In this document: piece after piece, positions 1 to 38,104 of the stretch | Numbering within the stretch: position 1 is the first letter of the stretch | How the letters are laid out: each line of letters begins with the position of its first letter | From: Streptomyces albidochromogenes | GTDB lineage: Bacteria > Actinomycetota > Actinomycetes > Streptomycetales > Streptomycetaceae | NCBI RefSeq assembly: GCF_005981925.1 | Contig: NZ_VBVX01000022.1 | Location: forward strand, 1-38,104 | Direction: 5' to 3' | Length of the DNA stretch: 38,104 nt | The notes under the pieces: model-generated | Told to the model about the DNA's origin: nothing | Database searches by the model: none | What the model saw: only the letters and a program-made list of their open reading frames with translations | Position numbers and translations under genes: made by a program

Positions 1-2
1 AC

Positions 3-3000
3 ACCCGCCCGGTCGCCCCCGGCGTCCGCCTCACCTCGTACGACCGCCTCGAATCCGACAAGTGGCTTCGCGTGGACGCCCTCTCCGTCGACCTCGGCGG
101 CAGCGCCGTACAGGCCGACTACCTCCACTCGGGAAGGGTCTCCGACCGCCGCCCGGTGTCCGCGCTCGCCGCCGCGCACGACCCGGGGGCGGGCCGCCGT
201 ACCGTCGCCGCCTTCAACGCCGACTTCTTCGACATCAACGAGACCGGCGCCCCCCAGGGACCCGGAGTCAAGGACGGCGAGCCCGTCCACTCCCCGGCCC
301 CCGGCGTCCACCGCGCCGTCGGCATCGGCCCCGGCGGCGCCGGCCGCGTGCTCCAGCTGTACTTCGACGGCACACTCACCCTCCCCACCGGTACGCACCC
401 CCTACAGGCGTACAACGCGGCCAACGTGCCGGCCGGGGGAGTGGGGGCGTACACCTCCGGCTGGGGCGCGGCCGACCGCGCCCTGACCGTCGACGCCGCG
501 AGCCCCGTGGCCGAGGCGACCGTACGGGACGGAAAGGTCGTCGCCGTCGACGACCGGCCCGGCACCGGTCCGATCCCCGAGGGCACCACGGTCCTCGTCG
601 GCAGGGAGGCCGGGGCGGCGGCCCTGCGCAGTCTGAGACCCGGCGATCCGGTGGCGCTGGAGTACGACGCGCGCACCGACGGCGGACCCGTGCCGCGCAC
701 CGCGGTCGGCGGGCGCGAACTGCTCGTCGTGGACGGCGTGCCGCGGAACCACGACGGCCAGGGCAACAACGCCGCCGCACCGCGCACCGCCGTCGGCTTC
801 TCCCGGGACGGCAGCCGCATGCAGGTGATCACCGTCGACGGCCGCCAGGCCGACAGCGGCGGCGTCACGCTCACCGAACTCGCCGTGATGATGAAGCGCG
901 CCGGATCGCACAGCGCGCTGAACCTCGACGGCGGCGGCTCCTCGACCCTGCTCGCCCGCGCACCGGGCAGCGACACCCTGCGGGTGGAGAACAGCCCGTC
1001 CGACGGCAGCGAACGGACCGTGCCCAACGGCCTCGCCCTCACCGCCCCCGACGGCAGCGGACACCTGCGCGGCTACTGGGTCGCCACGCGTACGCCCGCC
1101 GACGGCGCGCCGACCGCCGACCCCGTCGCCGGCGGCCACCCCGAACGGGTCTTCCCCGGGCTCACCCGGCAGCTCACCGCCGCCGGACACGACGAGACGT
1201 ACGGCCCGGCGCGGGGCGACCCGCGCTGGCACAGCTCCCGCCCGTCCGTGGGCCGGGTCGACGGCGACGGGCTGTTCACCGCCCGCCGCGGCGGCGCCAC
1301 ACAGGTGCGCGCGCACCGCGGCCCCGCCGACGGCCACCTGCGGATGACCGTCCTGGACGACCTCGCCCGCATCGAACCGACCACCCGCCGCGTCGGTCTC
1401 GCGGACGCGGCGGCGAGCGGCACGTTCGGCATCGTCGGGTACGACGCCCACGGCGCCAGCGCCCCCGTCGAACCGCGCGACGTGCGGCTGGACTACGACC
1501 GCGCGCTCTTCGAGGTGCGCGACGACGGGCGGGGCGGCTTCACCGTCGCCGCCCGCGCGGACGGCGGGGCCGGGCGCATCACGGCCACCGTGGGCGGCGC
1601 CGTCACCACGCTCGCCGTCAGCGTCGGGCTCACCGAACAGGCGGTGTCCTCGCTGGACGACGCGGCGTCCTGGACCTTCGCCCAGGCCCGGGCCGGCGGC
1701 TCGGTCGCGGCGACCCCCGACGGCCACACCGGCACCGGCCTGAAGCTCAGCTACGACTTCACACGGTCGACCGCGACCCGCGCCGCCTACGCCAGCCCGC
1801 CCCGGCCGCCGGTCCCCGTCGCCGGCCGGCCCCAGTCCTTCACCCTCTGGGTCAAGGGCGACGGCAAGGGCGCCTGGCCCACCCTGCACCTGAAGGACGC
1901 GGCCGGCTCCGACCAGCTCCTGCGCGGCCCCTACCTCACCTGGACCGGCTGGCGGAAGGTCATCTTCGCCGTACCGCCGGGCGCGGCGGCGCCGCTGGCG
2001 GTCCACCGCTTCTACCTGGCGGAGACGGCGGCCGCCAAGCAGTACACCGGCGAAATCGTCATCGACACCCTGACCGCCCAGGTTCCGCCCTCCGTCGACC
2101 TGCCCGAACGGCCGGCGCCCGTCGATCCGCTCGTCGACCCGGCCGCCGTGACGGAGCGCAGGGACTGGCGGTTCGCGGTGATGTCCGACGCGCAGTTCGT
2201 GGCCCGCGACCCCGACAGCGCGATCGTGGCGCAGACGCGCCGCACCCTGCGCGAGATCAGGGCGGCGAAGCCGGACTTCCTGGTCGTCAACGGCGACCTC
2301 GTCGACGAGGGCTCACCGGCCGACCTCGCCTTCGCCCGCCGCGTCCTGACGGAGGAACTCGGCGACGTCCTGCCCTGGTACTACGTACCGGGAAACCACG
2401 AGGTCATGGGCGGCAAGATCGACCACTTCGTCGCCGAGTTCGGACCCGCCCACCGTACGTTCGACCACGAGGGCACCCGCTTCATCACCCTCGACACATC
2501 GAGCCTCAGCCTGCGCGGCGGCGGCTTCGCGCAGATCAAGAACCTGCGCGCACAGCTCGACGCCGCGTCCCGCGACGACCGCGTCGGCTCCGTCATGCTC
2601 GTCGAACACGTCCCGCCGCGCGACCCCACGGCGCAGAAGGGCAGTCAGCTGGGAGACCGCAAGGAGGCCGCGCTGATCGAGGACTGGCTGGCAGGGTTCC
2701 GCCGTACGAGCGGCAAGGGAGCGGGCCTGATCGGCAGCCATGTCGGGGTGTTCCACGCCGACCGCGTCGACGGGGTGCCCTACCTCGTCAACGGCAACAC
2801 CGGGAAGACCCCGGCCGGCCCCGCGCACGAGGGCGGCTTCACCGGCTGGTCGCTGGTGGGCGTCGACCCGGTCTCTCGGAGCCAGCAGGCGGCGGCCCGC
2901 CGGCGCCCCTGGGAGGGCGGACCGGACTGGGTGTCGGTCCAGACCCGCGCCCATGTGGACGCCCTGGCACTGGACGCCCCCTCGGCTCTGCCGCCGGGCC

Positions 3001-3296
3001 GGGACGCGGCGGTGAGGGCCACCGTCACCCAGGGCGCGCGCCGGGTGCCGGTCGCCTTCCCGCTGAGCGCGGACTGGACAGGCTCCCCGAACCTCCACAT
3101 CGGCTCGGCGCAGGACGCGCGGCCGCGGCACATGGCGGCCTTCGACCCGGCGACGGGAATCCTGACGGCGCTGCGACCCGGCACGCTCACGCTCGCGGTG
3201 ACGGTCAACGGCGCCACCCGGCGCGCCGAGGTGCGCGTCGCCGCAGAACCGGCCGGCCCCGCCTCGCACGAAGCGGCAGCCGCACCTCCCCGGTGA
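3..3296 (+). CDS. Phosphodiester glycosidase / metallophosphoesterase, 5' end outside window
   Basis: The reading frame is open to the left edge and already codes for protein at base 3, so the true start and any signal peptide lie outside the window. The GTG at 72 is internal. The N-terminal module is a phosphodiester glycosidase (NAGPA-like, PF09992): NADFFDINETG near bases 213-245 and LNLDGGGSSTLL near 918-953. A middle region of Ig-like/BIG2-like and carbohydrate-binding-like sequence follows to about base 2100. A calcineurin-like metallophosphoesterase comes next, with SDAQF near 2184, NGDLVDEG near 2288, PGNHE near 2389, EHVPP near 2602 and SHVGVFH near 2736. A short BIG2-like tail closes the protein. 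Members of this architecture are exported and act on phosphodiester-linked glycans or cell-envelope polymers; the substrate here is unknown. The first metal motif reads DxQ rather than the usual DxH. Confidence 0.85.
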   Translation, partial: TRPVAPGVRLTSYDRLESDKWLRVDALSVDLGGSAVQADYLHSGRVSDRRPVSALAAAHDPGAGRRTVAAFNADFFDINETGAPQGPGVKDGEPVHSPAPGVHRAVGIGPGGAGRVLQLYFDGTLTLPTGTHPLQAYNAANVPAGGVGAYTSGWGAADRALTVDAASPVAEATVRDGKVVAVDDRPGTGPIPEGTTVLVGREAGAAALRSLRPGDPVALEYDARTDGGPVPRTAVGGRELLVVDGVPRNHDGQGNNAAAPRTAVGFSRDGSRMQVITVDGRQADSGGVTLTELAVMMKRAGSHSALNLDGGGSSTLLARAPGSDTLRVENSPSDGSERTVPNGLALTAPDGSGHLRGYWVATRTPADGAPTADPVAGGHPERVFPGLTRQLTAAGHDETYGPARGDPRWHSSRPSVGRVDGDGLFTARRGGATQVRAHRGPADGHLRMTVLDDLARIEPTTRRVGLADAAASGTFGIVGYDAHGASAPVEPRDVRLDYDRALFEVRDDGRGGFTVAARADGGAGRITATVGGAVTTLAVSVGLTEQAVSSLDDAASWTFAQARAGGSVAATPDGHTGTGLKLSYDFTRSTATRAAYASPPRPPVPVAGRPQSFTLWVKGDGKGAWPTLHLKDAAGSDQLLRGPYLTWTGWRKVIFAVPPGAAAPLAVHRFYLAETAAAKQYTGEIVIDTLTAQVPPSVDLPERPAPVDPLVDPAAVTERRDWRFAVMSDAQFVARDPDSAIVAQTRRTLREIRAAKPDFLVVNGDLVDEGSPADLAFARRVLTEELGDVLPWYYVPGNHEVMGGKIDHFVAEFGPAHRTFDHEGTRFITLDTSSLSLRGGGFAQIKNLRAQLDAASRDDRVGSVMLVEHVPPRDPTAQKGSQLGDRKEAALIEDWLAGFRRTSGKGAGLIGSHVGVFHADRVDGVPYLVNGNTGKTPAGPAHEGGFTGWSLVGVDPVSRSQQAAARRRPWEGGPDWVSVQTRAHVDALALDAPSALPPGRDAAVRATVTQGARRVPVAFPLSADWTGSPNLHIGSAQDARPRHMAAFDPATGILTALRPGTLTLAVTVNGATRRAEVRVAAEPAGPASHEAAAAPPR

Positions 3297-3310
3297 GCCG
3301 GGGCGGCGCG

Positions 3311-3380
3311 CCGGGGCCCCGCACCACGCCCAGGGGCCCGGGGCGACGGGCCGGGGGCCCGCACCACGCCCGGGGCCCCG
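3311..3380. terminator. GC-rich direct repeat/hairpin region between convergent genes
   Basis: Two 30-base near-identical units lie at 3311-3340 and 3351-3380, both containing GCACCACGCCC flanked by GGGGCCCC-type self-complementary blocks. They sit between the stop of the glycosidase/phosphoesterase gene (+) and the stop of dhaM (-). Position and self-complementarity suggest a shared terminator. There is no T-tract, as is usual in streptomycetes. Confidence 0.45.
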
Positions 3381-3404
3381 GCCCGCCTGCCCGGCCCGGC
3401 CCGG

Positions 3405-3815
3405 TCACACCTTGCGGTAGTCGTACGCCTCCTCGGCCGCCGCCCGCACCGCGTCCAGGTCCGCGCCCGCCGACGCGGTGACCACCGCCGCGACGGCCCC
3501 CTCCACGAACGGCGCGTCCACCAGCCGCGCCCCGGGCGGCAGTTCGTCCCCCTCGGCCAGCATCGCCTTCACCGTCAGCACGGCACTGCCGAGGTCGACC
3601 AGTACGGCCACTCCCGCCCCCGCGTCGACGCTCCGGGCCGCCTCGGCGATGAGGTCCGCACTGGTGCCGAGCCCGCCGTCGGGCGCGCCGCCCGCGGCGG
3701 CCACCCGCGCGGTCTCCTGGCCGCCGGCGAGGCCCTTCGCCAGCTCGGCGACGGCTGAGGCGACCGACGCGCTGTGCGAGACGAGCACGACCCCCACGAG
3801 CGGTCCGGCGCTCAC
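3405..3815 (-). CDS. dhaM: Dihydroxyacetone kinase phosphoryl-donor subunit DhaM (EIIA-man type)
   Basis: This 136-residue protein has the mannose-family PTS EIIA fold. It opens with a hydrophobic strand followed by LVSHSASVA; His14 is the expected phosphorylated residue. AVLVDLGSAVLTVKAM matches the conserved DLGS block of DhaM. It contains only the EIIA-type domain and lacks the HPr and EI-like domains of the long E. coli DhaM, as in other Gram-positive bacteria. Its role is to pass phosphate from PTS HPr to DhaL-bound ADP in the cytoplasm. The GTG start overlaps the dhaL stop by four bases (GTGA, 3812-3815), which implies translational coupling. It is the last gene of dhaK-dhaL-dhaM. Confidence 0.9.
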   Translation of the reverse strand: MSAGPLVGVVLVSHSASVASAVAELAKGLAGGQETARVAAAGGAPDGGLGTSADLIAEAARSVDAGAGVAVLVDLGSAVLTVKAMLAEGDELPPGARLVDAPFVEGAVAAVVTASAGADLDAVRAAAEEAYDYRKV

Positions 3816-4426
3816 GCGTCCGCCTCCGCCGTGTCGGCGAGCGTGCCGATCAGGAGCGCCGACGACGTCGCCCCCGGGTCCTGGTGCCCGATGCTCCGTT
3901 CGCCCAGGTAGCTCGCCCTGCCCTTGCGCGCCTGCATCGGCACGGTCGCGACCGCCCCCTCGTCGGCCGCGCTCCGCGCCGCGCCGAACGACGACTCGCC
4001 GAGCGCGCGCACCGCCGGGATCAGCGCGTCCAGCATCGTCTTGTCCCCGGCCTTGGCCCCGCCGAGCTGCGCCACCGCGTCCACCCCCGCGCCCAGCGCC
4101 GCGGCCAGCCGCCCGGGCGTCACCTCGGCGTCGTCGCCGAGCGCCTTGCCCGTACGCCGCAACAGTGTCCCGTACAGCGGACCGGACGCCCCGCCCACGG
4201 TCGAGATCAGCTGCCGTCCCGCGAGCGCCAGCACCGCGCCGGGGGTGGCGGGCGGCTCCTTGTCCAGCGCGGCGGCGACGGCCGCGAAGCCGCGTTGCAG
4301 GTTGCTGCCGTGATCGGCGTCGCCGATGGCCGAGTCCAGCTCGGTGAGGCAGGCGGCCTCACGGTCGACGGCGGCCGCCATGGCCGCCATCCACCGGCGG
4401 AAGAACGCGGCGTCGAGTACAAGCAC
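3812..4426 (-). CDS. dhaL: Dihydroxyacetone kinase ADP-binding subunit DhaL
   Basis: The protein has about 204 residues and all DhaL signatures in order: IGDADHGSNL (the Asp cluster that binds Mg and nucleotide), GGASGPLYGTLL, GDKTMLDAL and RASYLGERSIGHQDPGA. In the PTS-dependent kinase, DhaL keeps its ADP bound and transfers phosphate to dihydroxyacetone on DhaK. I place the start at the GTG at 4426 because AGGAG lies five bases upstream of it and homologues begin close to LDAAFFRRWM. An in-frame GTG at 4441 is possible but would bury that ribosome-binding site. The gap to dhaK is about 96 bases and contains the heptanucleotide repeat. Confidence 0.9.
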   Translation of the reverse strand: MLVLDAAFFRRWMAAMAAAVDREAACLTELDSAIGDADHGSNLQRGFAAVAAALDKEPPATPGAVLALAGRQLISTVGGASGPLYGTLLRRTGKALGDDAEVTPGRLAAALGAGVDAVAQLGGAKAGDKTMLDALIPAVRALGESSFGAARSAADEGAVATVPMQARKGRASYLGERSIGHQDPGATSSALLIGTLADTAEADA

Positions 4427-4452
4427 GAGGTCTCCTGACACACGGTCGTGTT

Positions 4453-4492
4453 GAGGACTGAGGACTGAGGACTGAGGACTGAGAGGACTGAG
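4453..4492. repeat. Heptanucleotide tandem repeat (GAGGACT) in dhaK-dhaL intergenic leader
   Basis: GAGGACT is repeated exactly four times at 4453-4480 and again at 4483-4489 after a GA insertion, and the tract ends in GAG. It lies between the dhaK stop (4523) and the dhaL start (4426), so in the transcript it reads as AGTCCTC repeats just upstream of the dhaL ribosome-binding site. Perfect short tandem repeats of this kind can change copy number by slippage. Confidence 0.95.
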
Positions 4493-4522
4493 GGCGTACG
4501 GCGGACGGACCGCGGGGCCGTC

Positions 4523-5515
4523 TCAACGTCCCCAGCGGAGCGCGGGGGTCTCGACCGGCGCGTCCCACAGGCGCAGCAGCTCCTCGTCCACCTGGCAGAG
4601 CGTCACCGAACAGCCCGCCATGTCCAGCGAGGTGACGTAGTTGCCGACGAGCGTACGGGCCACCGCGACGCCCCGCGCGGACAGGACGCGCTGCACCTCG
4701 GCGTTGAAGCCGTACAGCTCCAGCAGCGGGGTGGCGCCCATGCCGTTGACGAGGGCGAGGACGGGCCGCGTCGGCCGCAGGTCCTCCAGCACCGCGTCGA
4801 CCGCGAAGTCCGCGATCTCGCCGGAGGTCATCATCGGCCGCCGCTCCCGGCCCGGCTCACCGTGAATGCCGATGCCCAACTCCAGCTCACCGGGCGGAAG
4901 ATCGAACGTCGGCGTACCCTTCGCGGGTGTGGTGACGGCACTGAGCGCGACCCCGAAGCTCCGGGACGACGCGTTCACCTGCCGCGCGATCGCCTCGACC
5001 CGCTCCAGCGGCGCGCCCTCCTCGGCGGCGGCGCCCGCGATCTTCTCGACGAACAGCGTCGCACCCGTGCCGCGCCGGCCCGCCGTGAAGGTGCTGTCGG
5101 ACACGGCCACGTCGTCGTCGACGACGACCTTGGCGACCTGGATGCCCTCGTCCTCGGCGAGCTCGGCCGCCATGTCGAAGTTGAGCACGTCGCCGGTGTA
5201 GTTCTTGACGACGAAGAGGACCCCCTGCCCACTGTCGACCGCCGCCGCGGCCCGCACCATCTGGTCGGGCACGGGCGACGTGAAGACTTCCCCCGGGCAC
5301 GCGGCGGACAGCATCCCGGGCCCGACGAACCCGCCGTGCAGCGGCTCGTGCCCACTGCCGCCACCCGACACGAGGCCCACCCGGCCCGGCACGGGCGCGT
5401 CGGACCGTACGACGACACGGTTCTCCACGTCGACCGTCAGCCGCGGATGCGCGGCGGCCATCCCGCGCAACGCGTCGGCGACGACCGTCTCGGCCACGTT
5501 GATGAGCATCCTCAT
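4523..5515 (-). CDS. dhaK: Dihydroxyacetone kinase substrate-binding subunit DhaK
   Basis: The protein has 330 residues, the usual DhaK length. The N-terminal half has the phosphate/substrate loop GGGSGHEPLHGGFVGPGM and KNYTGDVLNFDMA. The later GIHGEPG block carries the His (about residue 218) that forms a covalent hemiaminal with dihydroxyacetone. It binds dihydroxyacetone for phosphorylation by DhaL, giving dihydroxyacetone phosphate for glycolysis. The ATG start has a strong AGGAGG six bases upstream, which fixes it. It is the first gene of dhaKLM and is divergent from the AI-2E-type permease gene across about 220 bases, which must hold both promoters. Confidence 0.93.
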   Translation of the reverse strand: MRMLINVAETVVADALRGMAAAHPRLTVDVENRVVVRSDAPVPGRVGLVSGGGSGHEPLHGGFVGPGMLSAACPGEVFTSPVPDQMVRAAAAVDSGQGVLFVVKNYTGDVLNFDMAAELAEDEGIQVAKVVVDDDVAVSDSTFTAGRRGTGATLFVEKIAGAAAEEGAPLERVEAIARQVNASSRSFGVALSAVTTPAKGTPTFDLPPGELELGIGIHGEPGRERRPMMTSGEIADFAVDAVLEDLRPTRPVLALVNGMGATPLLELYGFNAEVQRVLSARGVAVARTLVGNYVTSLDMAGCSVTLCQVDEELLRLWDAPVETPALRWGR

Positions 5516-5736
5516 GGGTACCTCCTGGGAACACGGGCGACTGCGCCCCTGACCGACGGGCGGGGGCCGGCGGGAACGACACCGGCCCGCACCCGACTCT
5601 AGTGACCGGCCGTCAGAGCGGCGGGTGTCGTGCGCGGTACGGCCGGACGCGTTCCGCGGGACGGCCGCGCGTGCCTTCGGGGGAATTCGGTGCCGGCCGC
5701 GTGGCGGGGCGTGCGCCCCGTGGTACGTGCAGGTGG

Positions 5737-7014
5737 ATGTCCACGCCTTCGGATCCCGAGCACCCGAGACCGCGCCCGCCGACCGCCGGACGCCGGAACC
5801 GGGCGCGTACGGCCTCGTCCCCCGCGCCCGGCGGCCCGTCCCGGCCCCCGGCCGGACTCCGACGGGCCGCGGCGCGCGCTCGGGGCGGCCGCCGTCCGGG
5901 AGACGAGCCGCGCGTCCCCGCCGGACTGCGGACCGCCGCCGCGTACGCGTGGCGCCTCGTGGTGGTCGGCGTCGTCGTCTACGCCGTCTTCGCCCTGCTG
6001 GGCCAGTTCCACAACATCGCGGTGGCGGTCTTCCTCGGCATGGTGGTAACGGCCGTACTGCGGCCGGTGGCCGACCTGCTGGCCCGCTTCCTCCCGCGCC
6101 CGTTGGCCGTCGCGCTGTGCCTGATCGGCAGCATCGTTCTCGTCCTCGGTGTACTGGCCCTCGTCGGCGAGACGGTGGCGGGGGAGCGCGCCGGGCTTAC
6201 GCGTGAGTTCGAGGCGGGCATCGACAGGATCGAGCGCTGGCTGGAGGAGCCGCCCTTCCGGCTCAACCCGGAAGCGCTCACCGATGTCCAGTCCCGCATC
6301 GGCAAGTTCTTGTCGAGCCACCGCTCCACCGTCATCAGCACGGCGCTCAGCGGCGCCGACCGGCTGGTCGAAGTCCTGACGGTGCTGGCCCTCGCACTGT
6401 TCTGCTCGGTCTTCTTCATCCACTCCGGCGACCGGCAGTGGGCCTGGTTCCGCGACCAGCTCCCGCCGGCCGCCCGCGAGCGGGTGACGGTCGGCGGGCG
6501 GGCGGCGTGGCGGACCTTCACCGGGTACACCCACGGCATCCTGCTGGTGGCCGTGACCAACGCGGTCCTGGTGGGTGTGGCCCTGTTCGCCCTCGGGGTC
6601 CCCCTCGCGCTGCCGCTGGCCCTCCTGGAGTTCCTCGCCGCGTTCATTCCCCTCATCGGCTCACCCATCGCCCTCGGGGTGGCCGCCGTCGTGGCCCTGG
6701 CGACGAAGGGCCCCCTGATCGCCGCTCTGGTCGTCGCGCTCATCGTGATCATCGGGCAGATCGAGGGGCACGTGCTGCATCCGGTCGTGATGAGCTGGGC
6801 CGTACGGCTGCACCCGGTCGTCGTGGCGCTCGCGGTGGTCGGCGGCGCCGTCGCGGCCGGTGTGCTCGGGGCGGTGACGGCCGTACCGCTGGTGGCCGGC
6901 CTGTGGTCGGTCCGCCAGGCGCTGCGCCGCAGCGCCGTCTCCGATCCGCCCGGCGCCCCGCCGGCCGCCGCACGGCACGGCGAACCGGCGGGCGGGCGGC
7001 GTACGGGGCCCTAG
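5737..7014 (+). CDS. AI-2E family (PerM-like) membrane permease
   Basis: The polytopic protein has about 425 residues from the ATG at 5737. The first ~60 residues are Pro/Arg-rich and cytoplasmic. Next come two hydrophobic hairpins (LVVVGVVVYAVFALLGQF; IAVAVFLGMVVTAVLRPV), a long helical loop and a cluster of C-terminal transmembrane segments, including the family-typical FIPLIGSPIA and IIGQIEGHVLHPVVM. Proteins of this family are variously proposed to export AI-2, ions or other solutes, and the substrate cannot be read from sequence. The frame stays open upstream to 5602, but that part has no start with a ribosome-binding site and a composition unlike a protein. A weak AGGTGG precedes the chosen ATG. 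It converges with the DMT permease across 28 bases. Confidence 0.82.
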   Translation: MSTPSDPEHPRPRPPTAGRRNRARTASSPAPGGPSRPPAGLRRAAARARGGRRPGDEPRVPAGLRTAAAYAWRLVVVGVVVYAVFALLGQFHNIAVAVFLGMVVTAVLRPVADLLARFLPRPLAVALCLIGSIVLVLGVLALVGETVAGERAGLTREFEAGIDRIERWLEEPPFRLNPEALTDVQSRIGKFLSSHRSTVISTALSGADRLVEVLTVLALALFCSVFFIHSGDRQWAWFRDQLPPAARERVTVGGRAAWRTFTGYTHGILLVAVTNAVLVGVALFALGVPLALPLALLEFLAAFIPLIGSPIALGVAAVVALATKGPLIAALVVALIVIIGQIEGHVLHPVVMSWAVRLHPVVVALAVVGGAVAAGVLGAVTAVPLVAGLWSVRQALRRSAVSDPPGAPPAAARHGEPAGGRRTGP

Positions 7015-7042
7015 GGGGAGCCGCGGACCCCGAGTCGCCCGC

Positions 7043-7945
7043 TCAGGGCACGCTCGCGCCGGCCTGCGACTCGCTGTCGGGAGCCACGACGGAGCGGGCG
7101 ATCGGCAGCCGGGACAGCATGAACACGCCGACCGCGACGAGGGCGATGCCGAGGACCTCGGGCAGCAGCCACCAGCCGGAGCGCACGTGCTCCTCGTACA
7201 GCGTGATACCGAGGGCCAGGCTCACGCCGGCGTCGCCCAGCGTCAGCGCGGGCTGGGAGGCGACCAGCGGACCGGCCTGCATGGCGTGCTCCAGCAGGAA
7301 CAGCGCCCCGGCGCCCACCACCGCGAAGGCGTAGGTCTGCCAGGCCGTCAGGAAGGCCGTGATGCCACCGTCGTCAAGGATGTGCATGGAGGCCTTCATG
7401 AGCGCCGCGGTGAGCGCGTACGCGATGGCGGTGGCCGCCCCGAAGCAGGCGGCTCGGGCCCCGCCCTCCGGGCGGCGGACGGCCGTCAGGACGAGCACGA
7501 CGACGATGCCCAGGCAGAGGGCGAGCGCGAGAACCCACCGGTCCAGCGGTACATGGGTGCGGTTGCCGGACGGGGACGCGGCGAACAGCGCGATGCCGAG
7601 TCCCGCCACCACGGCGGACACGGCCACCCAGCCGCGCGCGGGCAGGTGCCGTTTCAGCAGGAGCGACGCGATGATCAGGGCCAGCGGCAGTTCGAGGACG
7701 AACAGCGGCTGAACGATCGTCAGCGGCCCTGTCGCCAGGGCCACCGCCTGGCATACCGCCGCGGCGACGACGGCGAGGATGCCGGCCAGCCAGACGGGCC
7801 TGCGCACCAGATCGAGCATCAGCCCCGCACGCAGGCCGTCGGAGCGGGGTACGCTCAGCGCCGCTTTGCGCTGGAGCACGGTCGCGAGGGCGTTGCTGAG
7901 CGCCGCGCCGAGCGCGAAGAGAACGGGCAGCAGCAGGTTGTCCAC
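7043..7945 (-). CDS. DMT-superfamily membrane transporter (NIPA/EamA-like)
   Basis: The protein has 300 residues from the GTG at 7945, chosen because GGAGG lies nine bases upstream and the encoded sequence starts directly at the first transmembrane helix (LLLPVLFALGAALSNALATVLQRKAA). About nine hydrophobic helices are visible, arranged as two related halves as in the drug/metabolite transporter superfamily. The first-helix ALATVLQRKAA pattern resembles actinobacterial NIPA/EamA relatives. No substrate can be assigned. The frame extends upstream to 8092, but that stretch is low-complexity and has no ribosome-binding site. Confidence 0.8.
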   Translation of the reverse strand: MDNLLLPVLFALGAALSNALATVLQRKAALSVPRSDGLRAGLMLDLVRRPVWLAGILAVVAAAVCQAVALATGPLTIVQPLFVLELPLALIIASLLLKRHLPARGWVAVSAVVAGLGIALFAASPSGNRTHVPLDRWVLALALCLGIVVVLVLTAVRRPEGGARAACFGAATAIAYALTAALMKASMHILDDGGITAFLTAWQTYAFAVVGAGALFLLEHAMQAGPLVASQPALTLGDAGVSLALGITLYEEHVRSGWWLLPEVLGIALVAVGVFMLSRLPIARSVVAPDSESQAGASVP

Positions 7946-8152
7946 CGTGATCGGCCTCCGGCAGTGCGTTGTCGTCGCGGTCCGGACCGACGATGGCGGC
8001 CCCTTTTCTGCCGTATTGTCCCTGCCGCGTCGTCCTTCGGCGCCGCGGCTCGCCTTGGGTGCGCCTGCGACGTCCGGTGTCGCGACCATCACGGAGGCCG
8101 AGGGGCGGGGCCCGGGCGGCAGCAGGCCGCGCGGCCTGCGCCCGCCCGGTGC

Positions 8153-8782
8153 TCAGTACCTCTGGGCCTTGGCGACGCGGGGGGTCAGGACCGGTTCGGC
8201 GGGCTTGCGGCTGATGGCGAGCGGCTGCACCTTCTCGCCCGGGTCGAGATCCTGCGCGCCGACGATCCTGCTCTCCACCACCTTGCCGGACGGGTCCGCG
8301 AAGTCGACCTGGACGGCGTACGACGCCTGCCCGTCGGTGCGGTTGGTGATGTTGACGACGACGGCGAGAACGCCGCCGGTCTGAGCCCTCGGTTTACCGG
8401 TCAGTGAGACGTCGGACCGCGCGTTGCCGCCGCCCGGCACCTTCTTCAGCTCGGCGGTGGCCGCCGCGTTGGCGCGGGCCGTCTCGGCGGAGACGGATGC
8501 CTCGAAGGAGGAGGCGGCGGCCGACGCGGACGACGCCGCGGCGGACGCCGAGGCGCGGACCGAGGCGTCCGCGGAGGCCGGCGCGGACGGCGGGGTGCCC
8601 GAGAAGGAGGACGTGTCGGGCGGCGTGGGGCGCGGGGTGAACGACGTACTCCGCGCGCCGTCGCCGTCGTCGTCGGTGCCGCACGAGGTGAGGGTGGTCA
8701 TCGCGGACGCGGCGGTGACCAGCAGCAGGGTGACTGCGGCAAGCCGTCGCCTGCCCGACCGGTCCTGCGTGTACGGGGGCAT
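8153..8782 (-). CDS. Secreted lipoprotein with Ala/Ser-rich linker and C-terminal Ig-like domain
   Basis: The protein has 209 residues. The start ATG at 8782 is preceded by AAGGA-type bases. Residues 1-34 form a lipoprotein signal: RRR, a hydrophobic stretch LAAVTLLLVTAASAM and a lipobox LTSC with Cys34. A Pro/Thr/Ser stretch and a very Ala/Ser-rich helical segment (about residues 70-125) follow. The last ~85 residues alternate hydrophobic strands (VLAVVVNITNRTDGQASYAVQVDF) and look like a FxLYD-type or related Ig-like beta sandwich. It is probably membrane-anchored on the cell surface. I do not recognise a specific function. It lies upstream of the DMT transporter on the same strand with a 207-base gap, so the two are not obviously one operon. 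Confidence 0.7.
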   Translation of the reverse strand: MPPYTQDRSGRRRLAAVTLLLVTAASAMTTLTSCGTDDDGDGARSTSFTPRPTPPDTSSFSGTPPSAPASADASVRASASAAASSASAAASSFEASVSAETARANAAATAELKKVPGGGNARSDVSLTGKPRAQTGGVLAVVVNITNRTDGQASYAVQVDFADPSGKVVESRIVGAQDLDPGEKVQPLAISRKPAEPVLTPRVAKAQRY

Positions 8783-9429
8783 GGGGCTCTTCCTTCCGTC
8801 GGAGTGTCCGATCACTGGGCCGGCGAGCCCGGCCGACTGGTGCAAGAGGTGTTCGGGTGTACGGAGGGGAGCCGGTGGCTCCTGTGCCCACGCCGTCCGG
8901 CCTCGGGGCGGTCCTGGGCGGGCGCGGCGCGGGGCGGCCGGCCGTGGGGTGCGCCCGGTCCCGCGTCGCCGCCGGACTCGGGCCGGCGCTCGGCGGACGC
9001 CGACGGCGGGGGAGACCGGGGAGCGGCCCCGGTGGGCGGACGGCTTGGGCACCGGGGCCGCCGGCGGCGGCATCGCGACGGCGTATCCGCCTCAGGTTCG
9101 TTGCCGAGGCCCCGTGCGGTTCAGCCCGCCGCACCGCCCCCTAGTGCGGCTGTTCCGCTGCGGCCGAACCGCAATCGCATGCCTCGTCCGCTGCTGGACG
9201 GTCGTCGTAACCGCTGACGATGAGTTCCGACATGCTTTCCTCCTGAGCCACCAGATCGGCAATACGCACCATATGTCGGATTCTCGGTGCGGGCAGTGGA
9301 GGCGCGGACACCGCCGGGCGGAGGCGGTGCGCGGAAAGGTCCGGCGACCGGCGCGGGCGAAGGCCCGGTCCGGTCACGGCTGAGGCGGGAGCGGGCGCCG
9401 GGGCGGGCCGTGCCGCCGTACGGCGTCGG
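8783..9429. other. Long gap with one tiny ORF and no other recognisable gene
   Basis: Apart from the 30-codon ORF at 9141-9233, I see no supported gene, RNA or mobile element here. Long open frames on both strands are Arg/Pro/Gly-rich artefacts of GC content, without ribosome-binding sites or family motifs. The region may carry the lipoprotein promoter and decayed sequence. Confidence 0.5.
9141..9233 (-). pseudogene. 30-residue ORF resembling the N-terminus of DUF1269 proteins; possible remnant
   Basis: The ATG at 9233 has an excellent AGGAGG six bases upstream, stronger than those of most genes around it. The peptide begins MSELIVSGYDDRPAADEA, which closely resembles the opening strand and helix of DUF1269 membrane-stress proteins (M-S-x-L-I-V-x-G-Y-x-D-x-x-x-A-x-x-A). 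It then diverges into CDCGSAAAEQPH and stops. DUF1269 proteins are normally about 150-190 residues, so this is either a remnant after a frameshift or deletion, or a genuine small Cys-containing peptide. No continuation of the family was found in the other minus-strand frames downstream. Confidence 0.4.
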
Positions 9430-9825
9430 TCAGGGACGCGCCTGGTCGGACCGCTGCGCGTTCTTCTCCTTGATACGGACGGCTTCCTTGCGGACCTCGG
9501 CCAGGTTCGCGCGCTCCTGCTCCAGCCACTCGGGCGACTGCGCCTTCAGCGCGTCGATCTGCTCGGTCGTGAGCGGCTCCGTCACTCCGCCGCGGGCGAG
9601 ACCGGCAATGGAGACGCCGAGCTTCGCCGCGACCACGGGCCGGGGGTGCGGGCCGTTGCGTCGCAGTTCCTGCAGCCACTCGGGCGGGTCGGTCTGCAGG
9701 GTGTTCAGTTCGGTGCGCGAGACGACACCCTCCTGGAACTCGGCGGGGGTGGCCTCGAGGTACACACCCAGCTTCTTCGCCGCGGTCGCGGGCTTCATGG
9801 TCTGGGTGTTCTTGTGCGACGTCAT
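9430..9825 (-). CDS. DUF5997 family protein
   Basis: The protein has 131 residues and its composition and order match the small actinobacterial family DUF5997. Two similar segments are visible: KPATAAKKLGVYLEATPAEF near residues 11-30, and RPVVAAKLGVSIAGLARGG near 61-80. The second reads like a helix-turn-helix (A-x-K-L-G-V-S-x-x-x-L). A charged C-terminal helix (EWLEQERANLAEVRKEAVRIKEK) could be a coiled coil. Its function is not established. It is divergent from a LysR-type sensor domain without a DNA-binding domain, which suggests a functional pair. The ATG at 9825 is preferred by homology; the ATG at 9798 is the alternative. Neither has a clear ribosome-binding site. Confidence 0.8.
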   Translation of the reverse strand: MTSHKNTQTMKPATAAKKLGVYLEATPAEFQEGVVSRTELNTLQTDPPEWLQELRRNGPHPRPVVAAKLGVSIAGLARGGVTEPLTTEQIDALKAQSPEWLEQERANLAEVRKEAVRIKEKNAQRSDQARP

Positions 9826-9851
9826 GGTGCCAAGGGTATCGAGCATGCGTG

Positions 9852-9876
9852 CTGCCTCCGACCACGTCGGAGGCAG
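9852..9876. promoter_or_regulatory. Perfect 10-bp palindrome, candidate operator between divergent genes
   Basis: The arms CTGCCTCCGA (9852-9861) and TCGGAGGCAG (9867-9876) are exact reverse complements separated by CCACG. The site lies between the DUF5997 start (9825) and the LysR-like start (9904), overlapping the expected -35 position of the latter. A symmetric 25-base site in a divergent promoter is what a dimeric regulator would bind. Confidence 0.6.
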
Positions 9877-9891
9877 GCCGGACCGTGGCGG

Positions 9892-9897
9892 TAACCT
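9892..9897 (+). promoter_or_regulatory. -10 box for a leaderless LysR-like transcript
   Basis: TAACCT fits the actinobacterial TANNNT consensus and lies six bases before the GTG at 9904. There is no ribosome-binding site. This supports a leaderless mRNA starting at the second of two consecutive GTG codons and so decides the start. No clear -35 hexamer is seen. Confidence 0.5.
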
Positions 9898-9903
9898 GGC
9901 GTG

Positions 9904-10707
9904 GTGACCGCCTCGGATGCTTCCCCTTCGTTCCGCCTCGCCTATGTGCCGGGAGTGATGCCCACGAAGTGGGTGCGGATCTGGAACGAGAGGCTGCCCG
10001 AGGTCCCGCTGACCCTCATGGGCGTCTCCGCCGCCGAGTCGTTCGACGTACTGCGGCGCGGCGAGGCCGACGCGGGGTTCGTACGGCTTCCGGTCGACCG
10101 GACCGACCTCAGCGCGATCCCCCTCTACACCGAGACGACGGTCGTGGTGGTCCCCAAGGACCACGCCGTGACGGCGGCCGAGGAGGTGTCCACCCAGGAC
10201 CTCGCCGACGACATCGTGCTGCATCCCCTCGACGACACCCTCGGCTGGGAGCGGCTGCCGGGCCAGCCCGCGAACGAGCGCCCGGCGACGACGGCGGACG
10301 CCGTCGAGCTGGTGGCGGCGGGAATCGGCGTACTCGTCGTCCCGCAGTCGCTCGCCCGCCTGCACCACCGCAAGGACCTCACCTACCGGCCGCTGTCGGA
10401 CGCCCCCCAGTCGCGCGTCGCGCTGTCCTGGCCCGAGGACGCGACCACCGATCTGGTGGAGCAGTTCATCGGGATCGTCCGGGGCCGGACCGTCAACAGC
10501 ACCCGCGGGCGGCCCCCGGCCGTCGCGGAGCCGAAGAAGCGCAAGACCCCCGACGCGCGCGACGCCAAGCGCAAGCCCGCGGCGGGCAGGGCGGGCGGCA
10601 AGCCGGCGGGCAAGTCGGGCGGCAAGCCGGCCGGTAAGGGTTCCCGCGGCGGATCCGCCGGCCCCGCCAAGGGTGCCAAGCGCGGCAAGCCCCGCCGCCG
10701 GTCGTAG
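9904..10707 (+). CDS. LysR-type substrate-binding protein lacking HTH, with basic histone-like tail
   Basis: The protein has 267 residues. Residues 10-195 match the periplasmic-binding-like effector domain of LysR regulators: RLAYVPGV at the first strand, an LRRGEADAGFVRLP block, VVVPKDHAVT, and VELVAAGIGVLVVPQSLA near 134-151. The ~90-residue N-terminal winged helix-turn-helix of LysR proteins is absent; the protein starts directly at the sensor domain. Residues 201-267 are a Lys/Arg/Gly/Ala-rich repetitive tail (GGKPAGK and GKPRRRS type units), like histone H1 or the basic tails of mycobacterial nucleoid proteins, and may bind DNA or RNA without sequence specificity. The divergent neighbour DUF5997 may supply specific DNA binding; that is inference. 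Confidence 0.8.
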   Translation: MTASDASPSFRLAYVPGVMPTKWVRIWNERLPEVPLTLMGVSAAESFDVLRRGEADAGFVRLPVDRTDLSAIPLYTETTVVVVPKDHAVTAAEEVSTQDLADDIVLHPLDDTLGWERLPGQPANERPATTADAVELVAAGIGVLVVPQSLARLHHRKDLTYRPLSDAPQSRVALSWPEDATTDLVEQFIGIVRGRTVNSTRGRPPAVAEPKKRKTPDARDAKRKPAAGRAGGKPAGKSGGKPAGKGSRGGSAGPAKGAKRGKPRRRS

Positions 10708-10877
10708 GAGGCGCGGCAACAGCGCGCGCCCGGTGTCCTCGGGCTCGGCACCGGGGCCCCCGACGTACTGACGATCACCGAGGCCCCGGCCGGTCCACCC
10801 GGTCCGGGCCTTTCGGCTGCCCGGATTCCGGCCGCCGGTGTGGCGTACGTCTCCGGTCCGGGCCCCACCTGCCGGGT

Positions 10878-10883
10878 TAGGCT
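10878..10883 (+). promoter_or_regulatory. -10 box for the leaderless leader-peptide transcript
   Basis: TAGGCT lies six bases upstream of the GTG at 10890. With no ribosome-binding site before that GTG, the arrangement is that of a leaderless transcript starting at the GTG. Confidence 0.5.
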
Positions 10884-10889
10884 CGGTGC

Positions 10890-10976
10890 GTGACTCTTCT
10901 CGTGATGCGGCGCCATGTGGACTACGGGCGTGTCACGACCATGGGCTGTCGTCCTGGCCGTCGTTCCCAGGACTGA
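10890..10976 (+). CDS. Putative cysteine-containing leader peptide upstream of oxygenase gene
   Basis: This 28-codon ORF, too short for standard calling, encodes VTLLVMRRHVDYGRVTTMGC (first Val is the GTG start) followed by PGRRSQD-type residues; the alternative ATG at 10905 gives 23 residues. The RRHVD...RV...C pattern is the hallmark of the short actinobacterial leader peptides found in front of sulfur and cysteine metabolism genes, which in mycobacteria attenuate downstream genes by ribosome behaviour at Cys codons. Here a single Cys codon (TGT) sits late in the ORF. The ORF ends 139 bases before the oxygenase start. It hints that the oxygenase responds to cysteine or sulfur supply. Confidence 0.6.
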   Translation: MTLLVMRRHVDYGRVTTMGCRPGRRSQD

Positions 10977-11115
10977 CCTCTTCGCCCTCACCTCACTACC
11001 GGCCCTGTCGCGGACAGCGGTACCCGGCGCACCCCTGCCGACGGTTCCTCCGTACCCCCGCGATCCCGCCATCTTCGGGAACAGGGCCTCGTCACAGCAG
11101 AAACGGAAGGCCATC

Positions 11116-12135
11116 ATGCCGTCCATGCCCAATCTTCCTGCGGGCCCGGCGCTGCCCGCCATCGATCTGTCCTCGGCCGACGACCCCGCGACGCGGTCCG
11201 CGTTCCTTCGCGCACTGCACGACGCGGCCCACGACGTCGGGTTCTTCCATCTCACCGGGCACGGCATCAGCGACGCGGAGACCGCTCGCGTCCTGGCCCT
11301 CACCAAGGCGTTCTTCGCCCTGCCCGAGGCCGACCGGCTGGCGGTCAGCAACCTCAACTCGCCGCACTTCAGGGGCTACACCCGCATCGGCCACGAACTC
11401 ACCGGCGGCCGGTCCGACTGGCGCGACCAGCTCGACATCGGCGCCGAGCGGGACGCGATCGCCGTCGGCCCGGGGGACCCGCCGTACCTCTGGCTGGAGG
11501 GCCCCAACCAGTGGCCCGCCGCCCTGCCGGAACTGCGCGCGGCCGTGCTGGCCTGGCAGGAGCGGCTGGCGGCGGTGGCCCACCGGCTGCTGCGCGCCCT
11601 GCTCACGGCCGTCGGGGCGCCCGCCGACTTCTTCGACGAGGCGTTCGCGGACCGCCCCCATCTGCACACCAAGCTGATCCGCTACCCGGGATCCGCTCCC
11701 TCCGGAACCGGCCAGGGCGTGGGCGCGCACAAGGACTACGGCTTCCTCACCCTGCTGCTCCAGGACGACGTGGGCGGCCTCCAGGTGCGCCGGGGCGACG
11801 GGTTCCTCGACGTGCCGCCGCTGCCGGGGGCGTTCGTGGTGAACCTGGGCGAGCTGCTGGAGATCGCGACCGAGGGCTATCTGTCGGCGACCGACCACCG
11901 GGTCGTGAGCCCGCCGGGCGCGGTGGAGCGCTACTCGGTGCCGTTCTTCTACAACCCGCGCCTGGACGCGGTCGTCGACACCGTGCCCGGCCCCTACCTG
12001 CGCCGCGCGCCGGGCATCGCGCACGACGCCGCAAACCCGTTGCACGCCGAGTACGGGCGCAACGAACTCAAGGGCTGGATACGCGCCCACCCCGAGGTCG
12101 CACTCCGCCACCACCGCGAACTGGTGGCCGGCTGA
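11116..12135 (+). CDS. Isopenicillin-N-synthase-family Fe(II)/2-oxoglutarate-type oxygenase
   Basis: The protein has 339 residues. The N-terminal DIOX_N-type region has GFFHLTGHGI (residues 42-51) and a family-typical FFALPEADRLAV. The C-terminal 2OG-Fe(II) oxygenase fold carries the iron ligands His205 and Asp207 (GAHKDYGF) and His261 (ATDHRV), plus Arg272 in RYS for 2-oxoglutarate carboxylate binding. It should be a soluble cytoplasmic oxygenase; bacterial relatives include flavanone/gibberellin-like oxidases and ethylene-forming types, and the substrate is not predictable. The ATG at 11116 is chosen because GGAAGG lies upstream and homologues begin with a short MP..PAIDLS stretch. It converges with the flavoprotein-HEAT gene across a strong hairpin. 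The upstream leader peptide suggests sulfur-linked control. Confidence 0.85.
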   Translation: MPSMPNLPAGPALPAIDLSSADDPATRSAFLRALHDAAHDVGFFHLTGHGISDAETARVLALTKAFFALPEADRLAVSNLNSPHFRGYTRIGHELTGGRSDWRDQLDIGAERDAIAVGPGDPPYLWLEGPNQWPAALPELRAAVLAWQERLAAVAHRLLRALLTAVGAPADFFDEAFADRPHLHTKLIRYPGSAPSGTGQGVGAHKDYGFLTLLLQDDVGGLQVRRGDGFLDVPPLPGAFVVNLGELLEIATEGYLSATDHRVVSPPGAVERYSVPFFYNPRLDAVVDTVPGPYLRRAPGIAHDAANPLHAEYGRNELKGWIRAHPEVALRHHRELVAG

Positions 12136-12152
12136 CCCGGGGTGCGCCGCAG

Positions 12153-12180
12153 GCGTGCCCGTCGCCTGCGACGGGCACGC
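12153..12180. terminator. Perfect 12-bp hairpin between convergent oxygenase and flavoprotein genes
   Basis: GCGTGCCCGTCG (12153-12164) and CGACGGGCACGC (12169-12180) are exact reverse complements with a CCTG loop, located between two convergent stop codons. This is most likely a bidirectional terminator. Confidence 0.75.
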
Positions 12181-12182
12181 GT

Positions 12183-14930
12183 TCAGACGCGGTGGCGTGC
12201 CGCGTACGCGCGCACGTCGGCGTCCGCGTCGCCGGTGGCCGCCGCGAGGGCTGTCCTGGCGAGGTCGTCGGCCCGGTGCCGGAGCAGGGCGAGCACCGCG
12301 GCCTTGCGCACGTCGGCGTTCGGATCGTCGAGGGCTCTGGCCAGAGCGGGAACGGCCGCCTCCGCGTCCGCCGCGCCCAGGGCCGCCGCCGCCCCGGCGC
12401 GGGCCCGCCAGGCCGGGTCGGCCAGGGCCGCCGCGGCCGCCCCGGCGAGCGCCGGGGGGCAGCCCGTCGAGCCGAGCGCCTCGAACGCGGCGGCCCGCAC
12501 CAGCGGATCACCGTCGCCCGCCAGCCGCGTCAGGGTCTCCAGCACCCCGGCCGGGCGGCGGCGCGCGGCCCCGTCGCCCGGCCCGTCGTACGCCGCCACC
12601 GCCGCCAGACCCTTCGCGGTCACCACGCGCACCTCCCGGTCCGCGTCGTCCGCCGCCGCGGCCAGTGCCTCCACCGCGTTGACCGACACCAGGGCGTGGA
12701 CCGCCTCGATACGCACCCCGACGTCGGCGTCGCCCAGACCGGGGGCGAACAGGGCGGCGTCCCCGAGGCGCAGCGCGCGCAGGACGGCCGAGGCGGCGGT
12801 CCGCACCACCGGGTCCCCCGACCCCAGGGCGGCCACGAGCGGTTCCCGCAGCCGGGGTTCCGCAGGCAGCGTCTCCACGAGCTCGCGCAGCGAGCCGGCG
12901 GCCGCCGCCCGCACCCCGGCGTCGGAATCGGCCAGAATCCCGGCCAGCGCCGGACCGGTCCCGTCCGGTGTGGTCTCCGTCAGCGTCGCGACGGCGGCGC
13001 GGCGCACCGCCGGGTCGGGGTCGGACAGGTACGGGGCGAGCGCGTCCAGGGCCGGCTGCTCGTCGGCGAGCGCCAGGAGTTCCACGATGCGCGGCGACGC
13101 GCTCGCCGCCCGGTCCTCGGTGCGCACGGGCGCGGCGATGCGCGAGCCGGTGGGGGCGGCGTCGCGCGGGCCGGCCGTCGCCACCTGTTCCAGGGCGACC
13201 TCGCCCAGGTACCGCGACGGACCGCCGACCGGCGCGTAGGCGTCGACGGGAACGAGGTACGGCTCCACCGGCCGCGCGGTGAACACCATCGTCCCGGAAG
13301 CCGACTTGCGCAGGTCCAGATGGTGCAACCAGCCCTGGTCGTCCTGCCGGGGGTGGTCCGTACGCTCGTGGTACAGGCCCCAGCGGGACTCCGTGCGCGC
13401 CAGCGACGCGCGGGCGGCCATCTCGGCGCAGTCCCGGATGAAGCTCACCTCCGCGCAGCGCATCAGCTCGTGCGGTGTGGTCGCGCCCATGCCGGCGATC
13501 TCGGTCCGCATGCGCTCGAAGTGCTCCACCGCGAGGGACAGCCGGGCGCCGGACTTGGGCGGCGCCACGTAGTCGTTCACGAACCTGCGGAGCTTGTACT
13601 CGACCTGCGTCTGCGGCGGCCCGTCCGGGCTGCGCAGCGGACGGTAGATCAACTCGTGTGCCTCCCGCAGCTGTTCGGGGGGAAGGCCGCCCGTGTACGC
13701 CGGCTGCCCTGCGGCGTCCTGTCCGGCCAGGTCGCCGAAGACGAACGCGCCGATCATGTAGTTGTGCGGGACGCAGGCCAGGTCCCCGGCGGCGTACAGG
13801 CCGGGCACGGTGGTGCGGGCGTGGTCGTCGACCCGTACGCCCGACGCCGAGTGGCCGCCGCACAGGCCGATCTCGGAGATGTGCATCTCGATGTCGTGGG
13901 TGCGGTAGTCGTGTCCCCGGCCCGTGTGGAAGGTGCCCCGGGTGGGGCGCTCGGTCGAGTGCAGGATGTTCTCCAGCGCCGCGACCGACTCCTCGGGCAG
14001 ATGGCTGAGCTTCAGGTAGACCGGCCCCCGGTCGGAGGCCAGCTCGTCCCGGAACTCGGCCATCATCCGGCCCGACCAGTAGTCCGAGTCGACGAAGCGT
14101 TCGCCGTGCCGGTTGACCTGGTAGCCGCCGAACGGGTTGGCGACGTAGGCGCACGCCGGGCCGTTGTAGTCCTTGATCAGCGGGTTGATCTGGAAGCACT
14201 CGATGCCGGTGAGCTCGGCGCCCGCGTGGTAGGCCATGGCGTAGCCGTCACCGGCGTTGGTGGGGTTCTCGTACGTGCCGTAGAGGTAACCGGAGGCGGG
14301 CAGACCGAGCCGTCCGGCCGCGCCCGTCGCGAGGATCACCGCCCCGGCCCGTACGGTCACGAACGCGCCGGTCCGGGTGTTGAAGCCGGCCGCCCCCACC
14401 GCCCGGCCGTCGTCGCCGGTGAGCACGCGCACCGGCATGACCCGGTTCTCGACCCGGATGCGCTCGCGCATCTCGCGGCGGCGCAACTGCCGGTAGAGGA
14501 CCTTCTTGACGTCCTTGCCCTCCGGCATGGGCAGTACGTACGAACCGGAGCGGTGCACCTGGCGGACCGCGTAGTCGCCGTGCTCGTCCTTCTCGAACTT
14601 GACGCCGTACGACTCCAGGCGCCGCACCATCGCGTAGCCGCGGGTCGCGGTCTGCCGGACGGTGGACTGGTCCACGATGCCGTCGTTGGCCCGGGTGATC
14701 TCGGCGACGTAGTCGTCGGGCTCCGCGTGGCCGGGGATGACGGCGTTGTTGACGCCGTCCATGCCCATGGCGAGCGCGCCGGAGTGGCGGACGTGCGCCT
14801 TCTCCAGCAGGAGGACGTTCGCGCCGTGCTCGGCGGCGGTGAGCGCTGCCATCGTTCCGGCGGTGCCGCCGCCGATGACGAGGACGTCGCAGGAGAGTTC
14901 CTCGGCGTCCGTGAGGGAGGGGATGTCCAT
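12183..14930 (-). CDS. AprA/fumarate-reductase-type flavoprotein fused to C-terminal HEAT repeats
   Basis: The protein has 915 residues. Residues 1-~520 form an FAD_binding_2/fumarate-reductase-type flavoprotein: VLVIGGGTAGTMAA (G20-G25) binds FAD, LLLEKAHVRHSGALAMG and GAVILATGAAG are family blocks, and VPGLYAAGDLACVPHN closes the FAD domain. The SGALAMGMDGVN and AAGD..HN features recall the alpha subunit of adenylylsulfate reductase (AprA) more than SdhA/FrdA. About residues 530-600 form the helical C-terminal domain. From about 610 to the end are at least eight HEAT/PBS-lyase-like repeats (DPAVRRAAV, DAGVRAAAAGSL, DPVVRTAASAVL, DADVGVRIEAVHAL, DPNADVRKAAVLAL). The ATG at 14930 follows the ATPase stop by 11 bases. 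It is the last gene of the gntR-ferredoxin-ABC operon; its likely electron partner is the ferredoxin at 17962-18189. Confidence 0.85.
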   Translation of the reverse strand: MDIPSLTDAEELSCDVLVIGGGTAGTMAALTAAEHGANVLLLEKAHVRHSGALAMGMDGVNNAVIPGHAEPDDYVAEITRANDGIVDQSTVRQTATRGYAMVRRLESYGVKFEKDEHGDYAVRQVHRSGSYVLPMPEGKDVKKVLYRQLRRREMRERIRVENRVMPVRVLTGDDGRAVGAAGFNTRTGAFVTVRAGAVILATGAAGRLGLPASGYLYGTYENPTNAGDGYAMAYHAGAELTGIECFQINPLIKDYNGPACAYVANPFGGYQVNRHGERFVDSDYWSGRMMAEFRDELASDRGPVYLKLSHLPEESVAALENILHSTERPTRGTFHTGRGHDYRTHDIEMHISEIGLCGGHSASGVRVDDHARTTVPGLYAAGDLACVPHNYMIGAFVFGDLAGQDAAGQPAYTGGLPPEQLREAHELIYRPLRSPDGPPQTQVEYKLRRFVNDYVAPPKSGARLSLAVEHFERMRTEIAGMGATTPHELMRCAEVSFIRDCAEMAARASLARTESRWGLYHERTDHPRQDDQGWLHHLDLRKSASGTMVFTARPVEPYLVPVDAYAPVGGPSRYLGEVALEQVATAGPRDAAPTGSRIAAPVRTEDRAASASPRIVELLALADEQPALDALAPYLSDPDPAVRRAAVATLTETTPDGTGPALAGILADSDAGVRAAAAGSLRELVETLPAEPRLREPLVAALGSGDPVVRTAASAVLRALRLGDAALFAPGLGDADVGVRIEAVHALVSVNAVEALAAAADDADREVRVVTAKGLAAVAAYDGPGDGAARRRPAGVLETLTRLAGDGDPLVRAAAFEALGSTGCPPALAGAAAAALADPAWRARAGAAAALGAADAEAAVPALARALDDPNADVRKAAVLALLRHRADDLARTALAAATGDADADVRAYAARHRV

Positions 14931-14941
14931 GCTGTGGCCTC

Positions 14942-15709
14942 TCAGGTGTCGAACGATGCGAGGACGGCGCGGCGCAGGGCGACGGTGGCGGGGTCCGTGC
15001 GGCGCGCGCGGTCGCGGGGGTGCGGTACGTCGAGGACGCGGCCGGTGCCGAGGAGGGCGATCCGGTCGCCGAGGAAGACCGCCTCGTCGACGTCGTGGGT
15101 CACGAAGACGACGGTCGCCCCGGTGCCGTCGAGTACGTCGATCAGCAACTGCTGCATCCCGGCGCGGGTCTGGGCGTCCAGCGCGCCGAACGGTTCGTCC
15201 ATCAGCACGGCGCGCGGCTCGCCCGCCAGCGCCCGGGCGAGCTGGACCCGCTGCCGCTGCCCGCCGGAGATCCGGTGCGGATAGGTGTCCGACTGCCCCG
15301 CCAGCCCCACCCGCTCCAGCCACCGAGCGGCGACGGCCCGCCGCTCGGCGCGTGGCATGCCCCGGACGGCGAGGGGCAGTTCGACGTTGCGGCGTACGGT
15401 CCGCCAGGGCAGGAGCGCGTCCTCCTGGAAGACGAGCGCCCGGCCGCCCCCCGGCCCAGTGACGGGCCGCCCGTCCGCCGCGACCTCGCCGCCGAGCGCG
15501 GGCAGCAGCCCGGCGAGCGTGCGCAGCAGGGTCGACTTGCCGCAGCCGGACGGCCCGACGACGGTCAGGAGCTCCCCGGGCACGACGTCGAGGTCGACGC
15601 CGTCGAGCACGGCTGCTCCCGCCCGGCCGAGCACCGCGCCGCGCAGGGTGAGACGCGCGCCCGCGGCCGCGGCGCGCGGAGTGGTCGCGGTGGTCGTGGT
15701 ACTGGTCAT
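14942..15709 (-). CDS. ABC transporter ATP-binding protein (NitT/TauT/SsuB type)
   Basis: The protein has 255 residues with all ATPase motifs: Walker A GPSGCGKST, Q-loop FQEDALLPWRTV, signature ISGGQRQRV, Walker B AVLMDEPF with GALDAQTR, and switch His in FVTHDVDEA. The short core and ALLPW Q-loop are typical of nitrate/sulfonate/taurine importer ATPases. It energises import through the permease encoded just upstream; the ATG overlaps the permease stop as ATGA (15706-15709), so the two are translationally coupled. The first ~17 residues are Thr/Ala-rich and probably disordered. Confidence 0.92.
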   Translation of the reverse strand: MTSTTTTATTPRAAAAGARLTLRGAVLGRAGAAVLDGVDLDVVPGELLTVVGPSGCGKSTLLRTLAGLLPALGGEVAADGRPVTGPGGGRALVFQEDALLPWRTVRRNVELPLAVRGMPRAERRAVAARWLERVGLAGQSDTYPHRISGGQRQRVQLARALAGEPRAVLMDEPFGALDAQTRAGMQQLLIDVLDGTGATVVFVTHDVDEAVFLGDRIALLGTGRVLDVPHPRDRARRTDPATVALRRAVLASFDT

Positions 15710-16596
15710 GAGGGGCTCCCTTCACGTACGGGGCCGACGGAGGCGACGGGAGCCGCGCCGACCGCCCCCGGCGGGGCGGAGGCGGACCGCGGCGCCCGGC
15801 GGGCCGGCCGCCGGTGCGGCGCCGGCTCCCGGGCCTCCGGCCGCGGCAGCCAGCGGGTCAGCCGGCGCCCCACGACCTCCACGGTCGTCGAGGTCAGCCA
15901 GCCGAGCAGACCGATCGTCGCCATGCCGACGAACACCCCGGGGTAGTCCACGACCGTGTAGTCCTGCCAGGTGCGGTAGCCCACCACGTACTCGCCGGAG
16001 ATCATCTCCGCCGAGATCACGCAGATCCACGAGACGCCGATTCCCACCGAGAGACCGCCGAGGATGCCCGGCAGGGCCCCGGGCAGCACCACCGCGCCGA
16101 GTACGCGCCACCGGCCGCCGCCCATGGTGCGCACCGCCTCCTCCCAGACCGGGGTGAGCGCGCGCACCGCGTGCCGGGTGGAGACCATGACCGGGAAGAA
16201 CGCGGCGGTGAAGGTGATGAAGACGATCCCCTGCTCGTTGCTGGGAAAGAGCAGGATCGCCACCGGCACCAGCGCGATCGCCGGTACGGGACGCAGTACT
16301 TCGAGCACCGGGCCCAGTACGTCGGCGGCGAACCGGGAGCGGGCGATCGCCGTGCCGACCACCACTCCCGCCACCGCCGCCAGGACGAAGCCGGACACGA
16401 TGCGGGTGAGGCTGTCGGCCAGGTCCTGCCAGTACGTGCCGCCGCCGACGCGCTGCCCGAAGGTGCGCGCCACCTCCGCCACCGTCGGGAACTGCTCGAA
16501 CCGGAGCCACATGTTCACGTCGTACGCCGTGAGCAGCTGCCACGCGCCGAGGGCGCCGGCGAGGGACCCCGCCCGCAGCAGGTGCCGCCGCGTCAT
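15706..16596 (-). CDS. ABC transporter permease (NitT/TauT/SsuC type)
   Basis: The protein has 296 residues and about six transmembrane helices, including VSGFVLAAVAGVVVGTAIA and the GFVFITFTAAFF-like segment near the middle. The EAA loop reads EEAVRTMGGGRWRVLGAVVLPGALP, where the permease docks on the ATPase. The C-terminal ~40 residues after the last helix are Pro/Arg/Ala-rich and unlikely to be membrane-embedded. It forms the channel for the solute delivered by the lipoprotein at 16593-17948, and overlaps both neighbours by four bases (ATGA at each junction). Confidence 0.9.
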   Translation of the reverse strand: MTRRHLLRAGSLAGALGAWQLLTAYDVNMWLRFEQFPTVAEVARTFGQRVGGGTYWQDLADSLTRIVSGFVLAAVAGVVVGTAIARSRFAADVLGPVLEVLRPVPAIALVPVAILLFPSNEQGIVFITFTAAFFPVMVSTRHAVRALTPVWEEAVRTMGGGRWRVLGAVVLPGALPGILGGLSVGIGVSWICVISAEMISGEYVVGYRTWQDYTVVDYPGVFVGMATIGLLGWLTSTTVEVVGRRLTRWLPRPEAREPAPHRRPARRAPRSASAPPGAVGAAPVASVGPVREGSPS

Positions 16597-17948
16597 GACG
16601 CTTCCCGCAGCGCCCGGTCGTACGGGACGGTGCGCGCGCCGGGCCGTGCGGCGGTGTACGCCCCGGCCGCCGCCGGGGTGACGAACGGCAGCAGCTTCGA
16701 GCCGTCGGCCACCCAGACCGCCTTGTCGGCGAACCAGGGCGTGCCGGTCGTGGTGTCGGGGACGTAGGCGGCGCGTACCGAGTCACCCGCGCCGGCCACG
16801 GCGGCCAGCAGTGCGGCGGGGGAGTCGAAGGTCCTGGTCGTGCCGTCCTTCAGCCACACCTCGCCGCGCGGGGCCGGCGGCCGGTCGGCGAGGGCCTTGG
16901 CGTACGTGCGGCCGTACACCCGCTTCAGGTACTGGTCGTCGACGAACGTGTCCACGTCCACGTCTGCGACCAGCCCGGCCGACTTCAGGACCGGGACGTC
17001 CTGCTTCAGGGCGTCCACCAGCGCCGGCTTGAGGGCCGGGGCGAAGGTGGCGATGCCCTGGGCACCGTTGTAGAGGTAGACGACCTCGGCGGGCAGCCCG
17101 GTGGCCGCGGCCACCGACTCGGCGGCGGCCACCGGCTTCTCGCGCAGGTGCTCCGTGGTGCGCACCTGCGCGCGCAGGAAGGCCTCGACCACGGCGGGCC
17201 GTTCCTTGGCGAAGCCCTCGCGCACGGTCACGCCGTGGAAGGTGGGCAGGTTCAGCTCGGCGCCGTCGTACAGCGCCTTCGCCCGGCCCTGGAAGGCGAG
17301 CAGCCCCGGCCAGGCGACGAACTGCGACAGGGCGTCCGCGCTGCCGGACTGCAGCGCGGAAGCGCCCACCGACGGCTGCTGGTTGAGCTTGCGGACGCCC
17401 TCGCGTGGGTCGATGCCGGCGCGCTCCAGGGCGCGTACGAGCGTGCCGTCGGCGGCCGAGCCGACCGACGTCGACACCTTCTTGCCCCGCAGGTCCTTCA
17501 GGGTCCGCAGCTTCGAACCGGGCGCGGTGACCACGGTGTTGAGGCCGCCGCGCAGGTTGTAGCCGGTGACGGAGACCAGGCGGGTCGGCCGGTTCAGCTG
17601 GGCGCCGCGTGCCGCGTTGATCAGGAGGGGGAAGTCGCCCATCGATCCGATGTCGACCTTCCCGGCCGTCATCTGGGCGGTGATCGGCGCCCCGGTGGCG
17701 TAGTCCTGCCAGCGGACCTTGTAGGTGACGCCGTCGCGCTTCCCGCGCTCGCGCAGCTCCTGTTCGAAGTAGCCGAGCCCGCGCAGCAGGGTGCCGGCGG
17801 TGACGGTGTTGATGGTCTTGGACTGGTAGCCGACGGTCACGGTGACCGTGTCGGAGCCGCCCGCGTTCGCGTCGCCGGCGCACCCCGTGGCGAGGGTCGC
17901 GGTCAGTGCGGTGGCGAGGGCGGCGGCAGTAAGTGCTGTGCGTGTCAT
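16593..17948 (-). CDS. ABC substrate-binding lipoprotein with C-terminal NosL-like domain
   Basis: The protein has 451 residues. Residues 1-23 form a lipoprotein signal with lipobox LATGC (Cys23). Residues ~35-340 form an SsuA/TauA/NMT1-type binding protein: VTVTVGYQSKTINTVTAGTL, a WQDYATGAPITAQMTAGKVD block and GDFPLLINAA, typical of sulfonate/taurine-type binding proteins. Residues ~362-451 do not belong to that fold: VWLKDGTTRTFDSPAALLA, then AYVPDTTTGTPWFADKAVWV and LLPFVTPAAAGAYTA follow the order of NosL-type domains (a (K)DG.(.)FD block, V.D..TG.W.....A..V, and P..FA..E.A..F). The Cys-x-Met motif that binds copper in NosL is absent. The extra domain may bind a redox partner or a second ligand. 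Confidence 0.82.
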   Translation of the reverse strand: MTRTALTAAALATALTATLATGCAGDANAGGSDTVTVTVGYQSKTINTVTAGTLLRGLGYFEQELRERGKRDGVTYKVRWQDYATGAPITAQMTAGKVDIGSMGDFPLLINAARGAQLNRPTRLVSVTGYNLRGGLNTVVTAPGSKLRTLKDLRGKKVSTSVGSAADGTLVRALERAGIDPREGVRKLNQQPSVGASALQSGSADALSQFVAWPGLLAFQGRAKALYDGAELNLPTFHGVTVREGFAKERPAVVEAFLRAQVRTTEHLREKPVAAAESVAAATGLPAEVVYLYNGAQGIATFAPALKPALVDALKQDVPVLKSAGLVADVDVDTFVDDQYLKRVYGRTYAKALADRPPAPRGEVWLKDGTTRTFDSPAALLAAVAGAGDSVRAAYVPDTTTGTPWFADKAVWVADGSKLLPFVTPAAAGAYTAARPGARTVPYDRALREAS

Positions 17949-17961
17949 GGTGGTGGGCCTC

Positions 17962-18189
17962 TCAGCGGAGCAGGTAGGGCATGTTGACCTCGACGGCGCC
18001 GGTGGGGCACCGGGCGGCGCACGGGCCGCAGTACCAGCACTCGTCGACGTGCATGTACGCCTTGCCGCTGTCCGGGTTGATCGCGAGCGAGTCGAGGGGG
18101 CACATGTCCACGCAGAGCGTGCATCCGTCGATGCACTTCGACTCGTCGATGGTCACGGGCACGTCGGCACGCTGGGGCGCCAGAGGCAT
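17962..18189 (-). CDS. 2x[4Fe-4S] ferredoxin, AprB-like
   Basis: The 75-residue protein has two cluster motifs: Cys19, 23, 26 and 30 (C-IDG-C-TL-C-VDM-CP), and Cys51, 54, 57 and 61 (C-WY-C-GP-C-AAR-CP). The first has three residues between its first two cysteines rather than two. The second half, DECWYCGPCAARCPTGAVEV, is close in pattern to AprB, the electron-transfer subunit of adenylylsulfate reductase, although the C-terminal extension of AprB is missing. It probably delivers electrons to or from the operon's flavoprotein. The ATG at 18189 has GGAG eight bases upstream. The substrate-binding gene starts 13 bases downstream, and gntR lies upstream across 74 polypyrimidine-rich bases. Confidence 0.9.
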   Translation of the reverse strand: MPLAPQRADVPVTIDESKCIDGCTLCVDMCPLDSLAINPDSGKAYMHVDECWYCGPCAARCPTGAVEVNMPYLLR

Positions 18190-18263
18190 GGCTGTCTCCA
18201 GGAGGGAAGAGGCGGGACAGAGAAGGAGAGGGAGAAGGAGAAGAAGGCGACGCGGGACGGGCG

Positions 18264-19052
18264 TCAGGGGGAGCGGTGCAGCAGCCCGCTCATGGTGATG
18301 CGGTCGCCCCGGAAGCGGATGAACTCGAGGTCCACCGGACGCCCGTCGCGCAGGTGCGTGAGCCGCTCCAGCATGAGCACGGCCGCGCCGCGCGGGGCCT
18401 CCAGCACGGCGGCGGAGTGCGCGTCCGCGTTGACCGCTTCGAGGGTGATGTCGGCCGTGCCGAGCGGTTGCCCGCTGAGCCGCTCGATGAGCCGGAACAC
18501 GTCGTTGTGCTCCAGGTCGCAGGTGAGCAGGCCGGCACCGATGTCCATCGGGATGTAGGTCAGGTCGAGCGAGAGGGGGAGGCCCCCCAGCCTGCGCAGC
18601 CGCTCGACGCAGAGCACGTCGGCGTGTTCGGGAAGCCCCAGCCGCCGCGCGACCGGGGCGGGAGCGGAGACCGGCCCGGCCGTACGCACCTCGTTGGTCA
18701 CCTCGCCGTGTTCGCGCAGGGTCTCGGCGAGCCCCTGGAGCCGGTCGAGGCCGTGCGGGTACTTCTCGGCCACCAGGACCGTCCCCACGCCCGGCTGACG
18801 TTCCACGAGTCCTTCCGTACGCAGCAGGTCCAGGGCCTGGCGCACGGTGTTGCGGGACACGCCGTAGTCCGCGCCGATCCTGCCCTCCAGAGGCAGGACA
18901 CCGCCGGGGAATCCGGTGGTGCGCGCCTGGTGCCGCAGCAGGTCGGCCAGCTGACGGGCACGGTCCGCGCGCAGTCGCCGGCGCGCGGCGGCTGCCTGAA
19001 GAGGGGGCGCGGCGTGCTCACGGATGCGTTCGGCTGGCATGCGCTGGACCAT
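18264..19052 (-). CDS. GntR family regulator with UTRA effector domain (HutC type)
   Basis: The protein has about 262 residues from the ATG at 19052, with the ATG at 19040 as alternative; neither has a clear ribosome-binding site. The winged helix-turn-helix spans roughly residues 40-110: LPLEGRIGADYGVSRNTVRQ, LDLLRTEGLVERQPGVGTVL. The C-terminal half is a UTRA domain (VSAPAPVARRLG, LCVERLRRLGGLPLSLDLTYIP, SAAVLEAPRGAAVLMLERLTH, DLEFIRFRGDRITM), which in HutC-type regulators binds a small effector. It is the first gene of the ferredoxin/ABC/flavoprotein operon and probably its regulator. A 5-bp-armed inverted repeat overlaps its start codon and is a likely autoregulatory operator. Confidence 0.88.
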   Translation of the reverse strand: MVQRMPAERIREHAAPPLQAAAARRRLRADRARQLADLLRHQARTTGFPGGVLPLEGRIGADYGVSRNTVRQALDLLRTEGLVERQPGVGTVLVAEKYPHGLDRLQGLAETLREHGEVTNEVRTAGPVSAPAPVARRLGLPEHADVLCVERLRRLGGLPLSLDLTYIPMDIGAGLLTCDLEHNDVFRLIERLSGQPLGTADITLEAVNADAHSAAVLEAPRGAAVLMLERLTHLRDGRPVDLEFIRFRGDRITMSGLLHRSP

Positions 19053-19064
19053 ACCGACCGTATG
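19050..19064. promoter_or_regulatory. Inverted repeat CATAC-N5-GTATG over the gntR start, candidate operator
   Basis: CATAC (19050-19054) and GTATG (19060-19064) are exact reverse complements around CGACC. The repeat covers the gntR initiation codon and the bases just upstream, so binding there would block transcription or initiation of the operon. Such a short symmetric site is in line with GntR-family operators. Confidence 0.5.
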
Positions 19065-19179
19065 CGCCCCGTGGTGTTGCGGCAGTATTGCGCCACCTAC
19101 CGCACTGACCGAACCCGCTGTGACCTGCGGTTTCTTCAAGGCCGACGGAAGATCTGCCACACCGGGCGGCCCGGTCGCG

Positions 19180-19965
19180 TCAGCACGGCTGCCGCCACAC
19201 CCCCAGGTCCAGCTTCTTGCGCATCGAACTGAACCCGAGCTTTCGCGCACGCGCGCAGAAGTCGCCCACCGCGACGGCGTACTCGACGTGCAGGACCGCC
19301 TTGCCCGCCTTCACGAAGGGCGTGAGGGCCGCGCATTCGCCGTACTGCGCGCACTCCTCGTTCACCGCGAAGTCGAAGTCCCCGACCAGGGAGGGGATCT
19401 GCGGCAGGTCGTTCTTCAGGCCCACCGACATGCCCCGCGCGTGCGCGAGGCCGGCGAGCATGCGGTTGTACGCGAGCTGGTCGGCGGCGGTCAGGGGGAA
19501 GCCCGTGTCGTTGAGGTAGCCGTCCATCAGATCCGGCTCGACCGCGTCGAAGCCCTTGTCCCGGCACATGTCGAACCGCTCGGCCATCAGCGGGCGCAGG
19601 ACGTCCAGTCGGCGGATGTCGAGCCAGCGTTCGCCGCCCCACCCGTTGCCGCGGCCCAGGACGGCGGCCGGGAAGTCCCGCCGGTCGGGACGGAACGACT
19701 CCCACGCGCCGGCGTTGATGTAGCAGATGACCCTGCGGCCGTCGCGGTGCAGCCGGCGCACCGTACGCGCGTCGTTCTCGAATCCGTCGATGTCGTAGAC
19801 GGGCACGTCGACCCGGCCGTCGACATGCCCGTCCAGCTGCCACTGCCAGGCCGTGCCGACCGCCGGCCGCCACGGCCGCACGGGGGACGGCTCGGGACCG
19901 GGCGACGAACAGGCCGCCAGCAGGGCCAGCAGGCACAGCAGCCACAGCGGGCGCACGCGGGTCAT
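19180..19965 (-). CDS. GH114 endo-alpha-1,4-polygalactosaminidase-like lipoprotein
   Basis: The protein has 261 residues. A lipoprotein signal precedes lipobox LAAC with Cys19. The TIM-barrel domain matches GH114 (fungal Ega3, PelA N-terminal hydrolase): VYDIDGFENDA, VICYINAGAWESFRPD (residues 79-94), FDAVEPDLMDGY with Asp145 and the NEECAQYGEC block with Glu203/Glu204, which are the expected catalytic acid positions of the family. These enzymes cut alpha-1,4-linked galactosamine polymers. It is the last gene of the polysaccharide operon; its ATG overlaps the spherulin gene stop as ATGA (19962-19965). It is likely to trim or release the polymer made by the operon, at the outer face of the membrane. 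Confidence 0.87.
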   Translation of the reverse strand: MTRVRPLWLLCLLALLAACSSPGPEPSPVRPWRPAVGTAWQWQLDGHVDGRVDVPVYDIDGFENDARTVRRLHRDGRRVICYINAGAWESFRPDRRDFPAAVLGRGNGWGGERWLDIRRLDVLRPLMAERFDMCRDKGFDAVEPDLMDGYLNDTGFPLTAADQLAYNRMLAGLAHARGMSVGLKNDLPQIPSLVGDFDFAVNEECAQYGECAALTPFVKAGKAVLHVEYAVAVGDFCARARKLGFSSMRKKLDLGVWRQPC

Positions 19966-20660
19966 GAAGCCTTCCGGTGCAGTACGGGCGGCAGGAGCGA
20001 CCAGGGGTTCGGGCCGTGACCCGGCACCGCGCAGTGCACGGCGGCGCGGCGCAGCGCGGCTGTCCGGGCGGCCAGCGCGCACAGTCCGGCCGGCACGCCG
20101 TGGACGAGGTGGCAGAACCGTTCCGGCGGGTGGGCCGCGGTCCAGGCGGGGGCCGCGGGCGCCGCCGAGTACGCGGCCCAGTCGCCCTCGAAGGTGACCA
20201 GCAGATCGGCGACCGCCGCGTAGCCCGGGGCCGGGTGGACACCCGGGTTGAGGACGACCGTACGGCCTCCCCTGGAGCGCGCCGCCCGGGCGAGGCGCCG
20301 GTAGTGGCGCACCGCCCCGGACGCGCAGGCGGCCTGGTCCAGGAAGAAGCCGTCGGTGGCGTACCAGTCGCGGTACCGGTCGAAGTCGGCCGCGACCGTA
20401 CGCAGCGGCCGCCGGCCGTAGTCGGTGTCCACGTACCCGAGCAGCGGCACCCCCGCCGCCCGCAGAGCGCGGGCGGCGGCGGTGAAGGACGGCTCCGGCG
20501 CGTGGCCGGGGCCGTCCGCGACGTTGAGCACCACGCCGTACAGCAGGGGCGCGGACTCGACGAGCGCCCACCAGGCGCCGGGGTCGACGGCAGGGTGCAC
20601 GTACATCGGCACGAGCAGCTTCGCCGGCGGTACGCACCCCGGCTCGGGCCGCACGCTCAC
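19962..20660 (-). CDS. Spherulin-4 / GH135-like glycoside hydrolase
   Basis: The protein has about 232 residues from the GTG at 20660, which overlaps the upstream epimerase stop as GTGA. Spherulin-4 family marks are LLVPMYVHPAVDPGAWW (residues 15-31), VVLNVADGPGHAPEPSF (43-59), LLGYVDTDYGRRP (73-85), DGFFLDQ (103-109), VVLNPGVHP (135-143) and LVTFEGDW (154-161). The fungal member Sph3 (GH135) cleaves N-acetylgalactosamine-rich galactosaminogalactan. The acidic pair of Sph3 (DE) reads DQ here (Asp108-Gln109), while the later Glu158 is kept. No signal peptide is visible, unlike the neighbouring GH114 protein, so it may be cytoplasmic or exported by another route. Confidence 0.83.
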   Translation of the reverse strand: MSVRPEPGCVPPAKLLVPMYVHPAVDPGAWWALVESAPLLYGVVLNVADGPGHAPEPSFTAAARALRAAGVPLLGYVDTDYGRRPLRTVAADFDRYRDWYATDGFFLDQAACASGAVRHYRRLARAARSRGGRTVVLNPGVHPAPGYAAVADLLVTFEGDWAAYSAAPAAPAWTAAHPPERFCHLVHGVPAGLCALAARTAALRRAAVHCAVPGHGPNPWSLLPPVLHRKAS

Positions 20661-21562
20661 CGGGCCGCCGGGGCCGGGGTCCCGGCCGGGCCCGCCCGCC
20701 ACAGGTCGGACAGCGAGTCGGCGAGCACCCGCCCCGGCTCCCAGCCGAGCGCGGCCCGCGCCGCCGTGATGTCCGCGCACTGCCAGGAGACCGCGGACGA
20801 ACGGGCCGAACCGCTGCTCGTCTCCTCGACGCGGCCGGCGAACCCGGCGGCCCGCACCAGCCCGTCGGCGATCTCGCGGACCACGGTGGCCCGGCCGCTG
20901 CCGATGTTGAGCACGTCCGGCAGCGGCCCGGGAGCCGTCGCCGCCAGGACGGCGGCCCGCGCCACGTCCCGTACGTCCACGAAATCGCGGTACGCCGACA
21001 GGTCGCCGACCCGGACGGTCCCCGACTTCCGGGCCCGGCGCAGTTCTCCGGCGAGCCGTCCGGGCAGCCCGGCGGCCGGCGCGCCAGGTCCGACCGGGTT
21101 GAACACCCGCAGGACGACGGCGTCGAGACCGGCGGCCCTCACGGCCGCCGTGCCGGCGAGCTTCGTCGCCCCGTACGGGCCCTGGGGGCGGGTCGGCGCG
21201 TCCTCGGCGACGGCTTCGCCGGGCGCGGTCGGGCCGTACTCGGCCGCCGAGCCGAGGTGGACGAGGCGCGCTCCGGGCGCCGCCGCGCCCATCGCCTCGC
21301 AGAGCGCCGCCGGCCCGCGGGCGTTGACGTCGGTCATGCGGACCGCGCTGCCCGTCACCAGGCCCGCGCAGTTGACGACGACGTCGGGCGCCGCCGTGCG
21401 CAGCGCGTCCGCGAGGACGTCGGGGCCGGCGGTCAGATCGAGCGGCACACCGGCGGCCGGTGACCGGCCGCCGACGAGCAGCCGCACGCCCGGAAGGGCG
21501 CGCAGCTGCTCGGCGGTGTGCCCGCCCAGGAACCCGGTGGAGCCGAGGACGAGAACACGCAT
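20657..21562 (-). CDS. NAD-dependent epimerase/reductase (SDR, extended type)
   Basis: The protein has 301 residues. The Rossmann motif GSTGFLGG (G7-x-x-G10-x-x-G13) binds NAD(P). The catalytic triad region has HLGSAAEYG and YGATK (Tyr and Lys). The extended-SDR C-terminal block reads RDFVDVRDVARA. It probably acts on a nucleotide sugar as a C4-epimerase or a 4-keto reductase; the sequence does not tell which. The ATG at 21562 is preferred; a GTG at 21577 overlaps the upstream nucleotidyltransferase stop and is possible. It sits between nucleotidyltransferase and spherulin genes, with both junctions overlapping or nearly so. Confidence 0.87.
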   Translation of the reverse strand: MRVLVLGSTGFLGGHTAEQLRALPGVRLLVGGRSPAAGVPLDLTAGPDVLADALRTAAPDVVVNCAGLVTGSAVRMTDVNARGPAALCEAMGAAAPGARLVHLGSAAEYGPTAPGEAVAEDAPTRPQGPYGATKLAGTAAVRAAGLDAVVLRVFNPVGPGAPAAGLPGRLAGELRRARKSGTVRVGDLSAYRDFVDVRDVARAAVLAATAPGPLPDVLNIGSGRATVVREIADGLVRAAGFAGRVEETSSGSARSSAVSWQCADITAARAALGWEPGRVLADSLSDLWRAGPAGTPAPAAR

Positions 21563-21569
21563 GTGCCGC

Positions 21570-22283
21570 TCACGCACCCTTGAGGAGCAGGCCGCGGTGC
21601 GTGGTGAACTCCGCGTTGGCCCGGTCGTAGTCGTCGGGGCGGCCGATGTCGAGCCAGTAGCCGTCGAACTCGTAGGCGTGCGGGGGCTTCTCGGCGGCGA
21701 GCAGGTCCAGTACCAGTTCGTCGAAGCCGAGCGGCAGGCCCGGCGTGTACCCGGCGAGGGTCTCCCGGGAGAGTCCGTACACGCCCATGGAGACCCGGTA
21801 GTCCATGCTCGGCTTCTCCGCGAAGCCGGTGACCCGGCCCCCCTCGGTCGTCAGGACGCCGAAGTCGATGGCGACCTTGCGGGCGTACGTGGCGACGGTG
21901 AGCGGGGCCCCGGAGGCCCGGTGTGACCGGACGACCTCGCCGTAGTCGAGATCGGTGAGGATGTCGCCGTTCATCACCAGGAAGTCGTCCGGGAGCCTGT
22001 CCATCATGGTGAGCAGGGGGCCCATCGTGCCGAGCGGGCTGTCCTCGGTGGAGTACCCCACGCGCAGGCCCCACTGGGACCCGTTGCCGACGTACGCGCG
22101 GATGATGTGGCCCAGATGACCGATGGCTATCGTGCAGCTGGTGAAGCCGCTCGCGGCCAGCTGCCGGAGCACGATCTCCAGGATCGCGTGCTGGTCGCCG
22201 ATGGGCACGAGCGGCTTGGGAAGCGCCGTCGTGTACGGCCGCAGCCGAACGCCCTTGCCACCGGCGAGGATCACTGCATGCAT
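21570..22283 (-). CDS. Sugar-1-phosphate nucleotidyltransferase
   Basis: The protein has 237 residues. The N-terminal signature LAGGKGVRLRPYTTALPKPL (residues 6-25) binds NTP, with the catalytic Arg and the PKPLVPI Lys. MNGDILTDLDYGE supplies the metal-binding Asp, GFAEKP the second catalytic Lys region, and GYWLDIGRPDDY the family C-terminal block. It activates a sugar-1-phosphate to an NDP-sugar in the cytoplasm. Relatives act on glucose-, mannose- or heptose-1-phosphate, so the sugar is not certain. The ATG start lies 33 bases after the dehydratase stop. It feeds precursor to the 4,6-dehydratase and epimerase of the same operon. Confidence 0.9.
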   Translation of the reverse strand: MHAVILAGGKGVRLRPYTTALPKPLVPIGDQHAILEIVLRQLAASGFTSCTIAIGHLGHIIRAYVGNGSQWGLRVGYSTEDSPLGTMGPLLTMMDRLPDDFLVMNGDILTDLDYGEVVRSHRASGAPLTVATYARKVAIDFGVLTTEGGRVTGFAEKPSMDYRVSMGVYGLSRETLAGYTPGLPLGFDELVLDLLAAEKPPHAYEFDGYWLDIGRPDDYDRANAEFTTHRGLLLKGA

Positions 22284-22315
22284 GGAAGTCCCCTGTACGT
22301 CGCGTGCGGTCGTGG

Positions 22316-23323
22316 TCAGATGTTGTAGATGCCGGTCTTGTAGCGGGAGAGGTTGCCGGGGTCGCGGAAGAAGTCGATGGTGTGGCCGAGCCCCTCCTCC
22401 AGGCCGGCCAGAGGCTTCCAGCCGGTGGCGGTGCGCAGCCGCGTGGCGTCCGCGACCAGGCGCATCACCTCGGAGTTGGCGGGCCGGATGCGCTGTTCGT
22501 CCTCGCGCACGTCGAGATCGGCGTCCATCAGCTTGCCGATGAGCCGGGTGAGTTCGCCCACCGAGATCTCCCCGCCGGTGCCGGCGTTGAAGGTCCGCCC
22601 GACGACCGCCTCGGCGGGCGCGGTGCCGACGGCGAGGAAGGCGCGTGCGGTGTCCTTCACGTAGAGGAAGTCACGGGTGGGACGCAGGTCCCCGAGGGTG
22701 ATCGTCCGCTCGCCCGCGGCGACCTGGCCGATGACGGTCGGGATGACCGCCCGCATCGACTGGCGCGGCCCGAAGGTGTTGAAGGGGCGCAGGGTCACGA
22801 CGGGGGTGGCGAAGCTGGCGTGGTAGCTGTCGGCGAGCCGGTCGCCCCCCGCCTTCGACGCGGCGTACGGCGACTGGGTGCTGATCGGGTGGTCCTCGGT
22901 GATCGGCACGGTCTGCGCCGTGCCGTACGTCTCGCTCGTCGAGGTGTGCACGAGGCGCGGGGTGCCCTGCCGGCGCACCGCCTCCAGGACGTTGAGGGTG
23001 CCCGTGACGTTGGTGTCCACGTAACTGTGCGGGGCCTGGTAGGAGTACGGGATCGCGATGAGGGCGGCCAGGTGGTAGACGGCCTCGGCGCCTTCGATGA
23101 GCTGGTTGACCGAGCCCGGGTCGCGGACGTCGCCGAGGACGATCTCGACCTGGTCGAGCGTCTCGGCGGAGAGGGTCTCCAGCCACCCGTAGGAGGAGAA
23201 GGAGTTGTACTGCGCCATCGCGCGGACCCGGTGGCCGGCCGCGACGAGCGCCTCGGTGAGGTGGGAGCCGATGAAGCCCTCGGCGCCGGTGACGGCGACG
23301 AGTGACGGTGCTGGTGCGGTCAC
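22316..23323 (-). CDS. NDP-sugar 4,6-dehydratase, LegB-like extended SDR
   Basis: The protein has 335 residues. VTGAEGFIGSHLTEAL (residues 11-26) binds NAD. MAQYNSFSSYGWLE is characteristic of the LegB-like branch of UDP-GlcNAc 4,6-dehydratases. The active site has HTSTSETYGTAQ and YAASK, followed by RPFNTFGPRQSMRAVIPT and EQRIRPANSEV. Members convert an NDP-hexose to a 4-keto-6-deoxy sugar; a C4-epimerase role is a less likely alternative. In this operon it could make a 6-deoxy amino sugar as a second component of the polymer. The membrane-protein stop lies 48 bases downstream. The ATG start has the usual GAGGAG-like bases upstream. Confidence 0.87.
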   Translation of the reverse strand: MTAPAPSLVAVTGAEGFIGSHLTEALVAAGHRVRAMAQYNSFSSYGWLETLSAETLDQVEIVLGDVRDPGSVNQLIEGAEAVYHLAALIAIPYSYQAPHSYVDTNVTGTLNVLEAVRRQGTPRLVHTSTSETYGTAQTVPITEDHPISTQSPYAASKAGGDRLADSYHASFATPVVTLRPFNTFGPRQSMRAVIPTVIGQVAAGERTITLGDLRPTRDFLYVKDTARAFLAVGTAPAEAVVGRTFNAGTGGEISVGELTRLIGKLMDADLDVREDEQRIRPANSEVMRLVADATRLRTATGWKPLAGLEEGLGHTIDFFRDPGNLSRYKTGIYNI

Positions 23324-23371
23324 AGGGGTGCTCCTCTGTCGGTGACGGTGGTGCGGGAAGGTGAGCGGGGT

Positions 23372-24733
23372 TCAGCGGTGTGCCGTGGGCCGGCCGAGGA
23401 TCCGGCCGGCCAGGTACAGGAGGACGAGGGCCGCGACGGTGCGGCACAGCGGCTGCGCCAGACCGGTCGCCAGGCCCGCCGCCGGGGCGGCGGCCTCCGC
23501 CGCGGCCGCGGCCAGGCAGACCGCCGCGGGCGGCCAGGCCACCCCGAACGCCTGGAGGAGCAGAGCGGTCCACAGCACCGCCCCCAGGCCGAGCAGGGGG
23601 GCGGGGCCGGTCCCGGTGAGCAGGGCGCCGGCGGCCAGCAGGGCGGCGTACGCGCCCAGGCACACCGCCAGGGCGCGGGCTGCCCGCAGCCGGAAGTCAC
23701 GCGGCGCGGTGCTGGCGCGCAGGGCCGCCACGGCCAGGCCCCGGTAGCGGTAGAGCAGCCACTCGGCGAAGCCCATGCTGAGCGTGAGGACGACGACGGC
23801 GTACGGGTCCGCCGCCCCCGTGAGCATCGCGAGCACCCCGGCGGCGAGACCGAACAGCCCGTACGGCAGCGACACCAGCAGCCCCGGGGCCGCGCCGCCG
23901 GCCGCCGGGCCCGAGCGCAGCGCGGCCCGTACCCCGTGGGCGGCGGCGAGGATCGCGAGGACGACGGTGGCGAGCAGCGGGACCACCGCCGCGGCGGCCG
24001 GCGGCTGCCACCACAGCGTGGCGACGGCGCCCCCGGCCACCGGCAGCAGCGCCACCAGCAGCGTCCGTTCGCGGCCGAGGACCAGCAGTACGGTCGCCGC
24101 GCCCAGGTAGCAGGACTGCCCGGCGGCGAACGCGCCGGCCTGCCCCGGTCCCGCGAGGAGCAGCCCCGCGAGCGAGGCCGTCAGCGCCCCGGCGGGAGCG
24201 CCGAGCCGCAGCGTCCGCCCCGCGGCCGCCGCGCCGGCGGTGCCCAGCCTCAGGTAGGCGCGGTGGCTGAGCGCCTGGTTCCACGCCCAGGCCACCAGCC
24301 CTGCGGCCACCAGCGCGGTGACGGCCCCCTCGCCCCCCAGCAGCCCGGAGCCCAGGACGTAGGCCAGCCCCGGGAGCGCGAAGACCAGCCCGCGCACGGC
24401 GCACCGCAGGTGGTCGGGGCGCCAGGGATCGGCGGCCGGCGGCGGCTCGGGGTAGTGCCGGGGCACCCGGGCGTACAGGTCGGTGGCCAGCGCGAACAGG
24501 CCGGGACGGCCGTAGCGGGTACCGATCTGGTCGCCCGTCAGCCCGTCGGACTCCAGGAGCGCGGCGACCTCGTACGGGTGCACGGCGGCGGACACCGGCT
24601 CCATCAGCCGCTCGGCGAGCTCGTCGATCGGGTCGGCGGCCCAGCTCGGCCGCGCCCTGGGCCCGTTCCGCTGCCGGGGCAGGGCGGGCAGGCTGCCGCC
24701 CTCGCCCGGCAGCAGGCGCAGCGGGCCGCTCAT
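23372..24733 (-). CDS. 12-TM membrane protein of the polysaccharide operon (PelG-sized)
   Basis: The protein has 453 residues. The first ~105 residues are soluble and cytoplasmic (DPIDELAERLMEPVSAAVHP, then DLYARVPRHYPEPPPAADPW). About 12 hydrophobic segments follow, from LVFALPGLAYVLGSGLLGG to VAALVLLYLAGRILG. Length and helix count match PelG, the inner-membrane flippase-like partner of the Pel glycosyltransferase PelF (456 residues in Pseudomonas), but the PelG N-terminal signature GIGFELRKLL is not present. Its ATG overlaps the PelF-like stop as ATGA (24730-24733). I infer that it is the transport partner of the glycosyltransferase; by sequence alone I do not recognise the family. Confidence 0.75.
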   Translation of the reverse strand: MSGPLRLLPGEGGSLPALPRQRNGPRARPSWAADPIDELAERLMEPVSAAVHPYEVAALLESDGLTGDQIGTRYGRPGLFALATDLYARVPRHYPEPPPAADPWRPDHLRCAVRGLVFALPGLAYVLGSGLLGGEGAVTALVAAGLVAWAWNQALSHRAYLRLGTAGAAAAGRTLRLGAPAGALTASLAGLLLAGPGQAGAFAAGQSCYLGAATVLLVLGRERTLLVALLPVAGGAVATLWWQPPAAAAVVPLLATVVLAILAAAHGVRAALRSGPAAGGAAPGLLVSLPYGLFGLAAGVLAMLTGAADPYAVVVLTLSMGFAEWLLYRYRGLAVAALRASTAPRDFRLRAARALAVCLGAYAALLAAGALLTGTGPAPLLGLGAVLWTALLLQAFGVAWPPAAVCLAAAAAEAAAPAAGLATGLAQPLCRTVAALVLLYLAGRILGRPTAHR

Positions 24734-26235
24734 ACGAGGGCCCCGGCACGCCGCTCTTCATGCCACGCGGTCAGGTCCGCAACCCCGGCCGTCGCCCCGG
24801 CGGCCAGCTCGGTGTAGACGGACCGGAACGTGTCGATGGTCTGCCGGAGGGTGAACTGCTCGATGACCCGCAGCCGGGCGTCCCGCCCCATGGAGGCCCT
24901 GCGCTCCGGGTCGCGCAGGAGTTCCAGGGCGGCGCGGGCCATGGCCTCCGGTTCCCTCGGCGGCACGACGAGCCCGGTGTCGCCGACGGCCTCCCGCACG
25001 CCGCCGACGTCGGTGGAGACGGTGGCCCGCCCGCAGGACATGGCCTCGATGAGCGTGAACGGGAAGCCCTCGCTGATGCTGGACAGCATCACCGCGTTGC
25101 CCGCCGCGTAGGCGTCGCGAATGTCCTCGACCCGGCCCTCGAAGACCACGGCGTCCGCGTGTCCCAGCTCCGCCGCCAGCGCCTCGCAGCGCTGCCGGTA
25201 CGCCTCGCCGCCGCGCGGCGTGCCGCCGAACAGGCGCAGCCGCGCGTCCGGTATCTCCTTTCTGACCAGGGCGAAGGCTCTGATGAGGGTCTCCAGGTCC
25301 TTGATCGGGTCGACCCGGCCCGCCCAGCTGAGGGTGGGGACATCCGGCTCCGGCCCGGCGGCCGGGAAGGCCGCCGGATCGACGCCGTTGTAGACGGTGC
25401 GTATCAACTCGGGTGCCGCGCCGCCCTGTTCCTCCCAGAGCCGGTTGTAGCGGTTGCCCGGGGTGATCAGGTCCGCCGTGCGGTAGGTCTCCTCGGCGAG
25501 CAGCCGGAAGAACCCGAGGAGCAGCGCCTTGACCGGCCACCGGTAGGGGCCCGTGCGGTACCCGAGGTAGCGCTCGCGCAGGTAGACGCCGTGCTCGGTG
25601 AGCAGCAGCGGCACCCCGTGCAGCCGCCGCCCGACGAGTCCGGGCAGGACCGCGAGGCCGCCGCTCACCGCGTGGCAGACGCCGTGTTCGGGCGGTGCGG
25701 CGGCGAGCGGGCGCAGGGCGTGCTCCAGCAGATCGGTGGCGGTCAGGGCGTCGTGCAGGGTGGGCCGGGCCGCGTGCACCGGCAGGCCGGGGCGGCCCCA
25801 CACGGCGGCCAGGACGGCGACGGCCTGGTCCGTACGCAGGGCGGGTGCGAGCAGCCCGTCCCTGGCCGACCGGGCCAGTTCGTGCAGCGCGGCGCCGAAC
25901 TGGTCCTCGGCGCCGGGGTCGAGGAGCGCGGTCAGGAAGCGTTCGTACGCCGCCATCAGCTGCCTGCGTCGCCGGCCGCGCGGCGCCCTGCCGACCGGGT
26001 CGGGGCCCCACATGGGGACGGTGACCGGAGGCGCGACGTGGGACGGCAGCTCCCAGGCGAGCGGTTCCCGGCCGGTGCCGGTCACCGCGATCACGTGGAA
26101 GTCGAAGTCGGGCATTCCCTGGACGAGTTGGTCGCACCACACGCTGACGCCCCCGTGGCTGTGCGGATAGGTGCCTTCGGTGAGGAGGGTGACCCGGGCC
26201 GCGCCGGACTGCGGCACGCGGAGTGGATCGGGCAT
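24730..26235 (-). CDS. pelF: GT4 glycosyltransferase, PelF type
   Basis: The protein has 501 residues. The N-terminal Rossmann domain begins VTLLTEGTYPHSHGGVSVWC (residues 15-34), the hallmark of PelF (DUF3492) proteins, followed by a long insert. The mid-part has LLTEHGVYLRERYLGY, LITPGNRYNRLWEEQGG and RTVYNGVDP. The C-terminal domain has LSWAGRVDPIKDLETLIRAF and the retaining EX7E motif SEGFPFTLIEAM near residues 388-399, then STDVGGVREAV. PelF uses UDP-N-acetylgalactosamine or UDP-GlcNAc to polymerise Pel in the cytoplasm before export. Here it is probably the polymerase of a galactosamine-type polymer. It is the second gene of the operon, 70 bases downstream of the deacetylase-like gene. 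Confidence 0.9.
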   Translation of the reverse strand: MPDPLRVPQSGAARVTLLTEGTYPHSHGGVSVWCDQLVQGMPDFDFHVIAVTGTGREPLAWELPSHVAPPVTVPMWGPDPVGRAPRGRRRRQLMAAYERFLTALLDPGAEDQFGAALHELARSARDGLLAPALRTDQAVAVLAAVWGRPGLPVHAARPTLHDALTATDLLEHALRPLAAAPPEHGVCHAVSGGLAVLPGLVGRRLHGVPLLLTEHGVYLRERYLGYRTGPYRWPVKALLLGFFRLLAEETYRTADLITPGNRYNRLWEEQGGAAPELIRTVYNGVDPAAFPAAGPEPDVPTLSWAGRVDPIKDLETLIRAFALVRKEIPDARLRLFGGTPRGGEAYRQRCEALAAELGHADAVVFEGRVEDIRDAYAAGNAVMLSSISEGFPFTLIEAMSCGRATVSTDVGGVREAVGDTGLVVPPREPEAMARAALELLRDPERRASMGRDARLRVIEQFTLRQTIDTFRSVYTELAAGATAGVADLTAWHEERRAGALV

Positions 26236-26305
26236 GACGAGACGGTCCCCCGTGGAGATGCTGGCGGCCGGGCCGGCCGGAACGGTGCGGGCGGTCGGGC
26301 GCGGG

Positions 26306-28468
26306 TCAGCCGGTGACGCCGTACGGCACTCGCTGCCGCACCCCGGCCGGCACCGGAAGCCGGGGCCCGCCGCCCCGCACCGGGTCGGCCCGGTCCGCCG
26401 TCGCGGCCTGCGCCGTGGCGCCCGCGGGCAGGGTGAGCGTCACCCGGTCCTGGAGAAGCCCGGGGGAGACCCAGCCGGAGAGCGATCCGGCGTACGGGCT
26501 GCCGAAGGACTCGGTGCCGAGCAGCATGTTCTGCCGGGTGCCGGCCGGCAGGGTGGCGGAGGCGCGGACACCGCCCGGGGCCCGCACGGTGACGGTGTCG
26601 CCGATGCGGTACGCCGTCACCTGGCCGGCCTTGACAGCGGTGTTCCAGGCGGACCGGTCGCGCAGTTCCGCGCCGATCTGCTGCTGGCGGAGATTCACCA
26701 GCGGGGTGTCGGCGGCGTACAGCCCGGCGTACTCGTCGATCACGCGGTCGAGCACCGGGTAGGCGATGCGGTCCTCGGCGAGGTTGGACTGGTGGATGAA
26801 GTGCGGCCGCGGGTCGTTCGCGAGGACGTGGCCGAGCGCGATGCGGGCCTCCAGCGGCACGATGTGGTCGGCGTAACCGGTGACCGTGTCGAGCGGCTCC
26901 GGCAGGCAGGTGGTGCCGGCCGCGCTCTCGCACACGCCGCTGCCGCCGTCCGAGGCCCTGGTGTAGATCCAGTTGTACTCGTCGATCTGCTCGGTGGTGC
27001 GGCCCGCGTTGTAGAAGATGTTCATCGGGTAGCGCGGCACGGTGAGGGCCGGTCCGACCTTCCGCTGGGCGCGGTCGCGGGAGTTGTCCGAGCCGAGCCA
27101 GGTGACGGCGTTGTCGGCGAGGGCGGGCCCGAGGTTCGGGTTGTCGTCGGGCTGCTGCGGCAGGACCTTCAGACCGGAGTGCTCACCGGTCACCAGCTCG
27201 CCGGTCGCCAGCGGGAGTCCCGCGCGCTGCCCCCAGGCGCGGTTCTCCCTGATCTGGGTGGAGATCTCGGAGCGGCTGACGTACCTGGTGCTCCCGTCGG
27301 GGTTCCTGGCGCAGACCCAGGGGACGACCGAGACGTCCTGCACGCAGCCGAGGAAGGGATGGTTGTACGTGTGGTTGATCCACCGGTAGGCGTTCTTGTC
27401 GGCGGTCAGCCGCTGCGCCAGCGGGTCGGTGCCGCCATGCTCCTCCTTGTAGAGCTCGCTGCCGCCGCCGTTGTACGCCATGTCCAGGGTGAAGCCCTTG
27501 GCGGCCGACCACTCGGCCGCGTACCGCGCGTCGTCGGCCGTCATCCGGATCGGGTCCGGCTCACCGCCCTGGCCGGGCGCGCAGTCCACGTCGCCGGGGG
27601 TGCAGTTGAGCTCGGTGTCCCAGCGGTCGTCGGCGGCGAAGACGTCGTCGACGTGGACCGCGAAGTAGTTGCGGGAAGCGCCCAGCCGTACGCCCTGGGT
27701 CATCCAGTCCACGATGCCGCGGGCGAGGAGCCGGAACTGCTGCTGGTACTGGTTGTAGACGAAGCCGACGACCAGCTCGCGGCGGCCGTCGTGCCGGTAC
27801 TCGCCGACGAGGGAGCCCCGCTGCCCGGTGCCCGGCAGCGGCGCCTCGACGTAACTGGTGAAGTCGGCGCCCGGCAGCGGCTTGGCCGCGTAACCGTAAC
27901 TCTCGCTCACCGAGGGGGAGTTGTCCTCGAAGGGTATGCCGCCGTCGAGGTAGCCGAACGGGCCCGCCGCGCCGGCGGGCGTCACCTCGGCGCGCACCCC
28001 GTCCAGGGAGCCGCTGTAGCCGCCGTTGGCCGGGTGGTCGAGGCCGACCTCGGGCCGGGCGTACGTGTAGGCGTCCACCTGGGGGACGGCGAAGGTCTTC
28101 TCGTACGCGACGAGTGCCCCCATCTCGGCGGAACCGGCCCCGAACGGGTTGTCGTTGGGGAGTACCACGGCCTGGAACTTGGCCCGCTGACGCCCGTCGA
28201 CCGTGTCGGCGAGGTAGCCGCCGTTGATCACGGGTCGGTCCTGGCGGGTCAGGTCGAGGACGGTGTACGGCGTGCCCGCGCCGTCGAGTTCGGCGGCGAT
28301 CGCCGCGGTGGCGGGGCCTCCGTCGCTCACCACCAGTACGCGCAGGTCGACGCGTGGTGGCGCGGGCGCCGCGGCGGCCGCGTGCGCCGGCGCGAGGAGC
28401 GTCGTGGCCAGCGCGGCGGACAGCGTGGATATCACGGCCCACCGGGCCGTACGGCTTCTGAGGTGCAT
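26306..28468 (-). CDS. Secreted polysaccharide deacetylase-like protein (CE18/Agd3-PelA-like)
   Basis: The protein has 720 residues from the ATG at 28468, with a GGAAGG-type site upstream and a Sec signal peptide (TLSAALATTLLAPAHAAAAA). Residues ~40-250 form a Rossmann-like domain of unknown role. A deacetylase-like domain follows: FAVHVDDVFAADDRWD near residue 270 supplies the metal-binding Asp, FTLDMAYNGGG comes next, and HTYNHPF near residue 365 is the NodB-type H-x-x-x-H metal motif. A C-terminal beta-rich domain closes the protein (VTVRAPGGVRASATLPAGT, VTLTLPAGATAQ). The order agrees with fungal Agd3 (CE18), the galactosaminogalactan deacetylase, and the deacetylase part of PelA. It is the first gene of the operon, likely deacetylating the polymer outside the membrane. 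Confidence 0.75.
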   Translation of the reverse strand: MHLRSRTARWAVISTLSAALATTLLAPAHAAAAAPAPPRVDLRVLVVSDGGPATAAIAAELDGAGTPYTVLDLTRQDRPVINGGYLADTVDGRQRAKFQAVVLPNDNPFGAGSAEMGALVAYEKTFAVPQVDAYTYARPEVGLDHPANGGYSGSLDGVRAEVTPAGAAGPFGYLDGGIPFEDNSPSVSESYGYAAKPLPGADFTSYVEAPLPGTGQRGSLVGEYRHDGRRELVVGFVYNQYQQQFRLLARGIVDWMTQGVRLGASRNYFAVHVDDVFAADDRWDTELNCTPGDVDCAPGQGGEPDPIRMTADDARYAAEWSAAKGFTLDMAYNGGGSELYKEEHGGTDPLAQRLTADKNAYRWINHTYNHPFLGCVQDVSVVPWVCARNPDGSTRYVSRSEISTQIRENRAWGQRAGLPLATGELVTGEHSGLKVLPQQPDDNPNLGPALADNAVTWLGSDNSRDRAQRKVGPALTVPRYPMNIFYNAGRTTEQIDEYNWIYTRASDGGSGVCESAAGTTCLPEPLDTVTGYADHIVPLEARIALGHVLANDPRPHFIHQSNLAEDRIAYPVLDRVIDEYAGLYAADTPLVNLRQQQIGAELRDRSAWNTAVKAGQVTAYRIGDTVTVRAPGGVRASATLPAGTRQNMLLGTESFGSPYAGSLSGWVSPGLLQDRVTLTLPAGATAQAATADRADPVRGGGPRLPVPAGVRQRVPYGVTG

Positions 28469-28900
28469 GGGTCCCTTCCCGCAAAGGGCACGCCGGACAT
28501 GCGACCGGCGTGCCCCTCCCCCAGCGGAATGGGCGCCCGGACAGCCGCCGCGCGCTTCCCGCTCTGTCGGATCACATAGTGGGGTCATGCATGGAGAATT
28601 TGTGTGGGCGTCGTGAAACCTGGCGAGAAACACACCTGACCAGGCCGGGCCGGCGCACCTGCGGCCGAGTTTCCGCATCCCCCCGCGGCCTTCCTGGTGA
28701 CAGGTATTCCGCTTCTCCGCCACAGCTCACGGGTGCTGGGACACCTGTCGCCCTGACCGGCGCACTCACGTGGTCTGGACCACAGAAAGAGTTCCCGCAC
28801 CACTTATCGAATTCGGCCACGCGGGCGGAACCGGAGCCACCTGGAACGGTCGTGCGCCGGCGCCCTGCCGATCCCCGTACCAGCGCCTACGATCTGCTCC
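28469..28900. other. Divergent intergenic region with repeated ACCTG/CAGGT elements
   Basis: No gene is supported here; the longest open frames lack ribosome-binding sites and family motifs. The region must hold the promoter of the eight-gene polysaccharide operon (-) and that of the leaderless isochorismatase-fold gene (+). Related elements recur: ACCTGACCAGG (28634-28644), GGTGACAGGT (28696-28705) and ACCTGTCGCC (28743-28752); the last two form a nine-of-ten inverted match. They may be regulator sites. Confidence 0.45.
28888..28893 (+). promoter_or_regulatory. -10 box for a leaderless isochorismatase-fold transcript
   Basis: TACGAT matches TANNNT and ends seven bases before the GTG at 28901, with no ribosome-binding site in between. 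This supports a leaderless mRNA and fixes the start. No convincing -35 hexamer is seen. Confidence 0.55.
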
Positions 28901-29389
28901 GTGACCTCAGCTCTGATCCTGATCGACCTGATGCCGCGCATCGTCGCGCTGCCCGTCGCCCCGCACACCGGCGAGGAGGTGGTGGAGCGCTGCCGCCGCC
29001 TCGCCGGGGCGTTCCGGGCGAACGGCCGCCCCGTGGTGCCGGTCCGGGTGGAACGGCCCGGCGTCGCCGAGCAGCCGCCCGGCAGCGGTTTCGTCGACGG
29101 TCTGGTGCTGCCCGGCGACCTCGTGGTCGTCAAGCACACCGTCGGGGCGTTCCACGGCACCGGCCTGGACGACCGGCTGCGCCGCCACGGCGTCGACACG
29201 GTGGTGCTCGCCGGCCTGGTGACCACCATGGGGGTGGAGTCCACCGCGCGGGCCGCGAGCGACCACGGCTACGACGTGGAGTTCGTCGCCGACGCGATGT
29301 CGGGATTCGCCGCCGACGAGCACGACTTCGCCGTCGAGCGGGTCTTCCCCCGGTTCGGCGCGGTGCGTCGTACGGCGGACTACACCTGA
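28901..29389 (+). CDS. Isochorismatase-fold hydrolase lacking the catalytic cysteine
   Basis: The protein has 162 residues and the three-layer fold of isochorismatase/cysteine hydrolases: ALILIDLM with Asp9, PVVPVRVERPG, VVVKHTVGAFHGTGLDDRLR with Lys78, and LAGLVTTMGVESTARAASDH near 103-122. In true cysteine hydrolases the loop reads as T-x-x-C-V before the last helix; here Gly111 takes the Cys position, as in the known GVESTARAA branch. The Asp-Lys-Cys triad is therefore incomplete and a Cys-dependent amidase or isochorismatase reaction is unlikely. It is divergent from the polysaccharide operon and convergent with the SfnB-like gene. The start GTG is set by a leaderless promoter. Confidence 0.85.
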   Translation: MTSALILIDLMPRIVALPVAPHTGEEVVERCRRLAGAFRANGRPVVPVRVERPGVAEQPPGSGFVDGLVLPGDLVVVKHTVGAFHGTGLDDRLRRHGVDTVVLAGLVTTMGVESTARAASDHGYDVEFVADAMSGFAADEHDFAVERVFPRFGAVRRTADYT

Positions 29390-29418
29390 GCCGGGCGGGG
29401 CCCGGGCCGGACGCGGCG

Positions 29419-30702
29419 TCAGGCCCCGCCGCGGGCATTCCGCGTGAGGCGGGGGCGGGTTCCGTTGAGGTAGTGCTCGCCGATGTCGCGCAGCCGGTGG
29501 GCGGGGGACGACCGCGCCGTCAGGGCCTGCGCGTTGCGCCAGAACCGGTCGAGCCCCGTACCGCCGTCGAGGCGGCCCGCGTCGCCCGTGAGTTCGAGTA
29601 TCCGGGCGGTGACGTGCGCGACGGAGCGACTCGTGACGGCTTCGGCCGCCGCGACGAGCACCGCGATGTCCGCGCGTTCGTCCACGCCGAGCTCCGGCCC
29701 CCTGCGCAGTCCTTCCGCCAGCGCGTCCGTCGCCCGTTCGACGACGGCGGCGGCGGTGTGGGCGGCGGTCGCCAGTTCGCCGTACGCGAGCAGCACGTAC
29801 GGGTCGCCGCTCGGCCGCTCGGTGTACGCGTCGCCCGCACCCTCGGCGGAGCGGGCGGGCGGCGTCCCGCGGCTGATGTCCCGTGCCTCGGCCAGGGCCC
29901 CTTCGGCGATGCCCAGGCCGACGTGGGCGAGGAGCAGGCCGAGGGCGACCGGGGCGAGCGAGCCGAAGGGGGTGGCGGTGTGCTCGTCGCCGGGGACGGC
30001 ACCGAGGATGTCGTCGGCGCTCACGGCCACGCCGTCGAATCCGACGCCGCCGGCTCCGGTGAGGCGCTGGCCGAGGCGTTCGTCCGCCGGGTCGGTCCGC
30101 ACACCGTCCCGAGCCGGGTCGACGAGGGCGATCAGTAAGTCACCGGTGCTCCCGCACGTCGCGCCGAGGACCAGCCGGTCGGCCACGGTCACGCCCGCGC
30201 CGAAGTCCCGGCGGCCGCTGAGCACGTACCCTCCGCGGGCCGGTGTCAGCGTCAGGCCCGGCCCCTCGTCCCTGCCGGGCGGGCGCGTGCTGCCGCCGAG
30301 CAGCCACTGCTCCGCGACGGCCCGGCTCTCGAACGGAACGTCGTCCGGCGAGCGGCCGAGGAAGCGGGCGCTCCAGGACAACGCGCAGTGGTGGGCCAGC
30401 AGTTCACCGATCGAACTGTCGGCCGCCGAGATCTCCCGCACGACGGTGCAGGCGCTGCGCCAGCCGGTGCCCGGCCGCCCCGGGCCCGGCGGCGTCAGCA
30501 GGGCGGGCAGCCCCGCCTCCCGCAACCGCGAGACCTCGTCGTACGGCGTCTTGCCCGCCCGGTCGCGGACGATGGCGTCGACCGCGAGGTCGTCCGCGAG
30601 CTCCCGGGTGACGCGCGGCCACATCGCCTCGTCGGCGTCCGGGTCCGGACCGGCGGACGCGTCGTCCTTCGTGGCGGATCTCCCCGGCACTCCGCTGCTC
30701 AC
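29419..30702 (-). CDS. Acyl-CoA dehydrogenase-fold flavoprotein (SfnB/DszC-like)
   Basis: The protein has 427 residues. The N-terminal helical domain (YDEVSRLREAGLPALLTPP; REISAADSSIGELLAHH), the central beta domain (GYVLSGRRDFGAGVTVADRLVLGA; GQRLTGAGGVGFDGVAVSADD) and the C-terminal four-helix region (ARILELTGDAGRLDGGTGLDRFWRNAQALTAR) follow the acyl-CoA dehydrogenase fold. The beginning and end are closest to the SfnB/DszC/Acad monooxygenase branch, used in sulfur acquisition from sulfones and dibenzothiophene. True acyl-CoA dehydrogenases have a catalytic Glu that I cannot identify here. The GTG start is weakly supported. An Rrf2 regulator lies upstream on the same strand, with an inverted repeat in the promoter. 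Confidence 0.85.
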   Translation of the reverse strand: MSSGVPGRSATKDDASAGPDPDADEAMWPRVTRELADDLAVDAIVRDRAGKTPYDEVSRLREAGLPALLTPPGPGRPGTGWRSACTVVREISAADSSIGELLAHHCALSWSARFLGRSPDDVPFESRAVAEQWLLGGSTRPPGRDEGPGLTLTPARGGYVLSGRRDFGAGVTVADRLVLGATCGSTGDLLIALVDPARDGVRTDPADERLGQRLTGAGGVGFDGVAVSADDILGAVPGDEHTATPFGSLAPVALGLLLAHVGLGIAEGALAEARDISRGTPPARSAEGAGDAYTERPSGDPYVLLAYGELATAAHTAAAVVERATDALAEGLRRGPELGVDERADIAVLVAAAEAVTSRSVAHVTARILELTGDAGRLDGGTGLDRFWRNAQALTARSSPAHRLRDIGEHYLNGTRPRLTRNARGGA

Positions 30703-30719
30703 CCGGCGCCCCCGTCCCT

Positions 30720-30748
30720 AGTATTCCCACTGGATTAGTAGGGATACT
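30720..30748. promoter_or_regulatory. Inverted repeat AGTATTCCC/GGGATACT upstream of SfnB-like gene
   Basis: AGTATTCCC (30720-30728) and GGGATACT (30741-30748) are reverse complements except for one extra T and flank a 12-base AT-richer centre (ACTGGATTAGTA), which stands out in this GC-rich DNA. It lies 18-46 bases upstream of the SfnB-like start, at the expected promoter, and just downstream of the Rrf2 gene. It is a plausible Rrf2 operator. Confidence 0.5.
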
Positions 30749-30825
30749 GTCAGAGGCGGTGCCCCGCCCCAAGGGGGCGACCAAGGAGTGGACGTTCGAT
30801 TCCGTACTCCGAGACCCCGGGACGA

Positions 30826-31284
30826 TCAGGGATTGGTCCAGGCGTCCGGTTCCTCGGCGAGGGCCGACACGGCGGCCGGCAGCTCGGCCGAGGCGAGGTC
30901 GGCCAGCGTCACGCCGTCCAGAACCTCGCGGACGTTGGCCCGCAGCGCGATCCACAGCGGCAGCAGCGACGCGGCCGGCCCGGTGTACGTCAGCTCCGGC
31001 GGACGGACCCCGCGCACCGAGACGAGCGGCCCGTCGACGACGCGGATGACATCCGCGACGCTGATGGACCCGGCGGGCTTCGCCAGCCGGTAACCGCCGT
31101 TGCCCCCGCGCCGGCTGACCACCAGTCCGCCCCGGCGCATGTCGTTGAGGATGCCTTCGAGGAACTTGTGCGGAATCTCCTGGGCCTCGGCGATGGCCTC
31201 CGCCTTGAGCGGCTCGCAGTCCCCCGCGGCGGCGAGTTGCAGGGCGGCACGTACCGCGTAGTCCGCCTTGGCTGAAATCCGCAT
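30826..31284 (-). CDS. Rrf2 family transcriptional regulator (CymR-like, no Fe-S cysteines)
   Basis: The protein has 152 residues. The winged helix-turn-helix of Rrf2 proteins is clear: MRISAKADYAVRAALQLAAA, then EAIAEAQEIPHKFLEGIL and RRGGLVVSRRGGNGGYRLA (residues ~58-76). A dimerisation helix near 105-125 follows. The three C-terminal cysteines that hold an Fe-S cluster in IscR, NsrR and RsrR are absent; the only Cys is in the N-terminal GDCEPLK. It thus resembles CymR-type, cluster-free regulators of sulfur metabolism, in line with the SfnB-like gene downstream. The ATG start is preceded at six bases by a GATAAT -10 box, which points to a leaderless mRNA. Confidence 0.88.
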   Translation of the reverse strand: MRISAKADYAVRAALQLAAAGDCEPLKAEAIAEAQEIPHKFLEGILNDMRRGGLVVSRRGGNGGYRLAKPAGSISVADVIRVVDGPLVSVRGVRPPELTYTGPAASLLPLWIALRANVREVLDGVTLADLASAELPAAVSALAEEPDAWTNP

Positions 31285-31290
31285 GCCCGC

Positions 31291-31296
31291 ATTATC
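31291..31296 (-). promoter_or_regulatory. -10 box for the leaderless Rrf2 transcript
   Basis: On the minus strand GATAAT (a five-of-six match to TATAAT) lies six bases before the ATG at 31284, with no ribosome-binding site between them. A leaderless transcript starting at the A of the ATG is likely. Confidence 0.6.
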
Positions 31297-31423
31297 CCGC
31301 ACCGGTACGGGTGCGCCCGGCCGTGCCCGTGCTGAAGCGCCCGGCGCTGCGGCTGTGGGCCTGCCGGCGGGGGCGGGCCCCTGTCCGGATGCGTGCGGCG
31401 GTGAGTGGGGGGAGGGTGGAGCC

Positions 31424-31648
31424 ATGTCCGGACACATGCCTGTGATCGTTCACCCGCCGCTCGGCGACAGCGGCCGTCGCGTGACCGTGCGCGGTGAGGA
31501 CGTCGGCCTCGCGTCGGGCCTGCCCGACCTGGTCGAGTTCCTGAGCCGTGCGGGGCTCGACATGGAGGACACCGAGGCCGTGGTGTCCCCGCTGATCGAC
31601 TGGCGGGGCGGCGGCCCGGACTACTGGGGTGCGGAGCCCCGCCGCTGA
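31424..31648 (+). CDS. Small conserved actinobacterial protein of unknown function
   Basis: The protein has 74 residues from the ATG at 31424, which has a long purine-rich GGAGGGTGGA site upstream. It opens PVIVHPPLGDSGRRVTVRGE and ends with LIDWRGGGPDYWG; the Trp/Gly-rich end and the DLVEFLSRAGLD helix recall small Streptomyces proteins usually called hypothetical. No catalytic or metal motif is seen. It is divergent from the Rrf2 gene across 139 bases. Confidence 0.7.
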   Translation: MSGHMPVIVHPPLGDSGRRVTVRGEDVGLASGLPDLVEFLSRAGLDMEDTEAVVSPLIDWRGGGPDYWGAEPRR

Positions 31649-31661
31649 CGACCCCCCGGCG

Positions 31662-32252
31662 TTACGGGGCGAGCCGCGCCATGCGCTCGGTGTCGCAGAC
31701 GCGAGGACACGTCAGGCACGCGTCGCCCGGGCTGATCGTGCAGTAGAGGCAGCGCCCCAGCAGCGTGCGGGTCGTGTGCGGCGGACCGCCGCCGGCGGCG
31801 CGCGGCCGGCGGAAGTCCGCGCCGCCAGGGAACGGCGCTGTCGGTCCCGGCAGCAGTTCCGTGGCCGCGCGCACCGCCCGGTCCTCCTCCCCGAGCACGC
31901 GCCCGAGGTGCCAGACGCCCGAGACCAGGTCGTCGCCGGTCATGCCCCACAGCGCCCGTTGCCGCCGGCGCAGCCGGGGCCCCAGGGCGTCGAGCAGCGG
32001 GCGTACGTGATCCACCACGGCGGCCCGCAGCTCGGCCCGCAGCGCCTCCTCGTCGGGGACCACGCGCACGCCGGGGAACGCGGCCGCCGGATCGTCCGGC
32101 AGGCAGGTGAACGGGCCCGGGACGACGGCGAAGTCGCCGCTGCCGAGTTCGACGCCTACGTCCTCGGGGCGAAGCAGGGGTACCCGGCGCGCCAGGTACC
32201 ACGGCCCGCTCGGTGGGCGCGTACGTACTGGCCCAGGAGCTCGGCCGGGCAC
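31662..32252 (-). pseudogene. FhuF-like (2Fe-2S)-binding ferric reductase, 5' half disrupted
   Basis: From about base 32215 down to 31662 the minus strand codes for a FhuF-family protein: PWYLARRVPLLRPEDVG, FTCLPDDPAAAFPG, VVDHVRPLLDALGPRLRRR, ALWGMTGDDLVSGVWHLGR, and the terminal cysteine region RCLYCTISPGDACLTCPRVC that holds the 2Fe-2S cluster. Family members carry ~90 further residues before PWYLARR. Here the same frame upstream becomes Arg/Pro-rich and implausible, and no other minus-strand frame gives a recognisable N-terminus. A GTG at 32252 would allow a shortened 196-residue product but has no ribosome-binding site. I read this as a broken gene; a sequencing error or a functional short form remain possible. 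Confidence 0.6.
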
Positions 32253-32452
32253 CCGGCGGCGACCAGCGCGTCGCGTACGCCCGTACCGGGGACCGCCTGC
32301 GGCCCTTCGTCGCCGCGCACCAGGCCCTCGCGACCGAGAACCCCGGCGGCCCGGCGTCCGAGGAGTCGGTGGACCGGGCGAAGGGGGCCGTCGTGCTGGA
32401 GCCGGATTCCGCCGGGGCGGCCGTATGAGTTCGGAGCCGAGGGGTACTGGCG
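32190..32452. repeat. Short inverted repeat flanking the disrupted FhuF 5' region
   Basis: CGCCAGGTACC (32190-32200) and GGTACTGGCG (32443-32452) are reverse complements apart from one missing base. They enclose about 240 bases in which coding potential appears on the opposite strand to the FhuF-like gene. The left copy is part of the WYLARR codons of FhuF. Confidence 0.5.
32213..32428 (+). other. Coding-like 71-codon frame, possibly inverted FhuF N-terminal remnant
   Basis: This frame has very high third-position GC (about 5 A/T in 69 codons) and many G-starting codons, more protein-like than either minus-strand alternative. It begins at a GTG with AYVLAQELGRAPGGDQ and continues RLRPFVAAHQALATENP. 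No ribosome-binding site is seen and I recognise no family. It may be an artefact, a small gene, or the inverted 5' part of the neighbouring FhuF-like gene. Confidence 0.3.
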
Positions 32453-32559
32453 GGGCAGCAACGCGCCCGCGCAACACCTTCGGGCGAGCCGGGCTTCTGC
32501 CCGAAGGGGAATAGTGTGGAGTAATCGGCACAAAAAGGGCACAGAAGGGGTTGAAGATC

Positions 32560-34218
32560 GTGACGGATGTATCCGGCAAGGGCCCGTCCCCGGACGATGA
32601 CCGGAAGGTACTGACCAACCGGCAGGGCCACCCGGTCTACGACAACCAGAACCAGCGCACGGTCGGCGCCAGGGGGCCGGCCACCCTGGAGAACTACCAG
32701 TTCCTGGAGAAGATCAGCCACTTCGACCGCGAGCGCATCCCCGAGCGCGTCGTGCACGCCCGGGGCGTCACCGCGTTCGGATACTTCGAGGCGTACGGAG
32801 CCTGGGGCGACGAGCCGATCAGCCGCTTCACCAGGGCGAAGATCTTCCAGGAGCGCGGCAAGCGCACCGACCTGGCCGTACGCTTCTCGACCGTCATCGG
32901 CGGCCGCGACTCCTCCGAGGCGGCCCGCGACCCGCGCGGCTTCGCGGTGAAGTTCTACACCGAGGACGGCAACTGGGATCTCGTCGGCAACAACCTCGGC
33001 GTCTTCTTCATCCGCGACGCCATCAAGTTCCCCGACGTCATCCACGCGCTCAAGCCGAACCCGGTCAGCTTCGAGCAACAGCCCCGGCGGATCTTCGACT
33101 TCATGTCGCAGACCCCCGAGAGCATGCACATGCTGGTGAACCTGTTCAGCCCCCGCGGGATCCCGGCGGACTACCGCCACATGCAGGGGTTCGGCGTCAA
33201 CACGTACAAGTGGATCAACGCGGACGGCGACTCCGTCCTGGTCAAGTACCACTGGCTGCCCAAGCAGGGCGTGCGCAGCATGACCGAGGAGGACGCCGCC
33301 AACGTGCAGGCCGAGGGGCTCGGCCACGCCACCAAGGACCTCTACGAGGCGGTGGCCCGGGGCGACTACCCAGAGTGGGAGCTGGTCGTCCAGATGATGG
33401 AGGACCACGACCACCCGGAGCTGGACTTCGACCCGCTCGACGACACGAAGACCTGGCCCGAGCAGGACTTCCCGCCGAAGCCGGTCGGCAAGATGGTCCT
33501 CAACCGGATGCCGGACAACTTCTTCGCCGAGAACGAGCAGATCTCCTTCGGCACCGGAGTGCTCGTCGACGGCCTGGACTTCTCCGACGACAAGATGCTG
33601 GTGGGCCGTACGTTCTCCTACAGCGACACCCAGCGGTACCGGGTGGGGCCCAACTATCTCCAGCTGCCTGTCAACCAGGCCAAGAACGCCGACGTACGCA
33701 CCAACCAGCGCGACGGCCTCATGACGTACCACGTCGACGGGGCCGGGGAGAACCCGAGCGTCAACTACGAGCCGTCGATCACCGGCGGCCTGCGCGAGGA
33801 CCAGTACCCCACGCACGACGAGCAGGGGCCCGAGATCCGCGGCCGGCTCACGCGCAAGCGCATCCCGCGCACCAACGACTACATGCAGGCCGGGCAGCGC
33901 TTCCGGCTCATGGAGGACTGGGAGCGGGACGACCTGGTGCACAACTTCGTCACCCTGCTCTCGGACTGCGACCGTCCGGTGCAGGAACGGATGGTGTGGC
34001 ACTTCCTGCTGGTCGAGAACGAGCTCGGCCTGCGGGTGGGCGACGGACTCGGCATCAGCCCGCAGGACGTCGCGGGCCTGGAGCCGCTGGCGAGCCAGGA
34101 CCTCACCGACGACGACCGCAAGCGGCTCGCGAACCTGGGCGACAACCCCCCGCGCGACGTGACCGGCCTGACCATGACGCATTGCGTTCCCAACGAACGG
34201 CACGTCGTCACCCGGTGA
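32560..34218 (+). CDS. Monofunctional heme catalase
   Basis: The protein has about 552 residues. The catalytic His66 lies in [18 protein letters not shown], the active-site Asn in [12 protein letters not shown] (residues 142-153), and [13 protein letters not shown] is conserved. The proximal heme Tyr lies in the [17 protein letters not shown] region. After the ~480-residue core there is a short C-terminal tail but no flavodoxin-like domain, so it is the small/medium-subunit type. It breaks down hydrogen peroxide in the cytoplasm. The GTG at 32560 is preferred because AGAAGGGG lies nine bases upstream; a TTG at 32551 is in frame but would sit on that site. No catR/furA-like regulator is adjacent, unlike catA loci of other streptomycetes. 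Confidence 0.95.
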
Positions 34219-34248
34219 CGTCCGCCGCGGGAGCGGCGGGCGAAGAGC

Positions 34249-34333
34249 GGCCCGGCGGGCGGCCTCCGCGCGCGCACGCCACGTGCACGCGCGACGCACG
34301 TGGCGAGTACGTGCGGAGGCCACCCACCGGGCC
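34249..34333. terminator. Long imperfect hairpin downstream of catalase
   Basis: The inner arms CGCCACGTGC (34277-34286) and GCACGTGGCG (34296-34305) are exact reverse complements with a nine-base loop. The pairing resumes with GGCCTCCGC (34261-34269) against GCGGAGGCC (34313-34321) and extends into GGCCCGGCGGG-like flanks. The total stem approaches 40 bases per arm with internal mismatches. Being 30 bases past the catalase stop, it is most likely its terminator. Confidence 0.7.
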
Positions 34334-34427
34334 CGTTCGCTGTCTCCGGGAGGTCGGCGGGAGTGGGGCGTCCTAGGCTGGGCACCCGGGGGCCGGTGAT
34401 CGAATCCGTCCAGCCGTTGGAGGACCC

Positions 34428-34883
34428 ATGGCCGTACGTCATCAGCTGATCCGCACCTCGCCCGAAGCGGTGTGGGAGGTCCTGGCGGACGGGTCGCGCT
34501 ACAGCGACTGGGTCGTCGGCACCTCGGACTCCAAGCCCGCCGAGGGGCATTGGCCGGACGTCGGGGCGTCGATCGAGTACACCGTGCGCATCGGGCCCTG
34601 GGCGCTGACCGGCCGCACGATCGTCCGCCGGACCGCGCCCCCGTACGAGATCGAGCTGGAGGCCGACAGCGGGGCGCTCGGCACCGCGAGGATCGCCATC
34701 GAGGTCCGCCCCTGGGGAGACGACGCTCTGGTCGTCCTCGACGAGCACCCCCTGCGCGGCGTCGGCGGCGCGCTGCACAACACGGCGCTCGACGCCGTGC
34801 TCCAACTGCGGCACCGCAGCATGCTGAGCAGGCTGGCCAAGGTCGTCGAGAGCACCCAGAGGCGCGCGAACGCCTCGTACTGA
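34428..34883 (+). CDS. SRPBCC (START/Bet v1-like) family protein
   Basis: The protein has 151 residues with the helix-grip order of SRPBCC proteins: VRHQLIRTSPEAVWEVLADG at the start, YSDWVVGTSDSK, a run of beta strands (ASIEYTVRIGPWALTGRTIV; YEIELEADSGALGTARIAIEV) and a long C-terminal helix (ALDAVLQLRHRSMLSRLAKVV). These proteins form a hydrophobic cavity for a lipid or polyketide-like ligand. TTGGAGGACCC precedes the ATG. It ends 32 bases before a CrtI-like oxidoreductase and is probably cotranscribed, so it may carry or present the oxidoreductase substrate. Confidence 0.85.
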   Translation: MAVRHQLIRTSPEAVWEVLADGSRYSDWVVGTSDSKPAEGHWPDVGASIEYTVRIGPWALTGRTIVRRTAPPYEIELEADSGALGTARIAIEVRPWGDDALVVLDEHPLRGVGGALHNTALDAVLQLRHRSMLSRLAKVVESTQRRANASY

Positions 34884-34915
34884 AGCCGCGTGGCCGGGGT
34901 GGACAGGAGTCAGCG

Positions 34916-36553
34916 ATGCCGGACGCCGTAGTCATCGGCGCGGGCCCCAACGGGCTCGTCGCCGCGAACCTGCTGGCCGACGCCGGCTGGACCGTGGAGG
35001 TACTGGAGGCCCAGCCGGAACCCGGCGGCGCCGTCCGCAGCGACCGGGGGGTCCACCCCGACTACGTCAGCGACCTCTTCAGCGCCTTCTATCCGCTGGC
35101 CGCCGCTTCCCCCGTGCTGGCCCGCCTGCGCCTGCACGAGTACGGGCTGCGCTGGAGCCACGCCCCCGCCGTGCTGGCGCATCCGCTCGCCGACGGGCGG
35201 TGCGCGGTCCTCGAACGCCGCGCCGCGGACACCGTCGCCGGGCTGGAGGAGTTCGCCACCGGTGACGGCGCGGCGTGGCAGGGGCTGTGCGACGTGTGGC
35301 ATCGGCTCGGTCCGGACATCCTCGGCGCCCTGTTCACCCCGTTCCCGCCGGTGCGCTCCGGCGTCCGGCTCGCGGCCCGGCTGCGCGGCGCGGGCGGGCT
35401 GCGTCTCGCCCGGACGATGGTGCTCCCGGTGCGCCGGCTGGGTGAGGAGGAGTTCCGGGGCGAGGCGGGCAGGCTGCTGCTGGCCGGCAACGCCCTGCAC
35501 GCCGACCTCGCCCCCGAGGCCGCGGGCAGCGGCGGTTTCGGCTGGCTCATGTCGATGCTCGGCCAGAGCCACGGCTTCCCGGTGCCGACCGGCGGCGCCG
35601 GCGAGTTCACCGCCGCGCTCGTGCGACGCCTGAAGGCCCGGGGCGGCGCCGTCCGCTGCGGCGAACGCGTCGTCGAGGTCGTCGTACGGGCGGGGCGGGC
35701 CGTGGCCGTACGCACGGCGGGCGGTGAGACGGTGCCCGCGGGGAAGGCCGTCCTGGCGGACGTGGCCGTGCCGGACCTCTACGGCGGGCTGGTCGACGTA
35801 CGGCACCTGCCCGGCCGGTTCGTGTGCGACCTGCGCGGCTTCCAGTGGGACTTCGCCACGTTCAAGGTCGACTGGGCCCTCGACGGCCGCGTGCCGTGGA
35901 CCGCCGAGCAGGCGTCGGCCGCGGGCACGGTGCACCTGGCCGACGGCGTCGACGGCCTCACCCGCTTCGCCGCCCAGATCGCTATGGGCCAGGTGCCCGA
36001 CCGGCCCTTCGCGCTGTTCGGCCAGATGACGACGGCCGACGCCACCCGCTCACCCGCCGGCACCGAATCGGCCTGGGCGTACAGCCACGTCCCGCACGTG
36101 GTCAAGGGCGACGCGGGCGACGACGGCCTGACGGGAGCGTGGGACGAGCGCGAGCGGGAGGCGATGGCGGACCGGGTGGAGGCCCAGGTCGAGCGGTACG
36201 CCCCGGGCTTCCGGTCCAGGATCCGCGCCCGCCGCGTCCTCGCCCCGCCCACGCTCCAGGCGATGAACGCGAACCTCCACGGCGGAGCGATCAACGGCGG
36301 CACGACCGCCATGCACCAGCAGCTCGTCTTCCGCCCGGTCCCCGGCACGGGCCGCCCGGAGACACCCGTCGAGGGGCTCTACCTCGCCTCGGCCGGCGCG
36401 CACCCCGGCGGCGGCGTCCACGGCGCGCCGGGGGCCAACGCGGCCCGGGCGGCGCTGCGCGCCCGCTCCGTGCGCGGCGTACTCACCCGTGGTCAGCGCG
36501 TGCTCAGCCGGCGCGACAGGAGCGGCGAACGCGAAGGCCCCGGCCGGGCGTGA
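34916..36553 (+). CDS. FAD-dependent oxidoreductase, CrtI/phytoene-desaturase-like
   Basis: The protein has 545 residues. VVIGAGPNGLVAANLLADAG (residues 5-24) is the GxGxxG dinucleotide fold, with an acidic end VEVLEAQPEPGGAVRS typical of amine-oxidase/CrtI flavoproteins. The C-terminal FAD signature GLYLASAGAHPGGGVHGAPG is close to that of carotenoid desaturases and the eukaryotic PYROXD2 group. The central part is the substrate domain. It should oxidise or isomerise a hydrophobic substrate using FAD, but no carotenoid genes are nearby. The ATG has AGGAG seven bases upstream. It is likely cotranscribed with the SRPBCC gene. Its stop codon is embedded in a perfect hairpin. Confidence 0.87.
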   Translation: MPDAVVIGAGPNGLVAANLLADAGWTVEVLEAQPEPGGAVRSDRGVHPDYVSDLFSAFYPLAAASPVLARLRLHEYGLRWSHAPAVLAHPLADGRCAVLERRAADTVAGLEEFATGDGAAWQGLCDVWHRLGPDILGALFTPFPPVRSGVRLAARLRGAGGLRLARTMVLPVRRLGEEEFRGEAGRLLLAGNALHADLAPEAAGSGGFGWLMSMLGQSHGFPVPTGGAGEFTAALVRRLKARGGAVRCGERVVEVVVRAGRAVAVRTAGGETVPAGKAVLADVAVPDLYGGLVDVRHLPGRFVCDLRGFQWDFATFKVDWALDGRVPWTAEQASAAGTVHLADGVDGLTRFAAQIAMGQVPDRPFALFGQMTTADATRSPAGTESAWAYSHVPHVVKGDAGDDGLTGAWDEREREAMADRVEAQVERYAPGFRSRIRARRVLAPPTLQAMNANLHGGAINGGTTAMHQQLVFRPVPGTGRPETPVEGLYLASAGAHPGGGVHGAPGANAARAALRARSVRGVLTRGQRVLSRRDRSGEREGPGRA

Positions 36554-36572
36554 GCCACGCCCGGCCGGGGCC
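36536..36572. terminator. Perfect 16-bp hairpin over the oxidoreductase stop codon
   Basis: GGCCCCGGCCGGGCGT (36536-36551) and ACGCCCGGCCGGGGCC (36557-36572) are exact reverse complements with the five-base loop GAGCC. The stem starts inside the last codons of the CrtI-like gene and includes its TGA (36551-36553). It is followed by a second hairpin. Confidence 0.75.
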
Positions 36573-36577
36573 CGGAA

Positions 36578-36609
36578 CGCCCGCCCTCGTCCGGAGACGG
36601 GGGCGGGCG
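36578..36609. terminator. Second hairpin between convergent oxidoreductase and ANTAR genes
   Basis: CGCCCGCCC (36578-36586) pairs with GGGCGGGCG (36601-36609) across a 14-base loop. Lying between two convergent stop codons and directly after the first hairpin, it probably serves the ANTAR gene on the minus strand or acts as a tandem terminator. Confidence 0.65.
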
Positions 36610-36615
36610 GGCCGG

Positions 36616-37104
36616 TCACACGGCGGTGTCCGGCCGCGCGGAGCGCGATGCGAGCCGTGCGAACGCGTTGTGCAGGGCGGTGCGCAGCGGCCCGCTGGGG
36701 GGCGGCCCGTCGACGCTGTCGACGAGACGCTGGGCGATCTCGCGCAGTTCGATGTTGGTGTGCCGCGAGACGTCCACCAGGACCTGGAACGCCTCCGCGT
36801 GGGTGCAGTCTCCCAGCGTCATGACGACGGTGCGCGCCAGGCCGATCACCGGGCGCGTCTCGAAGGTGTGCCACAGGACCGTCAGTTCCGGCCTGTGCGC
36901 CTTCGGCGCGACGGGCGCCGGGGCCGGGACCGCTTCCAGCGCCGCCTGGGCGGCGTGGTACTGGGCGGCGTCCGACGCGTGCCAGGACTGGTCGTCGTGT
37001 TCCCGGTGCACGGGAGCCTCGCTGTCCGCGGTGAGCATGTCCGCGGTGAGCGGGTCCGCGGTGATGGTGTCCGCGGTGATGGTGCGGTCGTCGTTCGTCG
37101 TCAT
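36616..37104 (-). CDS. ANTAR domain RNA-binding regulator with N-terminal TxTAD repeats
   Basis: The protein has 162 residues. Residues 84-135 are an ANTAR domain: RPVIGLARTVVMTLGDCTHA then EAFQVLVDVSRHTNIELREI, with the helices that bind paired hexaloop RNA hairpins to control termination. No sensor domain (GAF, PAS or receiver) precedes it; instead the N-terminus has four five-residue repeats (TITAD, TITAD, PLTAD, MLTAD; residues 8-27) and a Pro/Ala stretch. Input may come from a partner protein. The ATG at 37104 has AAGGG seven bases upstream. It is convergent with the CrtI-like gene, and its RNA target cannot be found in the window. Confidence 0.85.
   Translation of the reverse strand: MTTNDDRTITADTITADPLTADMLTADSEAPVHREHDDQSWHASDAAQYHAAQAALEAVPAPAPVAPKAHRPELTVLWHTFETRPVIGLARTVVMTLGDCTHAEAFQVLVDVSRHTNIELREIAQRLVDSVDGPPPSGPLRTALHNAFARLASRSARPDTAV
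37024..37083. repeat. Four 15-bp tandem repeats inside the ANTAR gene
   Basis: Four in-frame units begin at 37024, 37039, 37054 and 37069, each starting GTCCGCGGTGA on the plus strand; the last two are identical (GTCCGCGGTGATGGT). They encode the TITAD-type repeats at the protein N-terminus. The unit length is a multiple of three, so copy-number change would keep the frame. Confidence 0.95.
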
Positions 37105-37284
37105 GACTCGGCCCTTCTGACCAGTCTGCCGACGGCCCCGGGCGTGCGTGCGGGGGGCGGTCGGCGGCCCGCCGTTCGGACGTGCTTCCTGCTTGATTCC
37201 CTGTTTCTGCCGTTTTGAGGCGGTGAGGGTGATGTGTATGTCCGAAGGCTGCCCGCCGTACGGGCGTCGGGGGCGGCACGGCGC

Positions 37285-38001
37285 TCAGCGGTGCTCGGGG
37301 TTGGGAAAGTCCGACCGGCAGCCGGCGTCCCACACGGAGCGCTGGTTGCCGTGGGCCGGGACGCCGCCCGCCCGCTTGAGCATCGCCGCCAGGTGCATCA
37401 GGTTCCAGCTCATGAAAGCCGTGTTGCGGTTGGTGAAGTCGTTCTCGGGACCGCCCGAGCCGGCGTCGAGGTAGGAGGGCCCGGGCCCCGCTTCGCCGAT
37501 CCAGCCGGCGTCCGCCTGCGGCGGGACGGTGTAGCCGAGGTGCTGGAGGCTGTAGAGGACGTTCATGGCGCAGTGCTTGACACCGTCCTCGTTGCCGGTG
37601 ATCAGGCAGCCGCCGGCCCGGCCGTAATAGGCGTACTGCCCACGGTCGTTGAGGATGCTGGAGCACGCGTACAGCCGCTCGATGACCTGCTTCGTCACGG
37701 AGCTGTTGTCACCGAGCCAGATCGGTCCGCACAACACCAGGATGTCGGCCGCCATGACCCGCTCGTACAGCCCGGGCCACGCGTCGGACTCCCAGCCGTG
37801 CTCCGTCATGTCCGGCCACACACCGGTCGCGAGGCCGAGGTCGACGGGGCGGACCACGTCGGTCGTGACGCCGTTGTCCTCCATCACGGCGCGGCTCCTG
37901 TCGATCAGCCCCTGCGTGTTGCTGACCTCCGGTGAGCGCTTCAGTGTGCAGTTGAGGAACAGGGCGCGCAGGTCGTCGTAGCGATACGTCGGCGTGGTCA
38001 T
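37285..38001 (-). CDS. Flavodoxin-fold NAD(P)H-dependent FMN reductase/oxidoreductase
   Basis: The protein has 238 residues with an FMN-binding flavodoxin-like fold: LRALFLNCTLKRSPEVSNTQ (residues 11-30; phosphate loop), DILVLCGPIWLGDNSSVTKQ (the P-x-W loop that stacks on flavin) and YYGRAGGCLITGNEDGVKH (third flavin loop). Members reduce FMN-linked substrates such as quinones or iron complexes with NAD(P)H in the cytoplasm. The ATG at 38001 has AGGAGAG nine bases upstream. It is near the right edge; the 103 bases beyond its start hold no recognisable feature. Its function with respect to the neighbours is unknown. Confidence 0.85.
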   Translation of the reverse strand: MTTPTYRYDDLRALFLNCTLKRSPEVSNTQGLIDRSRAVMEDNGVTTDVVRPVDLGLATGVWPDMTEHGWESDAWPGLYERVMAADILVLCGPIWLGDNSSVTKQVIERLYACSSILNDRGQYAYYGRAGGCLITGNEDGVKHCAMNVLYSLQHLGYTVPPQADAGWIGEAGPGPSYLDAGSGGPENDFTNRNTAFMSWNLMHLAAMLKRAGGVPAHGNQRSVWDAGCRSDFPNPEHR

Positions 38002-38104
38002 CGGGCGGCTCTCCTCGTGGGTCGTACCCCCCGGACAACCCTGGCGCACGGAGCGACGGATCCGGCGCACCGACCCGGCCGCGGCACCCCCCGCCCGGCC
38101 GTTC

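Follow-up and report, generated by a model that had tools for sequence, protein, structure and literature searches.

Eight adjacent genes on the minus strand of Streptomyces albidochromogenes contig NZ_VBVX01000022.1 (positions 19180-28468 of the 38,104-nucleotide stretch analysed, the window) are best read as a variant of the Agd3/Pel-like exopolysaccharide operon, new in its triad of nucleotide-sugar genes. On balance, we favour that the operon makes an alpha-linked polymer of amino sugars, of the Pel/galactosaminogalactan (GAG) class, that is secreted and N-deacetylated in part, and that the triad supplies a 6-deoxy (amino) sugar. This reading goes from the observed families, folds, motifs, gene order and co-conservation to the probable substrates, 6-deoxy product, polymer identity and location of the spherulin-4 protein.

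Cationic galactosamine polymers are a biofilm glue in Aspergillus and Pseudomonas. Streptomyces grown in liquid relies on surface glycans to form pellets (PMC5972031). Dissecting a CE18/GH135/GH114 operon in a Streptomyces that can be cultured would offer a genetically simple way to study what Sph3-type enzymes do in synthesis and whether the fungal GAG cluster came from bacteria, as has been proposed; it may also lead to a new amino-sugar polymer.

Organisation of the operon

The earlier note described a single minus-strand run of eight genes with junctions that overlap or stay below 75 bases, and this is borne out. The largest gap, 70 bases, separates the CE18 deacetylase from the GT4 glycosyltransferase. 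The GT4 overlaps the polytopic membrane protein TM12 by 4 bases, followed by gaps of 48 bases to the dehydratase and 32 bases to the nucleotidyltransferase. The next gene, an extended SDR, overlaps the nucleotidyltransferase by 8 bases if it starts at GTG 21577, or follows after a 7-base gap if it starts at ATG 21562. The last two junctions, SDR to spherulin-4 (where the start GTG 20660 lies over the SDR stop) and spherulin-4 to GH114, are overlaps of 4 bases. Five of the eight genes passed a simple filter on GC by codon position; the SDR, spherulin-4 and GH114 frames as listed did not, and these gene calls rest on homology.

A scan of positions 18950-28950, of a kind that covers Streptomyces promoters poorly, gave no sigma-70-like promoter and no terminator. 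The 11-bp hairpin that lies 17 bases before the CE18 start was considered as a conserved element and rejected, as it is not conserved. A repeat with a 9-bp stem, at most 330 bases upstream of the CE18 match, is found in 22 of 80 named loci, mostly at other positions.

Three related cassettes exist in the genus, and all are present in this genome. Cassette A is the operon described here, cassette B has no sugar triad, and cassette C consists of GT4-TM12-SDR-spherulin-4, i.e., it is without the dehydratase and the nucleotidyltransferase.

The deacetylase and the two hydrolases

The first gene (26306..28468, minus strand) encodes a CE18/Agd3-type polysaccharide N-deacetylase, as the earlier note had proposed. 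A family profile from 25 relatives has Agd3 (6nwz) as its sole PDB match at 0.01 (E 1.5e-26), covering one N-terminal and one C-terminal stretch, while single-sequence phmmer against PDB found nothing. Although the protein of this locus has no Pfam match at 0.01, Agd3_CE is matched by 16 of the 25 alignment members. The AF2 model (pLDDT 86.9) also has 6nwz as its top Foldseek match (E 8.1e-31, TM 0.64/0.69, 767 alignment columns), and the alignment reveals the three-domain architecture of Agd3, including an N-terminal CBM87-like domain, here with a signal-peptide-like start.

The noted motifs VHVDD and HTYNHP can be recognised, and most aligned relatives share VHVDD and H-T-Y-N-H. Residues D274, D275, H366, H370 and H559 match the catalytic residues named for Agd3 (CM1 DD, CM2 HxxxH and CM4 H), whose roles are described in PMC7229062. 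Among the 132 rows with long hits, some genomes being entered twice, a pattern search recovered the full motif set (DD, NHT..H, HQSNL) in 118; three rows are without the metal ligands and 11 others have variant or undetected motifs. From sequence, the protein is a putative N-deacetylase of the Agd3 type, whose substrate would be an alpha-1,4-GalNAc polymer if it acts as Agd3 does. Apparent internal stops in CE18 paralogues, one in most type-B matches, were rejected as real because the search had read past the natural stop; type-B proteins end earlier, as judged from protein ends and the alignment rather than row by row.

The GH114 protein (19180..19965, minus strand) is of the endo-alpha-1,4-galactosaminidase type (Pfam 5e-85; 1.2e-58 to 6oj1, an endo alpha-1,4 polygalactosaminidase that we take to be Ega3). 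Both motifs, DPD..D.Y and NE.C, are found in 84 of 89 hits. It carries a lipobox-like LLAAC, and the lipoprotein thus predicted, in agreement with the earlier note, would be surface-tethered.

The assignment of the remaining hydrolase (19962..20660, minus strand, start GTG 20660) to GH135/spherulin-4, and hence its likeness to Sph3, also holds (Pfam Spherulin4 8.7e-36; family profile 2e-30 to 5d6t and 5.7e-30 to 5c5g, both spherulin-4 structures). Its Asp and Glu align with those of 5d6t, which we take to be the catalytic pair of GH135, and a pattern search recovered both motifs in 116 of 141 hits. However, no recognisable signal peptide is found in the protein, which leaves the proposal that it trims a secreted polymer unsupported.

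The sugar triad

The dehydratase (22316..23323, minus strand; motif STSETYG) scores 450.3 bits with the LegB model TIGR04180, just under the curated cut-off of 475. Its T-S-E aligns with the T-D-E of the TDP-glucose 4,6-dehydratase 1r66, presumably DesIV, and STSE.YG is found in 131 of 134 rows. The nucleotidyltransferase (21570..22283, minus strand) is an NTP_transferase-type sugar-1-phosphate enzyme (PF00483, 2.3e-39) whose closest PDB relative is mannose-1-phosphate guanyltransferase beta (4.1e-30). Both enzymes are what the earlier note called them. To our knowledge, UDP-GalNAc can be made without a 4,6-dehydratase, so another sugar is implied. The nucleotide-sugar supply proposed in the earlier note would thus be for a sugar other than galactosamine. 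LegB itself acts on GDP-GlcNAc (PMC7439481).

The SDR (20657..21577, minus strand, from the GTG start) had been taken for an epimerase analogous to Uge3. In single-sequence phmmer against PDB, 6wjb indeed ranks first (E 1.1e-23); its record is named epimerase/dehydratase family protein, and we take it to be the UDP-GlcNAc C4-epimerase PelX, just as we take 6dnt to be a UDP-GlcNAc epimerase. The family profile instead prefers reductases: 2pk3 (GDP-6-deoxy-D-lyxo-4-hexulose reductase) scores 202 bits, 6x3b 167 and 6wjb 132. Without rows L118 and L124 the scores are 136.7, 105.8 and 100.6, still 36 bits in favour of 2pk3 over 6wjb; with type-A rows alone 2pk3 leads 6wjb by 9.6 bits and the reductase 6x3b falls behind 6wjb. 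Besides S110, Y135 and K139, the protein has R38, and its cofactor site has Arg where 6wjb has Asp; we take Arg to be NADP-type and Asp NAD-type. Arg38 is conserved in 114 of 117 type-A rows, among which some genomes are entered twice. The best reading, though not a settled one, is that the SDR is an NDP-4-keto-6-deoxy-hexose C4 reductase, as GDP-4-keto-6-deoxyhexose reductases fit it better than C4-epimerases. We therefore read the triad as leading to a nucleotide 6-deoxy-sugar and not to UDP-GalNAc.

It could instead be that the locus is of the ordinary GAG/Pel type: the SDR would be a C4-epimerase like Uge3 or PelX that makes UDP-GalNAc, and the other two enzymes would boost that precursor. 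The phmmer ranking fits this, as does cassette C, which retains the SDR without the dehydratase, and galE-like genes lie beside Gram-positive pel loci (passages of PMC7112168). We consider it unlikely, however, given the profile scores, the Arg of the cofactor site, a T-S-E dehydratase that would have no role in UDP-GalNAc supply, and type-B operons, in whose examined stretches none of the three triad genes was found. Gene arrangements elsewhere point both ways. In the unrelated polysaccharide cluster L124, a nucleotidyltransferase and a LegB-like dehydratase adjoin an SDR whose motifs, as read by eye, resemble those of reductases. At L137, a nucleotidyltransferase occurs with a nucleotide-sugar dehydrogenase and an SDR other than this one; this arrangement and the partnerless SDR of type C fit poorly with an SDR tied to the dehydratase.

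Synthase and membrane protein

The glycosyltransferase (24730..26235, minus strand; DUF3492 + GT4) is PelF-type, as had been claimed, with a DUF3492 match of 1.8e-59 and 169.1 bits to the NCBIfam PelF equivalog NF038011, above its cut-off of 100. TM12 (23372..24733, minus strand) has an AF2 model with pLDDT 91.4, and VIA-align gives Z 21.5 to MATE1 and 15.1 to WzxE and MurJ. A small helical N-terminal domain covers about residues 35-90. The locus protein has no Pfam match at 0.01, and none of 33 alignment members matches PelG at 0.1. From its modelled fold, TM12 is probably a MOP/MATE-fold flippase or exporter in a PelG-like position.

Of 244 positions that are conserved within GT4-A as well as within GT4-B, just 20 distinguish the two types. 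Their phosphate-binding and E-x7-E regions are almost identical, so the donor may be the same; incorporation of the 6-deoxy sugar would then call for a second transferase, unless this sugar plays a side role. Alternatively, the 6-deoxy sugar is the polymerised unit: GT4-A would make a poly-6-deoxy-HexNAc, a 6-deoxy Pel, that CE18 deacetylates and the hydrolases cut. The operon has a single glycosyltransferase gene, all 69 untruncated type-A loci have the triad, which was not found beside type-B operons, and the A/B differences are small but consistent (examples are S26 and V32, next to the GGVS loop, and also T339 and T394). Against this, the nucleotide-binding region is almost unchanged and CE18, GH135 and GH114 mostly retain the motifs used on GalNAc/GalN polymers, and we regard a 6-deoxy Pel as improbable.

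A model for polymer synthesis

We suggest that the PelF-type GT4 would polymerise in the cytoplasm and TM12 move the polymer across the membrane. Outside, CE18 would remove acetyl groups, which makes the polymer cationic and sticky, and deacetylated stretches would be cut by the GH114 lipoprotein. Together, the nucleotidyltransferase, the LegB-like dehydratase and the SDR would produce a 6-deoxy (amino) sugar, activated with a nucleotide (probably GDP or UDP), that enters or decorates the polymer. The spherulin-4 hydrolase may work from the cytoplasm, in synthesis or quality control.

More tentatively, it can be speculated that type A makes a new cationic polymer of the Pel/GAG class with a 6-deoxy amino sugar (GDP(UDP)-HexNAc to 4-keto-6-deoxy to reductase), with a cytoplasmic GH135 in the synthase. 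Types A, B and core C would then form a three-member Streptomyces family in which the triad is ancestral and was lost in B.

Relationship to known systems

The fungal GAG cluster of Aspergillus and Neurospora shares the GT4-type synthase and the GH135, GH114 and CE18 homologues. It has a C4-epimerase (Uge3), whereas the Streptomyces operon has a nucleotidyltransferase, a 4,6-dehydratase and a reductase-like SDR, as well as a separate MOP-fold membrane protein and a spherulin-4 without secretion signal. The view that the operon mirrors this cluster thus stands for CE18, GH135, GH114 and GT4. For the epimerase it is less sure, the SDR being nearer reductases by profile but having the epimerase 6wjb first in single-sequence phmmer.

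The resemblance is already in print: the relevant passages of Bamford et al. 2020 (PMC7229062) describe bacterial agd3 operons with CE18, a cytoplasmic glycosyltransferase, a multi-span membrane protein and GH114, and with spherulin-4 in some Actinobacteria. These passages make no mention of the triad, of two paralogous Streptomyces types or of a core cassette, and a search of open-licence PMC literature found no published description of the triad.

The Gram-positive pelDEADAFG operon (PMC7112168) likewise has a deacetylase and, next to a polytopic membrane protein, a PelF-type GT4. Here, CE18 and GH114 stand in place of the PelA-type deacetylase, PelD and PelE, none of which Pfam named in the eight genes of the operon or in nine neighbours in the window. 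A LegB-like dehydratase, a reductase-like SDR and a sugar-1-phosphate nucleotidyltransferase are shared with the LegB pathway (in part of PMC7439481) and the GDP-4-keto-6-deoxyhexose reductases (2pk3, 6x3b). The Streptomyces operon is, however, built round CE18 and GT4. It presumably lacks the other enzymes needed to make nonulosonic acids.

Conservation in Streptomyces and beyond

The order CE18-GT4-TM12-dehydratase-nucleotidyltransferase-SDR is intact on one strand in all 69 loci with at least 5.9 kb after CE18 among the best 80 of 498 relatives, i.e., in a sample of close relatives, which is more than chance would give. The earlier note had named two outcomes that would refute its inference, proteins falling outside CE18/GH135 and an operon not conserved as a unit, and neither occurred.

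At E <= 1e-150, the dehydratase is found in 34 of 150 Streptomyces genomes, all of which also carry CE18, itself present in 68 of the 150 (hypergeometric 5e-15, ignoring shared ancestry and taking the genome sets of both searches as identical). In two dehydratase-positive genomes, G095 and G124, the CE18 is type B.

In 59 type-A neighbourhoods, outside the operon genes, antisense frames and an extra upstream gene, N9, no family is common to more than 9, as counted with a crude gene caller that missed some operon genes and with the smaller families left without annotation; no ligase or lipid-carrier enzyme thus travels with the operon. This is a weak argument against another explanation, which we find quite doubtful, namely that the genes serve a wall-bound Streptomyces glycopolymer rather than a free matrix, with CE18 and GH114 remodelling wall-attached chains. 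It would agree with the surface tethering predicted for GH114, with cassette C being core to the genus (SDR in 95 of 101 Streptomyces genomes), and with the galactosamine polysaccharides of Streptomyces walls mentioned in part of PMC7229062.

N9 gave no match in this genome, in a search without positive control. We regard the conserved minus-strand ORF clusters of the type-A neighbourhoods as open frames antisense to genes. The distant actinobacterium L267 has CE18 (41%), GT4 (48%), TM12 (33% over half its length), dehydratase (64%), nucleotidyltransferase (68%), SDR (45%), spherulin-4 (34%) and two GH114 genes, in a gene order that differs from type A.

The type-A operon and its proteins

Gene calls in the window give a set of eight minus-strand genes running from 28468 down to 19180, which we call type A. 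The transcription order is CE18 (Agd3-type deacetylase), GT4 (PelF-type glycosyltransferase), TM12 (MOP/MATE-fold membrane protein), 4,6-dehydratase, nucleotidyltransferase, SDR, spherulin-4 (GH135) and GH114 lipoprotein, and all junctions overlap or leave at most 70 bases between genes. According to Pfam matches of the nine neighbours scanned, the flanking genes differ in function from the operon: a GntR/UTRA regulator, ferredoxin, NMT1-type ABC transporter parts and a 2OG-Fe(II) oxygenase lie on one side, isochorismatase, acyl-CoA dehydrogenase and an Rrf2 regulator on the other. An 11-bp perfect hairpin (28486-28515) stands immediately 5' of the CE18 start; its conservation was looked for in relatives and not found.

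The earlier note saw the operon correctly, and its family names are borne out by profile, model and structure matches of CE18, spherulin-4, GH114 and GT4. A profile of 25 CE18 sequences has Agd3 (6nwz) as its sole PDB match (E 1.5e-26), and 16 and 7 of these 25 members match Pfam Agd3_CE and CBM87_Agd3, respectively, while the window protein alone matches neither at 0.01. The best structural match of its AF2 model (pLDDT 86.9) is also 6nwz (E 8.1e-31), followed by the heparan sulfate N-deacetylase NDST1 and then PelA. In the alignment, the Agd3 residues named in PMC7229062 are present. The spherulin-4 profile finds 5d6t at 2e-30 and 5c5g at 5.7e-30, the latter being Sph3 according to PMC12054363, where GH114/GH191 are treated as well. 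On the PelF model GT4 scores 169 bits (cut-off 100). GH114 matches the endo alpha-1,4 polygalactosaminidase 6oj1, which we take to be Ega3, at 1.2e-58.

For the AF2 model of TM12 (pLDDT 91.4), Foldseek ranks MATE proteins at the top, then WzxE and MurJ; the best E is only 2.7e-3, whereas VIA-align Z reaches 21.5. Neither TM12 nor 32 relatives match Pfam PelG. At the N terminus of TM12 (23372-24733), residues 35-90 make up a small, conserved domain of helices (HPxEVAALLESDGLT...RYG) that precedes the MOP fold; Pfam is silent for it in the window protein.

The spherulin-4 protein is apparently cytosolic, judged by reading sequences on predicted start codons. In the window the predicted start of its gene overlaps the SDR stop, and the roughly 15 residues that precede the family domain contain no hydrophobic stretch seen by eye. 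In L054 and L065, two relative loci, the domain lies within a few residues of the start, and a signal-like stretch is present in the distant L138/L139.

Relation to known systems

PMC7229062 describes agd3 within or near carbohydrate-active enzyme operons in 30 of 35 bacterial species in its tree, with a cytoplasmic glycosyltransferase and a multi-span protein in all operons identified, GH114 highly consistent and spherulin-4 in some Actinobacteria; it also supports gene transfer from bacteria to fungi. The likeness to the fungal galactosaminogalactan cluster that headed the earlier note is already in print there. The Gram-positive pelDEADAFG operon, actinobacteria included, has PelD and PelE (PMC7112168). 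What is added here is the triad of dehydratase, nucleotidyltransferase and SDR, the apparently cytosolic spherulin-4, a three-cassette family and an extra gene, N9. Streptomyces also has MatAB/CslA glycans.

Conservation among relatives

The closest named relative among those listed is Streptomyces chryseus (CE18 97%). Laboratory Streptomyces that have type A include SirexAA-E (L186) and S. lavendulae CCM 3239 (L193). In the scan of named genomes the best 80 of 498 CE18 relatives were examined, so the sample is biased to type A. Eleven of these 80 loci end within 5.9 kb past CE18; all 69 others carry GT4, TM12, dehydratase, nucleotidyltransferase and SDR in this order on one strand, and spherulin-4 occurs in 64/69 and GH114 in 54/69. 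CE18 is matched in 68 of 150 Streptomyces genomes, and the dehydratase, at E <= 1e-150, in 34; on comparison of the two lists all 34 fall within the 68.

In four of the inspected type-A operons the type-A CE18 is gone or decayed: it is absent next to the operon in genomes G095 and G124, and G016 and G069 have it as fragments only, G069 also lacking other operon genes. Several genes of the operon in G118 are in broken pieces.

Three related cassettes

Type B consists of CE18-GT4-TM12, with spherulin-4 and GH114 added in most loci and no triad gene in the fetched stretches. In this genome it is divided between two contigs, CE18 on C302 and the remainder on C148. Type-B-like CE18 genes without GT4 occur at L055 and L063. 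Type C consists of GT4-TM12-SDR-spherulin-4, as at L261:9465-13718 (minus strand; contig C241 of this genome) and L262:5994-11037, and adjoins a presumably MoeZ/ThiF-like gene, recognised from its sequence. Type C is core to Streptomyces: of 101 genomes of the genus, 95 carry its SDR. Three PelF-model matches in this genome exceed the cut-off, one in each cassette, that of type C only with frame neighbours counted (100.7).

In the midpoint-rooted GT4 tree, types A and B are sister groups (support B 100/99, A 88/91, A+B 93/91), C adjoins them, and long branches outside these groups lead to the distant L137 and L267. Loss of the triad from type B is the simpler story, transfer being the other possibility, because all three triad genes occur in L267, two of them (nucleotidyltransferase and SDR) in L137, and the SDR in type C.

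Proposed product of the triad

Combining the LegB-like dehydratase, the nucleotidyltransferase match and the SDR profiles with Arg38, we favour a nucleotide 6-deoxy-sugar rather than UDP-GalNAc as the predicted product. The dehydratase scores 450.3 bits on the LegB model, below the cut-off of 475; its T-S-E aligns to T-D-E of the TDP-glucose 4,6-dehydratase 1r66, and 131 of 134 dehydratase rows show the pattern STSE.YG. The substrate of LegB is GDP-GlcNAc, according to PMC7439481. The nearest PDB relative of the nucleotidyltransferase is mannose-1-phosphate guanyltransferase beta (4.1e-30).

With the single SDR sequence, phmmer puts 6wjb, which we take to be PelX, at the top (1.1e-23) and the reductase 2pk3 next (1e-20). 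A 17-row profile, which contained the reductase-like row L124 and the divergent row L118, gives 2pk3 202 bits, 6x3b 167 and 6wjb 132; without these two rows the scores are 136.7, 105.8 and 100.6. With the eight type-A rows only, 2pk3 stays first (102.9) and 6wjb (93.3) moves above 6x3b (74.1). In the alignment Arg38 matches an Arg of 2pk3 and is Asp in 6wjb; among 117 type-A rows this position is Arg in 114, Pro in 2 and a gap in 1, and in two rows no Ser-Tyr-Lys triad is seen. The catalytic-site Ser is Cys in 6/6 type-C rows.

Three points count against the 6-deoxy-sugar: the operon has just one glycosyltransferase, GT4 is almost the same in A and B (of 244 positions conserved in both types, 224 carry the same residue), and type C retains the SDR without dehydratase and nucleotidyltransferase.

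N9 and divergent CE18 loci

Upstream of CE18, on the plus strand, a ninth gene, N9, is found at L186:8983-9504, L203:9073-9600 and L154:8959-9486, and it stands 5' of CE18 in 55 of the 80 named loci (best 80 of 498 CE18 relatives). Neither this genome nor any of 19 type-B loci gave a match to N9; the upstream DNA is short in some of those loci. The protein of about 175 aa has a signal-peptide-like start and conserved Cys, and the copies scanned have no match in Pfam or NCBIfam.

CE18 paralogues in the 47-49% identity range lie at L070:5116-7101, L071:5085-7070 and L278:17516-19501, L070 and L278 being one gene of one genome counted under two handles. They have lost the metal ligands, with motifs DG and NGT..R, and are probably non-catalytic; no GT4 is near them in the fetched stretches.

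The distant CE18 operon at L137:8978-19267 has GT4, TM12, nucleotidyltransferase and SDR, and its stretch has no match for the LegB-like dehydratase, spherulin-4 or GH114. After these genes come a nucleotide-sugar dehydrogenase, a second, unlike SDR and a Pfam-silent protein whose sequence, on inspection, suggests a possible TIM-barrel hydrolase.
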